From assembly GCA_029565675.1 (NCBI GenBank), contig JAKQNP010000008.1, positions 186,001-250,000 of the forward strand: DNA of 64,000 nt. Reading direction: 5' to 3'. Shown piece after piece: positions 1 through 64,000 of this stretch; the stretch's first letter is position 1, and every line of letters starts with the position of its first letter. A program made the translations under genes and the position numbers. The notes beneath the pieces were generated by a model. The model saw only the letters and a list, made by a program, of their open reading frames with translations. It was not told where the DNA came from and did no database searches. The stretch is from a bacterium (GTDB lineage Bacteria > Zhuqueibacterota > Zhuqueibacteria > Residuimicrobiales > Oceaniaggregativiventaceae).

Positions 1-48
1 GCGGGTTCCGCGGCCACCGCCCAGAATTATTGCCAGCACATCGCGCAT
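1..48 (-). CDS. glgC: glucose-1-phosphate adenylyltransferase, N-terminus only (cut by window edge)
   Basis: Only the first 16 codons lie in the window. They read MRDVLAIILGGGRGTR, the start of the nucleotidyltransferase fold with the Gly-rich nucleotide loop (GGGRGTR). The wording matches ADP-glucose pyrophosphorylase, which makes ADP-glucose for glycogen synthesis, better than other sugar nucleotidyltransferases, but 16 residues cannot exclude a relative. A GAGG ribosome site lies about 8 bases before the ATG. The gene follows bshA by 22 bases on the same strand, so the two are probably co-transcribed. Confidence 0.7.
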   Translation of the reverse strand, partial: MRDVLAIILGGGRGTR

Positions 49-70
49 CGAGTTTGCCTCCTCTTGCTGT

Positions 71-1255
71 TCAATTTTTCTTTCTGTCCATTTCAGCCTG
101 CTCGCCGTTGGACCGATTTGTGCGGGTATGCAAGATATCCCAATAATAAGATTCATACTGTGGGATGATTTTATCTTCAGCAAAACGGTCGATCGCAGCC
201 TGACGACCGTTATTGCCAAAAGCGCGCAGTTTTTCTTTGTTGCCCAACAAGTCCAACGCCGCGTCCGCCATTGCCTCGACGTCACCCACCGGCAACAAGT
301 AGCCGTCAACGCCGGAATCGATCACTTCCGGCAACCCGCCGATCCGGGTGGCGATGACCGGTGTTTTGCAGCTCAAAGCTTCCAGCGCTGCCAAACCAAA
401 ACTCTCCTCCTCGCTGGGGAGGAGAAAGAGATCGGCACAACCGAGCAGGTTCTCGATGTAATCCTGGGTGCCGAGATAAATCACATGGTTTTGCACATCG
501 AGATCGCGTGCCAGGTCAGTGGCTGCCTGGCGATCGGGGCCGTCACCGACGAGCAGCAATTTAGCCGGCACTTTTCTGCGAATCCGCGCGAGAATCCGGA
601 TGGTATCTGGCAGGCGTTTTACCGACCGGAAATTGGAGGTGTGCATCAACAAGAATTCCCCCTCTGGCGCGAAATTCTTTTTGGCGCACAACGTTACCTT
701 GCCATTGAATCGCTCGGGATCGACAAAATTGTGGATTTTTCGTATGTCTCGCGCAATGCTGAATTCTTTTTTGGTCTCGTCGCGCAAATAACCAGATACC
801 GCAGTCACGCCATCCGATTCTTCGATGCTGAATTTAACCGCTTCATAGAAAGACGGCTCTTTGCCAACCAGCGTGATGTCTGTTCCGTGCAAAGTGGTGA
901 CAATTTTAAGCCTGTTTTGGCGCATCATCTGTTTGGCCAGATAGGCGCTGATCGCATGGGGGATGGCATAATGAGCATGTACGATGTCGAGATGGTTCAA
1001 ATGGGCGACCTGCACGATTTTTGCGGCCAGACTCAGGTCGTATGGCGGGTATTTGAATAAAGGATAGGCCGAAACATCCACTTCGTGAAAATAGACATTG
1101 GATTGAAAAGCGCGCAGACGAAACGGTGAACTGTAACTGATAAAATGCACTTTGTGACCCCGCCGGGCCAGGCCGATTCCCAATTCGGTGGCAACCACTC
1201 CGCTGCCGCCGTGTGTCGGGTAACAGATCATGGCGATATTCAACGATTCTTCCAT
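71..1255 (-). CDS. bshA: N-acetyl-alpha-D-glucosaminyl L-malate synthase (bacillithiol step 1)
   Basis: This 394-residue GT4 glycosyltransferase carries the BshA signature: an N-terminal [16 protein letters not shown] block, the [19 protein letters not shown] block and [12 protein letters not shown]. The C-terminal GT-B half has the nucleotide-sugar motif [15 protein letters not shown]. BshA joins GlcNAc from UDP-GlcNAc to L-malate, the first step of bacillithiol synthesis in the cytoplasm. The other two genes of the pathway (bshC, bshB1) lie about 55 kb away, so the pathway is complete but split. It runs divergently from lepA and is followed closely by glgC. The family call is strong because the N-terminal blocks are specific to BshA rather than to GT4 enzymes in general. 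Confidence 0.93.
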
Positions 1256-1629
1256 TCTTTTGTCTCCGGAACAAGCGAGCGAACAAACCGATCAAACTAA
1301 AGATAGAGGTGAAATTTTTCCTGATGGAGGATATCCGTGCAATATATCCAATTCCCAAATGGTTGTCAACGAAAAGCTAAGCGTGGTATCGCTGTCAGGT
1401 TGAATTGTTACTCATCTCCGCATCCTCCGCAGCCGGAGTCGATCCACCCGTTATAAAAAGATAAAATTCATTGATTATTGCTTGTTTTTTTTGTATTTTT
1501 CACGATGTTCGCGATTTATTGGGAAAACAGAATCCGGGCAGAAAAAGCGGGGAAGAAATTCCCCGACAGGTTGTTTTGATCTTGTTGGACAAATCAACGA
1601 ATCAATCGATATTCGAGAGTGATGAACAG
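1256..1629. other. intergenic region between divergent bshA and lepA
   Basis: This 374-base stretch separates two divergent genes and should hold both promoters. It is AT-rich around 1455-1500 with several T-runs. An open frame continues upstream of the lepA start to 1471, but it lies before the conserved LepA N-terminus and has no family support. I could not assign a clear -35/-10 pair or a structured RNA. Confidence 0.5.
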
Positions 1630-3423
1630 ATGTATCATGAAAACATTCGAAATTTTTGTATCATCGCCCACATCGATCATGGCAAATCGACTTTAGCCGA
1701 TCGTTTGCTCGAAGCTACGGGAACACTGGCCAAATCGGAGATGAAAGAGCAGGTTCTGGACAGCATGGATCTCGAGCGCGAACGCGGCATTACGATCAAG
1801 ATGCACGCGATTTGTATGAGTTATAAAGGCCGGAACGGACAAACCTATTCATTCAATCTGATCGACACCCCCGGCCATGTGGACTTTACTTATGAAGTAT
1901 CGCGCAGTTTAGCGGCATGCGAAGGTGCTTTACTGATTGTCGATGCAGCGCAAGGCATCGAAGCGCAGACTGTCAGCAATCTCTATTTGGCGATCGAGAA
2001 TGATCTCGAGATTGTTCCCGTGATCAATAAAATCGATTTGCCCAGCGCTCAGATCGATCTGGCCAAACAACAGATCAAAGATCTGATTGGCTGCAAAGAC
2101 AACGAGATCTTGTTGGCCAGCGCCAAAACCGGGCAGGGCATCGACGAGATTTTGCACGCCATTGTCGAAAGGATCCCGCCGCCGAAAGTATTTCCAGACC
2201 TTCCCACGCGCGCTTTGATTTTCGACTCCATGTTCAATTCATATCGCGGGGCGGTCGCCTATGTCCGGGTGGTGGAGGGAGAGCTGCGCGCCGGCCAGAT
2301 GATCAAATTCTTTTTTTCCGGCAAAGTTTTCGAATTGCAGGAAGTCGGCATCCTCCGCATGAAGCAGATTCCTCGCGATGTTCTGCGGGCCGGCGAAGTG
2401 GGTTATGTCATTCCCGGGGCAAAAGAAGTCAAAGACACCAAAGTCGGCGATACCATCACGCTTGCTGATCGTCCTGCATCTGCACCGCTGCCGGGATATC
2501 GAGAGGTAAAGCCCATGGTCTTCAGCGGTTTGTTTCCTGCGGACGCAGAAAATTATGAAGATTTGCGCACTGCCCTCGATAAACTCAAGCTCAACGATTC
2601 ATCGCTATTTTTTGAGCCCGAAACTTCGCTGGCACTGGGCTTTGGATTTCGCTGTGGTTTTCTCGGGTTGTTGCACATGGAGATTATCCAGGAGCGTTTG
2701 GAGCGGGAATATCAACTGGATCTCGTCACCACGGTGCCCAATGTCGAGTTCCATGTTTATACCAATCAGGGGAAAAAACTGATCGTCGACAATCCGGCGA
2801 ACTTGCCATCCGCCGGCGATATCGACCGAGTCGAAGAGCCTTATATCCGTTCGAACATTTTGACGCCGATTGAATATATTGGCAATATCATGGGCCTGGC
2901 GCAAGACCGTCGCGGGCTCTATATCAATACCGAATACATCGATAAAACCCGTGTCAATCTGCATTACGAGTTCCCCCTGGCAGAGGTGATTTTTGATTTC
3001 TATGACCGGCTAAAATCTGTGACCAAGGGCTATGCATCCTTTGACTACGAGGTGATCGGGTTTCGACCGGGCAATGTGGTCAAGTTGGATATTCTTCTCA
3101 ACGGGGAATCGGTCGATGCTCTATCGGTTATCGTGCACGCTGATAAAGCTTACGAGTGGGGACGCCGGGTATGCGAAAAACTGAGCGATCTCATTCCCAG
3201 GCAGATGTTTCAGGTCGCCATTCAGGCATCGATCGGCAGCCGGGTGATCGCCCGCGAGACCGTCAAACCTTTGCGCAAAAACGTGACCGCCAAATGCTAT
3301 GGCGGCGATATCAGCCGCAAGCGCAAACTCTTGGAAAAGCAGAAAGAGGGCAAAAAAAGGATGAAGCAACTCGGCAAAGTGGAAGTTCCACAGGAAGCAT
3401 TCCTGGCTGTGCTGAAAGTCTGA
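1630..3423 (+). CDS. lepA: elongation factor 4 (back-translocase LepA)
   Basis: A translational GTPase of 597 residues, the usual LepA length. The ATG at 1630 is chosen because [21 protein letters not shown] matches the conserved N-terminus. The frame is open further upstream to 1471, but that extension has no counterpart in the family. G1 is [10 protein letters not shown]3 is DTPGHVDF, G4 is NKIDLPSA and G5 is near ASAKTG. The LepA-specific C-terminal domain ends with the [17 protein letters not shown] region. EF4 acts on ribosomes stalled by ionic or cold stress. No partner gene is evident; an ABC transporter operon follows 33 bases downstream. Confidence 0.97.
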
Positions 3424-3456
3424 TCCTTTTGTCGAACTGATTAAGGAAGGTCTGTC

Positions 3457-4215
3457 GTGATATTCACCGACAACTTGACCAAATTCTTTGGCCAAACCGT
3501 TGCAGTCGATTCTCTGCACCTCGAGGTCGATAAAGAACTGTTTGTCTTCCTCGGGCCCAATGGTGCAGGGAAAAGCACGACCATCAAAATGTTGACCGGC
3601 TTGCTGAATCCAACGCATGGCCATATCAAAATCGGCGGCATCGATTTGCACCGCGATCCACTGGGGGCCAAACAGCTGATCGGCTATGTGCCTGAGCAGC
3701 CTCATCTCTATGAAAAATTGACCGGTTCTGAATTTGTACTTTTTCTGGCCGATATTCGCCGCATACCGCGACGGGAAGCCTTGCGCCGAATGCAGCGCTA
3801 TTTTGAACTTTTCGAACTGGTCGATGTTTCTGCCGGTTTGATTGAGGAGTATTCTCACGGCATGAAACAGAAAATAGCTCTCGTGAGTGCGTTGATCAGC
3901 GATCCGCAAGTTTTAATCTTGGATGAACCGACGGTTGGTTTGGATCCCAAGTCAGCTCATAACCTGAAAGATCTTTTGCGCCACCTGGTCAGCCGTGAGC
4001 GTACGGTTTTTATGTCAACCCATATCCTCGAACTTGCCGAGCGCATGTGCGATCGCATCGGCATCATCCACAAAGGAAAATTGCTCGCCGTGAACACCTT
4101 GGATGAGTTGCGGCGCCAGGTCGCCTCACAAGCCGGTACCTTGGAAGACATCTTTCTGCAGTTGACTGACGAACAGGAACCGGCTTTGGGTCAGCAGATT
4201 TTCAAGGCGAGGTAA
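3457..4215 (+). CDS. ABC-2 type transporter, ATP-binding subunit
   Basis: A 252-residue ABC ATPase with Walker A GPNGAGKST, Q-loop near YVPEQPHLYEKLTG, signature YSHGMKQKIAL, Walker B LILDEPTVGLDP and the switch His in STHILEL. The start is a GTG at 3457 with an AAGGAAGG ribosome site seven bases upstream. The permease begins four bases after its stop, so the pair forms one exporter. This ATPase type drives ABC-2 exporters such as those for antibiotics, lipids or polysaccharides. The substrate cannot be read from the sequence. Confidence 0.93.
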   Translation: MIFTDNLTKFFGQTVAVDSLHLEVDKELFVFLGPNGAGKSTTIKMLTGLLNPTHGHIKIGGIDLHRDPLGAKQLIGYVPEQPHLYEKLTGSEFVLFLADIRRIPRREALRRMQRYFELFELVDVSAGLIEEYSHGMKQKIALVSALISDPQVLILDEPTVGLDPKSAHNLKDLLRHLVSRERTVFMSTHILELAERMCDRIGIIHKGKLLAVNTLDELRRQVASQAGTLEDIFLQLTDEQEPALGQQIFKAR

Positions 4216-4219
4216 TCAG

Positions 4220-5830
4220 GTGTGGAGCTTGCTGAAAATCCGCTGGCGCTGCGTGGTGAACAGCCTGCAGCGCAGCCGCGGCAAAAACAAAGCACGACGT
4301 ATCGCTCTGCTCATCGCCATTTTATTGCCCTTTTGGTTCACCAAACAAAATTTGGCTTTGTTTTCGGCATGGCAACTGATGCCCATTGACCATGACCTGC
4401 TGATCGGCAATTACGTGCGTCTCTCTTTGCTGGCGCTGTTCATGCTCCTCTTTTTTGCTGGTATCTCCATCGCGATTCATACTCACTTTATGGCTAAAGA
4501 CTTGACGCTGCTGATGAGCCAGCCGATCCCACGCTGGCAAATCATGGCTGCCAAACAAATCGAAACCGCCCTGGCCAATTTTTTGCTGTTCCTATATCTG
4601 GGGCTGCCGGCCTTGCTGGCCTCTGGACTTCACCACCAGGCAGGCTGGCTTTACTACCTGATGCTGGTTCCTGCCACTTTGCTTTTTCTGTTGCTGCCTA
4701 CGCAGCTGGCGATACTGCTTTCGTCACTGATGGTGTCGCTCCTTTCGTATCATAGAGCTCGTCGGTGGGCGATGGCGCTTTTTGCTGCCGTGCTGCTGCT
4801 GTTTTGGGGCGGTTTTTATTTCATGCAACTCTCTCGATACGACCCTGAATCCTCCTCATTTCAACTGCGCAACTTGCAAAACCTGCTTGGCTTTTCGACC
4901 GGCACCGTACAAAGACTTTTCCCCTCAGCATGGATCAGCGGATTTTTATCGGCCTTCATGCCTGAAGGCTCGCTTTCTTCGCTTTGGCCAGATCTGTTTG
5001 CCTTGTTGGGCGGCGTCTCTATCCTGGGATGGCTGGCTGTCCGGGCCAGTCTTGCCGTATGGCACCGCGATCGCCATGTTGCTGTGTCGTCCAAAAACGG
5101 AGTTGATTTTAGCAGCCGCATCAGCAGCGCCTCAGACCGCCCCGCCCCGCTCATGCGCTCTTTGTTCACCAAAGACATCACCCTGATCCGCCGCGATATC
5201 CGCATCACCATGCAAACCGCCATCTATATAGGCATGCTTTGCGTCTATTCTCTGGTCATGCCGCCTATAGACGAAAAAGGATTTTCGTCGATGTTGCCCT
5301 ATGTGGGGCTTGGTTCTCTTGCCGGCTTGATTGCTCTGAATTTGAGCGCCCTGCTTTTGCCGTTTGAGGGCTTGTCTTTTATCTATCTCAAATCCGCATC
5401 TTTGTCCATGCGGAAAATTGTGACCGCCAAATTGCTGACAGCTGTGGCAATCGCCGGGATTGCCATGACCGCTGCACTCCTGATTCTGCTCTTTCGGCAA
5501 AGGATTTCTCTGGCTTTGCTGCCGGCCGTCTGGTCGATCTTGCTGCTGTCGATTTGCAGCGCCTCGGCAATCGGGTTGTGGATCGGCGCTTTTTACGGCG
5601 AGTTTAAATGGGAACGGGTCAACCACATGCTCACCTTTACTGGTCAGCTCTTTTCTTTCGTCGGTTATGCGCTTTATGTTTTTGCCGCTGCTTTGATCCT
5701 GGCGGGAGGTTTTTATATTGAAATGACCGCGGTGGCGGTTTTTCTGTTTCTGTGTCTTTCAAGCGCGGTGGTGTTCTGTGGAACTCTCAACAGCTTTAAG
5801 CGGTTAGACCGTATTGACTGGTCGTTATAG
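4220..5830 (+). CDS. ABC-2 type transporter, membrane permease subunit
   Basis: A 536-residue protein with about a dozen hydrophobic segments, several of them long and Leu/Ala-rich. It begins with a short basic stretch (RSRGKNKARR) expected to stay in the cytoplasm. The GTG start at 4220 overlaps the translation signals of the ATPase gene, and the two are almost certainly translationally coupled. Compared with simple ABC-2 permeases of about 250 residues this is a double-length form, as if two six-helix halves were joined. The central loop (around residues 270-320) is hydrophilic. Substrate unknown. Confidence 0.85.
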   Translation: MWSLLKIRWRCVVNSLQRSRGKNKARRIALLIAILLPFWFTKQNLALFSAWQLMPIDHDLLIGNYVRLSLLALFMLLFFAGISIAIHTHFMAKDLTLLMSQPIPRWQIMAAKQIETALANFLLFLYLGLPALLASGLHHQAGWLYYLMLVPATLLFLLLPTQLAILLSSLMVSLLSYHRARRWAMALFAAVLLLFWGGFYFMQLSRYDPESSSFQLRNLQNLLGFSTGTVQRLFPSAWISGFLSAFMPEGSLSSLWPDLFALLGGVSILGWLAVRASLAVWHRDRHVAVSSKNGVDFSSRISSASDRPAPLMRSLFTKDITLIRRDIRITMQTAIYIGMLCVYSLVMPPIDEKGFSSMLPYVGLGSLAGLIALNLSALLLPFEGLSFIYLKSASLSMRKIVTAKLLTAVAIAGIAMTAALLILLFRQRISLALLPAVWSILLLSICSASAIGLWIGAFYGEFKWERVNHMLTFTGQLFSFVGYALYVFAAALILAGGFYIEMTAVAVFLFLCLSSAVVFCGTLNSFKRLDRIDWSL

Positions 5831-5969
5831 ATGGACTTGCATCACACGCCGAATGCTATAAGAGAATGGTGATCTCGAGCTGTTAGTTTGGATCGGCGGC
5901 TGGTCGAAATTTTTATTCAGCCTTAACTGAGGAGGCTGTTAACCTGCAGAATGAGGAGCAGTGGAAGAG

Positions 5970-6701
5970 ATGAGCAAAGTATCCAAAAGTCTGATCGGGG
6001 AATATGGGCATGCATTTGCGGTTGCCCTGGTCGCTGTGTTAATCTTGCGCGAGTTGGTTATTCAGGCCTTTCGCATTCCAACCGGATCGATGAAAGACAC
6101 CCTGATGGTTGGAGACTTTTTATTGGTCAACAAATTTATCTATGGTGCGCGTACTTCCAACCATATCCCCTTTACCAAAATTGAGATTCCATCACTAAAA
6201 TTGCCTGGCTTTAAAGATCCGGAGCGCGGTGAGGTTATCGTCTTTAAATATCCCCAAGATCCTACAGTCGATTATATCAAGCGCTGCATTGGCCTCCCTG
6301 GCGATACAATCGAGGTGCGCAAGGGCTTTGTCTATGTCAATGGAGAACCCGAAGGAGAGGTAAGCAAAGCCGCCTCGGAAATCTATGATTCGGAAGACCA
6401 TGCGCGCATGGATTACTATCGCATCCGCATGAAAGAGGGTCAAACCTATACCATCCGGCACTACAGCCAGGCCATTCTGGAACGGGACAATTTTGGACCT
6501 GTTGTTGTGCCGGCCAATCACTTGTTCATGATGGGAGACAATCGGGACAACAGTGCTGACAGCCGAATTTGGGGACCCATGCCGATGGAAAATTTAGTAG
6601 GGCGAGCAATGGTGATCTATATGTCATGGGATAAAAATGGGCCCCTATGGAAAATATTTTCCAGGATTCGATGGGAACGCATTTTTGGCGTCATTCGGTG
6701 A
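5970..6701 (+). CDS. lepB: signal peptidase I
   Basis: A type I signal peptidase of 243 residues that removes signal peptides from exported proteins at the outer face of the inner membrane. One N-terminal membrane helix (about residues 14-33) is followed by the catalytic box IPTGSMKDTL with Ser40 and by DYIKRCIGLPGD with the general base Lys104. The later box MMGDNRDNSADSR is also present. I place the start at ATG 5970. A GTG at 5961 is in frame, but only two bases would separate it from the GAGGAG ribosome site. The hemW-like gene starts five bases after the stop. Confidence 0.95.
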   Translation: MSKVSKSLIGEYGHAFAVALVAVLILRELVIQAFRIPTGSMKDTLMVGDFLLVNKFIYGARTSNHIPFTKIEIPSLKLPGFKDPERGEVIVFKYPQDPTVDYIKRCIGLPGDTIEVRKGFVYVNGEPEGEVSKAASEIYDSEDHARMDYYRIRMKEGQTYTIRHYSQAILERDNFGPVVVPANHLFMMGDNRDNSADSRIWGPMPMENLVGRAMVIYMSWDKNGPLWKIFSRIRWERIFGVIR

Positions 6702-6705
6702 GCGA

Positions 6706-7884
6706 ATGGGGGAACTCGCCCTCTACATCCATATCCCCTTTTGTCGGAAAAAGTGCATCTATTGCGATTTTTACTCGCTGACCTCCCTGCATTGGCGGCA
6801 GCGTTACATCAAGGCTCTTGTACAAGAGATCGACCGACAAGGTCGATCTCTTTGCGAAAAAGTCGCAACGATTCGTTCCGTCTATTTTGGTGGTGGAACG
6901 CCTTCTCTTTTGACGAGGGAGCATTTTTTCGCTGTTCTGCAAACTATCCGCAACCATTTTGTTCTTGCTCCTGATGTAGAGATCACCTGTGAGGCCAATC
7001 CCGGCACACTCTCCGCCGCCAAGCTCGCCGGTTTGCGCTCTGCCGGGGTCAATCGCCTGACGGTCGGTGTACAGAGTTTTTGTGATGTCGAGCTGGCAAC
7101 GCTCGGTCGTATCCACAACGCAGACGCAGCCAGACAATCGCTTCGCCAGGCAAGAGAAGCCGGATTTTCCAATATTGCCATCGATTTGATCTTTGCCATA
7201 CCCGGTCAATCACTGCTGCAGTGGAAACGAAATATTGCAGAGGCGCTGGCGTTCAATCCGGAACATCTATCGGTCTATGGTCTGACGGTTGAAGCTGGCA
7301 CGCCGCTGGATGCCGAGATCAAGGCCGGACGCATGCATCCCTGTTCTGAAGAGGTGCAGCGCAAGATGATGCTGGCTGCCATGCACCGGTTGCGAGCCGC
7401 CGGATATGAGCAATACGAATTGTCCAACTATGCGCTTCCCGGAATGACTTCACGCCACAACCAGGCCTATTGGCAAGGGCTCTCTTATCTGGGTTTCGGC
7501 GCATCGGCGCACTCATTTGATGGTCGCCAGCGATGGTGGAATTGCCGCGATCTGCAGCTCTATTGCAGACAAATCGAATCGGGACAGAATGCCATGGCCG
7601 AGCGAGAGACGCTGACCAGTCGACAACTTCTTTACGAGATGATCCTGCTCGGTTTGCGGCAGAATAGCGGAATTGACAGCCGAAAATGGCACTCAGCAGC
7701 TAACGTCGATCTGTTCGAGTTCGTCCAGCATTGTGGGCTCAGCACCGAAGAGGGGCTTGCGGCTTTCGCGCCATCAGCGGGCCACCACCTCTTGAGTCGT
7801 CTTGGTGAGGCACTTGTCCTAAGCGAACAAGGGGTGTTGCTCTACGATTCGGTGTGTGAAAAACTGGTTGGTGGCCTAGCGTGA
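6706..7884 (+). CDS. hemW: HemW-like radical SAM protein (heme chaperone family)
   Basis: A 392-residue radical SAM protein with the cluster motif Cys13-x3-Cys17-x2-Cys20 in FCRKKCIYCDF, then FGGGTPSLL, which binds SAM. The HemW_C-like domain forms the last third. HemW proteins resemble coproporphyrinogen III oxidase HemN but lack part of the HemN active site and act as heme chaperones. The C-x3-C-x2-C motif without a fourth nearby Cys fits HemW. The ATG at 6706 is chosen because the conserved LALYIHIPFC begins just after it. An upstream in-frame ATG at 6637 lies inside lepB. Confidence 0.9.
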   Translation: MGELALYIHIPFCRKKCIYCDFYSLTSLHWRQRYIKALVQEIDRQGRSLCEKVATIRSVYFGGGTPSLLTREHFFAVLQTIRNHFVLAPDVEITCEANPGTLSAAKLAGLRSAGVNRLTVGVQSFCDVELATLGRIHNADAARQSLRQAREAGFSNIAIDLIFAIPGQSLLQWKRNIAEALAFNPEHLSVYGLTVEAGTPLDAEIKAGRMHPCSEEVQRKMMLAAMHRLRAAGYEQYELSNYALPGMTSRHNQAYWQGLSYLGFGASAHSFDGRQRWWNCRDLQLYCRQIESGQNAMAERETLTSRQLLYEMILLGLRQNSGIDSRKWHSAANVDLFEFVQHCGLSTEEGLAAFAPSAGHHLLSRLGEALVLSEQGVLLYDSVCEKLVGGLA

Positions 7885-7968
7885 GTTGTTCCCGCCGCTG
7901 TGAGCAAGAGTAAATTTGCAATTCGATAAAAGACCATATTCAGCCGAACTTTTTTCAGGAGTTGTTTG

Positions 7969-9225
7969 ATGGGGCAGACATTTGCAGAAAAAGTGCTGGG
8001 GCGGTTGGCCGGCAAACGAGTGACGCCCGGAGAAATCGTGCAGATCTCTCCCGATTACGCCATGAGCCATGACAACACCGCTGCGATTGTTAAAACCTGG
8101 CGTCAGATCGGCGTGAAACGAGTCAAACATGCGGATCGCCATGTGGTGATATTGGACCATTGTGTTCCGGCCGCGAATGAAAAGTTTGCCCAAAATCACA
8201 AAGAGATCCGCGAATTTGTCAAGGAGCAGGGCATCCGCCATTTTTACGATATCTCCCGCGGTATTTGCCACCAGGTTTTATCGGAAGAAGGCTTTGCTTT
8301 GCCCGGCAAGTTGATCGTGGGCAGCGATTCGCACACCACCACTTATGGTGCGTTTGGTGCTTTTTCCACCGGTATTGGCCGCAGCGAAATGGCCGCCATC
8401 ATGGCCACTGGCCAAATCTGGTTGCGAACCCCGGAAACGATCAAGATCGAAGCTAAAGGCAAAGCGCCGGTTGGCATCTCTGCCAAAGACATTATTTTGC
8501 ACATTATCGGGGCGATCGGTGCAGACGGCGCTTTATACAAGTCGGTGTGGTTTTGCGGCGAAGCGATCGATGCGATGACCATCGACAGCCGAATGGTGTT
8601 GACCAATATGGCGGTCGAGATGGGTGCCAAAAATGGTTATATGGAGCCGGATGACAAAACTCTTGCCTATTTGGAAGGCCGAGCCAGGGCCGAATTCGAA
8701 CCTGTGCGATCAGATCCAGACGCCGAAATCGAACAGCATCTGCAATATGATATCAGCGATCTGCCGCCGCAGATTGCCTGTCCCCACGCGGTTGACAATG
8801 TCTGTTCTGTCGAGAAAGTGGCAGGCAAAAAGATCGATCAGGTCTTTTTCGGCTCGTGTACGAATGCGCGGTTGGAAGATTTTGCCATTGTCGCCAAAGT
8901 GCTGGATGGAAAAAAGATCCATCCTTCCACCCGTCTGATTGTGATACCCGCTTCCAGTCAGGTGCTTGAACAAGCGTTACAGTCGGGTTATATCGATATT
9001 CTGGTTCGCGCCGGCGCCACATTGGTCAACAGCGGTTGTGGCCCCTGTATGGGCAATCACGAGGGCGTGCTGGCGCCGCAAGAGGTCACTCTCAGCACCT
9101 CGAACCGCAATTTCAAGGGCCGTTTCGGCTGCAAAGATGCGGAGATCTACCTGTGCAGCCCCTTGACGGCAGCGGTCAGCGCTTTAACTGGTGAAATCAC
9201 CGATTTTCGCTCTTTTACCCTGTAA
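7969..9225 (+). CDS. leuC: 3-isopropylmalate dehydratase large subunit (LeuC/HacA type)
   Basis: A 418-residue aconitase-superfamily large subunit of the short, archaeal-type class. It has GSDSHTTTYGAFGAFSTG, the cluster Cys in FFGSCTNAR and two more cluster cysteines in NSGCGPCMGNHEG. With LeuD it isomerises 2-isopropylmalate to 3-isopropylmalate in leucine synthesis. Homoaconitase or citramalate-pathway use is possible because this class has relaxed assignments. An AGGAG site precedes the ATG at 7969; a TTG sits just before it. leuD follows by 16 bases. No leuA or leuB is in view. Confidence 0.9.
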   Translation: MGQTFAEKVLGRLAGKRVTPGEIVQISPDYAMSHDNTAAIVKTWRQIGVKRVKHADRHVVILDHCVPAANEKFAQNHKEIREFVKEQGIRHFYDISRGICHQVLSEEGFALPGKLIVGSDSHTTTYGAFGAFSTGIGRSEMAAIMATGQIWLRTPETIKIEAKGKAPVGISAKDIILHIIGAIGADGALYKSVWFCGEAIDAMTIDSRMVLTNMAVEMGAKNGYMEPDDKTLAYLEGRARAEFEPVRSDPDAEIEQHLQYDISDLPPQIACPHAVDNVCSVEKVAGKKIDQVFFGSCTNARLEDFAIVAKVLDGKKIHPSTRLIVIPASSQVLEQALQSGYIDILVRAGATLVNSGCGPCMGNHEGVLAPQEVTLSTSNRNFKGRFGCKDAEIYLCSPLTAAVSALTGEITDFRSFTL

Positions 9226-9241
9226 TAGCGGAGGAGTATTC

Positions 9242-9772
9242 ATGCAGATCATCACGGGGCGTGTATGGAAATACGGTGACGACATCAATACGGATGTGAT
9301 TTTTCCGGGCAAATATACCTATACTGTCACCGATCCCGGCGAGATGGCCAAAATCGCTTTTGAAGATCTGGATCCGAATTTCGCCAAACAGGTCCGACCC
9401 GGCGATATCATTGTCGCCGGCAAAAACTTTGGTTGCGGCAGTTCCCGCGAGCAGGCAGCCTTTTGTTTTAAATATGCTCAGGTCGGTGCAGTGGTGGCGC
9501 GCTCTTTTTCGCGTCTCTATTTTCGCAATTGTATCAATGCCGGTTTGCCAGCGTTGACCTTGCCGCAATCCCCCGATATTTTTCAATCTGGAGAAACGAT
9601 TTCTGTTGACCTGCAAAAGGGTATCATCCGCTGCACTGCTGGAGAGTATTCTTTCCCACCTCTGCCGGAAGCGGTGTTGGGAATTTTTCTGGAAGGCGGA
9701 TTGATCCCCTATACCCGTAAAGCTTTGGGGTTCAGCAACACGCAGTCAGCTGAAGAAAAGGCCGGGGAATGA
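9242..9772 (+). CDS. leuD: 3-isopropylmalate dehydratase small subunit
   Basis: A 176-residue swivel-domain subunit that closes over the LeuC active site. It opens with GRVWKYGDDINTDVIFPGKY and has the family motif NFGCGSSREQA. The ATG at 9242 has a GCGGAGGAG ribosome site six bases upstream. An in-frame ATG-less extension back to 9191 overlaps leuC and is not used. The stop overlaps the start of the following gene (ATGA), so all three genes are likely one transcript. Confidence 0.93.
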   Translation: MQIITGRVWKYGDDINTDVIFPGKYTYTVTDPGEMAKIAFEDLDPNFAKQVRPGDIIVAGKNFGCGSSREQAAFCFKYAQVGAVVARSFSRLYFRNCINAGLPALTLPQSPDIFQSGETISVDLQKGIIRCTAGEYSFPPLPEAVLGIFLEGGLIPYTRKALGFSNTQSAEEKAGE

Positions 9773-10242
9773 TCCAGAACAAAGCTGAAGCCTACAAATG
9801 GGCGGCGAAACGGGTGCGGGCGCAAACCAGCAGACAAGTCGATCGCATCGCCACGCTTGCCAATACTGCGGCAATTTTAAAGGAATATCTGCCCAATTTT
9901 TTTTGGGTGGGATTCTATTTTGTTCTGCCTGAACAGATGATTCTGGGACCCTTTCAAGGCCCTCCGGCGTGTGTCGGCCTGCCCTATGACCGGGGAGTGT
10001 GCGCCGCGGCGGTCAGCGCAAGACGCACCATTCGAGTGGATCATGTTGATGAGTTTCCCGGACACATTGCATGCGACAGCCGTTCAAAGGCGGAGATTGT
10101 CGTGCCGGTTTTTGATGCCGCCGGCATGTGCCGCGCAGTGTTGGATGTCGACAGCGAAACCCCGGCTGGCTTTGATTGCATTGACGAGAAAGGGCTGGAG
10201 CACATTGCAGACCTGCTCAAAGAGATCTGGGATACTCGATAA
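9769..10242 (+). CDS. free methionine-(R)-sulfoxide reductase, GAF domain
   Basis: A 157-residue single GAF-domain enzyme of the fRMsr (YebR) family, which reduces free methionine-R-sulfoxide with thioredoxin as donor. The family blocks FFWVGFY, LGPFQGPPAC, GVCAAAV and FPGHIACDS are all present. The three redox cysteines are Cys68, Cys78 and Cys102. The late block GFDCIDEKGLEHIA is typical. It overlaps leuD by four bases, so it is probably translated from the same message; a metabolic link to leucine synthesis is not obvious. Confidence 0.92.
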   Translation: MIQNKAEAYKWAAKRVRAQTSRQVDRIATLANTAAILKEYLPNFFWVGFYFVLPEQMILGPFQGPPACVGLPYDRGVCAAAVSARRTIRVDHVDEFPGHIACDSRSKAEIVVPVFDAAGMCRAVLDVDSETPAGFDCIDEKGLEHIADLLKEIWDTR

Positions 10243-10262
10243 AAACAGACGAAAGGTCCAGT

Positions 10263-11237
10263 ATGCAAAAACTCAAAATCGGATTGGTTGGTGTAGGCAA
10301 GCTGGGTCAATATCACTGCAACGCGTTGTCGCAACTGGCTGAGGCTGAGCTAGCCGGAATTCACGATACGGATGCGCAGATCAGCGCCCAGATCGCGGCG
10401 ACCTATCGCTGTCAAAATTTTTCGTCTCTGGATGCTCTGATCAAATCCGTCGATGCAGTCGGGGTTATCGTGCCGACGACGGGCCATCTGGCAGTGGCGA
10501 GCCGTGCTCTGCAAGCCGGCAAGCCGGTTTTTGTTGAAAAGCCGATCGCCGCAAATGTCGCGCAAGCCCGCGAATTGGTCGAGTTGGCGGCAAAGAAGAA
10601 ATTGCCCCTGCAAGTAGGCCACATCGAGCGTTTCAATCCGGCGATTCGCGCGCTGGCGGGAATCGACTTGCAGCCGCAGTTCATCGAATCGCATCGATTG
10701 GCACCGTTCGATCCGCGCGGCACGGATGTGGCGGTTGTTCTCGATCTTATGATTCACGATATCGACATCATCCTCAGCATGGTCAACGCCAAACTGGAAA
10801 AGCTCGATGCCAGTGGCGTAGCGGTTGTCAGCGACCAGGTGGATATCGCCAATGTCCGGTTGCAGTTTGACAACCGCTGTGTGGCCAACATCACCGCCAG
10901 CCGTATTTCGCAGAAAAAAATGCGCAAAATGCGATTGTTCCAAAAGGACAGCTATATCTCTATCGATTTTCTGCAGAGATTCTCCGAGATCTATCGCCTG
11001 CAGGAACAGAGCGATTCCACATCGAGTTCAATGATTTTTGGACAGATCGAAAAGGCGAGCAGGCCCAAGCAAATCGTCTATGAAAAACCGCCCGTGCCGG
11101 AAACCGACGCCATGCGGAGCGAATGGCAAAGTTTTATCGCGGCTGTGAACAACCGCACCCGCCCGGTCGTCAGCGGCGAAGATGGATTGCGAGCGCTTGA
11201 AGTTGCTGCCGAGATTATTCGCAATGTCGAAAGATAG
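10263..11237 (+). CDS. Gfo/Idh/MocA oxidoreductase, candidate UDP-GlcNAc 3-dehydrogenase (GnnA-like)
   Basis: A 324-residue NAD-dependent oxidoreductase. The N-terminal Rossmann fold has GLVGVGKLGQYH and the sugar-binding half has the conserved VFVEKPIA and VGHIERFNPA. The stretch RLAPFDPRGTDVAVVLDLMIHDID is the catalytic region with Asp and His. The gene lies directly before lpxB in a lipid A cluster, where relatives of GnnA oxidise the 3-OH of UDP-GlcNAc so that GnnB can add an amino group. No GnnB-type aminotransferase is present here, so the exact substrate is inference from context. Confidence 0.85.
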   Translation: MQKLKIGLVGVGKLGQYHCNALSQLAEAELAGIHDTDAQISAQIAATYRCQNFSSLDALIKSVDAVGVIVPTTGHLAVASRALQAGKPVFVEKPIAANVAQARELVELAAKKKLPLQVGHIERFNPAIRALAGIDLQPQFIESHRLAPFDPRGTDVAVVLDLMIHDIDIILSMVNAKLEKLDASGVAVVSDQVDIANVRLQFDNRCVANITASRISQKKMRKMRLFQKDSYISIDFLQRFSEIYRLQEQSDSTSSSMIFGQIEKASRPKQIVYEKPPVPETDAMRSEWQSFIAAVNNRTRPVVSGEDGLRALEVAAEIIRNVER

Positions 11238-11300
11238 GGGGGCATTGCTCGTCGCATAGGGGGCTGAAAGGGTGTTTGGCCAAATTAGCGGGATATTGCT

Positions 11301-12431
11301 GTGCCTAAACGTCTGATGGTGATCGCCGGCGAAGCTTCCGGCGATTTGCATGGAGCGGCGGTGGTCGCCGAATTGCATCAAATCGATCCACAAATCGAAC
11401 TTTTTGGGGTGGGCGGCGATCGCATGCGGCAGGCCGGCGTGGATCTCCTGTTTCATGTCGACGAACTCGCCTATATCGGTTTTGTCGAAGTGGTGCGCCA
11501 TTATGGTTTTTTCCGCCGGGTTTTTTCGCGGTTGCGCGAGCAACTGCAAGCGCGCCAGCCTGATGGCGTGATTCTCATCGATTATCCCGGGTTCAATTTG
11601 CGTTTCGCCAAAGCTGCAAAAAATTTGGGATTCCGCGTTTTTTACTACATCGCTCCCCAGGTATGGGCCTGGGGGCAGGGCCGTGCCCACAAGATGGCCG
11701 ACTCCATCGATCGACTCGCGGTATTGTTTGATTTTGAGGTTGATTTCTTCTCCCGATATGGCCTGGATACGGTATTTGTCGGTCACCCGCTGGTCGACCA
11801 ATTGCGCATTCCGCCCCGGGAAGATTTCTATAGACGTTTTGGCCTTTGCCCTGACCAGCCTTTGCTCGCCCTGCTGCCAGGAAGCCGAAATCAAGAAATT
11901 TCCCATCTTTTGCCGCCTCTTTTAGAGACTGCTGCGCGACTTCAGGCTCGACATCCTGAATTGCAGGTGGCGGTCGCGCTTGCCGATACGGTGACCGAAG
12001 AACGCCTGCGTTTGATCAGCGGTAAACCGATCCAGGCAACCTTGATAAAAAGTGCGACTTATGAGCTGCTGCAACACGCCACCGCGGCGATTGTCGCCTC
12101 CGGAACAGCAACGCTGGAAACAGCGTGTTTTCTGGTGCCCTTTATCCTGGTCTATCGGGTATCGCCCATGACCTTCTGGCTCGGCAAGCGCTTGGTAAAA
12201 ATACCACACATCGGGCTGGTCAATGTGGTGGCGCAGGAAAAAATTGTCGACGAGTTCTTGCAAAACGATGTTCATCCAGATCGCCTGACTGAACCGACGG
12301 AATCGCTGCTTTTTGACGAAAAACGACGGGCGGCGATGAAAGCCGAACTCAACAAAGTAAAAAATCGACTTGGCCAACCAGGCGCTTCCAGGAGAACCGC
12401 AGATCACATTTGGCGAATTTTTTATTCTTAA
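11301..12431 (+). CDS. lpxB: lipid-A-disaccharide synthase
   Basis: A 376-residue GT19 enzyme that joins UDP-diacylglucosamine and lipid X at the inner face of the inner membrane. It begins MVIAGEASGDLHGA, the signature of LpxB, and continues with GVGGDRM, FVEVVRHYGFF, IDYPGFNLR and YIAPQVWAWGQGR. The C-terminal GT-B half has LLPGSRNQEI and the nucleotide-binding ASGTATLE. The GTG at 11301 begins MPKRLMVI. The 63-base gap to the Gfo/Idh gene and 39-base gap to the next gene suit one operon. Confidence 0.96.
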   Translation: MPKRLMVIAGEASGDLHGAAVVAELHQIDPQIELFGVGGDRMRQAGVDLLFHVDELAYIGFVEVVRHYGFFRRVFSRLREQLQARQPDGVILIDYPGFNLRFAKAAKNLGFRVFYYIAPQVWAWGQGRAHKMADSIDRLAVLFDFEVDFFSRYGLDTVFVGHPLVDQLRIPPREDFYRRFGLCPDQPLLALLPGSRNQEISHLLPPLLETAARLQARHPELQVAVALADTVTEERLRLISGKPIQATLIKSATYELLQHATAAIVASGTATLETACFLVPFILVYRVSPMTFWLGKRLVKIPHIGLVNVVAQEKIVDEFLQNDVHPDRLTEPTESLLFDEKRRAAMKAELNKVKNRLGQPGASRRTADHIWRIFYS

Positions 12432-12470
12432 GATGGTGTTCTGTGACCCGCCGCACATGGTCGAAACCAA

Positions 12471-13142
12471 ATGCAGCCTATACTAATGCAGAAAGATAAA
12501 CAAAAAAAGAACCTGAACACGATCGCCACCAAATTGGTTTGGCTATTAATCCTGTTCCTTGGCAAAAGTGCTAGAATTCAACTCGTGAGGCGCGGGACTT
12601 GGAATCGGCTGGCCGATAGCAAAAATGGCTTTTTGGCGGTCCTTTGGCACGGCAAGATGATGTTGCCGATTTTTGTGCATCGCAATCTTGGAATTACCGC
12701 CATGGTGAGCGAACATCAGGACGGTGAGATGATCGCTTTGTCTGTTCATCGCCTTGGATACCAGACGGTTCGTGGATCGAGTACTCGCGGAGGTACGCGA
12801 GCTTTCCGACACATGTTGAAGCACTTGAAAAAAGGGGGGATCTGCACCGTCATGCCGGACGGACCGCGCGGTCCCAGACACCAGCTCAAGATGGGCACGA
12901 TTTTATTGGCACAACTTTCCGGCTGCCCGATTCTGCCTCTGACCTTTGCGGCGAAATGGCGGATTTCTCTCAGGAGTTGGGATGCGTTTAATCTTTGGTG
13001 GCCTCTATCACGCTGTGCTCTGCTCTATGGCAAACCGATTTGGATTCCACGACAGGCAAGCGGTGATGAACTGGAGGAGTGGCGGATAAAGGTAGAACAG
13101 GCGCTCAATCGCTTAGAGGAGCAGGCTGACGCATTTTTTTGA
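12471..13142 (+). CDS. DUF374 lysophospholipid acyltransferase-like protein
   Basis: A 223-residue protein with the DUF374 blocks: WHGKMMLP, SEHQDGEMIA, RGSSTRGGTRA and MPDGPRGPRH. A short hydrophobic helix near residues 20-36 should anchor it to the inner membrane. The family is related to LPLAT acyltransferases and usually sits with waaA and lpxK in lipid A clusters, as here, although waaA is missing. An alternative ATG at 12486 is possible. Its last codons overlap the probable start of lpxK. Precise substrate unknown. Confidence 0.85.
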   Translation: MQPILMQKDKQKKNLNTIATKLVWLLILFLGKSARIQLVRRGTWNRLADSKNGFLAVLWHGKMMLPIFVHRNLGITAMVSEHQDGEMIALSVHRLGYQTVRGSSTRGGTRAFRHMLKHLKKGGICTVMPDGPRGPRHQLKMGTILLAQLSGCPILPLTFAAKWRISLRSWDAFNLWWPLSRCALLYGKPIWIPRQASGDELEEWRIKVEQALNRLEEQADAFF

Positions 13143-14142
13143 TCACATTTGGCCCGCTATTCTGCTGTGGCCGCTCTCGCAACTTTATTCACTGGCGATT
13201 GACTTTCGCAATGCGCTTTATGATAAGGGAGTCCTGGCGGTCCACAGGCTCAATTGTCGAGTCATCAGCGTGGGTAACCTCACCGTTGGCGGAACCGGTA
13301 AAACGCCAACGGTGAGATTTTTGGCGGCATGGCTGCAATCGCGAGGCAAAAGCGTGGCCATTCTCAGCCGCGGTTACCGGAGAGAGAGCCGTGATCTGGT
13401 CATCGTTTCCGACGGCAGAGAAATATTGGCTGATTGTCGTCAGGGCGGCGACGAACCGGTCATGCTGGCAAAATCCCTGCCGGCGGTGCCGGTGGTGGTC
13501 GATCGGGATCGCGTTCGCGGTGGCCGTTTTATCGAACACAGGTTCAAGCCGGACATCCTGCTTTTGGATGATGGCTATCAGCACCGGCGATTGCACCGTG
13601 ACCTGGACATTGTCACTTTTCGCGCGGACAAATTGTGGGGAAACGGTTTTTGTTTGCCAGCCGGACCGTTGCGCGAGCGCCGGCATCATCTCAAACGCGC
13701 CGATTTGATTTGGCTGAACGGCGATACTGTCGATTCTGACCAACAACAACGGCTGCCGGAGGGTGTTCCACGGCTTTTAAGCCGTTTACAACCGACCGCA
13801 CTCGTCGGCCACTCTGGAGAGCAATCGCTTGTTGTTCTGCAAGAGCAAAGAGTGGCAGCCTTTTGCGGTATCGCTCAGCCCGATCGTTTTCGCCAACAAT
13901 TGTTGCACCTGGGAGCAACAATTGTCATTTTTCGCACCTTTGCCGACCACCATCGCTATGCACCTGCCGAGCTGCATGCCTTGCAAGAAGAAGCCCAACG
14001 AACAGAATGCCGATGGTTGATCACAACCGAAAAAGATTGGCATAAATTGCCGCCGACCGTGGTGGCCGAAAATTGGGTTTTTTTGCGCCTGACGCTCCAA
14101 CCTGTCGATGCGGAAATTCTATCAGGCCTGTTGCAGTGTTAA
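13126..14142 (+). CDS. lpxK: tetraacyldisaccharide 4'-kinase, apparent non-canonical start
   Basis: LpxK adds the 4'-phosphate to lipid A precursor at the inner membrane. The P-loop VGGTGKTP follows the conserved ISVGNLT, and [26 protein letters not shown] and AGPLRERR are all present. The first ordinary start codon in frame is GTG 13270, inside the conserved N-terminus. Upstream, the same frame continues with [23 protein letters not shown], the LpxK membrane-anchor helix, up to a TAG at 13114. No ATG, GTG or TTG occurs in it. CTG at 13126 has AGAGGAG four bases upstream and gives 338 residues, a normal LpxK length; ATT at 13147 is an alternative. The start is inferred, the family is certain. 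Confidence 0.85.
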
Positions 14143-14189
14143 GAAATTGAACACGTTGTTCAAGTGTCTCACAACAATACAAAATTTTC

Positions 14190-14218
14190 TTGCGATTGTG
14201 GCAAATATTTTTTAGAAT
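14190..14218 (+). promoter_or_regulatory. sigma-70-type promoter for the NtrC-like gene
   Basis: TTGCGA at 14190-14195 and TAGAAT at 14213-14218 are separated by 17 bases. The hexamers are each one or two bases from consensus. The site lies about 80 bases before the regulator start, in an AT-rich 150-base gap after lpxK. Expression from it is inferred only. Confidence 0.5.
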
Positions 14219-14296
14219 GTAGATACTGCAGCTTGAAGACAAGGCAAAATTCGGTTAGCTGTTTATCGTTAGCCATTCTCTTTTTTAGATGAGAAA

Positions 14297-15694
14297 ATGG
14301 AGTCCGATGTGGAAATCAGACAGCCCAAAGCAGTTATTCTGGTCGTTGATGACGACAAGAATATCAGCAAGATGATCGAAGCCACATTGAAAAAAGAAAA
14401 GCGCTTCGAAATCGCCACAGCTTTATGCGGCGAGGCGTGTTTAAAAATTATACGAGAAACCATCCCCGATTTGATACTGATGGATATTCAGATGCCAGGT
14501 ATCGACGGGATTGAAACCCTCAAACGGATCAAAGCAGAAAATTCTCTTATACCGGTCATTATGATGACTGCACATGGAACCATCGAGCGTGCAGTCGAAT
14601 CGATGAAACTGGGGGCCTACGATTTTCTTACCAAACCGTTTGCCAGGGATCGGCTGCTGGTGACGATCAGCAATGCGCTGTTGAACAGTTCTTTGCGACG
14701 TCAAGTCGACGAATTGCGCTCTGAGCTGCGCACCAAATATGCCTATGAAAATATTATCGGTGAAAGCGGGCTTATGCAGGATGTTTTTCGCTCGCTGGAA
14801 AAGGTGGTCAACAGCAATGTCACGGTATTGGTCCAGGGTGAGAGCGGTACCGGAAAAGAATTGATCGCCCGTGCCGTCCATTATCATTCGCAAGTGCGCA
14901 GCAGTAAGCCTTTTGTTGCGGTCAATTGCTCGGCTTTGCCGGAATCGCTGCTGGAGAGCGAATTGTTCGGCCATGAGAAAGGCGCTTTTACTGGTGCCAC
15001 CTCACGGCGCATTGGCAAATTCGAACAGGCTGACGGTGGCACGATTTTCCTCGATGAGATCGGTCTGATGAGCCAGGCCACGCAATCTAAGTTGCTGCGC
15101 GTTTTGCAGGAACGCGAGTTTGAACGCGTCGGCAGCAACGAACTGGTTAAAGTCGATGTCCGGGTGATCTCAGCGACGAACCGCGATCTGGAAGAGTTGA
15201 TGAAAACCAACGAATTCCGCGAAGATCTCTATTACCGAATCTCGGTCTTCCCGATCAAACTACCCGCTCTTCGAGACCGCAAAGAGGATATTCCGCACCT
15301 GGCTATTCATTTCATAAAAAAATACAGCGATGCGGAGAAGAAAAATATTCAGGGAATCAATGCCGATGCCCTCGAATTGGTCATGGCTTACCATTGGCCG
15401 GGCAATGTGCGGGAATTGGAAAACGCGATGGAGCGGGCTGTGGTTCTGGCAAATGGCCCTGAAATTGTGGCCGGTGACTTGCCGGCCGCGGTTCGTGCAT
15501 TGGGCGAGAAACGGATCTACGAGTCCGACAGCACTCTATCAGGATGGATAGAAAAGCTGGAAGAAGAGGCGCTGCGCCAGGCCCTTCTCGAATGTGAGGG
15601 CAATATATCCAAAACCGCAAAAAAACTCGGGATAGGCCGCGCCACCATTTATCGCAAAGCCAAAAAGTATGGATTGCCGATGGTCAAGAGCTGA
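14297..15694 (+). CDS. sigma-54-dependent response regulator, NtrC family
   Basis: A 465-residue activator with three domains. The receiver (about residues 12-125) keeps the acidic pair Asp18/Asp19, phospho-acceptor Asp63 in ILMDIQMPG, and Lys in LTKPF. The AAA+ domain (about 150-380) has Walker A GESGTGKE, the sigma-54 contact loop GAFTGA and Walker B GGTIFLDEIG. The C-terminal Fis-type helix-turn-helix reads ISKTAKKLGIGRATIYRKAKKYG. It should activate sigma-54 promoters when phosphorylated, but no cognate kinase is adjacent. It has its own promoter and a strong terminator, so it is probably a single-gene unit. Confidence 0.96.
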   Translation: MESDVEIRQPKAVILVVDDDKNISKMIEATLKKEKRFEIATALCGEACLKIIRETIPDLILMDIQMPGIDGIETLKRIKAENSLIPVIMMTAHGTIERAVESMKLGAYDFLTKPFARDRLLVTISNALLNSSLRRQVDELRSELRTKYAYENIIGESGLMQDVFRSLEKVVNSNVTVLVQGESGTGKELIARAVHYHSQVRSSKPFVAVNCSALPESLLESELFGHEKGAFTGATSRRIGKFEQADGGTIFLDEIGLMSQATQSKLLRVLQEREFERVGSNELVKVDVRVISATNRDLEELMKTNEFREDLYYRISVFPIKLPALRDRKEDIPHLAIHFIKKYSDAEKKNIQGINADALELVMAYHWPGNVRELENAMERAVVLANGPEIVAGDLPAAVRALGEKRIYESDSTLSGWIEKLEEEALRQALLECEGNISKTAKKLGIGRATIYRKAKKYGLPMVKS

Positions 15695-15723
15695 CACCTT
15701 TTCTCCTATCACAACACCCACTA

Positions 15724-15759
15724 GACCCCGATCCGCAAGTACAGGACCGGGGTTTTTTT
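15724..15759 (+). terminator. rho-independent terminator after the NtrC-like gene
   Basis: ACCCCGATCC and GGACCGGGGT form a ten-base stem with one mismatch and a nine-base loop, followed by seven Ts. It lies 30 bases after the regulator stop. Confidence 0.85.
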
Positions 15760-15760
15760 A

Positions 15761-15795
15761 TGTTTCACAGTGAAACACTGTTTCATGTTGAAACA
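15761..15795. repeat. two tandem 17-bp palindromes made of parS-like half-sites
   Basis: TGTTTCACAGTGAAACA (15761-15777) and TGTTTCATGTTGAAACA (15779-15795) lie one base apart. The first is two perfect copies of the chromosomal parS half-site TGTTTCAC/GTGAAACA with one extra base between them. The second keeps the outer seven bases of each half with a three-base centre. A third small dyad, CAGTGAAACACTG, bridges them. They follow a terminator and precede a 300-base non-coding stretch, so they may be a protein-binding site rather than an RNA hairpin. Confidence 0.55.
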
Positions 15796-16102
15796 AATCG
15801 CTCGGGATTTTCTTGGCAAGCCAATTCGTTTTGTGCTGAAAAAATAATTTGTTAGAAGCCCTATTCGTCTTTGCTGGAATGGTATGCCTTTTGCCTTGAC
15901 AAAGGTCGATCGAGAACTCAATCGTGAAAGTTGGCAATGATTTACCGCGGCAGCTGTGGTTTATAAACTGCCAACGTCTAGGCAAGAGATAGACCCGCAT
16001 AAAGGCCATTCGGGAGAGGATGTCTTGCGCAGTGCAGCAGGGATGGAAAAGGAGAATGCGGGTGGCGAGAATTGACCTTTATGTTGAGAGTCATGCAACC
16101 TT
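15796..16102. other. intergenic region upstream of the sigma-like gene
   Basis: About 300 bases without a supported gene. A TTGACA-like sequence at 15896 has no convincing -10 partner at normal spacing. Short frames on the minus strand show no family resemblance. Confidence 0.45.
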
Positions 16103-17188
16103 ATGAACAATCTTAATCTGCGGCAGCTGGTTGTCAGCATTTGTGCGGGCAATTTTTCTCATACCGAATTGATCCAGTTTATTCACCTCGTACAAAAGAT
16201 TTCCCTGAGTTATCTCAAATTCCAAGAGATCCTCGGCAAGCGCATCGCCGGCGAGCGGATGGAAGCGGATGTAGAGCTTGAAGACCTCGCTTTAGACTGT
16301 ATTGCCGAGCTTTTCAGCCGGGATGCAAGCGATCAGTTTACCCAACTCAAGCGCTATTTCGAGCCCAAGCTAGAGGAAGAGCCGGGTATCAGCGATGGTG
16401 ATATGTTGATTCTCATACGGCGTTTGGTGATTCGCAAGACCAAGCAAGAGTTGTCGCGCATTTTTCGCGAGCGAGATCCGGAAGGCGCCAAGATTGTCCG
16501 CAACATCAAGGTGACAGTTCGCAATTCGGATAAATTGCACCTGTTCAAAGAGATGGGTCGTGATTTTATTTTTCATTCCAATGGGTTGATTGTCGACGAG
16601 ACCAATCCGCATGCCAACCCGATACTCGGTTCCTACTTGCGCTGTGATTGTCCCCCGATTCCCGATGATCTCTTGCTTTCGGCATTTATCGACGTCTACG
16701 ATCCAGCCAAGTCGGTATCAATTTTGATGAAACAGCTGTTTGAAAAGATCCACGGTTACGAGGAATATCAGAATTATATCTCTTTGGATTCGATTGTCAA
16801 GTTGGTCCGTCACGTAAAATTTGACCTTTTTAAAGAGAGGTTGGTCGCCGGCGACTTCACCCCTACCCCACAAGATCATCTGGAAAGCAAGGAAATCGAG
16901 GGGTATGTCGATGTCGTGATGGGCTCCCTGGAGGAGAAAATCCAAAGCCAATATCTCAAAACGGGTAAATTGTCCGCAGAAAAAAGTGCGATCTATCGCC
17001 AAGCTCTGCGCGATGTCCTTTTCGATTTGATCCAAAAAAAGGACAGCTCTTCCTACTTCCGCAATTTAAAGTACTATATCCCCGAACTGACCCAGCAAGA
17101 ATACCGCCAACAAGAACGCTCGGTTTTTGAGTATCTCGCCAAAGTTGCCAAACGCGAATTCCGCAAACATCTCAAAGAATTATTGTAA
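16103..17188 (+). CDS. unrecognised helical protein with sigma-factor-like segments
   Basis: A 361-residue protein that I do not recognise as a named family. It is rich in charged helices and has no membrane segment or signal peptide. Around residues 50-75 (VELEDLALDCIAELFSRD) and 105-130 (RRLVIRKTKQELSRIFRERD) it resembles region 2 of ECF sigma factors, where an acidic helix is followed by an Arg/Lys-rich helix. Similar spacing recurs in the last 100 residues (KREFRKHLKELL at the end). The next gene encodes a zinc-finger protein of anti-sigma type, which supports the idea of a sigma/anti-sigma pair. The resemblance is weak and based on pattern only. Confidence 0.5.
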   Translation: MNNLNLRQLVVSICAGNFSHTELIQFIHLVQKISLSYLKFQEILGKRIAGERMEADVELEDLALDCIAELFSRDASDQFTQLKRYFEPKLEEEPGISDGDMLILIRRLVIRKTKQELSRIFRERDPEGAKIVRNIKVTVRNSDKLHLFKEMGRDFIFHSNGLIVDETNPHANPILGSYLRCDCPPIPDDLLLSAFIDVYDPAKSVSILMKQLFEKIHGYEEYQNYISLDSIVKLVRHVKFDLFKERLVAGDFTPTPQDHLESKEIEGYVDVVMGSLEEKIQSQYLKTGKLSAEKSAIYRQALRDVLFDLIQKKDSSSYFRNLKYYIPELTQQEYRQQERSVFEYLAKVAKREFRKHLKELL

Positions 17189-17289
17189 TTATTTTTCCGT
17201 AAAATTTCCCCTTTGCGTGTATGTAATTGGTGAAAGTTGTAACAACACAATACACGTGTCTTGGATTTGAACAAATTGTTGTGTAGCTT

Positions 17290-17955
17290 ATGAGCAAAAC
17301 ATCCTTTACAGATCATAAATGCCCCGGCAGTGCGAAATTCGAGTTGTTGCTGCTGGATGTCGATTTGACGCCGACTGAGCGCAAACGGCTGCAATTGCAT
17401 CTGCAGCAATGCCCGGCGTGCCAGAAGCTGACCCGCGAAATCGACGATTTCTACAAGGTCTTGTTGCAGGAATTGCGCTTTCCGATCTCGAATAAGGTTC
17501 TGCAATTCGCCCAAAACGTTGCCCCCAGGCCCATGCAGTTCGCATTGGTGATCGGCGATCTCATCGAGAACGGCCATGAGCCTGGAGAGCGCGCCTACCG
17601 GATGCGGGTGGTCAAACAGAACGCCGACGACAAGATCGCCTCAAACGGCGGGATTGCCGCCGGTGGAATCAAACACGACCAAATCGTTCTGCGCGTGTTG
17701 ATCGATGCCGAAAAAAATAGCAGATTGCTGTCGCTTTGGTTTGTTGAGATGGATAATTCCAGAGAATGGATTTTGCGGATTCCAGGTACCGACGAAACCT
17801 TTCAGTTGAACAGCTGCGGCTGCAGCCGAAGTGCTTCTCTGCAAATAGAAAAGTGGGAGGGTGCCGTCGCCTATCTGTCAGGCAAGAAAAATCCCCCTGA
17901 ATCCAGAACCCGTTTTTCGCGCATCACCCATGCGCTTGAATGCCTTGCCGAGTAG
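17290..17955 (+). CDS. zinc-finger anti-sigma-like soluble protein
   Basis: A 221-residue protein whose first 45 residues carry the pattern Cys11 ... His37-x3-Cys41-x2-Cys44 (HLQQCPACQ), as in zinc-binding anti-sigma (ZAS, zf-HC2) domains. No transmembrane helix follows, unlike most ZAS anti-sigma factors, so it is probably cytoplasmic. Residues 75-200 look beta-rich and end in a CGCS stretch; their function is unknown. It starts 101 bases after the sigma-like gene on the same strand. The pairing suggests that it regulates that protein, which is inference. Confidence 0.6.
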   Translation: MSKTSFTDHKCPGSAKFELLLLDVDLTPTERKRLQLHLQQCPACQKLTREIDDFYKVLLQELRFPISNKVLQFAQNVAPRPMQFALVIGDLIENGHEPGERAYRMRVVKQNADDKIASNGGIAAGGIKHDQIVLRVLIDAEKNSRLLSLWFVEMDNSREWILRIPGTDETFQLNSCGCSRSASLQIEKWEGAVAYLSGKKNPPESRTRFSRITHALECLAE

Positions 17956-18371
17956 AGCTTCGCATTTGTACCTGCATTGATCAGCCATTTCTCCTGTTGA
18001 CCGCTGTTGGGTTAGCTGCAATCGCCAGGTCTCAAGTCCGGATTGAAAATACAAGTTTTTTCTCAGAAAGAGCTTGACTAGGGGAAAATTTTTAAATACG
18101 TTAAAGCAAACCGTTTTTCGTTCAAGGCAGCAAGTGTCGGATCATCGACAAGCTCGTCTGGATCGCGCAAAGCCTTGGTCTGAGAAAACGGTATCCACTG
18201 CGCAATGCAAACCAACCTATTGATGGTTCTGGCTTCAGTTGAAATTGGGATCGACCGGCGACAAGTCTATTTTCAAAGCGAATTGCCGAGTTGCCTCTAT
18301 TGAAGGTCATTTTGCAGCAGGGTAAATTCTTCATTGCTGACGCAGCAGTTCGGAACGATTGAAAGAGCAAC
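17956..18371. other. 416-base intergenic region with a long leader
   Basis: It holds the promoter candidate at 18074-18102 and then about 270 bases before the next start codon. A minus-strand open frame at 18122-18370 has no family resemblance and lacks a good ribosome site. I see no strong hairpin followed by Ts. Confidence 0.5.
18074..18102 (+). promoter_or_regulatory. promoter candidate for the PATAN regulator operon
   Basis: TTGACT at 18074-18079 and TACGTT at 18097-18102 are 17 bases apart, the spacer being AT-rich. The -35 is one base from consensus and the -10 keeps TA at the start and T at the end. It would give a leader of about 260 bases. Confidence 0.4.
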
Positions 18372-20321
18372 GTGGATTACCAGGCAATGAAAAATCGCAA
18401 AATTCTCATCGTCGACAACGATGACAAAAATTTACGCGTTTTTCACACCCATTTTACTGAAGCCAAGTTTGCGATCGATTTGGCCAAAACAGATCATGAA
18501 GCGCTCGACATGCTTTTCAATGAGCGGTATGATGTTGTTTTGTCTGAACTTGCCGCACCCGGGATTGATGGTTACCGCATACTGGAAATTGCCCATCGCA
18601 AGTACCTAGACCGCGCTCCGCATGTCATCTTTCTGACTCAAAAAAGCGATGTTTGGCACCGCGTCAAGAGTTTTAAACTCGGGGCTAAGGATTATATCGT
18701 CAAGCCCAAACACATCAGGGAAATTGTTGAACGGGTCCGGATGGTGTTGACGCGGGTGGAAAAACGCTCTATTGATCCGACGATTGCGCACAGGAAATTC
18801 ATCGGCAGGCTCGAAGATCTCAACCTTGGCGATCTGATTCTGGTTTTTGGGCTCGAACACAAAAGCGGCGTGCTCACTCTTTATTCTGAGAGCGGGACAC
18901 AAGGCCAGGTTTTTTTCCGACAGGGATCAGTCATCGACGCAAATGCTCTTTCGTTGCGCGCAGAGGGTGCCATCTATAAAATGCTTACCTGGCAAAAGGG
19001 CCGTTTTACCATGCTGTTCTGCGATGTGGACGAACCCGATCAAATCAGCGTGAGCAATATGGGGCTATTACTGCAAGGAGTCAAACGGATGGAAACTCGT
19101 GAAGAATTGCTTAAACAATTGCCATCACTCGATGCGGTTTTGGTTACCACCAGCAATTTTCAAAAAATTGTCGCCTCACAACACCTCGAGCCGGATCTGG
19201 AATATTTTGTCTCTCTCTTCGATGGCGTTCGGACGTTTGCCCGTGTAATCGATGAAAGCAATTATGACGAATTGACAACCTTGAAAAGAATTGACAAACT
19301 GTTCAACCTCGGCTTTTTACATGTGATCGAGATGAAAAAAGCGGAATCCGAGCCGATAGTGGACCGCTCCTTTAAAGAGAAAATGGATACTTTTCCCAAA
19401 GTATCGCTGCCGGCGACGGAGGAAAAGATCCCGGTCGATGATGATCACGACCACGAAGAGGACGATCTCATGTCCGCTGCTGAAGCAGCGGAGCTGGAAA
19501 GTGCCAAAACATCGGAGGAACAAGATCCCTTTTCAATTTTTCGCAACGCCTCCGATTCGCAGCCGTTTGGTTCACATGAATGGGTTGAAGCCGATCTGCC
19601 TATCGACGAGGAATTGCTCAAAGATACCCGAAGAGGGTTGGAAGAGTCACATCCCCTCGATGCACTGTTAAAAATCAGACCAGATCAAACAGACGAGTCC
19701 GAAGAACCGACCGCCCGGCCGCCTGCACGAGCCTCGCTGCCGGTGCCGCCTGTTGCCGCAAATGGCTCTGATAAACGCCGTCGTTTTAAACAAGCGCGTG
19801 GTTCGGTTTTGATCTTTTCCGCCAGCCATCATGCCAGCAAAAAATTTGTTGAAGCCCTGGTCAACGGTGCAACCTTTACTGAAAGTCCCAATCGCGCGGA
19901 CCTGACCGATATCTATTACGGCACAGCCGAGTTCAAGGGAGGCCGGTTGCTCAACATTATCAGCCTGCATCTGGATAAAGAATTCACGCCGTTTGTCGAT
20001 CTCTTTGCTTCCCGCACAGCGGGCTACTTGATATTGATCGACAACAATCAACTCGATTGGCCCTATTTTCGTTATCTCGTGTCGGGATTGGAGAGCAAGT
20101 TGAGCCGGCCCTGGATGGTGGTGGTGCAAGATTCGAATTCGACCCCGGCGGACTTGCAGGCTTTGCGGCAAAAACTCGGTATCCCCGACGACATCCTGAT
20201 CGATCAGTTGCCAGAGATTAACACCAGGGCTGCGCGCAAGTTGCTCTTTTCGTTGTTCGAAAGCTTTGCCGACCGCACGAAGCCGACAACACCAACAGCA
20301 AAAGGCGCCCATGCAAATTGA
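18372..20321 (+). CDS. PATAN (DUF4388) response regulator fused to a degenerate GTPase-like domain
   Basis: A 649-residue protein. Residues 8-125 are a receiver whose phospho-acceptor position holds Glu59 (VVLSELAAPGIDG) while the conserved Thr (FLTQ) and Lys (VKPK) remain. Residues about 135-235 are a PATAN/DUF4388 domain (FIGRLEDLNLGDLI, FFRQGSVIDANA). A helical winged-type segment follows (FDGVRTFARVIDES), then an acidic low-complexity linker (about 350-470). The last 170 residues look like an MglA/Rag-type GTPase fold with a ruined P-loop (SASHHASKKF). Glu may mimic phosphorylation, giving constant activity. PATAN proteins in other bacteria link to gliding, twitching and polarity; here the function is unknown. 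Confidence 0.75.
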   Translation: MDYQAMKNRKILIVDNDDKNLRVFHTHFTEAKFAIDLAKTDHEALDMLFNERYDVVLSELAAPGIDGYRILEIAHRKYLDRAPHVIFLTQKSDVWHRVKSFKLGAKDYIVKPKHIREIVERVRMVLTRVEKRSIDPTIAHRKFIGRLEDLNLGDLILVFGLEHKSGVLTLYSESGTQGQVFFRQGSVIDANALSLRAEGAIYKMLTWQKGRFTMLFCDVDEPDQISVSNMGLLLQGVKRMETREELLKQLPSLDAVLVTTSNFQKIVASQHLEPDLEYFVSLFDGVRTFARVIDESNYDELTTLKRIDKLFNLGFLHVIEMKKAESEPIVDRSFKEKMDTFPKVSLPATEEKIPVDDDHDHEEDDLMSAAEAAELESAKTSEEQDPFSIFRNASDSQPFGSHEWVEADLPIDEELLKDTRRGLEESHPLDALLKIRPDQTDESEEPTARPPARASLPVPPVAANGSDKRRRFKQARGSVLIFSASHHASKKFVEALVNGATFTESPNRADLTDIYYGTAEFKGGRLLNIISLHLDKEFTPFVDLFASRTAGYLILIDNNQLDWPYFRYLVSGLESKLSRPWMVVVQDSNSTPADLQALRQKLGIPDDILIDQLPEINTRAARKLLFSLFESFADRTKPTTPTAKGAHAN

Positions 20322-21537
20322 GTCGATGACATTTCATCCCCAAGGTCAAAGGCATCTGGTTGCAGCGATTGATCCTGAACCGAATGGACGCGAACGTCTG
20401 CAACAGATCCTTTTAAACAGCGGTATCGCAATCAAGTTTGTCGACAGCGGCACGGAAGGTTTGGAGCTTATCAAGACTGAAAAACCGCACTTGATCCTGC
20501 TGGAAGAGAAACTTCCGGATATGCCGTTGACGCAATTGCTGCAGCAGATTCGCAACGACTCGACCACTCGCCTTCTGCCGGTGATGGTTGCTTCCCGTGA
20601 ACCACAGGTAGAAGAGAGGCTGCGAATCTTGCAGATGGACATCGATGATTTTGTCGACAAGCCCTTTTATCCCGAGGAAGTCGCGGCGCGAATCGAAATG
20701 CTGCTGCAGGAGAATGATCTTTTGCAAGAATCCCTGCGACTTTTCAATCGTGGTTTCAACGGCAATTTGCGCGAAATGTCGCTGGTCGACCTTTTACAGA
20801 TTCTCGAATTGGGAGGCAAATCCGGTCGCATCGAATTGACACGCGGACGGCAGAGCGGGATGGTTTATGTCCGTCATGGGCAATTGATCGACGCAGAAGC
20901 GAGTGATCTACACGGCGAAAAGGCTTTGTTCACGTTGATGGGATGGTTAGAGGGGTATTTTCAGGTGGTTCTGGGGCCGATCGATCGGCCGCCGGTGCTG
21001 CACGGCCGGCACGGCGAATTGTTGGCGCATGGCTTGCGTTACCACATCAAATGCAAAGAACTCTCCACCCAACTGCCTTCCCTTTCTACTGTGATGCAAG
21101 CCGAACGGTCTGGACCCACCGGCGATCTCAGCAGTGCGGAACGCGAGGTGTTGGCTTTATTCGCCCAGCCGCGGTCTCTGGAGAGTGTGATCAGCGAATT
21201 GGCTTTGAGCGACTGGGTCGTTTTGGAACGCTTGAAAAATCTGATTGATAAAAAAATGCTCCGTGTTGTGCGTGCGGGCAAAAACGGAGAAAATCATACC
21301 AGCCGCGAATGGATCCAGAGAATCCATCGATCGGTGAATACCACAAAGAACCACTATACCCGCATCCTCTCATTCTTCCTGCGTACCCCCGCTGCCGAAC
21401 AAAACACACCTGATCTGGATTCAGCGGCCGGTGCCGGTCGAGCAGCGAACAAACCGCTGCGGATTTTTCTGAATCGCAGTGAATTGCTCTTGTTGCGGCA
21501 GAAATTAGCCCAACCCCTGACGGCTTTTTGGCTTTGA
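20311..21537 (+). CDS. second PATAN (DUF4388) response regulator
   Basis: A 408-residue protein starting at ATG 20311, inside the end of the previous gene (11-base overlap). Residues 14-130 form a receiver with Glu65 in place of the phospho-Asp (LILLEEKLPDMP); Lys in FVDKPF is kept. Residues about 145-240 are a PATAN domain (FNGNLREMSLVDLLQILELG, VYVRHGQLIDAEAS). A helical winged-type region follows (SSAEREVLALFAQPRSLESV), and a basic tail ends the protein. The same Asp-to-Glu change in both neighbours suggests selection rather than decay. It probably works with the preceding regulator. Confidence 0.75.
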   Translation: MQIESMTFHPQGQRHLVAAIDPEPNGRERLQQILLNSGIAIKFVDSGTEGLELIKTEKPHLILLEEKLPDMPLTQLLQQIRNDSTTRLLPVMVASREPQVEERLRILQMDIDDFVDKPFYPEEVAARIEMLLQENDLLQESLRLFNRGFNGNLREMSLVDLLQILELGGKSGRIELTRGRQSGMVYVRHGQLIDAEASDLHGEKALFTLMGWLEGYFQVVLGPIDRPPVLHGRHGELLAHGLRYHIKCKELSTQLPSLSTVMQAERSGPTGDLSSAEREVLALFAQPRSLESVISELALSDWVVLERLKNLIDKKMLRVVRAGKNGENHTSREWIQRIHRSVNTTKNHYTRILSFFLRTPAAEQNTPDLDSAAGAGRAANKPLRIFLNRSELLLLRQKLAQPLTAFWL

Positions 21538-21582
21538 TGTTCATCGATGCCGACTCTTGCCCGGGCTCGATGGTGCGAACTG

Positions 21583-21620
21583 AAAAAAAGATTTGAATTT
21601 CATCTTTTTTTTTGTTTTTT
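21583..21620 (+). terminator. AT-only hairpin with T-run after the second PATAN gene
   Basis: Seven As plus GAT pair with ATC plus seven Ts around a nine-base loop, and the T-run continues to about 21620. The stem is nearly all A-T, so termination may be partial, which would let the next genes share the transcript. Confidence 0.45.
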
Positions 21621-21694
21621 TCTGTGCAATGTGAGTGGCGTCACTTGTGCATGGTTGATAAAAAAGATAGGTTCACCTCAACACGAGATGAAAG

Positions 21695-22213
21695 ATGCCC
21701 CTGGTCGATCTTGACTCGATTATGACCACACCCAGAATCGCAGAGATCATGGTTGTCCGCTCTGCGGCATCTGCCCCGGTCGAATTCATCCAGGCGATTT
21801 GTCCGCATATCGAGCGGGAACGCACCGATCTGGTCTGGGGGCAATTGCAAGCGACTGAAGATTTGCAGCTTTTTTTGTATGGCCTGAGCATCAGATCCCC
21901 CTTTGAAAATTTCGCCTGGGATTTGGTGGTGCATAAAATTTTGGGATTTGTCTTGTTGTTCGATTGGCATCATGAAAGCGCCTGCCAAGAAATCAAAGAC
22001 CTCATCGATTTTATTCTGCACAAATCTGCAGCACCGATCATCTGTGTTGCAGATGTCGGCAATCAACCGATTCTCTATCGCGAGGAGATCTATCGGCCGC
22101 CGATCGTTTTGTCGCGGCGCTGCAGGTTTACCTTTTGTCAAAGCAGCCAGCCGGCCACCATACGCCGCGCCGTCGTTGCGCTGTTGGATATGCTGTTGAA
22201 CGAAGTCGGATGA
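21695..22213 (+). CDS. stand-alone pseudo-GTPase of the MglA-like family
   Basis: A 172-residue protein that follows the plan of small prokaryotic MglA-like GTPases but without their nucleotide motifs. The stretch LQATEDLQLFLYG matches the strand before G3, where GTPases have FGTPGQERF; here it is LSIRSPFENF. GFVLLFDWH matches the following strand. The G4 position (usually NKQD) reads VADV, and the N-terminal P-loop position has RSAASAPVEF with no Gly-Lys. It is unlikely to bind GTP normally and may act as a docking partner for the PATAN regulators upstream. The next gene overlaps its stop by four bases. Confidence 0.6.
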   Translation: MPLVDLDSIMTTPRIAEIMVVRSAASAPVEFIQAICPHIERERTDLVWGQLQATEDLQLFLYGLSIRSPFENFAWDLVVHKILGFVLLFDWHHESACQEIKDLIDFILHKSAAPIICVADVGNQPILYREEIYRPPIVLSRRCRFTFCQSSQPATIRRAVVALLDMLLNEVG

Positions 22214-22617
22214 AAAGGAAAGCGCTGCAGATGGAAAATCGAACCCCAGTGAGTTTGCCGGAGAGCCTGAAATTCCAGATTCTGTGCCGAATGTTGAAGG
22301 GCAAGCGGTTGAGCGTTCTGATGGAACAACTTGACGACGAACAATGTCTGGCGTTGCAGAGTTTTGTGTGGGAAAAAACGCTGGAATTCGGCATACGCGC
22401 CAAAGGCCGCCGTTTCTCGCAGGAGGAACTGCTCGGCCAACTCAAGGCAGCCGAAGCAAGGAAAAGCGATATCGTTTACGGTTTCGTTTTTAAGGGACTA
22501 AGCCGCTTCAGCCTGCAAAATGACAGCCCTGCATTGATTCGGGCAAAAATGCAGGAGCAAGTCGATCTGATGTGTCGCGTTGCCAACCAGTTCATCGAAA
22601 TTCAGATGAGCGAATGA
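22210..22617 (+). CDS. small helical protein, unrecognised
   Basis: A 135-residue protein that I do not recognise. It has no signal peptide or membrane segment and is predicted helical, with blocks such as LPESLKFQILCRMLKGKRLSV near the start and MQEQVDLMCRVANQF at the end. The ATG at 22210 overlaps the pseudo-GTPase stop (ATGA), and its own stop overlaps the next start (ATGA). This tight coupling places it in the PATAN/pseudo-GTPase/protease operon. An alternative ATG lies 21 bases downstream at MENRTPV. Confidence 0.6.
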   Translation: MKRKALQMENRTPVSLPESLKFQILCRMLKGKRLSVLMEQLDDEQCLALQSFVWEKTLEFGIRAKGRRFSQEELLGQLKAAEARKSDIVYGFVFKGLSRFSLQNDSPALIRAKMQEQVDLMCRVANQFIEIQMSE

Positions 22618-23597
22618 ACACCTCAGCGACCAGCAACCCAACTACAAGCCGCAGAATTTTCCTCTGGGGCTTGTCTTGTTTTGAGACGTCCGCGCGCAGG
22701 ATTGTCTGGGGAGCAGCGCTTCAGTTGCTTTTGTTATCTACCGCAACCTTTGCCGACCTCTCGGCTGACTATCAGTCGAAGAGGAGTGGGAGCATTGGAG
22801 TCATCTATTCTCCGGCCGACTCTGTTTTGGCGCGAAAAACCCTGTTGTGGACAGAAGAGCTGGTAAAAGAGATGGCTGTGGATTTTCAACTGCCGACAGA
22901 GCTGGACACCTTCACTATCTTCATCGCTGCCTCGCAGAAAGATTTTACCCGGATGACCCGGGATTTACCTCGTTGGGTCGCCGCCGTGGCTATCCCTTCC
23001 CACCACAAGGTCATGCTCAAGTCGCCGGCCTGGGATAACCAGAACAATCGCTACCGCCAGATCCTGGCGCACGAGTTGATGCACTTGCTTCTCTATCAGA
23101 TTGTCGGCAACCGGGCGTTGCCGCGCTGGCTGGATGAAGGTTTGGCGCTCTTTTATTCGCAAGATCTGCGCTTCAAAACCCTGACCGCGCTTTCCAAAGC
23201 AGCCGCCACTCGATCGCTGCTCTCTCTGCAGCAGATCGACCACGTGCTGCAGTTCCAACCCCTTAAGGCGGAATTGGCATATGAACAGAGCTACAGCGCT
23301 GTGCACTATCTGCTTTTCACTTATGACATTGATGCATTGCGGTCAATTCTCGCAGGCATCCGTCAAGGCGGTGATCTTGACGAGATTTTTCAACAGGCGA
23401 CTGGTAGCTTGTTTGCCGACTTTGAACGCGAGTGGCAACATTATGTCTATGACAACTATCGATGGGTCTGGTTGTCTGACGTCGATGAATATCTTTGGGT
23501 AGTGATTCTGCTGTTGGGAGTCTTGGCAGTCTATGCCATCCGCAGACGCAACCGGCAAAAGATGAGCGAATGGGCGCTGGAGCCTGATGCTGAATAG
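22614..23597 (+). CDS. membrane-anchored gluzincin-type metalloprotease (peptidase MA-like)
   Basis: A 327-residue protein. A hydrophobic helix near residues 30-48 may be a signal anchor, and a second one lies at the C-terminus (VVILLLGVLAVYAI) before a basic tail (RRRNRQK). Between them is a zinc protease domain with His153-Glu154-x2-His157 (HELMH) and the third ligand Glu175 in WLDEGLALF, the arrangement of gluzincins. The catalytic domain should face the periplasm. It is translated from an ATGA overlap with the preceding unknown gene, so it may belong to the same pathway. Substrate unknown. Confidence 0.8.
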   Translation: MNTSATSNPTTSRRIFLWGLSCFETSARRIVWGAALQLLLLSTATFADLSADYQSKRSGSIGVIYSPADSVLARKTLLWTEELVKEMAVDFQLPTELDTFTIFIAASQKDFTRMTRDLPRWVAAVAIPSHHKVMLKSPAWDNQNNRYRQILAHELMHLLLYQIVGNRALPRWLDEGLALFYSQDLRFKTLTALSKAAATRSLLSLQQIDHVLQFQPLKAELAYEQSYSAVHYLLFTYDIDALRSILAGIRQGGDLDEIFQQATGSLFADFEREWQHYVYDNYRWVWLSDVDEYLWVVILLLGVLAVYAIRRRNRQKMSEWALEPDAE

Positions 23598-23600
23598 GTT

Positions 23601-23629
23601 TTGTTTTTCCTGGAAAAATTTTGTAATAT
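23601..23629 (+). promoter_or_regulatory. promoter candidate for the LPS acyl/glycosyltransferase operon
   Basis: TTGTTT at 23601-23606 and TAATAT at 23624-23629 are 17 bases apart. The leader of about 95 bases that follows contains two hairpins: GCGCAAGCGC near 23652 and a GGGGTGAT/ATCATCCC pair (one G-U) around 23664-23690. The second could fold over the region before the start codon. Confidence 0.4.
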
Positions 23630-23732
23630 TATAAATACACACTCAATGGGGCGCAAGCGCTTGGGGTGATAACCTTGGGCAATCATCCCGGCGAGATGCC
23701 TGTCATGCGAAAAATCATCTGGATCGATCGGG

Positions 23733-24650
23733 ATGCGCTGGTATAAAAAAATTCAGAGCGATATAGAATATGATGTGCTTCGGGTGCTGATCGCGTTTTT
23801 GCGACTGATCCCGAGGCGCGCTCTTTTGGCGTTTGCCCGTGTTTTTGGGCATATCGTCTATACAGTGGTGCCGATCAGAAAAAAGGTTGCACTCGATAAT
23901 TTACATCGGGTGTTTCCGCAAAAATCAAAGAAAGAAATTCGTAGAATCGCGCGGGCAGCTTATATCCAGTTTGCCCAAACGGCATTTGAGTTCAGCCATC
24001 TGGCCAATATGAAAGCGACCGATTTTGCGCAATGGGTTCATTTTGACAATCCTGAGCTGCTGGACAAATTGTCAGCGTTTGGAAAAGGGGTCATCTGTGT
24101 CAGCGGACATTTTGGCAATTGGGAATATCTGGGCGCCGCCATCCGGGCGCGCGGTTTTCCTATGGTTGCTGTTGCCAAAGAGCAGCGCAACAACCGAGTT
24201 GATCGCTTGATCAGTGATTTTCGCGTTCAAGTAGGTGTGGAAACCATCCAATTGGGCATGGCATTGCGCGGAGTCGTCCGTTCGTTGCGGCAAAATAAAT
24301 TTGTCGCGTTGATCAGTGATCAAGATGCACATGAAGAAGGTCTCTTTGTCGATTTTTTGGGTCAACCTTCTTCGACTGCTGCAGGCCCGGCTATATTTGC
24401 CCTTAAAACCGGTGCACCGCTCTTGTTCGGAGTGGCAGTTCGCGGCCAACACGGCCACCACACTGTACATTTGCAGCAGATTCCAACCGATGACCTCGAT
24501 GGATACAGCGACCATGCTCTGCAGGTATTGACCCAGCGCCATGCCTCGGCTCTGGCTGAATACATCCAAAACTATCCGGATCATTGGTTGTGGATGCACA
24601 AGCGCTGGAAGACGGCGCCACCCAGCAATGAGGACAGCCAGACGAAATGA
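23733..24650 (+). CDS. lipid A acyltransferase, LpxL/HtrB family
   Basis: A 305-residue LPLAT enzyme. The N-terminal helix (about residues 14-50) anchors it in the inner membrane. The catalytic box HFGNWEYLGAA holds the His-x4-Glu pair. ALISDQDAHEEGLFVDFLGQPSSTAAGPA is the acceptor region seen in LpxL, and YPDHWLWMHKRWK ends the domain. LpxL-type enzymes add secondary acyl chains to lipid A. The gene overlaps the next glycosyltransferase (ATGA), tying lipid A acylation to core sugar addition. The exact acyl position is not readable. Confidence 0.9.
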   Translation: MRWYKKIQSDIEYDVLRVLIAFLRLIPRRALLAFARVFGHIVYTVVPIRKKVALDNLHRVFPQKSKKEIRRIARAAYIQFAQTAFEFSHLANMKATDFAQWVHFDNPELLDKLSAFGKGVICVSGHFGNWEYLGAAIRARGFPMVAVAKEQRNNRVDRLISDFRVQVGVETIQLGMALRGVVRSLRQNKFVALISDQDAHEEGLFVDFLGQPSSTAAGPAIFALKTGAPLLFGVAVRGQHGHHTVHLQQIPTDDLDGYSDHALQVLTQRHASALAEYIQNYPDHWLWMHKRWKTAPPSNEDSQTK

Positions 24651-25693
24651 AGCAAGACGCTCGATTTAGAAAAATACTTTTGATTCACACAGCGTTTATC
24701 GGTGATTTGATCTTGTCGACGCCGCTTGTTCGCGAAATCAAGGCCAATTTCCCCGATTCCAGTTTGTCGCTGCTGCTGACCCCGCAGACTGCACCCTTGT
24801 TTCGCAAGAGCCGCTGGGTCGACGAGATTTTGCTCTACGACAAACGAGGCAAACAAAAAGGCGCCGACAAATTCAGCCGATTGGCCATGGACCTCAGGCA
24901 GTGTCGTTTTGATGCCGTTTTTTCGCCGCATCGCTCTTTGCGCAGCAGCTTGCTGGCCTATCTCAGCGGCGCAAGAATCCGGATTGGCTTTGATAGCGCC
25001 ACCGGAGCTTTTTTGTATACCCATCAGGTGCATTATGATAACGGCCAACATGAAATCGATCGAAACCTGTCTTTGCTCAAATCATTTAATTTGCCGGTCG
25101 ATTCCAATGAGCTGGAAATCGCCGGCGATGCAGCCGATCGGCAGGTTATCGAACGATTGTTGGCTGATGCAGCGGTCGATACAAATCGCGATCTTATCGC
25201 AATTGCGCCGGGATCGATCTGGCCGACCAAGCGTTGGCCGGCGGTCTATTATAAGACTCTCATCCATATGTTGCAAGAACGCAACTACCAGGTGGTTTTG
25301 ATCGGCGGCAAAAATGATGTCGAGCTGGCTTCGTGCTTGGCCAAGCCCGCGGACAAAACGACCATCAACATGGTGGGCAAACTGTCATTAACGGAATCGG
25401 CAGAGCTTTTAAAACTTTGCCGGGTGCTGGTGACCAATGACAGCGCGCCCATGCATCTGGCGGCTGCAGTCAATACCTCAGTGGTTGCGATTTTCGGCCC
25501 AACGGTTCAGTCCCTGGGCTTTGCACCGCGCGGACGCAATACGGCAATCGTGGAAATTGAATTGTCTTGCCGCCCCTGCGGCAAACATGGTGGGGTTATC
25601 TGTCCCATCAAAACCCATGCTTGCATGACGCACATCCATCCGCGTCAAGTTCTTGAAAAAACGATTTTTTTGGCGAGGTCTAAAACGATATGA
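24647..25693 (+). CDS. GT9 glycosyltransferase, heptosyltransferase II-like
   Basis: A 348-residue GT9 enzyme. It has the N-terminal GDLILSTPLVREIK, the nucleotide-sugar region APGSIWPTKRWP and the late motif TNDSAPMHLAAA with GPT, all typical of WaaF/RfaF. These enzymes add heptose to the inner core of LPS in the cytoplasm. The C-terminal CRPCGKHGGVICP contains cysteines seen in WaaF relatives. It starts inside the stop of the acyltransferase and ends inside the start of tsaC. WaaF is the best guess; donor sugar not proven. Confidence 0.87.
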   Translation: MKQDARFRKILLIHTAFIGDLILSTPLVREIKANFPDSSLSLLLTPQTAPLFRKSRWVDEILLYDKRGKQKGADKFSRLAMDLRQCRFDAVFSPHRSLRSSLLAYLSGARIRIGFDSATGAFLYTHQVHYDNGQHEIDRNLSLLKSFNLPVDSNELEIAGDAADRQVIERLLADAAVDTNRDLIAIAPGSIWPTKRWPAVYYKTLIHMLQERNYQVVLIGGKNDVELASCLAKPADKTTINMVGKLSLTESAELLKLCRVLVTNDSAPMHLAAAVNTSVVAIFGPTVQSLGFAPRGRNTAIVEIELSCRPCGKHGGVICPIKTHACMTHIHPRQVLEKTIFLARSKTI

Positions 25694-26325
25694 GTCTGAT
25701 CAGGATCAATCCCTATGCTCCGGAAGAGGAGCTTATCGGCCAGGCATCTCGTGTGCTGAAAAAAGGCGGAGTAATCGGCTATCCCACTGACACCGTCTAT
25801 GGCATCGGCTGCAATGCCTTTGATCACAAGGCTGTCAACCGGATCTACGACTTAAAAAATCGGGATCACAGCAAGGCGATGATTTTGATCGCTGCTGATT
25901 TGATTCAAATCCAGGATTTGGTCAAAGAAATTCCCGAATCTGCTCAGATCCTGGCCGAAAACTTTTGGCCAGGCCCTCTGACCATCGTTTTCGAGTTGTC
26001 CGAAAAATTTACAGCATTGACTGTTGGAAACCGCAATACTGTTGCTATCCGTATACCGGACTCGTTGATCTCTCTTTCTCTGCTCAAGTCATGCGGTTTT
26101 CCGATCGTTTCCACCAGCGCCAATCGCAGCGGCCAACCTGAATCGGTAATCGCAGAGCAAGTGCTCGAGACATTTGGTTCAGAGCTCGACCTGATTATCG
26201 ATGGTGGGCCAACTCCGTCATCCCTAACTTCTACTGTGGTCGATGTCACGCGCCCGAAACCGAAAGTTCTGCGGGAGGGTGCGGTGTCTATTTTGGAAAT
26301 CAATACGGTCCTGGATATTCTTTGA
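25690..26325 (+). CDS. L-threonylcarbamoyladenylate synthase (Sua5/YciO/YrdC)
   Basis: A 211-residue YrdC-fold protein that makes threonylcarbamoyl-AMP for the t6A37 tRNA modification. The family residues are visible: GYPTDTVYGIGCNAFD, the KNRDHSKAM region with the KxR-type binding site, FWPGPLTIV and STSANRSGQPE. It is short (no Sua5 domain), as in YciO/TsaC proteins. It sits between two GT9 genes with 4-base overlaps on both sides, so it is only co-transcribed with LPS genes. Confidence 0.92.
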   Translation: MSLIRINPYAPEEELIGQASRVLKKGGVIGYPTDTVYGIGCNAFDHKAVNRIYDLKNRDHSKAMILIAADLIQIQDLVKEIPESAQILAENFWPGPLTIVFELSEKFTALTVGNRNTVAIRIPDSLISLSLLKSCGFPIVSTSANRSGQPESVIAEQVLETFGSELDLIIDGGPTPSSLTSTVVDVTRPKPKVLREGAVSILEINTVLDIL

Positions 26326-27401
26326 CCAGCAGGGGAAAAAAATGTCGAATTACCGCCGACAGTCGCGTCTTGGTCATCCGCACCGATCGAATCGGCGATG
26401 TGATTCTATCGACACCAGTCTTGACGGCGCTTAAACGCCGGTTCCCCACTGTTTTTGCGGCAGTGCTGGTGCGCCCATACACTCAGCAGATCGTCGAGGA
26501 TCATCCCCATATCGATCAAATTTTGCTGGATCCGATCGAGGACAAACACAAGGGAGTGCGCGGTCTGTGGCGCTTGCGGAATCTCTTGCACCGCGGTCGT
26601 TTCGATATCGCGTTGCTTTTGCACCCGACCTTTCGCCTGGCGCTGGCTGTTTGGTTGGCCCGCATCCCATGCCGGGTCGGTACGGCTTTTCGGTTCTATT
26701 CGTTGCTGTTCAACCATCGGATCCGCCAGCATCGCCGCACCAGCGGTATGCATGAAGCGGATCTCAATCTGCAATTCGCGGCAGCTGTCGGTGCGCCGGT
26801 CGATTCGATCGAGCTCTGTTTTGCGGTACCGGAGAGAGAAAAACAAAGGGCACAGCAATTGCTCGATGAAGCCAAAGTTGTTGGACCCCTGGTGGTGATC
26901 CATCCAGGCAGTGGCGGATCAGCCCAAGAGTGGCCGGCCCAGAAATTCGCAGCGCTCGCCGATCGCATCGTTCGTGAATGGGGATGGCAGGTGGTTGTTA
27001 CCGGCGGTGAGGCTGACCAAAAACAAGTGAACCAAATGGCAGCCGCAGTGAGTGTTCCGATTGTCCGCCTGGACCGCCGACTGGATATCAAGACGCTGGC
27101 TGCCTTGCTCCAACGCGCCGACCTGGTTGTCGCCAACAGCACGGGCCCCCTCCATTTGGCTGCCGCCGTCGGCTCGCCGGTTGTCGGACTCTATTGTCCT
27201 TTGCCTGCCTGCCATCCGCAACGATGGGGCCCCTATCATCAACCCGAGGGAGTTGTGCTTCCACCCCCGGAGAACTGTCTGGTCGATTCTCGCGGTCGTT
27301 GCCGTAAAGGCGAATGCATGGATGCCATTTCCGTTGAGCAGGTCTGGCAGCGATTGCAGGACCGCCGTCAGACCCGTGCTCAAGACCGTTTGAACTCTTG
27401 A
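26322..27401 (+). CDS. GT9 glycosyltransferase (heptosyltransferase family)
   Basis: A 359-residue GT9 enzyme with DRIGDVILSTPVLTALKRRFP, HPGSGGSAQEWPAQKFA and NSTGPLHLAAAVGSPVVGLY. The start is a TTG at 26322 overlapping the tsaC stop (TTGA); no ATG in frame lies before the conserved block. It belongs to the same family as the gene at 24647 and should add another sugar to the LPS core. A cysteine cluster (CLVDSRGRCRKGEC) lies near the C-terminus. Donor and acceptor unknown. Confidence 0.85.
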   Translation: MTSRGKKCRITADSRVLVIRTDRIGDVILSTPVLTALKRRFPTVFAAVLVRPYTQQIVEDHPHIDQILLDPIEDKHKGVRGLWRLRNLLHRGRFDIALLLHPTFRLALAVWLARIPCRVGTAFRFYSLLFNHRIRQHRRTSGMHEADLNLQFAAAVGAPVDSIELCFAVPEREKQRAQQLLDEAKVVGPLVVIHPGSGGSAQEWPAQKFAALADRIVREWGWQVVVTGGEADQKQVNQMAAAVSVPIVRLDRRLDIKTLAALLQRADLVVANSTGPLHLAAAVGSPVVGLYCPLPACHPQRWGPYHQPEGVVLPPPENCLVDSRGRCRKGECMDAISVEQVWQRLQDRRQTRAQDRLNS

Positions 27402-27465
27402 TGCCGGTGGAAAAGATCGCTGTTTTGCCACCAAACTCGACACGACCAATCCGTGGAGATGCGGC

Positions 27466-28236
27466 ATGAAAGAAACCATTCTCAGTATGAATTCGCTGCT
27501 CGTCTACGGCGCCCTTTTTGTCGCAGCGCTGTTGATTGCCTATTTTTTTCTCACTCTCACTTCAGGACTGGAAAAAAACGTGGTCAGCAAGAGCAGCAAG
27601 AAAAAAACCTCTTCCAAACTCGGTTGCTTGTCCGTCCTCATTCTGTTGTTGTTCGCCTTTTCTCTGGTTTCGTTCACGGCTTATTTGCGGGCCTTCCATG
27701 CTTTCAACGCCAAGGAGTTGGTGGCGATAGTCGAGTGTGCTCCTCCGGCTGCCGAGAACACCGATTTTCGCCTGAAATTGACTCCGGTGTTGCATGAAGT
27801 GCCACAAGAAGAACAAACATTTGATATGGTGGGCAATCAATGGGCAATCGGCGGTGACATTCTCAAATGGTCAGCGTCGATGAATTTTCTCGGTCTGCAT
27901 ACCTACTACCGCCTCACGCGGCTCGAAGGGCGATACGAAACCGCAGCTGAAACTTTGGAGAAACGCGTCTCTGCCTATTCGCTGGTGGAGGAGGAAAAGA
28001 ACGCCATCTGGCGCATGCTCTATGAAGTCGGCGACCTTTTGCCGGTGGCGACCTCTGCTTATGGCAATACGGTCTATTCCTATCCCACTTTTGGCGATCG
28101 CTATATGGTCTATGTTACGACTTCGGGATTTATGGCGGAGAGGATTCGGCCGTCCACACAGAAAAAAGCCGGCGATTGGTTGGAAGAGGTGCTCGATTAC
28201 GTGCGGCCGCAGCCTAAAGCCCCCACGCCCCGCTGA
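27466..28236 (+). CDS. two-helix membrane protein, unrecognised
   Basis: A 256-residue protein with hydrophobic helices at about residues 12-32 and 50-72, separated by a basic loop (SKSSKKKTSSK), and a C-terminal soluble part of about 180 residues. That part has an aromatic-rich central region (VGNQWAIGGDILKWS, LGLHTYYRLTRLEGRY). The loop charge suggests N-terminus and C-terminal domain outside. I do not recognise a named family. It is the last gene on the plus strand before a convergent SDR gene, which overlaps it by 23 bases. Confidence 0.7.
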   Translation: MKETILSMNSLLVYGALFVAALLIAYFFLTLTSGLEKNVVSKSSKKKTSSKLGCLSVLILLLFAFSLVSFTAYLRAFHAFNAKELVAIVECAPPAAENTDFRLKLTPVLHEVPQEEQTFDMVGNQWAIGGDILKWSASMNFLGLHTYYRLTRLEGRYETAAETLEKRVSAYSLVEEEKNAIWRMLYEVGDLLPVATSAYGNTVYSYPTFGDRYMVYVTTSGFMAERIRPSTQKKAGDWLEEVLDYVRPQPKAPTPR

Positions 28237-28948
28237 CCAGGATGTTGCTGCCGCTGGTGTAAGCAGCCTGTTCGCTGATGAGGAAACGGATGGCGGCCAC
28301 CAGGTCTTCTGCTGTTCCGAGGCGCTGCATGGGAACGGTGTTTTTATCGATTGTCGGGGCTGTTGATCCATCGCGCATGTGGCCCAGAGAAATGCAGTTG
28401 GCCGTGATACCCTCTGCTGCCAATTCACGCGCCAGCGATTGTGTGAGGATCAACAGACCGGTTTTGGCGATTGCATAGGGAGTGATTTCCCGATAAGCTC
28501 GGATTGCGGCCGCCGACGAAAGACCAATCGTGATAATGCGACCCCACTTGTGTTTTTGCATGATCGGCACAACCGCCCGGCACATCAGGAATGCGCTGGT
28601 CAAATTGCTTTCCAGCATTTCGCACCACAGCTTGTGATCCGTTTGCAGCAGCGGTTTTTGCGCAAAGTCACCGACCGCATGGATCAGAATATCGATGCGT
28701 CCGGTTTGCTGTTGGATGTCGCTGACCAAACGCTCGACTTCTTGCGGTCGGCGCACGTCGGCTTGCACCAGCAGACACTCTGCACCTTGTGCATGAATTC
28801 GCTCGGCGGTTTTTTCTGCTGCAGACCGATTGGTGCGATAGTTGATCACCACCCGCCATCCGTCTTGTGCCAGCGCCAATGCAACATGGCTGCCCAGACC
28901 CCGGCCGCTGCCGGTGATGAGCGCCGTTTTGCCATGCAAAAAGTTCAT
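28214..28948 (-). CDS. short-chain dehydrogenase/reductase (SDR)
   Basis: A 244-residue SDR enzyme. It has the cofactor loop TGSGRGLG, NYRTNRS which suggests NADPH, the catalytic Ser region GLSSAAA and the Tyr-x3-Lys pair YAIAK. The ATG at 28948 overlaps the end of the histidine kinase gene by four bases (ATGA). It resembles FabG-type reductases and pteridine reductases; the actual substrate cannot be told. It is the third gene of a minus-strand unit behind YfhO and a histidine kinase. Confidence 0.85.
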   Translation of the reverse strand: MNFLHGKTALITGSGRGLGSHVALALAQDGWRVVINYRTNRSAAEKTAERIHAQGAECLLVQADVRRPQEVERLVSDIQQQTGRIDILIHAVGDFAQKPLLQTDHKLWCEMLESNLTSAFLMCRAVVPIMQKHKWGRIITIGLSSAAAIRAYREITPYAIAKTGLLILTQSLARELAAEGITANCISLGHMRDGSTAPTIDKNTVPMQRLGTAEDLVAAIRFLISEQAAYTSGSNILVSGAWGL

Positions 28949-30144
28949 CCCAAAACGATCCTCATCGTGGTCCCTTTGCCCGGGTGGCTTTCTTTGACAA
29001 AAACTCTGCCATTGTGATATTCTTCGATAATCCGCTTGGTAAAATTCAAACCCAGACCCCACCCTCGTTTTTTCGTGCTGTACCCGGCCTTGAAAATATC
29101 CCGCCGCATTTTGATCGGCATGCCGACGCCGTTGTCTTCGATATCGATAAAGTATTTGCCTTTGTCATGTATGCCGGTTTGAATGGTGATCACTCCGTTT
29201 TTGCCTTTCACGGCATCGAGAGCGTTTTTAAGCAAATTTTCAATGGCCCATTCGAGCAGATCGCGATTGATCGGCAGCGGCGGCAAGACGATGGATTTTT
29301 TTACGATCTGCGTTTCTTTGCCCATCTGCGGCAATCGCCGCTGGAAATAGTGGATCAGATCATCGAGGATGGGATCGAGCTCCTGCAGTTTGAGATCCGT
29401 TTTGGAGCCGATTTGAGAAAAGCGCGCGGCCACTTTTTCCAGCCGTTTGACATCGGTCTCCATGTCTTCGGCCATGATGTGGATCTTATCCGGCTGATTC
29501 GCATGCAGCTTGATCATCTCGATCCAGCCCATGAGCGATGAAGTGGGGGTGCCAAGCTGGTGGGCGGTCTCTTTGGCCATGCCCACCCAGATGAAACTCT
29601 GTTCGCTCGATTTGATGCTGCTGAAACCGAGGAAGGCGCCGAGGATCAGCAGCCCGAGCGCTGACAAGGTGATGTAAGGCAGATAGACGAGCTGGGTGAT
29701 GAGCTTGGAGTCGCCGTAGTAGAGATAGCTGATCACGGTTTCTCCATAGGTGATCGCTACCGGATCATTTTCCCGTGCCATGCGCTTCATCATCTTGCGC
29801 ACTCGGCTCTCGATTTCGCTTGCAGAGTTGTTCTGTGGAAACTCAAAACCGATCCAACTGGTCGGATTGCCCTCGGTGTCGGCGAGGATCAGGGGAAAGT
29901 TGGTCTTTTGGATGACATTCTCGAAAAACCATCCCAATCCTTCATCTGCTTCCACATCGCTGGCGATTTTTTGAATGGTCTGGGCATGCAGTTCGACAAT
30001 ATCGCGCGATTCCGAACGCAAGTCGTTGACCAATTTTTGCGTATACAACAAAAAGCCGATCACGATGAAAACCATCAGAACAAAAAACAGACTTTTCAAC
30101 GTACCGGACAGCAGGTAGAGCTTTTTCTGAAGCGAGAAGGCCAT
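28945..30144 (-). CDS. membrane-bound sensor histidine kinase
   Basis: A 399-residue sensor. Two membrane helices (about residues 12-36 and 170-192) flank a periplasmic region. The dimerisation/phosphoacceptor segment is WVGMAKETAHQLGTP with His195. The ATPase domain carries the N box ENLLKNALDAV, the G1 box DNGVGMP and the G2 box WGLGLNFTK. No HAMP domain is evident. No response regulator is next to it, so its partner is elsewhere. It ends eleven bases from the YfhO gene upstream and overlaps the SDR gene. Confidence 0.93.
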   Translation of the reverse strand: MAFSLQKKLYLLSGTLKSLFFVLMVFIVIGFLLYTQKLVNDLRSESRDIVELHAQTIQKIASDVEADEGLGWFFENVIQKTNFPLILADTEGNPTSWIGFEFPQNNSASEIESRVRKMMKRMARENDPVAITYGETVISYLYYGDSKLITQLVYLPYITLSALGLLILGAFLGFSSIKSSEQSFIWVGMAKETAHQLGTPTSSLMGWIEMIKLHANQPDKIHIMAEDMETDVKRLEKVAARFSQIGSKTDLKLQELDPILDDLIHYFQRRLPQMGKETQIVKKSIVLPPLPINRDLLEWAIENLLKNALDAVKGKNGVITIQTGIHDKGKYFIDIEDNGVGMPIKMRRDIFKAGYSTKKRGWGLGLNFTKRIIEEYHNGRVFVKESHPGKGTTMRIVLG

Positions 30145-30155
30145 GGGCTATTCTT

Positions 30156-32684
30156 TCAAGCAGCAGCTGGTTTTATCGATCGTTTCTTCCATTGCAGAAA
30201 GGCGAGGATCAGCAACAACCCGATCACCAGCGCCAGGGTTGCGATGCTGATCCACTTGCCCAGAGAAAACGCCGGTGAGCGATAATAAAAGACGATTTCG
30301 TGCTCGCCCGGTTCGAGAAAAATGGAACGCAGCAGATAATTGGTTTTGTAGATTTGCGCCGCCTTGCCGTCCACGGTTGCCTTCCATGCTGCCGGATAAT
30401 AGATCTCGCTCAACACCATGAGGGTTGGCGCCGCCACTGCAGTTTGAATGTGGATCTCCTGAATATCATAATGGGTGATGGTCGCCCGGTTGCTGTCCGA
30501 AGGAGCGATGGCAAAAGGCGGGCGTTCCTCGATGATCGCAGTGGTGTGCGGGTCAAAAACGCCGCTTTTCATGCGCTGAAAGATCTGTTGGCGGCCGTTC
30601 AGCTGCTCGATGCGGTCGACGAAAAAGACGCGCGGCAGCATTTCCGTGTTTTCATAGATCCATTGATTGCCAAACTCGGCGATCGGCCGAAAGCGCGGAT
30701 CGCTGAGTGGCAGATGGTTGACCACCAGATATTTGACGTTCAGCATGTCCAGCATGGCATAGTCAAAGCGCAGACGCTGTTCAGGGATCTGCGCCAGCGG
30801 CAAGGGTGTCCATTGCGGTCGGTTGTCGCGCATGCCATAGCGCCAATATTTTTCGATGAAGGAGTTGATCTGGGCGCTGAAACCGGTTTCTTCGAGAAAA
30901 TCCTGATAGATACGCAATTTGGCGGCCGAATAGCCGCCGGTGCTCTGGATAGTATGGTACATGTACCAATTGGCATTTTCACGATCGAGAACCGGAAAAA
31001 CACGAAAAAGATCTCGATCCTGTTTGATCAATTGCACGGCAGGCGTTTCGGCAAAATAGGTTTTGCTCTCGCGGCTCATCTGCGGACGGCTGATTTTATG
31101 GTCAATGAGCCAGAAATCGATGAGCACCAGTCCGGTCAAGGAGAGGACCACCAGCCATTTGTTCAACCTCCAGCGCAGAAAGGCCACTACAATCGCGATT
31201 GCGCCTCCGACCAAAAACAGGGCTTTAACGGCATCCCGCAAAGCTGCGTCATAGGCCATCACACGTTGAGCGACAGTCAGATTTGCCCGGCTGTTGGTGA
31301 CCAGCTTGAGGTAGCCGGATTTGCTGAACAACAAAAACAGAGCCAGGCAGCCGACGACAGCCAGGAAAATCCAGAGATAGTTTTCCAGATGTTTGTTTTT
31401 TGCTTCCTTTTTCCGCGGCATTGGATTCTTTTCGCCCCGATCGAGCAGCGCTTGCAGTCCGATTGCCGCCAGCATGACCATCGCGATATCGAGGACAATG
31501 TGAATCATGCTCGGAACGCGAAATTTGTCGAAATAGGGCAGAAATTTAAACATCGGTGTATAAAGAATCGGCAGGTGCTTGCCGAACGAGACCAGCAGGG
31601 AAAACAGGGCGACCGAGCCGAAAAACCAGGTGGTGCGGTTGCGGCGCAACACAAACGCCAGGCCGGCCAGCAATAAGACGATCACGCCGAAATAGAGCGG
31701 ATAGTCGGTAAACGGCATCTTCCCCCAATAGGTTGCACCGCCAAATCCCATGAATGACGGGAAGAGAAATGTGACCATCTCCAGCGGATGAAACGACCAG
31801 GAGCTGGCATAGTCAAATGACAAGCCACCGCCCTCGCCGCCGCGGATGGAATAGTGTTGGTATTCGAGCACCGGCAGATAGACGATCGCCGCCAATAAAA
31901 AGGCGATTGCGATGGAGGCGGCGAGCAAGGCGCCGCCCAAGAGCGTCGGTTTAAGGCTTTGGCGTTTTATCTTGGCGGCAGCCACTTCAAAAAGCCAAAA
32001 AACCGCCAACAGCAAAAATGTATAATAAACCACCTGGATATGGGCCCGCATCAGTTGCAGCGCAACAGCCAGAGCGGTCAAAACCACATACAAAGCGTTG
32101 CGTTTTTCGAGCAGTTTGTAAGCGAGGAAAAGAATAAGAGGAATCAGCGCCAGAGAGATCAACTTTGAATTGTGGCCGTAGGCGGTAAAGGCGATAAATT
32201 GGGGTAAAAAGATTACAGTCAGGCCGGCAAAGATCGCAGCAGGCGGTCCCAGTTTGCGGTTGCGCGCCAAGGCATACATCCCCAAGGCCAGCAACAGATA
32301 ATTAAAAAAGTTGAACATGAATTGCGGATTGGGAAGAATAAAATCAACCTGCTTCAGTAGCCAGCTGAAAGAGGAGTCGATGATATTGACCAGAGGTCTG
32401 CGCAACAAACTCGCATACGAGGGCATCCCGGAAAAGATATAGGGTGTCCATTGCGGATAGACGCCGCGCGCCAGCGCATCTTCAGCAAATGGAACCGATG
32501 CATGCGCAGTCATCTGGTCCGGCGAGGTGAAGGTTTTACCTCCCCAGATCACCGGATAGAAAAACAGGAGCAACAAAATCAATGAGAGCACACTGATCAG
32601 CGCTACGGGATGCTCGGACAACACATCGCGATGGGCTGGTTCAGCAACGGCGGGCGGTTTTTTCTGAATTTTCTTTTTTGCCAC
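30156..32684 (-). CDS. YfhO-family membrane protein
   Basis: A membrane protein of 842 residues. About a dozen hydrophobic segments lie in the first 520 residues, with the conserved outer loop GKTFTSPDQM early on and PQWTPYIFSGMPS after it. The remaining part is mostly a large outer domain (residues about 545-810), and a last helix ends in a basic tail. YfhO proteins are GT-C-like and are linked to sugar modification of surface polymers such as lipoteichoic acid in Firmicutes. The start at GTG 32684 is chosen for its GAGG ribosome site and basic N-terminus (AKKKIQKK); the open frame extends further upstream. Confidence 0.85.
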   Translation of the reverse strand: MAKKKIQKKPPAVAEPAHRDVLSEHPVALISVLSLILLLLFFYPVIWGGKTFTSPDQMTAHASVPFAEDALARGVYPQWTPYIFSGMPSYASLLRRPLVNIIDSSFSWLLKQVDFILPNPQFMFNFFNYLLLALGMYALARNRKLGPPAAIFAGLTVIFLPQFIAFTAYGHNSKLISLALIPLILFLAYKLLEKRNALYVVLTALAVALQLMRAHIQVVYYTFLLLAVFWLFEVAAAKIKRQSLKPTLLGGALLAASIAIAFLLAAIVYLPVLEYQHYSIRGGEGGGLSFDYASSWSFHPLEMVTFLFPSFMGFGGATYWGKMPFTDYPLYFGVIVLLLAGLAFVLRRNRTTWFFGSVALFSLLVSFGKHLPILYTPMFKFLPYFDKFRVPSMIHIVLDIAMVMLAAIGLQALLDRGEKNPMPRKKEAKNKHLENYLWIFLAVVGCLALFLLFSKSGYLKLVTNSRANLTVAQRVMAYDAALRDAVKALFLVGGAIAIVVAFLRWRLNKWLVVLSLTGLVLIDFWLIDHKISRPQMSRESKTYFAETPAVQLIKQDRDLFRVFPVLDRENANWYMYHTIQSTGGYSAAKLRIYQDFLEETGFSAQINSFIEKYWRYGMRDNRPQWTPLPLAQIPEQRLRFDYAMLDMLNVKYLVVNHLPLSDPRFRPIAEFGNQWIYENTEMLPRVFFVDRIEQLNGRQQIFQRMKSGVFDPHTTAIIEERPPFAIAPSDSNRATITHYDIQEIHIQTAVAAPTLMVLSEIYYPAAWKATVDGKAAQIYKTNYLLRSIFLEPGEHEIVFYYRSPAFSLGKWISIATLALVIGLLLILAFLQWKKRSIKPAAA

Positions 32685-32964
32685 AATGACCTCGTCAGTT
32701 AAACGCTGGCATAGGGTTGACTGCTGCAGATCGGCAGAAAAAGGAATCACTAAAAAATAGACAATATTTCCCAAAAAATCCAAAGGTTTTCGATGTTATT
32801 TAATCCAGTGGTGTTCAGCCATTTGGCTTTTGCTTTGAAAACCGGCAACATGATTTTGCCATAACAACAATTCCTTGTTGCTAGCGACAAGGGAGTTTTG
32901 TACTTTATGGCAATTGTAAACGACAAGCGACCATTTTGATCAGTTCAAGACGGTGGGAAAATAA
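32685..32964. promoter_or_regulatory. divergent promoter region between YfhO and flippase genes
   Basis: This 280-base gap serves two divergent genes. A hairpin TCCTTGT-TGCTAGCG-ACAAGGG lies at about 32872-32894 but has no proper T-run on either side, so it is more likely an operator or a leader structure. No clear -35/-10 pair could be fixed. Confidence 0.35.
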
Positions 32965-34419
32965 TTGCTAAAGATTCAATCTTCCAATAGATTTTTTATC
33001 GACACGCTGAAACTGGGTGCCGGTACAACGATCGGCCAGATTCTCATCGCTTTCTCTGCACCGATTCTTTCACGCCTCTATTTGCCGGAAGCCTTTGGCG
33101 CCTTTGCGGTTTTTAACTCCCTCGTCATCACTCTCTCGATGATCTCGGGATTGCGCTACGAGCTCGCTATTCTGCTGCCACACGATGATCGCGACGGTTT
33201 TCATCTTTTGAATTTGCAGATGCTCCTGAATCTGAGTTTTGCTTTGGTATTCGGGGTATTGATCGGGGTTTTTCGTCACCCTTTGGCCAGCGCTCTGGGG
33301 CGCCCTGATCTTGCCAATCTGTTGTGGTGGTCCGGTTTTGCCATTCTGCTGTTTGGTGTTTTTAACGGGATGAACTATTGGAACACCCGATTCAGGCGCT
33401 ATAAAATGGTCGGTTTCGCGCGAATTGTCGACAGTGCAGTGATGACGCTGACCCAGATTGCCTTGGCGGTCAGACTGAATCTCGGCGCCGGGGGATTGAT
33501 CGCCGGTCTGTTGATCGGTAAAGCAGCAGAAAACAGTGTTCACCTGGTGACCATCTGCAAGGAAGATCGGCACTTTTGGAGACTGGAAAATCGGTGGCAG
33601 CACAGCAAAGCGCTTATGCACAAATACCGCAAATTTCCCCAATTCAATATGTGGGCGACTCTGCTCAACACGCTTTCATGGCAAGCGCCGGCTCTGCTGC
33701 TGACAGCGATGTTCGATCTCAAGGTCGCCGGCTTTTATGCCATCGGTGAACGCGTGATCCGCTTGCCGATGAATGTGATCGGCCGGGCGATTGCACAGGT
33801 CTTTTTTCAACAAGGGGCGGAAGCCCATCGCACCGGCAAACTGCGCGACATCTTTTGTCAGACGGTGCGCATGCTGTCGGTTTTGGGTTTGATCCCAACC
33901 CTGATCTTGTCCCTGGCCGGCCGCGATTTGTTTACGGTTCTTCTCGGCGCCCAATGGGCTGAAGCCGGAGTCTATGTGCAAATTCTGTCGATCTGGGCGT
34001 TCATCTGGTTCCTTTCCTCGCCGCTGTCGACCATCATCACCATAACTGAAAAACAGGAAAAGAGCCTGCTGTTCAACATTCTCATCCTCAGCACTCGACT
34101 GATCTCTTTGGCTGTCGGCGGGCTGTTGCACAGTGCTCGATTGGCGATGCTGATTTTTGCTTTGACAGGCATTTTTTCCTACGGCTGGCTGTTGCTTTAT
34201 ACCGGTACAGAGAGCGGTGTCCGGCCGCGGACGACATTAAAACTGTTATTGGCAACTGATTGGCGTTGGATTGTGTTCACGGTTTTGAGCCTGAGCGCAT
34301 TGCATCTGTTTTCGCTTTCTCCAATCTGGATGTGCTTTGCTGCAATTGCAATCCTCGGCGCTTACAGCCTGACGATCGCGAAACAGTTGACTGCAACAGT
34401 GCGGATCAGCCGATCCTAA
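32965..34419 (+). CDS. polysaccharide flippase (Wzx/MOP superfamily)
   Basis: A 484-residue protein with 12-14 membrane helices in the pattern of Wzx-type lipid-linked oligosaccharide flippases. It opens with the typical GAGTTIGQILIAFSAPILSRLY and has AFGAFAVFNSLV soon after. These proteins move undecaprenyl-linked sugar units across the inner membrane. The start is a TTG at 32965, with no in-frame ATG before the first helix. The next genes (pyruvyl transferase-like protein and a GT4 enzyme) fit a surface-polysaccharide locus. Confidence 0.85.
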   Translation: MLKIQSSNRFFIDTLKLGAGTTIGQILIAFSAPILSRLYLPEAFGAFAVFNSLVITLSMISGLRYELAILLPHDDRDGFHLLNLQMLLNLSFALVFGVLIGVFRHPLASALGRPDLANLLWWSGFAILLFGVFNGMNYWNTRFRRYKMVGFARIVDSAVMTLTQIALAVRLNLGAGGLIAGLLIGKAAENSVHLVTICKEDRHFWRLENRWQHSKALMHKYRKFPQFNMWATLLNTLSWQAPALLLTAMFDLKVAGFYAIGERVIRLPMNVIGRAIAQVFFQQGAEAHRTGKLRDIFCQTVRMLSVLGLIPTLILSLAGRDLFTVLLGAQWAEAGVYVQILSIWAFIWFLSSPLSTIITITEKQEKSLLFNILILSTRLISLAVGGLLHSARLAMLIFALTGIFSYGWLLLYTGTESGVRPRTTLKLLLATDWRWIVFTVLSLSALHLFSLSPIWMCFAAIAILGAYSLTIAKQLTATVRISRS

Positions 34420-34595
34420 AAGCAACCGGTTATCTGTCCAGGTTCGGTCGAGTACCGGATTTATAACCGAATCGGTGGGCCGGCGATGATCCAAATGAGA
34501 AGGAGCATAAAAAAGTTAGTCGATATTTATAAATTGGGTGCATTTTATTTCGCATGGTACCGAAACAACGACCCATTCATTTGATGAGGCAATGC

Positions 34596-35831
34596 ATGAA
34601 AATTGCATGTTTTGGCGCACGGCTGGCGGACAATCTCGGAGGGCCCTCGCTTTTGGTGGCCACCAAATCCGTCGTTGGTGCTTTTCTGCCGGAAGCTGAA
34701 TTTACTCTTATCGTGCGGGCGAAGGAGATGGCCGGGGATTTAGCTTGGGCTGAACGCTATGGGGTCAAGTTGGAAGCGTATCAGATATCTCCCTGGTTGC
34801 CGGTGGCGGTTTATTTGCGCCGATGGTTCGGGTTACAGATCGGCTCTGAACAAATCAAAAGATTGATTCGTGTTCTGGAAGAAGCTGATGCGGTGATGGA
34901 CATCTGGGGTATTGCCTTTGCTGACAGCCTGGGCTCGAATTCATTCCTCATTCGTCTGACCGATGGTTTGCACTTTTGGCTGGCCAAACGACTCGGCAAG
35001 CCGGTGATAAAGTATACCGCTGATATGGGTCCCTTCAAGCAGAGATGGAACCGAATCTTTGCTAGGTATTATTTGCAGCACACCATCGATCTGATATTGG
35101 CGCGCGATGAGCGGACTGCTGGAGATATCCGCGACCTCGGTGTGCAAACCCCGACCATTGTCGCAGCCGATACAGCTTTTTTGTTGCCGGCAGAATCCGG
35201 CGATGAAGCAAAAAGCGTGGCTTCGATACGACGGCATAAACCCGTCATCGGTCTTTCGGTTAGCTATCAGGCTAAGAACCGGGAAAAGACGGTCGGCTCC
35301 TACATTTCAACCATGGTGCACCTGGTCGACCACGTGCACAAATCCGTCAATGGGATGGTGCTGTTGATTCCCAACGAGATTTCCAGCGGTGCCAATGACG
35401 ATGCGCGCATTGCAGAAAAAGTCCATGAACAAGTTGCCGGCCAAAATTGTCAGATTGTGCCTTCTCCGCGATTGCGCGCTCAGGAGCTCAAGGGGATCAT
35501 TCAGCAATGCGATCTGGTGGTGGCGGCGCGCTATCACACCATCGTTGCTGCACTGTCGCTCGGCATTCCGACTTTGGCGATCGGCTGGCATCACAAGTAT
35601 GCCGGTGTACTCGATCGTTTTGGTCAGGAGCGGTGGTTGTGTTCAATCGAGGATCTGCAGGAGCGAGAATTGCTGGAAAAATTCGATGCCTTGTGGGCGG
35701 ATCGGCAGGCACAAACAGAACAAATCCGCCGCAATCTCGAACCGGTCAAACAGCTGGTTCGCGACGCTGCCGAACAGGTTGGCCGCTTCATTCAGCAACG
35801 GACTTTTGCGGATTCGAGATCGCTTCAGTAA
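34596..35831 (+). CDS. polysaccharide pyruvyl transferase family protein
   Basis: A 411-residue protein of the PS_pyruv_trans family (CsaB/WcaK type). These proteins place ketal pyruvate on polysaccharides. The N-terminus (CFGARLADNLGGPSLL) and the C-terminal GT-B-like half (VVAARYHTIVAALSLGIP, LAIGWHHKYAGVL) are characteristic. The ATG at 34596 is favoured by GAGGC upstream; an in-frame ATG at 34584 is possible. Its end overlaps the convergent GT4 gene by 44 bases. Confidence 0.82.
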   Translation: MKIACFGARLADNLGGPSLLVATKSVVGAFLPEAEFTLIVRAKEMAGDLAWAERYGVKLEAYQISPWLPVAVYLRRWFGLQIGSEQIKRLIRVLEEADAVMDIWGIAFADSLGSNSFLIRLTDGLHFWLAKRLGKPVIKYTADMGPFKQRWNRIFARYYLQHTIDLILARDERTAGDIRDLGVQTPTIVAADTAFLLPAESGDEAKSVASIRRHKPVIGLSVSYQAKNREKTVGSYISTMVHLVDHVHKSVNGMVLLIPNEISSGANDDARIAEKVHEQVAGQNCQIVPSPRLRAQELKGIIQQCDLVVAARYHTIVAALSLGIPTLAIGWHHKYAGVLDRFGQERWLCSIEDLQERELLEKFDALWADRQAQTEQIRRNLEPVKQLVRDAAEQVGRFIQQRTFADSRSLQ

Positions 35832-37125
35832 AAATCGTCGCCAGTTTTTCGGTCAAGGTTCGTCGCTCGAACGGCCGGATTTTATCGGCAGCCAGCGGCG
35901 GCAGCGGCGGTTGGGGCCAGCGGGCGGCAAAATCGCGCAGAACATCGAACACTCGGCGCGTATCTCCCAGGGGAACAACCAGGCCAAAATTGTGCGAACG
36001 AATCAAGTCAGCGGCATCACCTTCCGGCGCCAAAGCCAGAATGGGCTTGCCGGCGCCGATATATTCGAACAGCTTGCCGGTAAGGATGCCGCGGTTGGCC
36101 GGCGCATCGTCGATAATCAGCAGCGCGACATCGCTGGCCTTGAGATAGGCGATGCTTTCGCCGTGGCTTAGATAGGGCAGGATCTCGCAAAAGCGGCGGA
36201 TGGGTGAGGAGTTGATGCGCTGCTGAAAAATCGGTGCGATTCGACCGATGAAGCGCAGCCGCAGGCGCTCAGCCAGTTGCGGCGTCTGGCGATCGAGCTC
36301 CTCCATGGCCGCGATGAGCGCCTCCGGATCGCGATGTCCATAGAGCGAGCCGGCGTACAAAAGGGTGAGATGGTCGCTCTTGGGCGTGGACGGCCGGTCG
36401 AAATCCGCGCTGTCATAACCGTTGGTCAGAATGTGCCAACGCCCGTCGCGCAGATGCGGATGGCGGCTGAGCAGGTCTTCGCGAACCCCTGCAGAAACCG
36501 CCAGAACACGAGTGGCGTCGCGCAAGACGCCGCGCTCCATCCATTTTTCAACTGCCCGGCTGGGCAGCGGCCGCCATTGCGGCGCCGACAACCAGCCGAT
36601 CCACGAATCGCGGAAATCAGCCACCCACGGCAACCCCGTTCTCCGATGCAGCATCCCGGCGATCAGATGCGCGGTGTAGGGTGGAGCGCTCGAATAGATC
36701 AAATCGATCTGTTCTCTGGCGATGATTTTTTTGCCCAAAGAAGCCGCAAACGGCAGCCAACCAATACGGGCGTCCGGAACAAAAAAAGCCGCACGGATCC
36801 ATTCGGAAAATTTTTCCCTGAGCGACAACTGTTGATCAGGATCGCGCGACAGCACGGCGATATCGGTGGGGCCGTTTTTTTGTCCGGTCAAGCGGCGATA
36901 GATGGCGTAGGGCTCAGCGATTTTCGAGCGATAAACCGGGGTGTCCTGCGGAATTTCCGCCAGCAACGATTCATCCACCGCCGGATAGTCTGCATTTTGC
37001 ACAGTCAAAACGACGGGCTGCCAGCCGAATTCTTGCAAATATTTGACGAATTTGAGAGTCCGCTGTACCCCGGCACCGCCAGAGGGGGGAAAATAATAGG
37101 CGATCAGCAACACTTTTTTCGTCAT
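35788..37125 (-). CDS. GT4 family glycosyltransferase
   Basis: A 445-residue GT-B glycosyltransferase. The N-terminus YYFPPSGGAGVQRTLKFVKYL is the glycine loop of GT4 enzymes, followed later by DFRDSWIGW. The C-terminal half has LLYAGSLYGHRDPEALI and the nucleotide-sugar region KLFEYIGAGKPILAL. It should add a sugar to a surface polymer. It is the last gene of a five-gene minus-strand run and overlaps the convergent pyruvyl transferase-like gene by 44 bases. Confidence 0.85.
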   Translation of the reverse strand: MTKKVLLIAYYFPPSGGAGVQRTLKFVKYLQEFGWQPVVLTVQNADYPAVDESLLAEIPQDTPVYRSKIAEPYAIYRRLTGQKNGPTDIAVLSRDPDQQLSLREKFSEWIRAAFFVPDARIGWLPFAASLGKKIIAREQIDLIYSSAPPYTAHLIAGMLHRRTGLPWVADFRDSWIGWLSAPQWRPLPSRAVEKWMERGVLRDATRVLAVSAGVREDLLSRHPHLRDGRWHILTNGYDSADFDRPSTPKSDHLTLLYAGSLYGHRDPEALIAAMEELDRQTPQLAERLRLRFIGRIAPIFQQRINSSPIRRFCEILPYLSHGESIAYLKASDVALLIIDDAPANRGILTGKLFEYIGAGKPILALAPEGDAADLIRSHNFGLVVPLGDTRRVFDVLRDFAARWPQPPLPPLAADKIRPFERRTLTEKLATIFTEAISNPQKSVAE

Positions 37126-37159
37126 CGCCGGGCAATCCGCTTTGTTTGGCGCCAGATGT

Positions 37160-37522
37160 TCACGGTTTTTTTGCCAGGAGCTTGTTCGTATCCTCGTTCA
37201 CGAGCACCCAGATCGAGTAGATGCCCAGAGCCGTGCCGATCGGGATATTGAGCAAGTTGATGGCTGAAACCACGAGCACCAACAACCGCGCCCAATTTTT
37301 GCGGCGCAAAAGGCCGATTCCGCCAATCAGACCGGGTATCGCGGTGATGATGAGAAAAAATGACGCGATGCTACCGATCAGGGTCAAGACCGTCTGGGCC
37401 TGCGCGTCATCGGCGATAAAACCAATTCCGGTCAACAGGACAAAAACAAACAATCCGATAAGCACGGCCATAATGCTCAGACCGATATGCAAGGCCGCAA
37501 CCAGAGAAAGATGTTTTTCCAT
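37160..37522 (-). CDS. small four-helix membrane protein
   Basis: A 120-residue integral membrane protein with hydrophobic segments around residues 8-30, 43-66, 70-85 and 87-108 and the basic turn RRKNWAR. The ATG at 37522 has GGAGGT six bases upstream; the open frame extends to 37585 but lacks such a site. It lies between a GT4 gene and a GT2 gene and may be a helper of the glycosyltransferases. No known family is recognised with confidence. Confidence 0.7.
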   Translation of the reverse strand: MEKHLSLVAALHIGLSIMAVLIGLFVFVLLTGIGFIADDAQAQTVLTLIGSIASFFLIITAIPGLIGGIGLLRRKNWARLLVLVVSAINLLNIPIGTALGIYSIWVLVNEDTNKLLAKKP

Positions 37523-37581
37523 TTTGACCTCCTGCGAGAAAAGTTTGCTTTTGAAGGGACCATCTGCTGGAGCTGATTTCC

Positions 37582-38556
37582 TCAACGCTGCTCCGTGGAG
37601 ATGCCGATGGTGCGGCGGACCGCAAAGGTGTCGCTGGCCGATTTCATCTCGGTCAGCATCTCACCGAGCAGACCGATTGAAAAGAACTGGATTCCGACAA
37701 TAATCAGCAAGACGCCGAGAAACAGCATCGGCCTGTTGCTGAGGAATTGATGGTAAAAGATGCGCTGATAGGCCAGGACGATGAGGATAATCGCACCTGC
37801 AATCGATGTGAACAGCCCGAGTGAACCGAAGAGGTGCAGAGGGCGTTTTTTGTAGCGAGTCAAGAAGGTGATCGTCAACAGGTCAAAGGCGCCGCGAAAA
37901 AAGCGGGCTGCGCCGAATTTGCTGCGGCCGAATTTGCGCGCATGATGAACCACCGGCAACTCGGTGACGCGAAAACCGTTGCCGTGCGCAATCACCGGCA
38001 AATAGCGGTGCATATCGCCGTAAACGTTCAGCGAGCGAATCACCTGCCAGCGATAAGCTTTGAGGCCACAATTGAAATCGTGCAGATGAATACCGCTGAA
38101 CAGGGCGGTAAAAAAGTTATAGACTTTGGAAGTTTGGCGTTTGATCAAGGGATCATGGCGGTCTTTTTTCCAGCCGGAAACCAGATCATAGCCTTCATCG
38201 AGTTTGTTGAGCAAACGCGGGATTTCTTCCGGATCGTCCTGCAGATCGGCATCCATGGTGACGATCCTGTCGCCGGAAGCCGCTTGAAAGCCGGCCGCCA
38301 GAGCAGCCGATTTGCCATAATTGCGCCGAAACTGAATGAGCTTGCAATTTTCGTCCTGCTGACACAATTCTTCCACTACATCGCCTGAGGTGTCTGTCGA
38401 CCCATCATCGACAAAGATCACTTCATAGTCCAAACCATTCTTCTGCAGCGTGTGGGTCAGTTGGTGGTGCAGCTCGAGCAGCGACTCGGCTTCATTGTAG
38501 AGCGGAATGATAACGGAAACATCTTTGTGGCTTTTGATCTGCAGTTTTTCGTTCAT
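37582..38556 (-). CDS. GT2 polyprenyl-phosphate sugar transferase (DPM1/ArnC type)
   Basis: A 324-residue GT2 enzyme. The cytoplasmic catalytic part has IIPLYNEAESL, IFVDDGSTDTSGD and DADLQDDPEEIP, and a YGKSAALAAGF block. Two C-terminal membrane helices (about residues 235-260 and 275-300) follow, as in ArnC and GtrB. Such enzymes transfer a sugar to undecaprenyl phosphate. This sugar could feed a GT-C enzyme such as the YfhO protein, which is inference. It lies 52 bases after a lipoprotein gene and 59 before the small membrane protein gene. Confidence 0.9.
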   Translation of the reverse strand: MNEKLQIKSHKDVSVIIPLYNEAESLLELHHQLTHTLQKNGLDYEVIFVDDGSTDTSGDVVEELCQQDENCKLIQFRRNYGKSAALAAGFQAASGDRIVTMDADLQDDPEEIPRLLNKLDEGYDLVSGWKKDRHDPLIKRQTSKVYNFFTALFSGIHLHDFNCGLKAYRWQVIRSLNVYGDMHRYLPVIAHGNGFRVTELPVVHHARKFGRSKFGAARFFRGAFDLLTITFLTRYKKRPLHLFGSLGLFTSIAGAIILIVLAYQRIFYHQFLSNRPMLFLGVLLIIVGIQFFSIGLLGEMLTEMKSASDTFAVRRTIGISTEQR

Positions 38557-38608
38557 GACAAACAGATCTCCGACTTATCGCGATATCTGCATGGCACTGC
38601 GCCCCACC

Positions 38609-39376
38609 TCAGAGATCGACTTTAATCGCTTTTTCCGGAACGACGATGGTGAATTTTTCGGGATCGATTTTCTGGTTGACAGCAACGCTGTTGTAGAAAA
38701 AGGTAATCGATTCCTTTTGTCTGGGCCGTTGAATGCGGATCGTCTTGGGAAGGCGAACGCCATCAAACGTCGAAAACCGCGAATAGTGCGCCAGGAACAC
38801 GAGTTCATGGTTTTGGTTATACGTTCGAGTTTGGGTGACGACGCCGTTGTAGGGGTCGACAGAATGAACAACCGGTTGATCGCCGTTCTTGCTCAAGAGC
38901 AGCAGTTGGTTTTCCTGGCGATGAATGGTGCCGGAAGAGATCGGTTCGGCGGTTTCCAGACCGGAAAGCAGTTGCACCAGTTTTTTATAGCTCAAACGAA
39001 ACGACAGAAACCGGTCGAGGTTGAAAGAGTCGGCCGGGCCGGTGTATACGGTGTTTTGCATAGGTGTATAGATGACATATCGATGGCGATCGGCAAACAG
39101 AACCCCCACATCGATTCCGAAGGCAGCTTCGATTTTGACATAGATCGAATCCGGCTTCTTGAGGTGGATCGTGGCGTTTGCCGTATAGGATGCTTCCGGC
39201 GTTTCGATAATGACCTTACCATCGGCGCTAAGAGTGCGCAGGTTGTCGTAATTCTCCTGCAACACCCGCTGCACGGTTTCCCAGCGTGCTTCTTCCTGGC
39301 TCAGTTGGGGAGTGGATTTTGTGCCCGCACACCGCAAGGCAATAAAAACGCCGAGCAGGATCATAAGCCGCACCAT
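38609..39376 (-). CDS. DUF4292 lipoprotein-like protein
   Basis: A 255-residue protein. A short hydrophobic N-terminus ends in ALRCAGTKS, which resembles a lipoprotein signal, although Arg before the Cys is unusual and lipidation is not certain. The rest is beta-rich (LSADGKVIIETPEASYTANAT, GVRLPKTIRIQ) in the LolA/LolB-like fold of DUF4292, known from FCB-group outer membrane lipid and lipoprotein handling. It follows the TPR lipoprotein gene by 26 bases. The two may act together at the outer membrane. Confidence 0.8.
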   Translation of the reverse strand: MVRLMILLGVFIALRCAGTKSTPQLSQEEARWETVQRVLQENYDNLRTLSADGKVIIETPEASYTANATIHLKKPDSIYVKIEAAFGIDVGVLFADRHRYVIYTPMQNTVYTGPADSFNLDRFLSFRLSYKKLVQLLSGLETAEPISSGTIHRQENQLLLLSKNGDQPVVHSVDPYNGVVTQTRTYNQNHELVFLAHYSRFSTFDGVRLPKTIRIQRPRQKESITFFYNSVAVNQKIDPEKFTIVVPEKAIKVDL

Positions 39377-39402
39377 CGCGGCGGCGATGCGATTGAATTG
39401 TT

Positions 39403-41400
39403 CTATTTTTGCAGCTCCTGAATTTTCATCAAGATGCGCTGGTTGTTCTGATCCAGTTTCAGCGCTTCTTTCCAGGCCGCGCGGGCTTTGGCTGGCTCAT
39501 TTTTCTGCAGATAAATATCGCCAAGGTGCTCAAATACTTCGGCCGATGGACTGATGGTGAGCGATTTTTCAATATAGGTTTTGGCGAGATCGAATTCTTG
39601 CATTTTATAATAGATCCAACCCATGGTGTCGAGATAGGCGGCGTTGTCGGGATCGGCTGCCAGGGCACGAGTGACCAGCTCGAGCGCTTCATCCAGACGA
39701 GCCCGATCACTGTCGCGCACGCTCAGGTGATAGGCGAAATTGTTGAGGATGAGCGGGGTCGACGAATCGATTGCCATGATTCTTTCATAGAGCGCCTCTG
39801 ATTGATCGAACTGGCGCAATTCATCGTAGGTGCTGGCCAGAGTGAGCATGGTTTGCACGTTTTGTGAATCAGCTTTGACTGCCGCGCGCAAAAAGGGCAG
39901 CGCTTTGCTGAACTTGCGCTGCTGGTTATAGAGAAATCCGGTGTAATAATTCATCTCCGGATCATCGGGGTATTTCGCAAGGGCCTGGATAAAGTTATCC
40001 AAAGCCAGTTGCAGGCTGTCCATGCGCATATAATTGATGCCGCGCAGAACCCATACTCCCGGAAGATCCTGGCGAATCATCAGCGATTTGTCCAGATGGA
40101 GAGCTGCCTGCTGGTGGTTCTTGAGGATAAAGTTGTAACGCGCCAGGGTGGTGGGCACCCGCCAGTCATTGCCTTGTTTTTCCGTCAGCTTTTGCACCAT
40201 TTGCAATGCTTGCAAGGTATCACCTTTCAGGAGGGTGAGGTTGGCGATTTCAATGCTGGCGCCGACAGTGGTTGAGTCAATGCCCGTCAGAGGCTGATAC
40301 AGAGCGATGGCGTCGTCATAGCGATGGGCTGCACCAAACAAATCGCGCAGCAGCCTGCGGACGGTAAAAAACTCGGGGTTTTGTGCCAATGCCTGGTGGT
40401 AGATCGACACAGCAGCGAGGGTATCCTGAACCATTTTGGCGAATTCCGCATGGGCCAAAATCGCTCGTTCCTCATCGGGATGATCCTGAGCAGCGCGGCC
40501 AAATTCCTCGCCGGCTTTGGCGGTGTCTTTGCTAAAAAAATAAAACTGCGCCAACTTGAGGCGGTTGTCTAGATTGGACGGATCTTGCTGGACCAAATCG
40601 CGATAAATTTCGCTGGCCAGCGGCCAGTTTTGCTGTTTTTCCAGCAGCCTGCGCAATTCGGCTTCGGCATCCTCGAAATGGGGATTTTGTTGCAACGCCT
40701 GGCGATACAAGCCGAGCGCAGCAGTTGTATCCTGGCGCAGGATGGCAATGGCCGCCATTCCGAGATAAGGCTCTTGCCGCGTCGGATAAGCGGCGAGAAA
40801 ATCCTGGAAAATGGTCTCTGCATAGGCAAGCGTCGGCTTTTTGAGAAAAAGCTGGCCGATTTGCAGACGGAATTCCGGTTCGCCCATGCCGGCTTGGAGC
40901 AGCGATTGGTAAGAGGCATAGGCTTGCTCGCTGTTACCGGTCAACAGCTGCAAAGCGGTCAGATTGTAGAGGATCTCGATGTCGTGCGGATTGAGGCGCA
41001 AGATCGATTCATAGGCCTTTATGGCGTCGGACAGGCGATTGTCTTTTTCATAAGCTGCGGCGAGGAGTTCGAGAGCTTCCAGGTTGTCGGGCGCCAGCCG
41101 CAAAGCTTTCTGCGCCAACCGGATGCTTGTCTGGTTTTCACCGAGGAAATAATAATTTTCCGCCAACGATACATAGATGCCCGGCGAGGAGGAGTCGATT
41201 TCCGCAGCCTGATGGTATTCGATGATCGCGTTCTGCGGTAATCCCACCAGTTCGGCGATCGCGGCGTCGATGACATGCCGCATGGCCTCGCGATGATAGG
41301 TCGGTGTTTTCTGCTCGACTCTTGGAGCTGGCCGACTGGAGCTGCAGGCGGCAAAAAGCACTGTTGCCAGTGCCAGGATTGTCGATAGGGGTTTAGACAA
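39403..41400 (-). CDS. tetratricopeptide-repeat lipoprotein
   Basis: A protein of 665 residues. The TTG start at 41400 follows AAGGA by six bases and is followed by a signal peptide ending in LFAACSSS, a good lipobox. The open frame runs further upstream but lacks a signal-like start. From about residue 60 to the end it is built of TPR units of about 34 residues (for example DIEILYNLTALQLLTGNSEQ and AAYLDTMGWIYYKMQEF), roughly 15 in all. Such proteins organise assemblies in the cell envelope. It heads the minus-strand run DUF4292, GT2, membrane protein, GT4. Confidence 0.9.
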   Translation of the reverse strand: MSKPLSTILALATVLFAACSSSRPAPRVEQKTPTYHREAMRHVIDAAIAELVGLPQNAIIEYHQAAEIDSSSPGIYVSLAENYYFLGENQTSIRLAQKALRLAPDNLEALELLAAAYEKDNRLSDAIKAYESILRLNPHDIEILYNLTALQLLTGNSEQAYASYQSLLQAGMGEPEFRLQIGQLFLKKPTLAYAETIFQDFLAAYPTRQEPYLGMAAIAILRQDTTAALGLYRQALQQNPHFEDAEAELRRLLEKQQNWPLASEIYRDLVQQDPSNLDNRLKLAQFYFFSKDTAKAGEEFGRAAQDHPDEERAILAHAEFAKMVQDTLAAVSIYHQALAQNPEFFTVRRLLRDLFGAAHRYDDAIALYQPLTGIDSTTVGASIEIANLTLLKGDTLQALQMVQKLTEKQGNDWRVPTTLARYNFILKNHQQAALHLDKSLMIRQDLPGVWVLRGINYMRMDSLQLALDNFIQALAKYPDDPEMNYYTGFLYNQQRKFSKALPFLRAAVKADSQNVQTMLTLASTYDELRQFDQSEALYERIMAIDSSTPLILNNFAYHLSVRDSDRARLDEALELVTRALAADPDNAAYLDTMGWIYYKMQEFDLAKTYIEKSLTISPSAEVFEHLGDIYLQKNEPAKARAAWKEALKLDQNNQRILMKIQELQK

Positions 41401-41686
41401 ACTTTTTCCTTGTCGCCTAATTTTGGGCCGTTGTTCCCTTGGACAACCGGGAAACCCATGAAATTGCATTGTCCGGAAACTCATGTAAAAAAACAATATA
41501 TTAACAATTTAAGCCAGACTCAAGGAAAAAATCTTTGAAAATTTCTCGCAAATCGCTAAATTTGTCGAATGCACGGGGGCTGTATTTTTTTAGCCAAACC
41601 GTTTTCTGAATAATCAACGCTGGAGTTGTGCGCGTGTTCTCTGGTGCAATTGCCGCGCGTCGAGATGGATTCAATCGGAGCGATCG

Positions 41687-42694
41687 ATGAGCAGTCGTTG
41701 GCTGCAGATATTGGAGAAATTGCGCGCCCACCGCTGGCGCGGCGGGATTCTTCTTGGGCTGGGCCTCTATCTGGTGCTGATCAACCAGCTGATTCGGGTG
41801 CGACCGGATCACGTCTTTATTGCTCTTTTGTTGTTCGTCTTTGCCTTCAGCCGCGGCCGGCTCAAAACCTTTGCCGTCGATTGGACGCCATGGATCGTTT
41901 TCTGGATCTGTTACGATATGATGCGCGGAGTGGCCGATAACCTGCGCGGCGCCATCAATGTGATAGTTCCCTATGAAGTGGAACTGGCCATGTTCGGCAA
42001 GTTTTTCGGCGGCATAATCCCCTGTTACGTGATGCAGGATTGGCAACAGGTCATGGATGGGACATTTATCAAGGGATTGCTGGATGCCAGCGGCGGACTT
42101 TTCTATACCCTCCACTTCGGTATGCCGCTCCTGCTCGGCTGGGTACTCTGGCATACCACCAGCGACCGCAAGCTCTTTTATATCTTTGTCTGGAGCATGA
42201 CGCTGCTCAATTTTTCTGCATTGACGACGTTTATTCTCTATCCGGCCGCACCCCCATGGTATGTCTTTAGCTATGGGTTCGATCAACCGCCGCAGACCAT
42301 CCACTGGGGCCTCGGTGCCGGCGCGCTGATCAACGTCGACCGGATGATCGGGATGAATTTTTTCCAGACCCTCTGGGGAGGATTCAACCCCAACCATTTT
42401 GCCGCCATTCCTTCTTTGCACGGCTCCTATCCGGTCGCCATCGCTTTTTTTACCTGGAAAAAATTCCGCAAAGCAGCTTTTTGGCTGGCGCTCTATCCTT
42501 TGGGTGTGTGGTTTTCTGCCGTCTATCTCAACCAGCACTATATCATCGATTTGATCATCGGCGCTCTCTATTTTGCGGTCGCCTATTTGATATCCAGCCG
42601 TCTGCTTATTCCCCATGTTTTTTCCCGATTTGTGGATTGGGAGTTGCTGCGGCGACGTGAACAGGAAACCGAAATGGCTGAAACGATTAAATAG
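41687..42694 (+). CDS. Aur1/IPC synthase-like PAP2 membrane enzyme
   Basis: A 335-residue protein with six or so membrane helices. The PAP2 catalytic motifs are of the Aur1 (inositol phosphorylceramide synthase) subtype: AAPPWYVFSY, the motif PSLHGSYPV with its His, and NQHYIIDLIIG with the second His and Asp. The KxxxxxxRP motif of ordinary PAP2 is replaced by the Aur1 version. The family transfers head groups between lipids in the membrane. The start at 41687 is MSSRWLQIL. It is followed after about 70 bases by a tRNA gene with its own promoter. Substrate unknown. Confidence 0.82.
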   Translation: MSSRWLQILEKLRAHRWRGGILLGLGLYLVLINQLIRVRPDHVFIALLLFVFAFSRGRLKTFAVDWTPWIVFWICYDMMRGVADNLRGAINVIVPYEVELAMFGKFFGGIIPCYVMQDWQQVMDGTFIKGLLDASGGLFYTLHFGMPLLLGWVLWHTTSDRKLFYIFVWSMTLLNFSALTTFILYPAAPPWYVFSYGFDQPPQTIHWGLGAGALINVDRMIGMNFFQTLWGGFNPNHFAAIPSLHGSYPVAIAFFTWKKFRKAAFWLALYPLGVWFSAVYLNQHYIIDLIIGALYFAVAYLISSRLLIPHVFSRFVDWELLRRREQETEMAETIK

Positions 42695-42720
42695 AAACGC
42701 CCCGTTGCCAGAGTTTTAGC

Positions 42721-42748
42721 TTGACTTTTTTTGATAATTTCGTATATT
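42721..42748 (+). promoter_or_regulatory. promoter for tRNA-Phe
   Basis: TTGACT at 42721-42726 and TATATT at 42743-42748 with a 16-base spacer. The tRNA begins 18 bases later. Both hexamers are close to consensus. Confidence 0.65.
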
Positions 42749-42766
42749 AAGCTTTACCTTTTGGTT

Positions 42767-42839
42767 GGCGCTTTAGCTCAGTCGGTAGAGCAAGGGACTG
42801 AAAATCCCTGTGTCCCCAGTTCGATTCTGGGAGGCGCCA
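42767..42839 (+). tRNA. tRNA-Phe (anticodon GAA)
   Basis: The 73-base sequence folds as a cloverleaf. The acceptor pairs GGCGCTT with AGGCGCC (one G-U). The D arm contains AGCTCAGTCGGTAGAGC. The anticodon stem AGGGA/TCCCT encloses the loop CTGAAAA with anticodon GAA. The T arm is CCCAG-TTCGATT-CTGGG. Discriminator base is A and CCA is not encoded. Confidence 0.97.
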
Positions 42840-42846
42840 CAAATCC

Positions 42847-42882
42847 GCCCTTATAATGATGCAATTATAAGGGCTTTTTTTA
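42847..42882 (+). terminator. rho-independent terminator after tRNA-Phe
   Basis: GCCCTTATAAT pairs perfectly with ATTATAAGGGC across a six-base loop, followed by seven Ts. Confidence 0.9.
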
Positions 42883-42924
42883 TTTTGGTGTCTAGTTGAG
42901 GATTCTCACGGGTGATGGATTTTT

Positions 42925-43155
42925 ATGTCAGCTAATGAAAGCAGCAAACCGGTCAGCCGGCGCCAGGATTTGCATCCCGGACTGCTGGTGGCGATCGTAC
43001 AGAAGGCGGATCAGTCCAGCGGCAAATTGACTGTCGGGGTGGTGCAAGATATTCTTACCCGCGCCGCGGTGCATTCGCGCGGGATTAAAGTGCGTCTGGA
43101 GAGCGGCGAGATCGGCCGGGTGCAAGAGATTCTCGATCTGCGAGCCGCTGAATAG
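42925..43155 (+). CDS. YwbE family protein
   Basis: A 76-residue protein of the YwbE (DUF2196) family. It has HPGLLVAIVQKADQSSGKLT, GVVQDILTRAAVHSRGIKV and RLESGEIGRVQEIL, which span almost the whole protein. The family is small, soluble and of unknown function. It stands alone on the plus strand between a tRNA terminator and the HisN-like gene. The ATG at 42925 lies at the expected place relative to the conserved block. Confidence 0.85.
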   Translation: MSANESSKPVSRRQDLHPGLLVAIVQKADQSSGKLTVGVVQDILTRAAVHSRGIKVRLESGEIGRVQEILDLRAAE

Positions 43156-43390
43156 AGCATTAAGCGCCTTGATCCTTTAAACACCATGAGTGTTGGCAAT
43201 GGCTCTGGATGAGAGACCTTGCCGCAGCCTGCTGGATGCAACGGAGTTTGGGATTGCAGCAATCAATTCAGATCATACGATCCCGATACGGTGTAAAAAA
43301 TGGCGCTCTCGTAGGGGATAGGCCTTGGCTATGCCGACTTTCCAGGTTTTGGTTGAATCGCATGAAAGAAGGATTGCAAGAGAGGTCGAG

Positions 43391-44161
43391 ATGAACCATT
43401 TGTCAGAGTTGCGCGACTTTGCCGTTGCGACCGCCTATGCCGCCGGCAGGTTGACGCTGGGTTATTTTCGTGCCGGGGTGCGGGCAGAGTTTAAGAAGGA
43501 CGATACGCCGGTTACGGTGGCCGACCGCGAAGCTGAGGCGCTCATTCGGCGGTGCATCGAGAAGCGTTTTCCGGATCATGCGATATTGGGTGAGGAGTAC
43601 GGCTCTGTCGGCAGGGGTGATGCCGAGTGCCGCTGGATCATCGATCCTATCGATGGAACGAAATCTTTTATCCGCGGTATTCCGCTATATGGTGTGCTGA
43701 TCGGATTGGAGATTGCCGGTCGAATCGAAGTGGGTGTTGCCTATTTCCCGGCCCTGGATGAATTGGTGGCTGCCGCCACGGGTCTTGGCTGCACCTGCAA
43801 TGGACGCGCGGTGCAGGTCATCGAGACCGCACAATTGTCGCGCAGCATGGTGGCGTTCACCGACGCCGCCAGCTTTGCCCAAAGCGGCCGCGCGGCAGAA
43901 TGGCAGCGGATTCAACAATCGACCTATTATCGCCTGGGTTGCCCGGACGCCTACGGCCACGCTCTGGTCGCCACCGGCAGGGCGGAACTGATGCTCGACC
44001 CGGTGATGAATACCTGGGATTGCGGCCCGTTTCCGGTCATTTTGCGCGAGGCTGGCGGTTATTTTGGCGATTGGGCGGGCAATGAGACCGTCTATGGCGG
44101 AGAAGCGCTGAGCACGACCTCCGCTCTGTTGCCGCAGGTCTTGCAGGCGCTAAAAGGGTAG
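43391..44161 (+). CDS. inositol monophosphatase-family phosphatase, histidinol-phosphatase-like
   Basis: A 256-residue enzyme of the IMPase family with the metal-binding motifs GEEYG, DPIDGTKSF and, near the end, WDCGPFPVILREAGG. The sequence RGIPLYGVLIGLEI and the FKKDDTPVTVADREAE start fit HisN-type histidinol-phosphatases, which end histidine synthesis by removing phosphate from histidinol phosphate. Other sugar phosphates remain possible. The ATG at 43391 has GAGGT six bases upstream; a longer frame begins at 43325 but lacks this. Confidence 0.85.
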   Translation: MNHLSELRDFAVATAYAAGRLTLGYFRAGVRAEFKKDDTPVTVADREAEALIRRCIEKRFPDHAILGEEYGSVGRGDAECRWIIDPIDGTKSFIRGIPLYGVLIGLEIAGRIEVGVAYFPALDELVAAATGLGCTCNGRAVQVIETAQLSRSMVAFTDAASFAQSGRAAEWQRIQQSTYYRLGCPDAYGHALVATGRAELMLDPVMNTWDCGPFPVILREAGGYFGDWAGNETVYGGEALSTTSALLPQVLQALKG

Positions 44162-44209
44162 CTTTCTCTTGGGCGATTGGCGGCAAAGAAAACAAAATAG
44201 CTAGAAAGC

Positions 44210-44239
44210 GCGGTGCAGCACCCCCCGATGCTGCACCGC
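44210..44239. terminator. perfect 11-bp hairpin between convergent genes
   Basis: GCGGTGCAGCA (44210-44220) pairs perfectly with TGCTGCACCGC (44229-44239) across an eight-base C-rich loop. No T-run follows on the plus strand. On the minus strand the sequence after it is only moderately T-rich, so it is likely a terminator for the LysM gene and perhaps for both directions. Confidence 0.55.
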
Positions 44240-44250
44240 CTGTATTCCCC

Positions 44251-44745
44251 CTAGTGGGTGCTTTCGGGCAACCACAATGTATCGCCGACACAGAGATCTC
44301 GTCCGCTGCTGAAGCCGCTGAGACCGAGAACAAGCCGATAGCTCACCTGCCAGTCGTTGCAAACGCTGACCAGGTCTTCTCCCGGCTGCAGGACATGGGC
44401 GCAACAGACAGTGGTTTTTCGGTGATAAGAACGCAGAGCCCTGGTGCGAATGGCTTTCTTCTCTGTCGGCACCGACTTGAGATCCTTGGGTGGACGTGCA
44501 GTAAAACTCGCGCGTTTTTGCATTGGCTGCGGCTGATCGTCGGGTTTTGGCTGCGCAGGCGGCCATTCTGCCTGAAGCTGGAGCGTGGAATACTTTTCAG
44601 CAGCGTTGCATGTCATTGACGAATTTTCAGCTGCAGAAGAATCGACATCGACTGTTTTCAGCAGCACAGCAGTTGATGCCGCACCGACCAGGGCTGCACC
44701 CAACACGAGTTTCAACAACTCTGCTCCCCATATTCCGACAATCAT
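44251..44745 (-). CDS. membrane-anchored LysM-domain protein
   Basis: A 164-residue protein. The ATG at 44745 has an AAAGGGGGAAAAG ribosome site. A membrane helix (about residues 8-26) is followed by a disordered Pro/Gln-rich linker and a C-terminal LysM-like domain (HVLQPGEDLVSVCNDW ... LCVGDTLWLP). LysM domains bind peptidoglycan, so the protein may bridge the inner membrane and the wall. Cys pairs in the domain suggest a disulfide. It lies downstream of a 33-residue membrane protein gene on the same strand and divergent from the RelA-like operon. Confidence 0.75.
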   Translation of the reverse strand: MIVGIWGAELLKLVLGAALVGAASTAVLLKTVDVDSSAAENSSMTCNAAEKYSTLQLQAEWPPAQPKPDDQPQPMQKRASFTARPPKDLKSVPTEKKAIRTRALRSYHRKTTVCCAHVLQPGEDLVSVCNDWQVSYRLVLGLSGFSSGRDLCVGDTLWLPESTH

Positions 44746-44910
44746 CTTTTCCCCCTTTCCTTTGCGCCGAACCGGTACAAAATACCGGCACAGCTGGTGT
44801 TGATTCTGCGGCAACCAGGGGATCTGTTCGATCGGCATGCTTTAACTCGGAATGGCACGCTCGATTTTCCTGCCACAGTCAGGATCGAAGGATCAAAAAC
44901 CGCGGCGGTG

Positions 44911-45012
44911 CTACAAAACCAAAAAGATCACCACCGCCAGGATGACCAAAAAGACCACTGCATTTCCCAGCAAGCTGAGCAACTGATCTAAGGATGTATG
45001 GACGATTAACAT
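44911..45012 (-). CDS. 33-residue single-helix membrane protein
   Basis: A very short gene with an AAGGGGG ribosome site before its ATG. The product starts MLIVHTSLDQLLSLLGN and ends in a strongly hydrophobic run VVFLVILAVVIFLVL with a TAG stop. It looks like a one-helix micro-protein. It lies about 165 bases before the LysM gene on the same strand, probably in the same transcript. There is no family evidence beyond its composition and ribosome site. Confidence 0.55.
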   Translation of the reverse strand: MLIVHTSLDQLLSLLGNAVVFLVILAVVIFLVL

Positions 45013-45670
45013 GTTATCCCCCTTTCTTTTGCTTGCTCTGCCTTGAAAGAGGCAAATCAAGCGGATTCCGTTTCGGGAACCATTGACCATCGGTCAAAGA
45101 GCGCGAAGGCTGGAAGCGCCGTGGTGGGCCAGGGACCGAATGATCGACAGGGGAATATTCAGAAGAGTGGAGGTGCCGGTCAGCAGGGAGTCGCAGTCCC
45201 TTTTGCCCAACGCGGTATGCCCAGCGGTTGTCTAAAATCGGTCCGCAAGGACACGGAGATCAGAAAAACTTTTTTGTTCATGAGCCATATTGCCTTTCTT
45301 CGCATGATTTTGCTGTTATGCAATCTCTCTTTTTGACTGCGTCCTACCTCAAGATAAGTAAATTTGACCAATATTGTCAATAAAAAAATGCAATTAATCA
45401 TAAAAAATGACTAAAATTTAGCAAAAAAATAGTTTCGGTTATACTGGGGAATTTTCTTATAGTATTTGTTGACAACCTTAATCTTTGATGAAAATTAAGT
45501 ATTCTTGGCGATATTATCTTAATAGTTTATTTTTAACAGAATAGATGATTTGGCGAAACCAAGATATTTTTGACTGGCGGTGGCGCAATTTGCTCGATGG
45601 ACGGGTTTTATGCGATCAACTATATTGTGAAAATATTGCCTAACTTTTGCCGCTTTTCGGCAAAAAAAGC

Positions 45671-45699
45671 TTGATTTGGGCAAAGTTTGTGATTAAATT
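45671..45699 (+). promoter_or_regulatory. promoter candidate of the RelA-like operon
   Basis: TTGATT at 45671-45676 and TAAATT at 45694-45699 have a 17-base spacer. Transcription would begin near 45706, just before the terminator hairpin. Confidence 0.5.
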
Positions 45700-45721
45700 A
45701 AAGAAGAGAGAAAGCAACAAT

Positions 45722-45754
45722 GGGCTCGCCGGTTTGTCCGGGAGCCCTTTTTTG
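45722..45754 (+). terminator. intrinsic terminator/attenuator 25 bases before the RelA-like start
   Basis: GGGCTC pairs with GAGCCC and the inner CCGG pairs with CCGG around a TTTGT loop, with one bulged G; six Ts follow. It lies about 15 bases after the predicted transcription start. The nearest plus-strand gene upstream ends 1.5 kb away, with minus-strand genes between, so this hairpin can only stop a transcript that begins in the AT-rich region. That makes it an attenuator or the end of a short RNA. Confidence 0.75.
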
Positions 45755-45777
45755 TCTCGCAATCGTTGTGGAGGTCT

Positions 45778-48700
45778 ATGGAACTTCAACAGCGACTAAA
45801 TCGCTGGCTCGTGATGGTCAGCCAACAGCTGGAGCAGGCGCTGCCCAATCATCAGCGCACCTATTCCGAGGCGGTTAACTTGCCTCACTATCGCCATCTT
45901 TCCCTGCAGCTGTTGTTGCGCTTTCAAGATCTCACCTTGGCGCAGGCGGCTTTTTTGCATGGTGTGCCGAGCAGCGAAGTTTCTGCTCATCTGCAGTCGC
46001 TCGTGAACGCTGAAATCCTGCAGATCCTTGAAAACCGCGAGTTGCTCGCTTCTTTAAATGGTCTCGACAGCGATGTTGCCAATCAGTTGGTGATCAATGT
46101 GCTGCCGGCCCTGCGCGATTGGCGCTCTGTGCCGCTTTTTCTTTTTGACAAATTGCATCATCTCGATTCCGATGGCCATCTCTTCAATTGGACTTTGCGC
46201 TTCTACCAGTCGCCTGCCCTTTTCGATGTCGAGCTTTTTCAACCCATGCGCTATACCTGTTCGCTCACCGATCTGTTGCAGTTCAGCGCTTTCACCAGCT
46301 CGGTTTTGGTCAAAACAGCCGACTATTTTGGCCTCTGGCATGAACGCAACGTTCTGGAGAATGCGGCGTTGTTGCTGCACGATCAAGCGAGGTTCTGCAA
46401 CTTGGTCGATTCGGTGTTGGCCGAGGTCAAAGAGCCAAGCTACACCGGGCGGATTTGTGCGGCCATACAGAAAACCGTTGGCTCTCTCGGCCAGACAATG
46501 TGGGAATGGCGGCATATCGCAGCTATGGATCGCGAATTAAGCGCCGATGGACACCCGGGCGGACCTCGATCGGTTCCCAAACTCGGTTATGTTGCCGTGC
46601 TCTGCCGGGATGCTTCGGTTTGCTATCAAGTTCTGGGATTGTTACACCGCCGCTGCAAACATCGGCCGGCAAAATTAAACGATTTTATCGGTGAGCCTAC
46701 CAAGAGCGGCTATCGCGCTCTGCACACGGTGCTGCTCGCTCCAGATGATTTGCAGGATTGCACGGAGGTCATTCCTGTCCGTTTGATTCCGATCGATGAG
46801 AGCAACAATCGGTTCTTGAATTCGGATGATCAAAAGATAGCCAATATTCGCCACCATTTTAGCGGCGAAATGGATGCCGGCTTGCGGGTCTTTACGCCCG
46901 ATGGTCGAAGAGTCGATTTGCCGGTGGGCGCTACCGTGATGCATTTTGCCATGACTCTTCATTCTTCTTTTGTCGCTCATCTCAGCGGAGCAACGGTCAA
47001 TCGCCAGCCTGTTTCCGCTTTCCATCCGCTCGATTGGGGGGATGTGGTCTGGCTGGATATCGCCAAAACGCCGCAGCCGCTGCCGGCCGGCTGGCGGGAG
47101 CGGTTGCCCCAGCCTTTTCGCAAGCGGGTCATCCGTCAGTTCAAGCAATTCTATCGGCCGGCGCTGATGGCGGCTGGCCGCACCTGGCTGCGGCAGCAGC
47201 TGTTGGCACGCGGACTGCAGGAAATTCCGGAAGATGAAATCCTCGATCTCTTCGTCGAAGAGGTGGCGACAACCTGGCGTTCGCAAAACCGGCATCCACA
47301 CGTCGATTGCGGCAAGGAAGCGCATGATTGGTGGCTTCAGCAGCTCGGCATTCTCGCCAGCTGCAATCGCGGCATGGATTTGCCCTATGTGTCGGCCATC
47401 GACGAGATAAGCGCAGAAGAACTGGTCAGCGATATGCTGCGCACCATCGAAACCGCCAATCTGAATCTGATCCATGAATTGAATGTGCCGCTGCCGTTGC
47501 AGTCGCGTATCGACTCTATCGTATTATGCGATCAGTGCCATCCGCAAATTCCGGGCGATAATGTGGGCAAGTTGGAGAACCGCACCCTGCGGGTGCACCG
47601 CAAAAGCGCGCCTTGCGGAAAAGGTGGTTTTGCGGTTTTTCGCCAACATCGCGCGAGGCATCCACACTATTTCCTCATCGAGTTCACCAATCGCATCGGC
47701 GCTGCCGCTGAAATTTTCGAGGTTTTTAACCGTTTTCATATCGACATTGCGGATTTTGCCGGCTGTCGGCTGCAACGCGGATGGAGCGTAGTGCGGATTT
47801 TGGTGGATGTTATGGAAGAAAACCGTATCGATCAGGTTGCCGCCGCATTGGAAAAAATTCAGGGCGTGCGGCGGGTTATCAAGCCAAATCAGCCGGCTGT
47901 GCCTCTCCTCGAAAGCGTCTTGCCGCCGCGCGCAGCTGTCCAAAGCTCGGCGCTTTCGACGCCGGCGCCCTATATCTGCGGCAATTGTATCGTCGAGGAT
48001 GCATACTTTTATGGTATGGAAAGGGAGCTGGCGCAGCTGCGCGATATCTTTAACCGGGTCAATCTCCAAGGCGGCTATAAGGGGTGCTCGGTATTTGTCT
48101 ATGGGCCCAAGCGCAGCGGCAAAAGTTCGCTGGTGCTCTATTTTTATCGCGAAATCCAACGCTTGCATTCGCAAAAGTGTCTGCTGGTATACTATGAAGC
48201 CTCCCGTCGGCAATCGTGGAAAGGCGCAGAAAAAGAGCTGAATCGGCAGATTTGCGAACACGCTGTGCAGATGGCGCCGTTTTTCAATATTGAATTGCCG
48301 CCGCTGAGTGATCTCTCTTTGGTGGAAAACATGGAGATTCTGCAGCGGGTTTTGCATATCCCGTTTGTCTTGATCATCGACGAAGCCATCGGATTGCTGC
48401 ACGAAACCACCGCTGCAGAAGAGATGGAATCCTTGCTCGATTTTTTTGACTGCGTTGCCAAGCTGCCGCAGCGGATGGTCATTTGGGTGGGGCCGGAAGC
48501 GCCGGTACAATTTTTACACCCCAAGGTCCGCCGCAAGCTGGAAAAAGCGGAACCGGTCAAGACGCGCAATTTCGAACTGCAGGAGACCTTTGCCTTGTTG
48601 CGGGCGGACAAATTCAACTATCGCCATCACATAAAGATTTCCCATTCACTGGCACGTCAGATCCATCTTTTGACCGGCGGGCATCCTTATTGGATTTCCT

Positions 48701-49116
48701 ATCTCGGACGTTTGATGTGGCAATCCGCCCGCCAGGGTGAAATCACCCGATATACGCCGCAGCTGCTGAGCAGAGCCGTGGAAGACATGCTCAATTTGGG
48801 GGCTCCGTTTACCGATCGCCTCTATTCAACACTCGATCCCAGCCAATCTTATCACCTGATTCTCAAGCTGCTTGCCCAAAAAGACGTGCCGGAAGAAGGG
48901 CTGACGTTGACAGATCTGCGGAGCCAACTGAACAAAACCAATTCTGATTTGGCTGAAAAATCGCTGCGCAATGTTTTGAATATTCTGCAAGCCCAGGGAG
49001 CTCTGCACTGCCATTATCACCGACGGCACACGACCTGGAGTCTCGCAGCGCCGCTCCTGGGTATGGCCATTCAATATCATCAGGAGCCAAACTCGATCAC
49101 AGGAGAAAAGTTATGA
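45778..49116 (+). CDS. pseudo-RelA/SpoT protein fused to a STAND-like ATPase
   Basis: A 1112-residue protein of unusual design. Residues 45-135 match an RSH HD hydrolase, but the HD box reads HG (His61-Gly62) and the ED pair is missing; FDKLHH (124) matches the later DRLHN. Residues 170-345 match the synthetase, with CYQVLGLLH and GYRALHTVLL but no RxKHxxSI motif and EVQIRT reduced to IPVRLI. TGS spans 369-426, the zinc finger (CDQCHPQIPGDNVG) about 582-615 and ACT about 628-701. Residues 743-1110 are a P-loop ATPase: Walker A GPKRSGKSS (776-784), Walker B LIIDEA (Asp868), a TGGHP motif (about 966) and a winged C-terminus. Start is ATG 45778 after GGAGG. Probably a ribosome or alarmone sensor controlling an ATPase; function is inferred. 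Confidence 0.8.
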   Translation: MELQQRLNRWLVMVSQQLEQALPNHQRTYSEAVNLPHYRHLSLQLLLRFQDLTLAQAAFLHGVPSSEVSAHLQSLVNAEILQILENRELLASLNGLDSDVANQLVINVLPALRDWRSVPLFLFDKLHHLDSDGHLFNWTLRFYQSPALFDVELFQPMRYTCSLTDLLQFSAFTSSVLVKTADYFGLWHERNVLENAALLLHDQARFCNLVDSVLAEVKEPSYTGRICAAIQKTVGSLGQTMWEWRHIAAMDRELSADGHPGGPRSVPKLGYVAVLCRDASVCYQVLGLLHRRCKHRPAKLNDFIGEPTKSGYRALHTVLLAPDDLQDCTEVIPVRLIPIDESNNRFLNSDDQKIANIRHHFSGEMDAGLRVFTPDGRRVDLPVGATVMHFAMTLHSSFVAHLSGATVNRQPVSAFHPLDWGDVVWLDIAKTPQPLPAGWRERLPQPFRKRVIRQFKQFYRPALMAAGRTWLRQQLLARGLQEIPEDEILDLFVEEVATTWRSQNRHPHVDCGKEAHDWWLQQLGILASCNRGMDLPYVSAIDEISAEELVSDMLRTIETANLNLIHELNVPLPLQSRIDSIVLCDQCHPQIPGDNVGKLENRTLRVHRKSAPCGKGGFAVFRQHRARHPHYFLIEFTNRIGAAAEIFEVFNRFHIDIADFAGCRLQRGWSVVRILVDVMEENRIDQVAAALEKIQGVRRVIKPNQPAVPLLESVLPPRAAVQSSALSTPAPYICGNCIVEDAYFYGMERELAQLRDIFNRVNLQGGYKGCSVFVYGPKRSGKSSLVLYFYREIQRLHSQKCLLVYYEASRRQSWKGAEKELNRQICEHAVQMAPFFNIELPPLSDLSLVENMEILQRVLHIPFVLIIDEAIGLLHETTAAEEMESLLDFFDCVAKLPQRMVIWVGPEAPVQFLHPKVRRKLEKAEPVKTRNFELQETFALLRADKFNYRHHIKISHSLARQIHLLTGGHPYWISYLGRLMWQSARQGEITRYTPQLLSRAVEDMLNLGAPFTDRLYSTLDPSQSYHLILKLLAQKDVPEEGLTLTDLRSQLNKTNSDLAEKSLRNVLNILQAQGALHCHYHRRHTTWSLAAPLLGMAIQYHQEPNSITGEKL

Positions 49117-50447
49117 AGGATGACTCATCCCTCTTTTTTATTTATGAACAACAATTGGAACAATTGGCACAGGCTCAGCAGATGACCTATCTCTATGGCG
49201 GGCGCGGAGTGGGAAAGAGCACTTTTTTGCGCAGATTGGCGCAACGGCTGGGCCCCCAAGATGTGATCTGGATCGAGGGCGATGACTGGTTTGCCGCTCG
49301 CCAACGCCTTGCGGAAATCGATCCTGGCGACCTGAAATTATCCAAACATTTGATCATCGATGATCTGGATCGATTTTGTGCGGTGGGCTATGATCGCGAA
49401 GGAGATAAATTTGAGGAAATGATCAATCGTCTGGATGAATTGTTCAAACGCTTGACAGCCCCGGACCGGCAAAAACGGGTCTATGCGGCAGGAACCCGGA
49501 AACCGCAGTTTTTTATCAATGGCCGAGACCGAAAGCCTGAATCCGCGCAGCGCTCGCCCTGGTGGCAACTGTTTTGGTCGTATATCGATATGAGTTGGAA
49601 TCATGTGCTTTTCAATCCCTGGGAGTTGGGCTGGAAACAGAACCTGTCTGACTGGATCGAGAAACGCTTTGCTGTTGCCGTGCAAGAACCGGTCTGGCGG
49701 TTATGGGCTAAGCTGACCATATCTTTGACTGGCGGGCACCCATCGTTGATCAAGGCGGCGTTGGCGGGACTCGAGCACTTGGCCAGGGGGGAGGAATTGA
49801 CGCCGGTTGAGAAAAAATTGCGCTCTCCGTTCGATGTCAACGAAAGCGACGAGCGATGGCTGCAAACACGTCACTATCTGGAAGACTGCCTGGTGCAAAC
49901 CGGCCTGAATCGATTGCGCCGCGCCCTGCAGAGCTTGTGGACCATTTCCCAGTCAAGTCGTCCGGAGGTGGCCGGTTTTCTCACCCGCCTCGCGCAGGAT
50001 GAACCGATCATTCCGCCCTATGATGTGCGGGAGATTCTCATCGATCACTCGGTAATCTATCTCGATGCTGAAAGCGGCAGCTATCAAATTCCAGGAGATC
50101 TGCTCAAAAACGAAATTTTGCATTTATTTCCACCATCGGAAGACAAAGCGCAGATCACGGTCCAACCCGATACCGCCGCACCCCAGCGTCGCGGCACCAT
50201 GGTATTGCAAGTCGGGCAAACACCCATGCCGATCCGCCTCAACGGCAGCACCTGGCGTTTGCTCTCTCTGCTGCACCAGCAAGGCGGCCAGGTTGTTTCT
50301 CTGGATACGCTGCAAAAAAAGCTGAACAAAACAGAATATGGTGTGCGCTCGGCCTTGCAGCGCCTGGAGAATAAGCTCAAAGAAGTCGGTGCAGATCATC
50401 TGTTGGAAAATCAAAGAGGTAAAGGTTATCGATTCAGATCGGAGTGA
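49113..50447 (+). CDS. P-loop ATPase with C-terminal OmpR-type winged helix
   Basis: A 444-residue protein starting inside the stop of the previous gene (ATGA). Residues 20-340 form a P-loop ATPase with Walker A GGRGVGKST (29-37), Walker B LIIDDLDRF (Asp83/Asp84) and a TGGHP motif (206-210) like that of its partner. Residues about 365-444 form a winged helix of the OmpR/Trans_reg_C type (LNGSTWRLLSLLHQQGG, VRSALQRLENKL, RGKGYRFRS) that should bind DNA. The order, ATPase then DNA-binding domain, resembles STAND-type regulators. It probably acts with the RelA-like ATPase and may control the operon itself. Confidence 0.82.
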   Translation: MKDDSSLFFIYEQQLEQLAQAQQMTYLYGGRGVGKSTFLRRLAQRLGPQDVIWIEGDDWFAARQRLAEIDPGDLKLSKHLIIDDLDRFCAVGYDREGDKFEEMINRLDELFKRLTAPDRQKRVYAAGTRKPQFFINGRDRKPESAQRSPWWQLFWSYIDMSWNHVLFNPWELGWKQNLSDWIEKRFAVAVQEPVWRLWAKLTISLTGGHPSLIKAALAGLEHLARGEELTPVEKKLRSPFDVNESDERWLQTRHYLEDCLVQTGLNRLRRALQSLWTISQSSRPEVAGFLTRLAQDEPIIPPYDVREILIDHSVIYLDAESGSYQIPGDLLKNEILHLFPPSEDKAQITVQPDTAAPQRRGTMVLQVGQTPMPIRLNGSTWRLLSLLHQQGGQVVSLDTLQKKLNKTEYGVRSALQRLENKLKEVGADHLLENQRGKGYRFRSE

Positions 50448-50536
50448 TTAATCAAACGTAAAGACACTTGGGTTTGATCACCACTTTTTCTGATTTGCTG
50501 TCTGTGATCTCTAGATTAAAAAATTGGAAACGAGAA

Positions 50537-50824
50537 TTATATGTTTGCCGCAGTTTTTCCGTTCTTCAATTTTTCAAGCCAGTTTGAATAGGTTATTAAT
50601 ATTGCGAAAGTTGAATATATAACGCCGGCAATGATATCGACGACATAATGGTCGCCTGAATATATAACGGTCAAGGAGACGCTCAAGGCATAGAAATAGC
50701 TGATTTTGCTGTCAAACGCATCGACAATGATAACGGCTATAGAATGTCTCTGACCACTGATTTGGCTCCGCGTGCTCTCGGCTATCGATCTGTGGACAGA
50801 TTTCACACCAGGATTTACCGTCAA
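50537..50824 (-). pseudogene. C-terminal remnant of a PAP2 phosphatase
   Basis: The frame covers only the end of a PAP2 enzyme. YSGDHYVVDIIAG is the third catalytic motif (His and Asp), and RHSIAVIIV corresponds to the region around the second motif, whose PSL is gone. The KxxxxxxRP part and first helices are missing, and the upstream residues look like unrelated sequence. The region is AT-rich. It appears to be a decayed gene left next to the RelA-like operon. Confidence 0.6.
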
Positions 50825-50944
50825 CTATTTCGGAATAAAGAAACTTATTTTTTTTTTATGAGTTGAAATCGCCGGAGATTTTATTTATTTTTATACCTCG
50901 CTCCTAAAGAACGACAGCAATCCATCCTCTAATCGGCAGAAGTC

Positions 50945-53308
50945 ATGATTGGTTTTACTCTTCGCAACTCTTTCCGCCCTGTCGCTCGTCCGATCAGTGC
51001 CAGCCGTTTACAGAGATCCATGCGGATCAGCATTATTGCCGGCTCCATCGGCATTCCATGGGTCTTGACTTTTTTACCCGGATATATACTCAATGTTTTT
51101 TTCAAGAATCACCTCGGCGGCACCGCTTTTCAGCTGGGATTGATGGTGGCTTTGATATATATTTCCAATCTTTTACATCTGGGCGCGATTACCATCTATG
51201 GCCGGCTTAAGAGCATCAAGTTATACTGGTGGGTGATGCACATCTTGCACCGCTTCATCGGATTGTTGTTGGCTTATGTTTGTGTGATGGTGGTACGGGG
51301 CGGGGACCCGGGGATGGGTATTGTGCTGACGGTTTTGGCGGTAACGGTGAGTTCTTTTTTCAGCAACGCGAGTGCCGCAGGTTGGTCGGCATGGATGGCT
51401 GATCTGGTGCCGGGGCAGATTCGCGCCACCTTTTTTACCCGTCGCTCAGCGATCCTCAACGCTGTCAGCATGGCATGGTTTTTTGTCGTCACTCTGGCGC
51501 TGGATCTCTTTGTGCAGCACGAGATGTCGGTTTTCGCAGTGGTTTTTACACTTGCGGCAATCGGCGGAGTGGTGGATATCTTTATGCATATTTGGATCCC
51601 GGAGCAAGAGGCAGCTCAGGCAAAGGATCCACCAGGATGGCGGCTTTACACGGATCCGCTGAAAAACGGCAATTTCCGGCGCTTTTCGCTTGCCTATACC
51701 CTATACATGCTCTCAACCAATATATTGGCGCCTTTCTTGGGACCGTACCTGACCGCCCAGGATGGCATCGGTGCGCCGAATATCTGGCTTGGAATCCTGG
51801 TTATGAACACGCAATTGGTAACCATCGCCACGATTCGATACTGGGGCGTGGTAATGGATCGGTTTGGCCGCAAACCAGTTGCCCTGATTGGCAGCCTCTC
51901 TTTCCTGGCCGGCCTCGGGTGGTTTTTTATCACCCCACAAAACTATGTCATTATCGTGCCGCTGATCGCCTTGTTGACTGGGAGCCTCAATCCGGCGTTT
52001 GTCGAGGGCATCAATCAAATGATGTTGTCGATTACTCCGGAAAAAAATAAAACTTCATATGTCGGCTGGTTTCTGACCATCGTCGGCGTGGGCAATGCCG
52101 TCGGCGCCCTGGGCGGCGGTTATTTGTATGATCTTTTCGCGGAGTGGCATTACGAACTCTGGAAAGGATTTTTTATCGGCGGGTTTCATCTGGTGGCGCT
52201 GACCAACATCGTGCTTTGTGCGCTGAGTTTTCTGCTGTTGTTGCGCATTCGCGAAGGTGGTGAAAAAACGATGGGCTTTGTCTTTTCGCGCTTGGCCACA
52301 CCGGGGATTTTGCGCACTTTTTCCAACATGGGCATCATCGCCAAACCGCGCAGTTCAGGCCGGGTTGCACAGGCGCTGCGCGAAATCGATGGTTTATCGA
52401 GCAGCCTGGCCATCAGTGACGTCTTGCGTCGGTTGGATGATCCAGACGCTGAGGTTCGCGAAGAGGCAGCGCTGGCGTTGGGTCGTGCACGTGCAGAAGA
52501 GGCGGTTGATGCGTTGATCGAGCGCCTTCGAGATCCCGAGTCGACCATCCGGATCGTGGCGGCGAAAGCCCTGGGCCAGATCGGCAATCCGCGAGCGCTG
52601 CCCTATCTGATCGAGGGATTGGAAAGTCCATCCGATGAAGTGCAGCAGGCATGCGCTCAAGCGATCGGCAAGATCGGCGGCGAGGAGTCGTTGGCACAGC
52701 TGTTTCGCTTGATGCGGGAAGGGCGCAGCGAAAAGGTCAGCGCCTTGAGCGCCGATGCCTTGTCGCGGCGCGGTATACTCGAGGCGGCCTGGGAAATTTT
52801 GCCCTTTATGCATCAAACCAAAAATCCGGTTTTGCGGCGACAACTCGCTATTGCTATGGGCAATTTGCTCGGCGAGCCCGGAGAATTTTATAAATACTAT
52901 ACCAGTTTGGACGTCGTGCAGGGGAATCGTTTCGATCGGCTCTATCATGAAGCGCAACACACCCTGCTGCAATATGAGAAGAACGGTATCAGGCAATCTT
53001 CTGCTGACTCCCTGACCAGGACGTTGCCGTCCGTGCGTGGGCTGATCGAGAGGAATGAATATCGGCAGGCGCTGGTGGCTTTGGCTGATATCCTGCACGG
53101 TCTGGTAAGGATTCGTCTGCAGCAGGATATCGAGGATGAAGAGGCTCTTCTCTATTATACCGTCTATCGCGATGCCCGGCTTGGACTGGGTTACTGGGCG
53201 GTGCGGGAAATGGTCGCCCTGACGGAAGAGAATCCTTCTGATGAACTTTTGCGCATCGACATTCTGCTGATCCTCTATTTTCTCGCTAATTGCAGCAAAA
53301 ACGGTTAA
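50945..53308 (+). CDS. MFS transporter fused to HEAT repeats
   Basis: A 787-residue protein. The first about 450 residues form an MFS carrier with 12 helices; GRKPVALIGSLSFLAG is the A-loop-type motif between helices. The rest is soluble. From about residue 475 to 610 there are four to five HEAT-type repeats of about 31 residues (for example RRLDDPDAEVREEAALALG and ERLRDPESTIRIVAAKALG). A further helical region follows to the end. The fusion suggests that the cytoplasmic repeats regulate the carrier or dock it to a partner. Substrate unknown. Confidence 0.87.
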   Translation: MIGFTLRNSFRPVARPISASRLQRSMRISIIAGSIGIPWVLTFLPGYILNVFFKNHLGGTAFQLGLMVALIYISNLLHLGAITIYGRLKSIKLYWWVMHILHRFIGLLLAYVCVMVVRGGDPGMGIVLTVLAVTVSSFFSNASAAGWSAWMADLVPGQIRATFFTRRSAILNAVSMAWFFVVTLALDLFVQHEMSVFAVVFTLAAIGGVVDIFMHIWIPEQEAAQAKDPPGWRLYTDPLKNGNFRRFSLAYTLYMLSTNILAPFLGPYLTAQDGIGAPNIWLGILVMNTQLVTIATIRYWGVVMDRFGRKPVALIGSLSFLAGLGWFFITPQNYVIIVPLIALLTGSLNPAFVEGINQMMLSITPEKNKTSYVGWFLTIVGVGNAVGALGGGYLYDLFAEWHYELWKGFFIGGFHLVALTNIVLCALSFLLLLRIREGGEKTMGFVFSRLATPGILRTFSNMGIIAKPRSSGRVAQALREIDGLSSSLAISDVLRRLDDPDAEVREEAALALGRARAEEAVDALIERLRDPESTIRIVAAKALGQIGNPRALPYLIEGLESPSDEVQQACAQAIGKIGGEESLAQLFRLMREGRSEKVSALSADALSRRGILEAAWEILPFMHQTKNPVLRRQLAIAMGNLLGEPGEFYKYYTSLDVVQGNRFDRLYHEAQHTLLQYEKNGIRQSSADSLTRTLPSVRGLIERNEYRQALVALADILHGLVRIRLQQDIEDEEALLYYTVYRDARLGLGYWAVREMVALTEENPSDELLRIDILLILYFLANCSKNG

Positions 53309-53317
53309 AACCTGCGA

Positions 53318-54478
53318 TTATTTGGGATCTTGATCTTGTCCAGGTGCGCTTTTCTTTTGGGCTGGCTGCAAGATCGGCAAGAGCGCATCGATATAATGGA
53401 GTGCCTGGCGATGGAAACCCAGGTCGCTCGGGTGCACTCCATCGACCGTTCCTTCGCCATCGATACCCAACTGGTCGCGGGAAGTGAGGTAGTGGAGCTG
53501 AGTAAACCCGGACTGGACCAGCTCCTGGTAAATTCGCTGCAAGGTGGCTGCTTTGCGTTCGAGCTGCTCCTGCAGATCAGACTTGAATGCTGCATTTGAT
53601 GGCCAGCAGCTCTCTACCAATAGAACAGGAGTATCAGGCTGCCTTCGGCATAAGGTCTGGATGAAAGAGAAGGCCCTCTCCTGCAGCAACGAGTCGGTCA
53701 TGTTGGGAAGGCAATCAATGATAAAGACCTCGGCATCGATCTGGGCCAGGAGCAGCGCCACCGACGGATCCATCCGCCCGTTGCCTGAAAAGCCGAGATT
53801 GACGACTGGCCGATCGAGATGTCGGCCGACGATCGCCGGTGACGCCATTCCAGGTCGTGAGGCGCATCCACCCTGGATAATCGAGGTTCCGTAAAACACG
53901 AGGGGCCGCTGTTTCCATGCCGGCCGCGGCGGTGCTCCGATCAATTCGGCTTCGGTTGGCACGCCAATTTCGACTGATGCGACACCGTTATAGAGCGGTA
54001 AATACAAGCAATATTCGCGTTTTTCCGCTTTCAGACCCGTGATTAGAACATGAGTGTTTTGGGGAAAATTTTTCGGCAGACTGTTTCCCAGCCAACGCCA
54101 ATTCCTATCGCTATCGCGAAAATAGAGATCCACGCCGCTGACCCCGGTTGCCGGCATATGCGGCATCTCGAGTTGTTCAAAGAGCAGCGTCCAGCGGGCA
54201 GCAATGGCAGACGCATCGGTTAGAAAGCGCACACAAATTCCGGCGGAGTGTCGGCCCAATTCCCACAACTTGGTGGAAACCAGCGCCTGGGCGGAATCGG
54301 GCAGTCTCTGAAATGGGCTGTTTTGATTCAGCCAACCGGCCCCCTCTAGGGTTAAATCTTGACCGGAGATCCACAGGGTATCGCCGGTAAAACCGCGCTG
54401 CGGGATATCGCCTTTCACAGGTCCTGCCTGAACGGCGAAAGCAAAACAGACAGCGATCGCAAATTTTTGCCACTGCAT
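53318..54478 (-). CDS. exported SGNH/GDSL-type hydrolase
   Basis: A 386-residue protein with a signal peptide (FAIAVCFAFAVQAGPVKG). After a beta-rich N-terminal domain (about residues 30-185) comes an SGNH hydrolase domain: Ser block FYGTSIIQGGC, Gly in GFSGNG, an acidic IDCLPNM region and Asp/His in DGVHPSDLGF. The enzymes of this family act on esters of lipids or sugars, and this one should work outside the inner membrane. Its end faces the MFS-HEAT gene nine bases away; no terminator is visible. Substrate unknown. Confidence 0.87.
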   Translation of the reverse strand: MQWQKFAIAVCFAFAVQAGPVKGDIPQRGFTGDTLWISGQDLTLEGAGWLNQNSPFQRLPDSAQALVSTKLWELGRHSAGICVRFLTDASAIAARWTLLFEQLEMPHMPATGVSGVDLYFRDSDRNWRWLGNSLPKNFPQNTHVLITGLKAEKREYCLYLPLYNGVASVEIGVPTEAELIGAPPRPAWKQRPLVFYGTSIIQGGCASRPGMASPAIVGRHLDRPVVNLGFSGNGRMDPSVALLLAQIDAEVFIIDCLPNMTDSLLQERAFSFIQTLCRRQPDTPVLLVESCWPSNAAFKSDLQEQLERKAATLQRIYQELVQSGFTQLHYLTSRDQLGIDGEGTVDGVHPSDLGFHRQALHYIDALLPILQPAQKKSAPGQDQDPK

Positions 54479-54850
54479 CAGATTTCTCCTCGATTGCAGA
54501 TGTCGCGGTTAAGCTCAATTGTTTTTTCAGATGAAGGGCATCACCCGCGCAGGGATGACCGCAATTGCAGCACCTCTAAAGATTCTTTGACCAGATAGAC
54601 TGGATTGTGCTTGCGCAAGAGAGCGGTGCAAACTACGACAATCCGTCAAGTTTATCAAGGAGAATGTCGCCGGCGTTGCTGGGATGGCTGTTTTGGCAAG
54701 AGCCAAAGTGCTCGCTTGGCAAAGAGAGATCGGCTGCCGGTTGTCCGGCAGCAAAGCGACTAATGCTTGCGACTCTGGAAAAATTTCTCTACGTTTGATC
54801 GCTGCCAGTAACGGATCATCTGAATTTAGTCTTTTGCGATAGAATTGCCG
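54479..54850. other. divergent intergenic region
   Basis: A 372-base gap between the SGNH gene (minus) and the methyltransferase gene (plus). A minus-strand frame at 54527-54877 overlaps the methyltransferase start and has no family resemblance. No strong promoter or hairpin could be fixed. Confidence 0.45.
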
Positions 54851-55651
54851 ATGGATGTTTTTCGAGAACAATCTCACGACCCTTTTGCTGAACAGCGCCG
54901 GAACTGGTTTCAGTTTTCATTTGGACATGATTACCTGCGAATCTATCCGCATCGCGACCAGGCTGAAGCTGATCGCCAGGTGGCTGTTGTTTGGCAAAAG
55001 CTCGAGTTACATGCCGGGCAGGCGGTGCTCGATTTGGGCTGTGGCAATGGTCGCCACAGTCTGGCTTTATCGCGTTATCCGGTGCGAATTGTCGGTCTGG
55101 ACCTGTCGCTGATTTTGTTGGCTAAGGCTGAAGAGGAAAGACGTCGTCACCAACACGGATGCGTTTTTGTCAACGGCGACATGCGGGCAATGCCCTTTTG
55201 CACGGCTTTTGATGCGGTGGTCAATTTCTTTACCAGTTTCGGTTATTTTGCGCATGAGGAGGAAAACTTTGCGGTTCTGCACAGCGTTGCTCAGGTTCTC
55301 AAACCAGGCGGCTTGTTCTGGTTTGACTATTTGAACCGGGAGTCGGTTTTATCCTCTCTGGTACCCTTTGACCGCAAAATTTGGGGAAATCTGCAAATCG
55401 AGCAGCGGCGGCGATTCGATGCTTCGACAAAGCGGTTGGAAAAAGAAATTTTGGTCCGCGAAGGCGAGCTTGTGCGCAAATATGTGGAATCGGTGCGCGC
55501 TTATGACAGGGATGAATTGTTCGGTATGCTGCAAAAAGCCGGATTCGCGATACTCGATGTGTTGGGGTCTTATGACGGCCAACCGTTTGCTACCGGGTCA
55601 CCGCGTCTGATTTTCATCGGACAAAAACAGGAATTGGCTGGGCATGGATAA
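54851..55651 (+). CDS. class I SAM-dependent methyltransferase
   Basis: A 266-residue methyltransferase. SAM-binding motif I is VLDLGCGNGRHSLAL, motif II is IVGLDLS and motif III is in VNGDMRAMPF; LKPGGLFWFDYLNRESV is the later block. The ATG at 54851 starts MDVFREQ; a TTG two codons earlier is also possible. It overlaps bshC by eight bases and should be in the same transcript, so a link to bacillithiol (for example methylation of a bacillithiol or related thiol) is a reasonable guess. Small-molecule substrates are typical for this subfamily; none is shown here. Confidence 0.85.
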   Translation: MDVFREQSHDPFAEQRRNWFQFSFGHDYLRIYPHRDQAEADRQVAVVWQKLELHAGQAVLDLGCGNGRHSLALSRYPVRIVGLDLSLILLAKAEEERRRHQHGCVFVNGDMRAMPFCTAFDAVVNFFTSFGYFAHEEENFAVLHSVAQVLKPGGLFWFDYLNRESVLSSLVPFDRKIWGNLQIEQRRRFDASTKRLEKEILVREGELVRKYVESVRAYDRDELFGMLQKAGFAILDVLGSYDGQPFATGSPRLIFIGQKQELAGHG

Positions 55652-57236
55652 CCATCTGACTTTTGGTTCGACCGCCTTGGTCAACGACTATCTCCGTGGC
55701 CGGGCAGAGATCATGAAATTTTTTTCCGGCGATTTCAGAAATCTCGACTCTTTTGCGCGCGTTGCCAAAGGGATTCGTGTTCAGCCGCGCGATGAATTGG
55801 CTGAAATCCTGATGCAGCAGAACCGCCACTTTGGCAATGAGGCTGCGTTGCCGGCGATCGCCTTGCTGCGCCGCCCGGATACGCTTGCCGTGGTGACGGG
55901 ACAGCAGGTTGGCTTGTTCGGCGGCCCGCTGTACACCATTTATAAAGCGCTGACTGCGATCCATCTGGGTGTAATTCTGCAGCAGCAACTGGGTGTAGCG
56001 GTTGTACCGGTTTTTTACCTGGTTTCCGAAGATCATGATTTTACCGAGATCTGTTGGATCGGCTGGATGAATGGCGAAAATCGCTATGAGCGCATCGAAT
56101 ACACACCCGAACGATTGTTGGAAAGGCAGCCTGCCGGCGATATCCTTTTGGACGAAAAATTGCCGACGTTGCTGGACCAGTGGTTCGCCAAATTGCCGAG
56201 CACTGAATACCGCGATTCGGTTAAAAACCGTCTCTGCAGCCATTATGCCCCGGGAAAGAGTTTCAGCGCCGCGTTTTGCACCTGGTTTGCTGAGTTGTTC
56301 AAGGACTATGGCATTGTGCTCCTGGATGCCGCAGATCCCCGGCTCAAACCGATGATGGCGCCGGTTTTTGAGCGTGAATTGCGCGAGCAGATTACCCAAA
56401 CCGCCATTGGCGAAACCGACAACAGTCTGCACATGGCCGGTTACCACAGTCAGTTGCGGGTGCAAGAAAACCGGCCCGCGCTCTTTATATTGCGCGAAGG
56501 CCGCCATTCTCTGCAAAAGGGAGAGGGCGGTTTTCGCGATCTGCATGACGATCGGTTATACACCGTGGAAGAGCTGTTGGATCAGCCGCAACATTTGAGT
56601 CCCAAAGCGGCTCTGCGCACCGTGGTGCAAGACACCCTGCTGCCGACGGTTGCCTATGTCGGAGGGCCGGGTGAAATCGCCTATTGGGCGCAATTGAAGA
56701 AAATTTACCAGGCTTTCGATTTGACCATGCCGGTGGTTGTTCCGCGTTCGAGTTATGTGCTGGTCGAACCCAAAATCCGCCGTCATATCGAACGCTACGC
56801 GGTCGATCTTTCTGTTTTCCTGCGCGATCCGTCCAAAGCCATCCCGGCTATTTTGCATGAGCACCTTCCCGCACCCGGGATTGACCAATTGCAGCAACTG
56901 CAAACTCGGATCGATCAAGTGTGGTCTGGCCTGCAGACAGAAGCCGCTGCCTTGGATCCGACCCTGGCAACGGTCTTGGGTAAAAGCCATAACCAGATTG
57001 TTCATCTGCTGCGCCAGGTGGAGCAGCGCATGCTCACGGCGGGCACCTTGCGGCAGGAAGCCAGCCTCAGGCAGTTGCAGGCGGTTGCCGAACACCTGCT
57101 GCCGACTGGCCAACCGCAGGAACGGCTGCTCAATTGTGTCCCCTATTTGACCAAATTCGGTCCGTCTTTGATAGACCGGCTTTATGACCAAATTGAATGG
57201 CCGTATACGGCGACCAAGGTCGTCAACCTCGATTGA
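55644..57236 (+). CDS. bshC: bacillithiol synthase, cysteine-adding step
   Basis: A 530-residue BshC, the usual family size. It has VVTGQQVGLFGGPLYTIYKA and YLVSEDHDFTEI near residue 85-135, and the late block VAYVGGPGEIAYWAQLKKIY. BshC joins L-cysteine to glucosaminyl-malate to complete bacillithiol. The ATG at 55644 overlaps the methyltransferase stop, and bshB1 follows after 40 bases. With bshA at the left end of the window the pathway is complete. Confidence 0.96.
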   Translation: MDNHLTFGSTALVNDYLRGRAEIMKFFSGDFRNLDSFARVAKGIRVQPRDELAEILMQQNRHFGNEAALPAIALLRRPDTLAVVTGQQVGLFGGPLYTIYKALTAIHLGVILQQQLGVAVVPVFYLVSEDHDFTEICWIGWMNGENRYERIEYTPERLLERQPAGDILLDEKLPTLLDQWFAKLPSTEYRDSVKNRLCSHYAPGKSFSAAFCTWFAELFKDYGIVLLDAADPRLKPMMAPVFERELREQITQTAIGETDNSLHMAGYHSQLRVQENRPALFILREGRHSLQKGEGGFRDLHDDRLYTVEELLDQPQHLSPKAALRTVVQDTLLPTVAYVGGPGEIAYWAQLKKIYQAFDLTMPVVVPRSSYVLVEPKIRRHIERYAVDLSVFLRDPSKAIPAILHEHLPAPGIDQLQQLQTRIDQVWSGLQTEAAALDPTLATVLGKSHNQIVHLLRQVEQRMLTAGTLRQEASLRQLQAVAEHLLPTGQPQERLLNCVPYLTKFGPSLIDRLYDQIEWPYTATKVVNLD

Positions 57237-57276
57237 TCGCCAATGCCATGGTCGGCAATTGAAAATGAGGTAAGCG

Positions 57277-58032
57277 ATGGAGCAAAGACTCGATGTGCTG
57301 GCAATTGGTGCGCATCCCGATGATGTGGAATTGATGTGCGGTGGAACGCTTGCCAGGCTCTCTGCCCAGGGATACCGCACCGGTATTTTGTCTCTCACCC
57401 AAGGGGAGATGGGAAGCCGGGGCAGTCGCGAGCAGCGAAAATTTGAAGCCCAACAAGCGGCCCGCATTCTCGATGTCGCCTGGCATGGCATGCTTGACAT
57501 CCCGGACAGCAATGTAGCGGTCAATGAAGAAAACAAGCTCAAGGTGATCGCAGAAATTCGCCGTCATCGACCGGATCTGGTCTTTGCTCCTCCACAACGA
57601 TCCAGACACCCCGACCATGTCAACTGTTCGCAACTGGTGCGCGAGGCGGTTTTTTTTGCCGGGCTCAGACGATTGGAGACCGATGCCCCGCATTTTCGAC
57701 CGCAGCGGTTGGCTTATTATATGGAAATGGTTGATTTCGTCCCCAACTTTATTGTGGACATCAGCAGCACTTTTGAGAAAAAAATGGCGAGTATCCAGGC
57801 ATATACTTCGCAGTTTTATCAACCGGGTAAAGAGGATCGCGAGGAACCAACATTTATCAGTTCTCCAGAGTTCTATCAATCGATTATCAGCAAAGCGGAA
57901 TATTGGGGACAAAAGGTCGGTGTTCGATATGGGGAGCCTTTTGAAGTGGCAGAGCCGATCGGTGTGGATGACCCGGTAAACTTGTTATGCCACAAGCGCC
58001 AAACCAAAGAAGAGCGTCAAGCGCTGGACTGA
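57277..58032 (+). CDS. bshB1: bacillithiol deacetylase BshB1 (PIG-L family)
   Basis: A 251-residue zinc deacetylase that removes acetyl from GlcNAc-malate. The zinc motif AHPDDVE (residues 12-18) and the second motif RHPDHVN are present. The block LTQGEMGSRGSREQRKFEAQ is typical of BshB1. The C-terminal part has the YYMEMVDFVPNFIVDIS region. It follows bshC on the same strand and overlaps the convergent glycosyltransferase gene by 16 bases. Confidence 0.95.
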   Translation: MEQRLDVLAIGAHPDDVELMCGGTLARLSAQGYRTGILSLTQGEMGSRGSREQRKFEAQQAARILDVAWHGMLDIPDSNVAVNEENKLKVIAEIRRHRPDLVFAPPQRSRHPDHVNCSQLVREAVFFAGLRRLETDAPHFRPQRLAYYMEMVDFVPNFIVDISSTFEKKMASIQAYTSQFYQPGKEDREEPTFISSPEFYQSIISKAEYWGQKVGVRYGEPFEVAEPIGVDDPVNLLCHKRQTKEERQALD

Positions 58033-59252
58033 CGTTGCAGCAATGCTTCGATTGCTTCGTAAAGCCTTTCCCAGCTGTATTTGCGCTTTTCTTCTGCCAC
58101 GCCTCGTTGCAGCTGCGGTGCCATTTGTTCCACAAAGAAGCGGCAGATCGCTGCCGCCAGGGCTTGTGGATTTTGTGGCGGAACGACCAGTCCTGCTTTT
58201 TCATGTGGCACAATTTCCGCCAATCCTCCGACATCTGTAACCACCAGAGGTCGGTTGAAATGATATGCGATCTGCGCAACACCGCTCTGCGAGGCGGAGA
58301 GATAGGGTTGCACGACCAGATCACAGGCGCAAAAATAGGTTTTAACCTGATCATCTTCGATGAATCGGTCGTGCAACACAATCCGATCCTGCAATTGCTG
58401 GCGAGCGATGGTGTCGAGGGTGTTTTGTGGAGAGCCGTAAAATTCACCGGCAATCACCAGTCGGGTTTGGGGCAGGGTTCGCAAGACTTGCGGCATGGCC
58501 TCCAGCAACACCTGCAAACCTTTATAATGTCGGATCAAACCAAAAAACAGCAAGACCGGCGCATCAGCCGGCAGACCGAGCAGTTGTCGAGCTTCTTCCT
58601 TTGTTTTTGGCTTACCAAAATTGCTATAGACAGGGTGGCCGACTAGGCTGACAGATGTTTTAATGTTCAGCGAACGAATTTCCTCTTTAACAACACTCGA
58701 TAAAGCGATCAATCCATCGCAGGTGCGCAAAAAATAACGGCTCAAGGCGGCATCACCCCAGCGAGGTTCATGGGGAATGGCATTGTGCACAATCGCCAGA
58801 ACGCGAATTCCCCGGCGGCGCAGCAGTCGTCCGATCGTGCCAAAAGCTGGAGCAAAAAAGGGCATCCAATATTTAAAAATCACCGCGTCTGGTTGTTCTC
58901 GAAGGATATAGCGGGCGGTCTTGCACCACGACCAGGGCTGGATGGTGTCGATCAAACGGACGGCGACAAAGGAATCGGTCGAAGGGTGGGGGACAAATTG
59001 GCTCTTTCCTGGAAAAAACAAAGCGGGATATTGACGACGAAACGTAACGGTTTTGACCCGATGCCCGCGTTCGCTCAACCCGGCACTCATAACCTGCAAA
59101 AATTGTGCGATCCCACCGCGGTAGGGGTATGCTGGACCGATGAGGAAAATTGATTTCGGCGTTGGTGCAGCAGCCGATAAGCGGTGCAAGTGGGGGGCGG
59201 TGTTTTGTTTCACGGTGATTCTCTCCAATGTTGCGCCCGAGATGGCAAACAC
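58017..59252 (-). CDS. GT4 family glycosyltransferase
   Basis: A 411-residue GT-B enzyme. The N-terminal donor loop IGPAYPYRGGIAQFLQ is of the GT4 type, and the C-terminal half has LFFGLIRHYKGLQVLLEAM, SASQSGVAQIAYHFNRPLVV and VPPQNPQALAAAI. It may work in surface polysaccharide synthesis. Start choices are ATG 59252 (AGGAGAGG eight bases upstream) or GTG 59213 (GGAGAG seven bases upstream); the first is listed. Its end overlaps bshB1 by 16 bases. Confidence 0.85.
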   Translation of the reverse strand: MFAISGATLERITVKQNTAPHLHRLSAAAPTPKSIFLIGPAYPYRGGIAQFLQVMSAGLSERGHRVKTVTFRRQYPALFFPGKSQFVPHPSTDSFVAVRLIDTIQPWSWCKTARYILREQPDAVIFKYWMPFFAPAFGTIGRLLRRRGIRVLAIVHNAIPHEPRWGDAALSRYFLRTCDGLIALSSVVKEEIRSLNIKTSVSLVGHPVYSNFGKPKTKEEARQLLGLPADAPVLLFFGLIRHYKGLQVLLEAMPQVLRTLPQTRLVIAGEFYGSPQNTLDTIARQQLQDRIVLHDRFIEDDQVKTYFCACDLVVQPYLSASQSGVAQIAYHFNRPLVVTDVGGLAEIVPHEKAGLVVPPQNPQALAAAICRFFVEQMAPQLQRGVAEEKRKYSWERLYEAIEALLQRQSSA

Positions 59253-59369
59253 CTCTCCTCTGCAGAATCGGCGGAAAAGTCAGCCGTCCACCCCACGTTG
59301 ATATCTCGCCCATAAAACAGGTCAGCAAAAAAACGGCAAGGCGATCCGCTCAACTTGCTTGAGCGGTGG

Positions 59370-59675
59370 TCAATCCATGCATTTGTGAATGCATTTCATG
59401 ACATCCCGAATCTGTGGATTTTTTAGCGAGTAGTAGATGTTTTTCCCATCTCGCTCGGAAGCAAGCACGTCGCGATCTTTGAGAATGGATAAGTGATGCG
59501 AGGCCACGGCTTGTTCGATGTCGAGGCTTTCAAAAATTTGCGTCACATTCAACTTGGCGCCGCCTTCGAGCAAAGTGACGATGGCCAAGCGCAAGGGGTG
59601 GGCCATCGCTTTGAGCATCTTGGATGTCTTTTCCAATTTCTTGTAATTTTGGTTGTCGCGCACAGTTGACTTCAT
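59370..59675 (-). CDS. ArsR-family winged-helix regulator
   Basis: A 101-residue ArsR/SmtB-type repressor. The helix-turn-helix is DIEQAVASHHLSILKDRDVL, followed by the wing SERDGKNIYYSLKN. The early block LKAMAHPLRLAIVTLL is characteristic. A Cys pair at the C-terminus (CIHKC) could bind metal, but the usual metal-sensing CxC in the DNA helix is missing, so the signal is unclear. A perfect palindrome 205 bases upstream is a candidate operator. Confidence 0.88.
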   Translation of the reverse strand: MKSTVRDNQNYKKLEKTSKMLKAMAHPLRLAIVTLLEGGAKLNVTQIFESLDIEQAVASHHLSILKDRDVLASERDGKNIYYSLKNPQIRDVMKCIHKCMD

Positions 59676-60163
59676 AATCGGCCCTCGAGGATAGTCTGGT
59701 CATAAAATGAATTGGGATTTTTAAAAATATAACAAAATCGATGTAGCGCCTATTCCGGGAAAACGGCGAATCTTTCTCTGCAAGAGAATGGCAAAAATCT
59801 CATGCAGGAATTCGTTTTTTCAAGACAACGGCTGTGGCGGGTTTTGCCGTGCTGGCATCTGAACAGAGCCGAAGAGATTACATATATCAATATATGTCAA
59901 TTATGTATATCCGTCAATACTTTTTTTAAAGGTCGCCCTGTTTCTTCAGCCGAATTCACCAAACCCTGAAAGTTGCTTGCTCAGTAAAGGCTGGAGGTGA
60001 ATTCACCGCGGGCTCTTTTGGGGCGTGTTGTCTTTGGGCTGTTGTCTGCAAGGCAGAGGGGAAGAAAAGGCGGTTTACCGGCATTAAAAAGTATCAGCAA
60101 GCATCTGCGGTGGGCGCTGTTTTTGTTAAGACCGTCAGTTTGCAATTGGGTTTGCGGGCGCTT
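59676..60163. other. 488-base intergenic region upstream of the ArsR gene
   Basis: It holds the palindrome at 59880-59897 and then an AT-rich part (to about 59930). The right half (59940-60160) is GC-rich with no frame of interest. Genes on both sides are on the minus strand, so it should contain the promoter of the ArsR gene and possibly the terminator of the PAP2 gene. Confidence 0.5.
59880..59897. promoter_or_regulatory. perfect palindrome, candidate ArsR-type operator
   Basis: ACATATATCAATATATGT is an eight-base inverted repeat with a two-base centre. ArsR/SmtB operators are AT-rich inverted repeats of similar size. It lies 205 bases upstream of the ArsR start, which is far for simple autoregulation. 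Confidence 0.5.
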
Positions 60164-60739
60164 TTAGACGACAGGATTGGCTGGTCGGCCATGCGAGCGG
60201 GCGATCGCTTTCTCGATGATTCGATATGCGCCGATCACAGCCAATGTGCATACTACCCCTAGCAGGGCGCCGACGACCACATCAGATGGGTAATGGACGC
60301 CGACGTAGATGCGGGACAGACAAACCAGGATGGCCAATGTCCAGTAAAACCAGTTGCCGCGCGGATAAAAAATGGCAAAGAAGGAAGCAGCAGCACAGAT
60401 GTTGGCCGCATGGGATGAGGGCATGGAAAACGAAGTTTTTAGCCCTGTCAGCATGTGAACACCATCCAGCGCCACACACGGCCGGGTGCGGCGAAATAAT
60501 TCCTTGAGCACGGAGGCGGAAATCTGATCGCTGAGAAGAATGACCGGGATGATCAACAAGGCAGCGATCCGACCCTTTTTCCCCCCTTTCCACAGCAGCA
60601 AAATGTAGGCAGCGATCCATAGCGGAAAGCCGTTTTCTCTTTTGGTGACAAACGGCATCAACCAATCGAAAACAGGATTTTCCCATCCATGATTGATGAA
60701 AAAAAAGAGAGCGGTATCGACTTGCTGCAAAATCTCCAT
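60164..60739 (-). CDS. PAP2-type membrane phosphatase
   Basis: A 191-residue PAP2 enzyme with about five membrane helices and all three catalytic motifs: KELFRRTRP, the MPSSHA motif and SRIYVGVHYPSDV. The size and motif order suit undecaprenyl-diphosphate or phosphatidylglycerol-phosphate phosphatases (YbjG/PgpB-like). The ATG at 60739 (MEILQQVDTALFFFINHG) is the usual place; the frame extends to 60796. It follows the DksA-like gene on the minus strand. Confidence 0.88.
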   Translation of the reverse strand: MEILQQVDTALFFFINHGWENPVFDWLMPFVTKRENGFPLWIAAYILLLWKGGKKGRIAALLIIPVILLSDQISASVLKELFRRTRPCVALDGVHMLTGLKTSFSMPSSHAANICAAASFFAIFYPRGNWFYWTLAILVCLSRIYVGVHYPSDVVVGALLGVVCTLAVIGAYRIIEKAIARSHGRPANPVV

Positions 60740-60808
60740 GTTGCTCGCGGTCTGTTTAGGGTTGGCGGACAGTTTTAAAAAAAGAGGAAGAAACACCCCG
60801 GTTGTTCG

Positions 60809-61240
60809 TCATCGCTTTTTGCTTTCCATCTTGGCTTCAACCGATATTTCCGTATGCGGGATCGCCTCCAACCTTTCCTTGTCGATCGGTTTTCCCGTCA
60901 CCTTGCAAATGCCGTAGGTTTTGTTATCGATCCGTTCAAGGGCGCGGTTGAGATAACCGATGTATTTTTGTTGGCGATCGATCATCAGATAGATTTTTTC
61001 GCGTTCCATCGCATCAGTACCGGCGTCAGCCATGTGAAAGCTGTAGGCGTTGTCTTTCTCGTCCTGGTCGGCTTCATTTTGCAGCTGATTTCTCATTCGT
61101 TCGATCTCGCGTTGAGCTTCTTGCCGCCGCTCGAGGATCAGATTGCGAAAGTGTTCCAGCTCTTCATCGGAGAATGGTGTGCGGATCGGCTTGTCTGCTT
61201 TGCTTTTTGACCGAACCGGTTTGGTGACTTTTTTGCTCAT
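60809..61240 (-). CDS. DksA/TraR-like protein with a degenerate zinc finger
   Basis: A 143-residue protein with a basic N-terminal tail, a coiled-coil core (about residues 25-95, ELEHFRNLILERRQEAQREI) and the DksA C-terminus. The zinc finger of DksA has four cysteines; here only Cys in TYGICKVTGKPI is left, the others being Thr and, at the far end, SVEAK. Such zinc-free DksA-like proteins are common in FCB-group bacteria and probably still insert into the RNA polymerase secondary channel. Possible partners are ppGpp-dependent controls. Confidence 0.85.
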   Translation of the reverse strand: MSKKVTKPVRSKSKADKPIRTPFSDEELEHFRNLILERRQEAQREIERMRNQLQNEADQDEKDNAYSFHMADAGTDAMEREKIYLMIDRQQKYIGYLNRALERIDNKTYGICKVTGKPIDKERLEAIPHTEISVEAKMESKKR

Positions 61241-61363
61241 CTGCCTACTCCATCCGATACGAGTTGTGTTTGCGGAGATTTAAAATTAAGACTTTCTCGA
61301 ATTAGAAGCAATAACAAATTGCCCCGGCAAGTCGGAACTTCGCATCGGAAAACATGCCACGCA

Positions 61364-61627
61364 TCAATCAACAAATTGACCGGCTGGAATTCCTCTTTCG
61401 ATGGTCATAATGGGTATATTGTCATCAATGCGATAGATCGTTTTCCCATCGCTGGTGATCAAGCCCTCAATCAGTTCTTCTTCTACGATGGTTCCGTCTG
61501 CGTAGACTGCTTTTTTCCTGCGGATGAGTTTGTTGGCCCGTTCACGCTGCTCATCGGTCAAGACTTGCACCGGGATTCTGGTTTTCGGGCAACAGAGAAT
61601 ATCCAGCAGTTCTTTGCTAATCGGCAT
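61364..61627 (-). CDS. Trm112-like small protein
   Basis: An 87-residue protein with LLDILCCPKTRIPVQVL at the start, the first half of the Trm112 zinc ribbon. The second half ends in DGKTIYRIDDNIPIM, which matches Trm112 proteins, but the second Cys pair is missing. Trm112 binds and stabilises several methyltransferases. It is a single gene on the minus strand before a convergent gap. Confidence 0.8.
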   Translation of the reverse strand: MPISKELLDILCCPKTRIPVQVLTDEQRERANKLIRRKKAVYADGTIVEEELIEGLITSDGKTIYRIDDNIPIMTIERGIPAGQFVD

Positions 61628-61917
61628 TACCCAGCTCCTGATCTTTATTGGAATTCAATGACTTGTCGGTGATTGGTTTTTTTCTTTCCGGCTGTCCAGG
61701 ATTGGTCTGCCGGCGATTGGGTGCCGTGCATGGCCATTCGATATAAAGTACGATTTCCAGCCGATAGAATCAACTGGATTATCGCGTCACAGCCTGAGAG
61801 CAGGTGGGTGGATCCCATTGCTGTTCTGCCAATCGCTATTTTTTTGTGGCCGATTTTTTTCACTTGATTTTTTAGCATACAATAACCACATTGATGGGAA
61901 CGTATTCTGGAGGATAG

Positions 61918-62553
61918 ATGATGAAAAGGTTCATACTGCTGTTGCTCGCCATGTTGTTCTGTGGAGCGTTTGCCGTTTATGCGCAGCAGGGATTATTTGC
62001 AATCCATGCCGGCTATTATGGGCCCAAAGACACCAAGGGCGGATTGTCCGTCGGCGGCATCCTGGGTAAAGCGATCGATGAAGCGGTCGATATCGGAATC
62101 GGATTCGATATTTTTCACAAATCATATTCCGATCGCAGTCTGGTTTCCCGAATAGATCAAACGGGATTGAGCGGCGAGATCGAAGAGACCGAAGTGGATT
62201 ACACCCGCACCATTATTCCCTTGCATCTGTTGGCGCAGATGAAAATTCCCAGCGGACGATATTTTGGTTATCTGTTGCGCGGTGGAGTAGGCTACCAATT
62301 TTTAATCAGTCAGGAAAAAAATTACGAACTCGATACCAGCGCAACCCACACTTATGGCGGGTTGGGCTGGCATGGTGCTGCTGGCGTTTATTATTATATC
62401 GGCAGCCGCTCCACATTTATTGCTGATCTCTTTTACAACAGCAGCGAGGTTAGCCGGGATATCGAGGAGAGCCAGCGCGGTTTACCGGTGACGGAACGAG
62501 TGAATTTGTCTGGGATGGGGTTTCAGGTGGGTGTGGTTATTGATATCAAGTAA
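61918..62553 (+). CDS. outer-membrane beta-barrel-like protein
   Basis: A 211-residue exported protein. It has a signal peptide (FILLLLAMLFCGAFAVYA, cut before QQ) and alternating-residue strands with glycines and aromatics (LFAIHAGYYGP, GGVGYQFLIS, GWHGAAGVYYYIG), ending in FQVGVVIDIK, typical of small eight-stranded outer membrane barrels. A GGAGG site lies eight bases before the ATG at 61918 (a second ATG follows at 61921). Its function is unknown. Confidence 0.75.
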   Translation: MMKRFILLLLAMLFCGAFAVYAQQGLFAIHAGYYGPKDTKGGLSVGGILGKAIDEAVDIGIGFDIFHKSYSDRSLVSRIDQTGLSGEIEETEVDYTRTIIPLHLLAQMKIPSGRYFGYLLRGGVGYQFLISQEKNYELDTSATHTYGGLGWHGAAGVYYYIGSRSTFIADLFYNSSEVSRDIEESQRGLPVTERVNLSGMGFQVGVVIDIK

Positions 62554-62799
62554 CCTGCCGGTAAACAAGCGATGAATCGTTTGATTTTGGGTCAATTGGC
62601 AAATCGCGGCTGAGCAGCGATTTGCCGGCATTTCGATAGCAGGATCTCTCTTCCCTCGGCCGCGGTCTTTATCACCCCTTGACCAACAACAGCGATTGAT
62701 GGTTCGAATTGGATGGCCCCAGTCGGCCACGCAGATCGCTTTTGCGTCAGCTCAACCAAAGCGGTTCGCTGATGGGGAAGATGTTAAAGGACAGAACTC

Positions 62800-63651
62800 A
62801 TGAGACTCGAACGACGCGTTCAATTCGGCTTTGGCGGCACGATGAGCCCGGTGGTGCGCAAGCTATTGATCGCCAACATAGGCATCTATGCTCTGCAAAC
62901 AATCCTCCCTTTGCTCGGCTCATCGTTCTTCCTGGAGACCTATTTTGCTCTGCAGCCGAATCAAGCGGTCCACCACCTGATGGTTTGGCAGTTTTTGACT
63001 TATGCCTTTTTGCACGGCAGCTTTTTTCATCTTTTTTTCAACATGTTTACTCTATGGATGTTTGGCAGTGAAGTCGAGCGTGCAATGCAATCCAAGCCGT
63101 TTTTGCACTATTATTTGTTGACTGCGATAGGCGCCGGGGTGGCACAGGTTTTGGTCAACTGGGGGTCATCGATGATGGTGCTCGGCGCTTCCGGTGCGAT
63201 CTATGGGGTGTTGGTTGCTTTTGCGCTTTTTTATCCGAATCGCGAAATTTATTTGTTGATTTTTTTCGTGCTGCCCGTTCGCCTTAAGGCCAAATATTTG
63301 GTATTGATCTTTGTCCTGATCTCTTTTCTTTCCAGCATACAGCTTGATCTTTTTGCCACTTCGGACAACATTGCGCATATGGCGCATTTCGGTGGGGCCG
63401 TGGTCGGATTTCTCTATCTGCGAAGCGGACATCTTGTCGGCATGCTGATCCGCGAATGGCGAGTGCGGCAATGGCAGCGCCGTCAGCGAGCTTTTCTGCA
63501 AAAACAACAAGAGATGGAGGCGATTCGCAATAGGGTCGATTCCATTCTCGATCGGATCAATCAAGTCGGCTATGAAAATATCAGCAAAGAAGAACGACAA
63601 TTTCTCAAAAAAGCCAGTGAAGTCATGGCGAAAGAAAACGTTCACCAATGA
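62800..63651 (+). CDS. rhomboid-family intramembrane serine protease
   Basis: A 283-residue rhomboid protease with six or so helices. The Ser is in GASGAIYGVL and the His in MAHFGGAVVG, the catalytic pair. The helix HLFFNMFTLWMFGSEVE carries the usual His/Asn residues. A C-terminal soluble tail (about residues 225-283, RRQRAFLQKQQEMEAIRNR) is the rhomboid-associated extension common in FCB bacteria. The ATG at 62800 begins MRLERRVQF. Confidence 0.92.
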   Translation: MRLERRVQFGFGGTMSPVVRKLLIANIGIYALQTILPLLGSSFFLETYFALQPNQAVHHLMVWQFLTYAFLHGSFFHLFFNMFTLWMFGSEVERAMQSKPFLHYYLLTAIGAGVAQVLVNWGSSMMVLGASGAIYGVLVAFALFYPNREIYLLIFFVLPVRLKAKYLVLIFVLISFLSSIQLDLFATSDNIAHMAHFGGAVVGFLYLRSGHLVGMLIREWRVRQWQRRQRAFLQKQQEMEAIRNRVDSILDRINQVGYENISKEERQFLKKASEVMAKENVHQ

Positions 63652-63800
63652 GTGGAGTTGGCCATTGTCTGCAATTGGCGGCAGGCAAGGCTCGCCTTGC
63701 TGTGGTTGAAAGTCAATCAAGTGTGGAAGATGCTTTGTAAATTCAGAAGAGCCTGTGCACTGACCTGGGGAGATGGAACGATGCGGCCGGGAGGCGGAGT

Positions 63801-64000
63801 CTGAAAGTTCGTCTACCTTTTTTTTTGTTTCTCGTCTTGTGTTGCTGGCCAGCCCAATTATCGGCGACAACAGAAATTGCGCTGGTTGACTACAGCAGCG
63901 GTTTGACGATCGGCAAAATCAAATGCGTAACAATTTTGAGCACTGACTATGTGCGGCTGGATCATTTTATCACCGCACTGGGACTGCCGCATCAGCAGGA
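63801..64000 (+). CDS. exported protein, N-terminus only, apparent CTG start (cut by window edge)
   Basis: The frame opens after a TAA at 63738 and runs to the window end. It has a good signal peptide (LKVRLPFFLFLVLCWPAQLSA) and then a beta-rich stretch (IALVDYSSGLTIGKI, STDYVRLDHFITALG). No ATG or GTG precedes the signal peptide. CTG at 63801 follows GGGAGGCGGAGT by a normal spacing; TTG at 63825 would cut off the basic N-terminus. The mature part might be the front of a cell-wall amidase or similar, but too little is visible. Confidence 0.5.
   Translation, partial: MKVRLPFFLFLVLCCWPAQLSATTEIALVDYSSGLTIGKIKCVTILSTDYVRLDHFITALGLPHQQ

Follow-up and report, generated by a model that had tools for sequence, protein, structure and literature searches.

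A predicted double-inactive RelA/SpoT homologue fused to a P-loop ATPase and overlapping a putative DNA-binding ATPase partner in one KSB1 genus

The window analysed here, 64,000 nucleotides of an uncultured KSB1 bacterium, carries at 45778..49116 (+) a gene for a pseudo-RSH/ATPase fusion protein of 1112 aa, delimited from its open reading frame, Pfam matches and alignment with Rel proteins. The gene is one intact frame of 1112 codons, from an ATG at 45778 to a TGA at 49114-49116, with a GGAGG ribosome-binding site 4-8 bases 5' of the start. The first ~720 residues track a long RelA/SpoT homologue (RSH) end to end, and the last ~370 form an AAA_16-type P-loop ATPase. A second P-loop ATPase gene, at 49113..50447 (+), starts inside the stop codon of the first (ATGA overlap), and this overlap is kept in a second genome of the same genus. 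Directly before the ribosome-binding site, a terminator-like hairpin followed by T6 lies at 45722..45753 (+; fold z -1.5), between the promoter region and the fusion start, where no gene ends. It was rejected as a conserved leader or attenuator, since none was seen 5' of the orthologue in the second genome. The only match of an Rfam search was a tRNA.

The second KSB1 genome encodes an orthologue of 63-66% identity, and the fusion was found in 2 of 82 genomes of the phylum, both of this one genus. Its sole relative in 84,980 species genomes came from 'candidate division KSB1 bacterium isolate Zod_Metabat.28', which is this second genome and the only other member of the genus among those compared, and no homologue was found in plasmid, phage or viral collections; because these scans used short peptides, distant fusions outside KSB1 could escape them. 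In Zod_Metabat.28 a contig end cuts the gene between the TGS domain and the helical region, but a single contig carries the zinc finger, the ACT domain and the ATPase, with the ACT-ATPase junction. Between the two genomes pN/pS is 0.32 over the whole gene with synonymous sites near saturation, so the gene is under purifying selection. Misassembly, chance and decay as sources of the fusion are ruled out by the independent genome, the intact junction and this ratio. In a tree the fusion pair forms a single clade whose branch is very long, compatible with either duplication of a Rel or transfer.

Profile searches and alignments establish, at the level of sequence, that the N-terminal part descends from a long RSH. 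Three Pfam models exceeded their cut-offs, TGS (E 2.6e-14), RelA_SpoT (1.4e-6) and AAA_16 (3.8e-10), while ACT stayed below its own (2e-4). The NCBIfam model TIGR00691 spoT_relA scored 74 bits (E 7e-21) without reaching its curated cut-off of 499, and phmmer against the PDB returned E. coli RelA at 7.8e-13. Single-domain hhalign comparisons with two-sequence profiles were clear only for the synthetase (SYNTH) and TGS domains, and for ACT by local score; they were superseded by a position-specific alignment, domain by domain, against a profile of 36 canonical Rels with column-shuffled controls. This gave z scores of 22 for the SYNTH core (residues 263-345) and 24 for TGS, and of 4.5 and 4.3 for the zinc finger and ACT. 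The HD-like part alone was weak (z 3.2, with 1 of 100 shuffles equally good), and the helical region was indistinguishable from the shuffled controls (z 0.2). In the joint alignment, only short gaps interrupt the match of the HD-like part to Rel between the first conserved histidine and DKLHHLD.

The fusion has the colinear order of long RSHs, HD-SYNTH-TGS-helical-zinc finger (ZFD)-ACT, with the helical element placed by position. The HD-like pseudo-hydrolase comprises residues 1-165 (45778..46272, +), followed by a connector and synthetase-like domain (166-345; 46273..46812, +), the TGS domain (366-430; 46873..47067, +), a region of predicted helices where long RSHs have their helical domain (440-575; 47095..47502, +), a zinc-finger/RIS-like domain with C584, C587, R602, H607 and C613 (576-625; 47503..47652, +), and an ACT/RRM domain (626-705; 47653..47892, +). 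The original prediction that the RSH domains can be recognised in order thus held for SYNTH, TGS and ACT, moderately for the zinc finger, and for HD only at the z score given above.

Structure prediction was of more limited use. An AlphaFold model of the whole fusion with two close relatives had a pLDDT of 34 and was set aside. That of residues 1-720 was modest (pLDDT 57.5, pTM 0.34) and partly circular, its alignment having included four Rels from viral contigs; it shows helices in the HD part and then Rel-like folds. The best Foldseek matches of this model were to ribosome-bound E. coli RelA (E 1.7e-23, obtained with the Rels in the alignment), and solved domains were matched at a TM score of 0.93 for TGS (3hvz) and 0.86 for ACT (3ibw). 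We consider the model helpful for these two domains. A PDB profile search with Rels in the profile was circular and was likewise set aside, and a profile of the ATPase part found no match in the PDB.

The residue numbers used for HD and SYNTH follow the Streptococcus Rel convention, and those for TGS and the zinc finger are from E. coli RelA. Alignment with canonical Rels shows that both sets of active-site residues have been lost. On the hydrolase side (H53, H77-D78, E81-D82, D144, N148), D78 is replaced by G (G62 of the fusion), E81 by S (S65), D82 by S/G (S66) and N148 by H, so that the HD box reads HG and the ED pair is gone; H53, H77 and D144, three of four metal-ligand positions, persist as H37, H61 and D124. 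On the synthetase side (R241, K243, S247, D264, E323), the RxKxxxS block (GRxKxxYSI) and E323 are lost, D264 is K, R269 is A, and EIQIRT of the Rels reads VIPVR. In both genomes an acidic residue, E/D330, lies one place from the E323 position. Y312 and H316 of the fusion preserve the positions of Y308 and H312, and the SYNTH-TGS link has been shortened. D78, E81, D82, RxKxxxS, D264, R269 and E323 do not vary among the canonical Rels of the phylum (up to 36 compared, and all 36 for R241, K243, S247, D264 and E323), and their replacements are the same or nearly so in both fusions. The two catalytic centres are altered as had been predicted, and the protein would be expected neither to synthesise nor to hydrolyse (p)ppGpp.

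The ribosome-facing side presents another picture. In E. coli RelA, H432 intercalates between C74 and C75 of the A/R tRNA and P411 contacts A76 (PMC4974054), and H432E abolishes activation by deacyl-tRNA (PMC7058999). In both genomes H395 and P374 of the fusion occupy these two positions, and C613, R629 and H634 of the RelA zinc finger have counterparts. The first cysteine of the CC pair, C612, is Q/R in the fusion, with C584 three residues before C587, and the K412 position is D. Identity between the two fusions is 75% in TGS, 78% in ZFD and 71% in ACT, followed by 61% in HD, 55% in SYNTH and 54% in the helical region, i.e., 74% for TGS, ZFD and ACT taken together vs 59% for the rest of the RSH part (Fisher p 1.5e-4). 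SYNTH is thus among the least conserved parts of the fusion; in the canonical Rel that both genomes also encode it is the most conserved, at 92%. This pattern indicates that catalytic constraint is relaxed in the fusion and that its tRNA/ribosome side remains constrained. Together with the H432 and zinc-site residues it lends stronger support to the earlier proposal that the RSH sensing parts are kept, and the fusion may bind ribosomes or tRNA.

The C-terminal ATPase (residues 741-1112; 47998..49113, +) contains a conserved Walker A (GPKRSGKS, 48103-48126, +), a conserved Walker B (VLIIDEA, 48367-48387, +), a TGGHP motif that reads T(G/A)GHP across the two genomes (48673-48687, +) and, after it, a probable winged helix (48850-49083, +). 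The ~370 additional residues are therefore a P-loop ATPase with TGGHP, as anticipated, and its motifs are present in both genomes. Read from sequence, the layout of both fusions is that of STAND ATPases, i.e., Walker A, Walker B, a GxP-like motif, to which we presume TGGHP to correspond, and a winged helix. AAA_16 is the sole ATPase model over its Pfam cut-off, with ATPase_2 and AAA_35 below, and no NACHT, NB-ARC or nSTAND model matched the fusion, so that nothing specific to STAND proteins was detected. The fusion may undergo ATP-driven switching.

The overlapping gene, recognised from its frame, Pfam and motifs and overlooked in the original prediction, encodes Walker A, Walker B and TGGHP in the same order as the fusion, followed by a C-terminal OmpR/PhoB-type DNA-binding domain (50229..50435, +). 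This domain is intact in both genomes, and the Pfam model Trans_reg_C matched it at 9.3e-7 here and 8.7e-9 in the second genome, both over the cut-off. The gene is present in 2 of the 82 genomes, exactly those with the fusion. The two products may act as partners, and an overlapping gene with an OmpR-type domain, which may bind DNA, would make transcription the likely output.

Each component of this pair has known relatives. The fusion resembles the long RSHs (Rel, RelA[hS] and SpoT[Hs]) in domain order and in the H432, P411 and zinc-site residues other than C612, but has an insertion of ~40 residues after the HD part and a shortened SYNTH-TGS link. Long RSHs were described in a 2011 survey as a hub for interaction with the ribosome that evolves conservatively and retains a six-domain structure; the survey also records the loss of HD activity in RelA and the ongoing loss of SYNTH in some SpoTs (PMC3153485). 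Unlike RelA and SpoT, the fusion has lost both centres in one protein and has gained a fused ATPase. This ATPase is similar to STAND-like proteins of the AAA_16/ATPase_2/AAA_35 type in Walker A, Walker B, TGGHP and the probable C-terminal winged helix, but in place of a repeat sensor it has an RSH module at its N terminus. The partner shares the C-terminal winged helix of OmpR/PhoB-type regulators but has a P-loop ATPase in front and no receiver domain. In the open-licence papers searched, no description came up of a long RSH with both centres dead and an ATPase fused to it, in agreement with the earlier view that no described family with this order is known.

Both fusion-bearing genomes also carry an intact Rel; that of the window genome is a full-length frame of 755 codons on contig C18. 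A third RSH of this genome, on contig C34 (L050:3549-6224, -), is an 892-codon frame with RelA_SpoT, TPR, SLOG (LSDAT_prok) and RyR domains and resembles a small alarmone synthetase coupled to a domain that senses nucleotides. Several KSB1 genomes contain frames of 850-900 codons that match RelA_SpoT. With a full Rel and a third RSH, ppGpp is already provided for in the window genome, and the fusion thus comes in addition to them.

A starvation sensor with a different output is the most economical reading of these data. We tentatively propose, as a mechanism that is possible but falls short of being probable, that a ribosome- and tRNA-sensing pseudo-RSH signals through ATPases to transcription in place of ppGpp. 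The inherited TGS, zinc finger and ACT domains would detect ribosomes whose A site holds an uncharged tRNA, and this starved state would be passed to the C-terminal ATPase, perhaps via the dead HD and SYNTH domains as moving parts. The fusion ATPase would then act jointly with the partner ATPase, whose OmpR-type domain would bind DNA and alter transcription. Slightly more speculative is the broader notion of a stringent-type sensor uncoupled from alarmones, in which ATPases relay the uncharged-tRNA state to a DNA-binding protein beside ordinary Rel and ppGpp. Against the mechanism stand the helical domain, whose RelA counterpart touches the acceptor arm of the tRNA and which is not recognisable here, and the exchanges of K412 to D and of the first CC cysteine to Q/R. 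Moreover, only two orthologues were found, and in their two genomes the neighbours (an inositol monophosphatase, an MFS-HEAT protein, a GDSL esterase and a methyltransferase), whose synteny is conserved in the genus, suggest no regulon. If true, the proposal would mean that the starvation sensor is separable from ppGpp chemistry; it allows one to test whether a cell can report the state of its ribosomes without an alarmone, and why RSH catalytic domains persist structurally once activity is lost.

Competition with Rel is the main rival. Here the fusion would be a regulatory pseudoenzyme that tunes ppGpp by competing with canonical Rel for the same starved ribosomes or by forming mixed oligomers with it, its ATPase controlling its own availability. 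The intact Rel in both genomes, the retained ribosome-facing residues, which would make the fusion a competitor, and the dimerisation of isolated RSH TGS and ACT domains (PMC4974054) speak for such a role; we nevertheless regard it as unlikely, since it leaves the fused ATPase and the DNA-binding partner unexplained. Somewhat less likely still is a nucleotide sensor, in which the HD or SYNTH pocket, catalytically dead, binds (p)ppGpp or GTP without converting them and thereby controls the ATPase. It would account for the H, H and D kept at the HD metal site and for the kept Y308 and H312 positions of SYNTH, but not for the low conservation of the SYNTH-like domain or the missing ligands D264, R269 and RxKxxxS.

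The original prediction had also raised phage defence. A STAND-type conflict protein whose RSH-derived trigger senses phage-induced translation arrest would suit a P-loop ATPase with TGGHP and a narrow distribution, but this idea fared poorly and is improbable: the best PADLOC match to the fusion had an E value of 0.0016 over 33 residues, no defence genes lie alongside, no relative of the fusion was found in the phage and plasmid collections, and both genomes share the same neighbourhood, unlike the mobility of an island. What stood of that interpretation is a doubly dead RSH with sensing parts and an ATPase. Most doubtful of all is a residual synthetase of altered chemistry, with E/D330 standing in for E323; the acidic residue lies one position away in both genomes, but K replaces D264, there is no RxKxxxS block and the SYNTH-TGS segment is shortened, which makes this highly improbable.

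Downstream of the pair, the 787-aa MFS transporter fused to HEAT repeats (50945-53308) has relatives of 47-57% identity in three other genomes of the order. It was rejected as part of the system, as it occurs in these genomes without the fusion-partner pair. A PAP2-superfamily frame of 95 aa at 50537-50824 (-) holds only the end of the domain and is probably a remnant; a full PAP2_3 protein is encoded at 41687-42694. Two further RSH-like frames were noted in other genomes. One, of 637 codons (L052:198-2108, genome G003, contig C118), has a weak RelA_SpoT match of 41.5 bits and adjoins a large helicase-like frame. The other (L054:4777-6918, genome G050, contig C290) is a long RSH of 714 codons that has an HD region without an evident HDxxED and ends after TGS.
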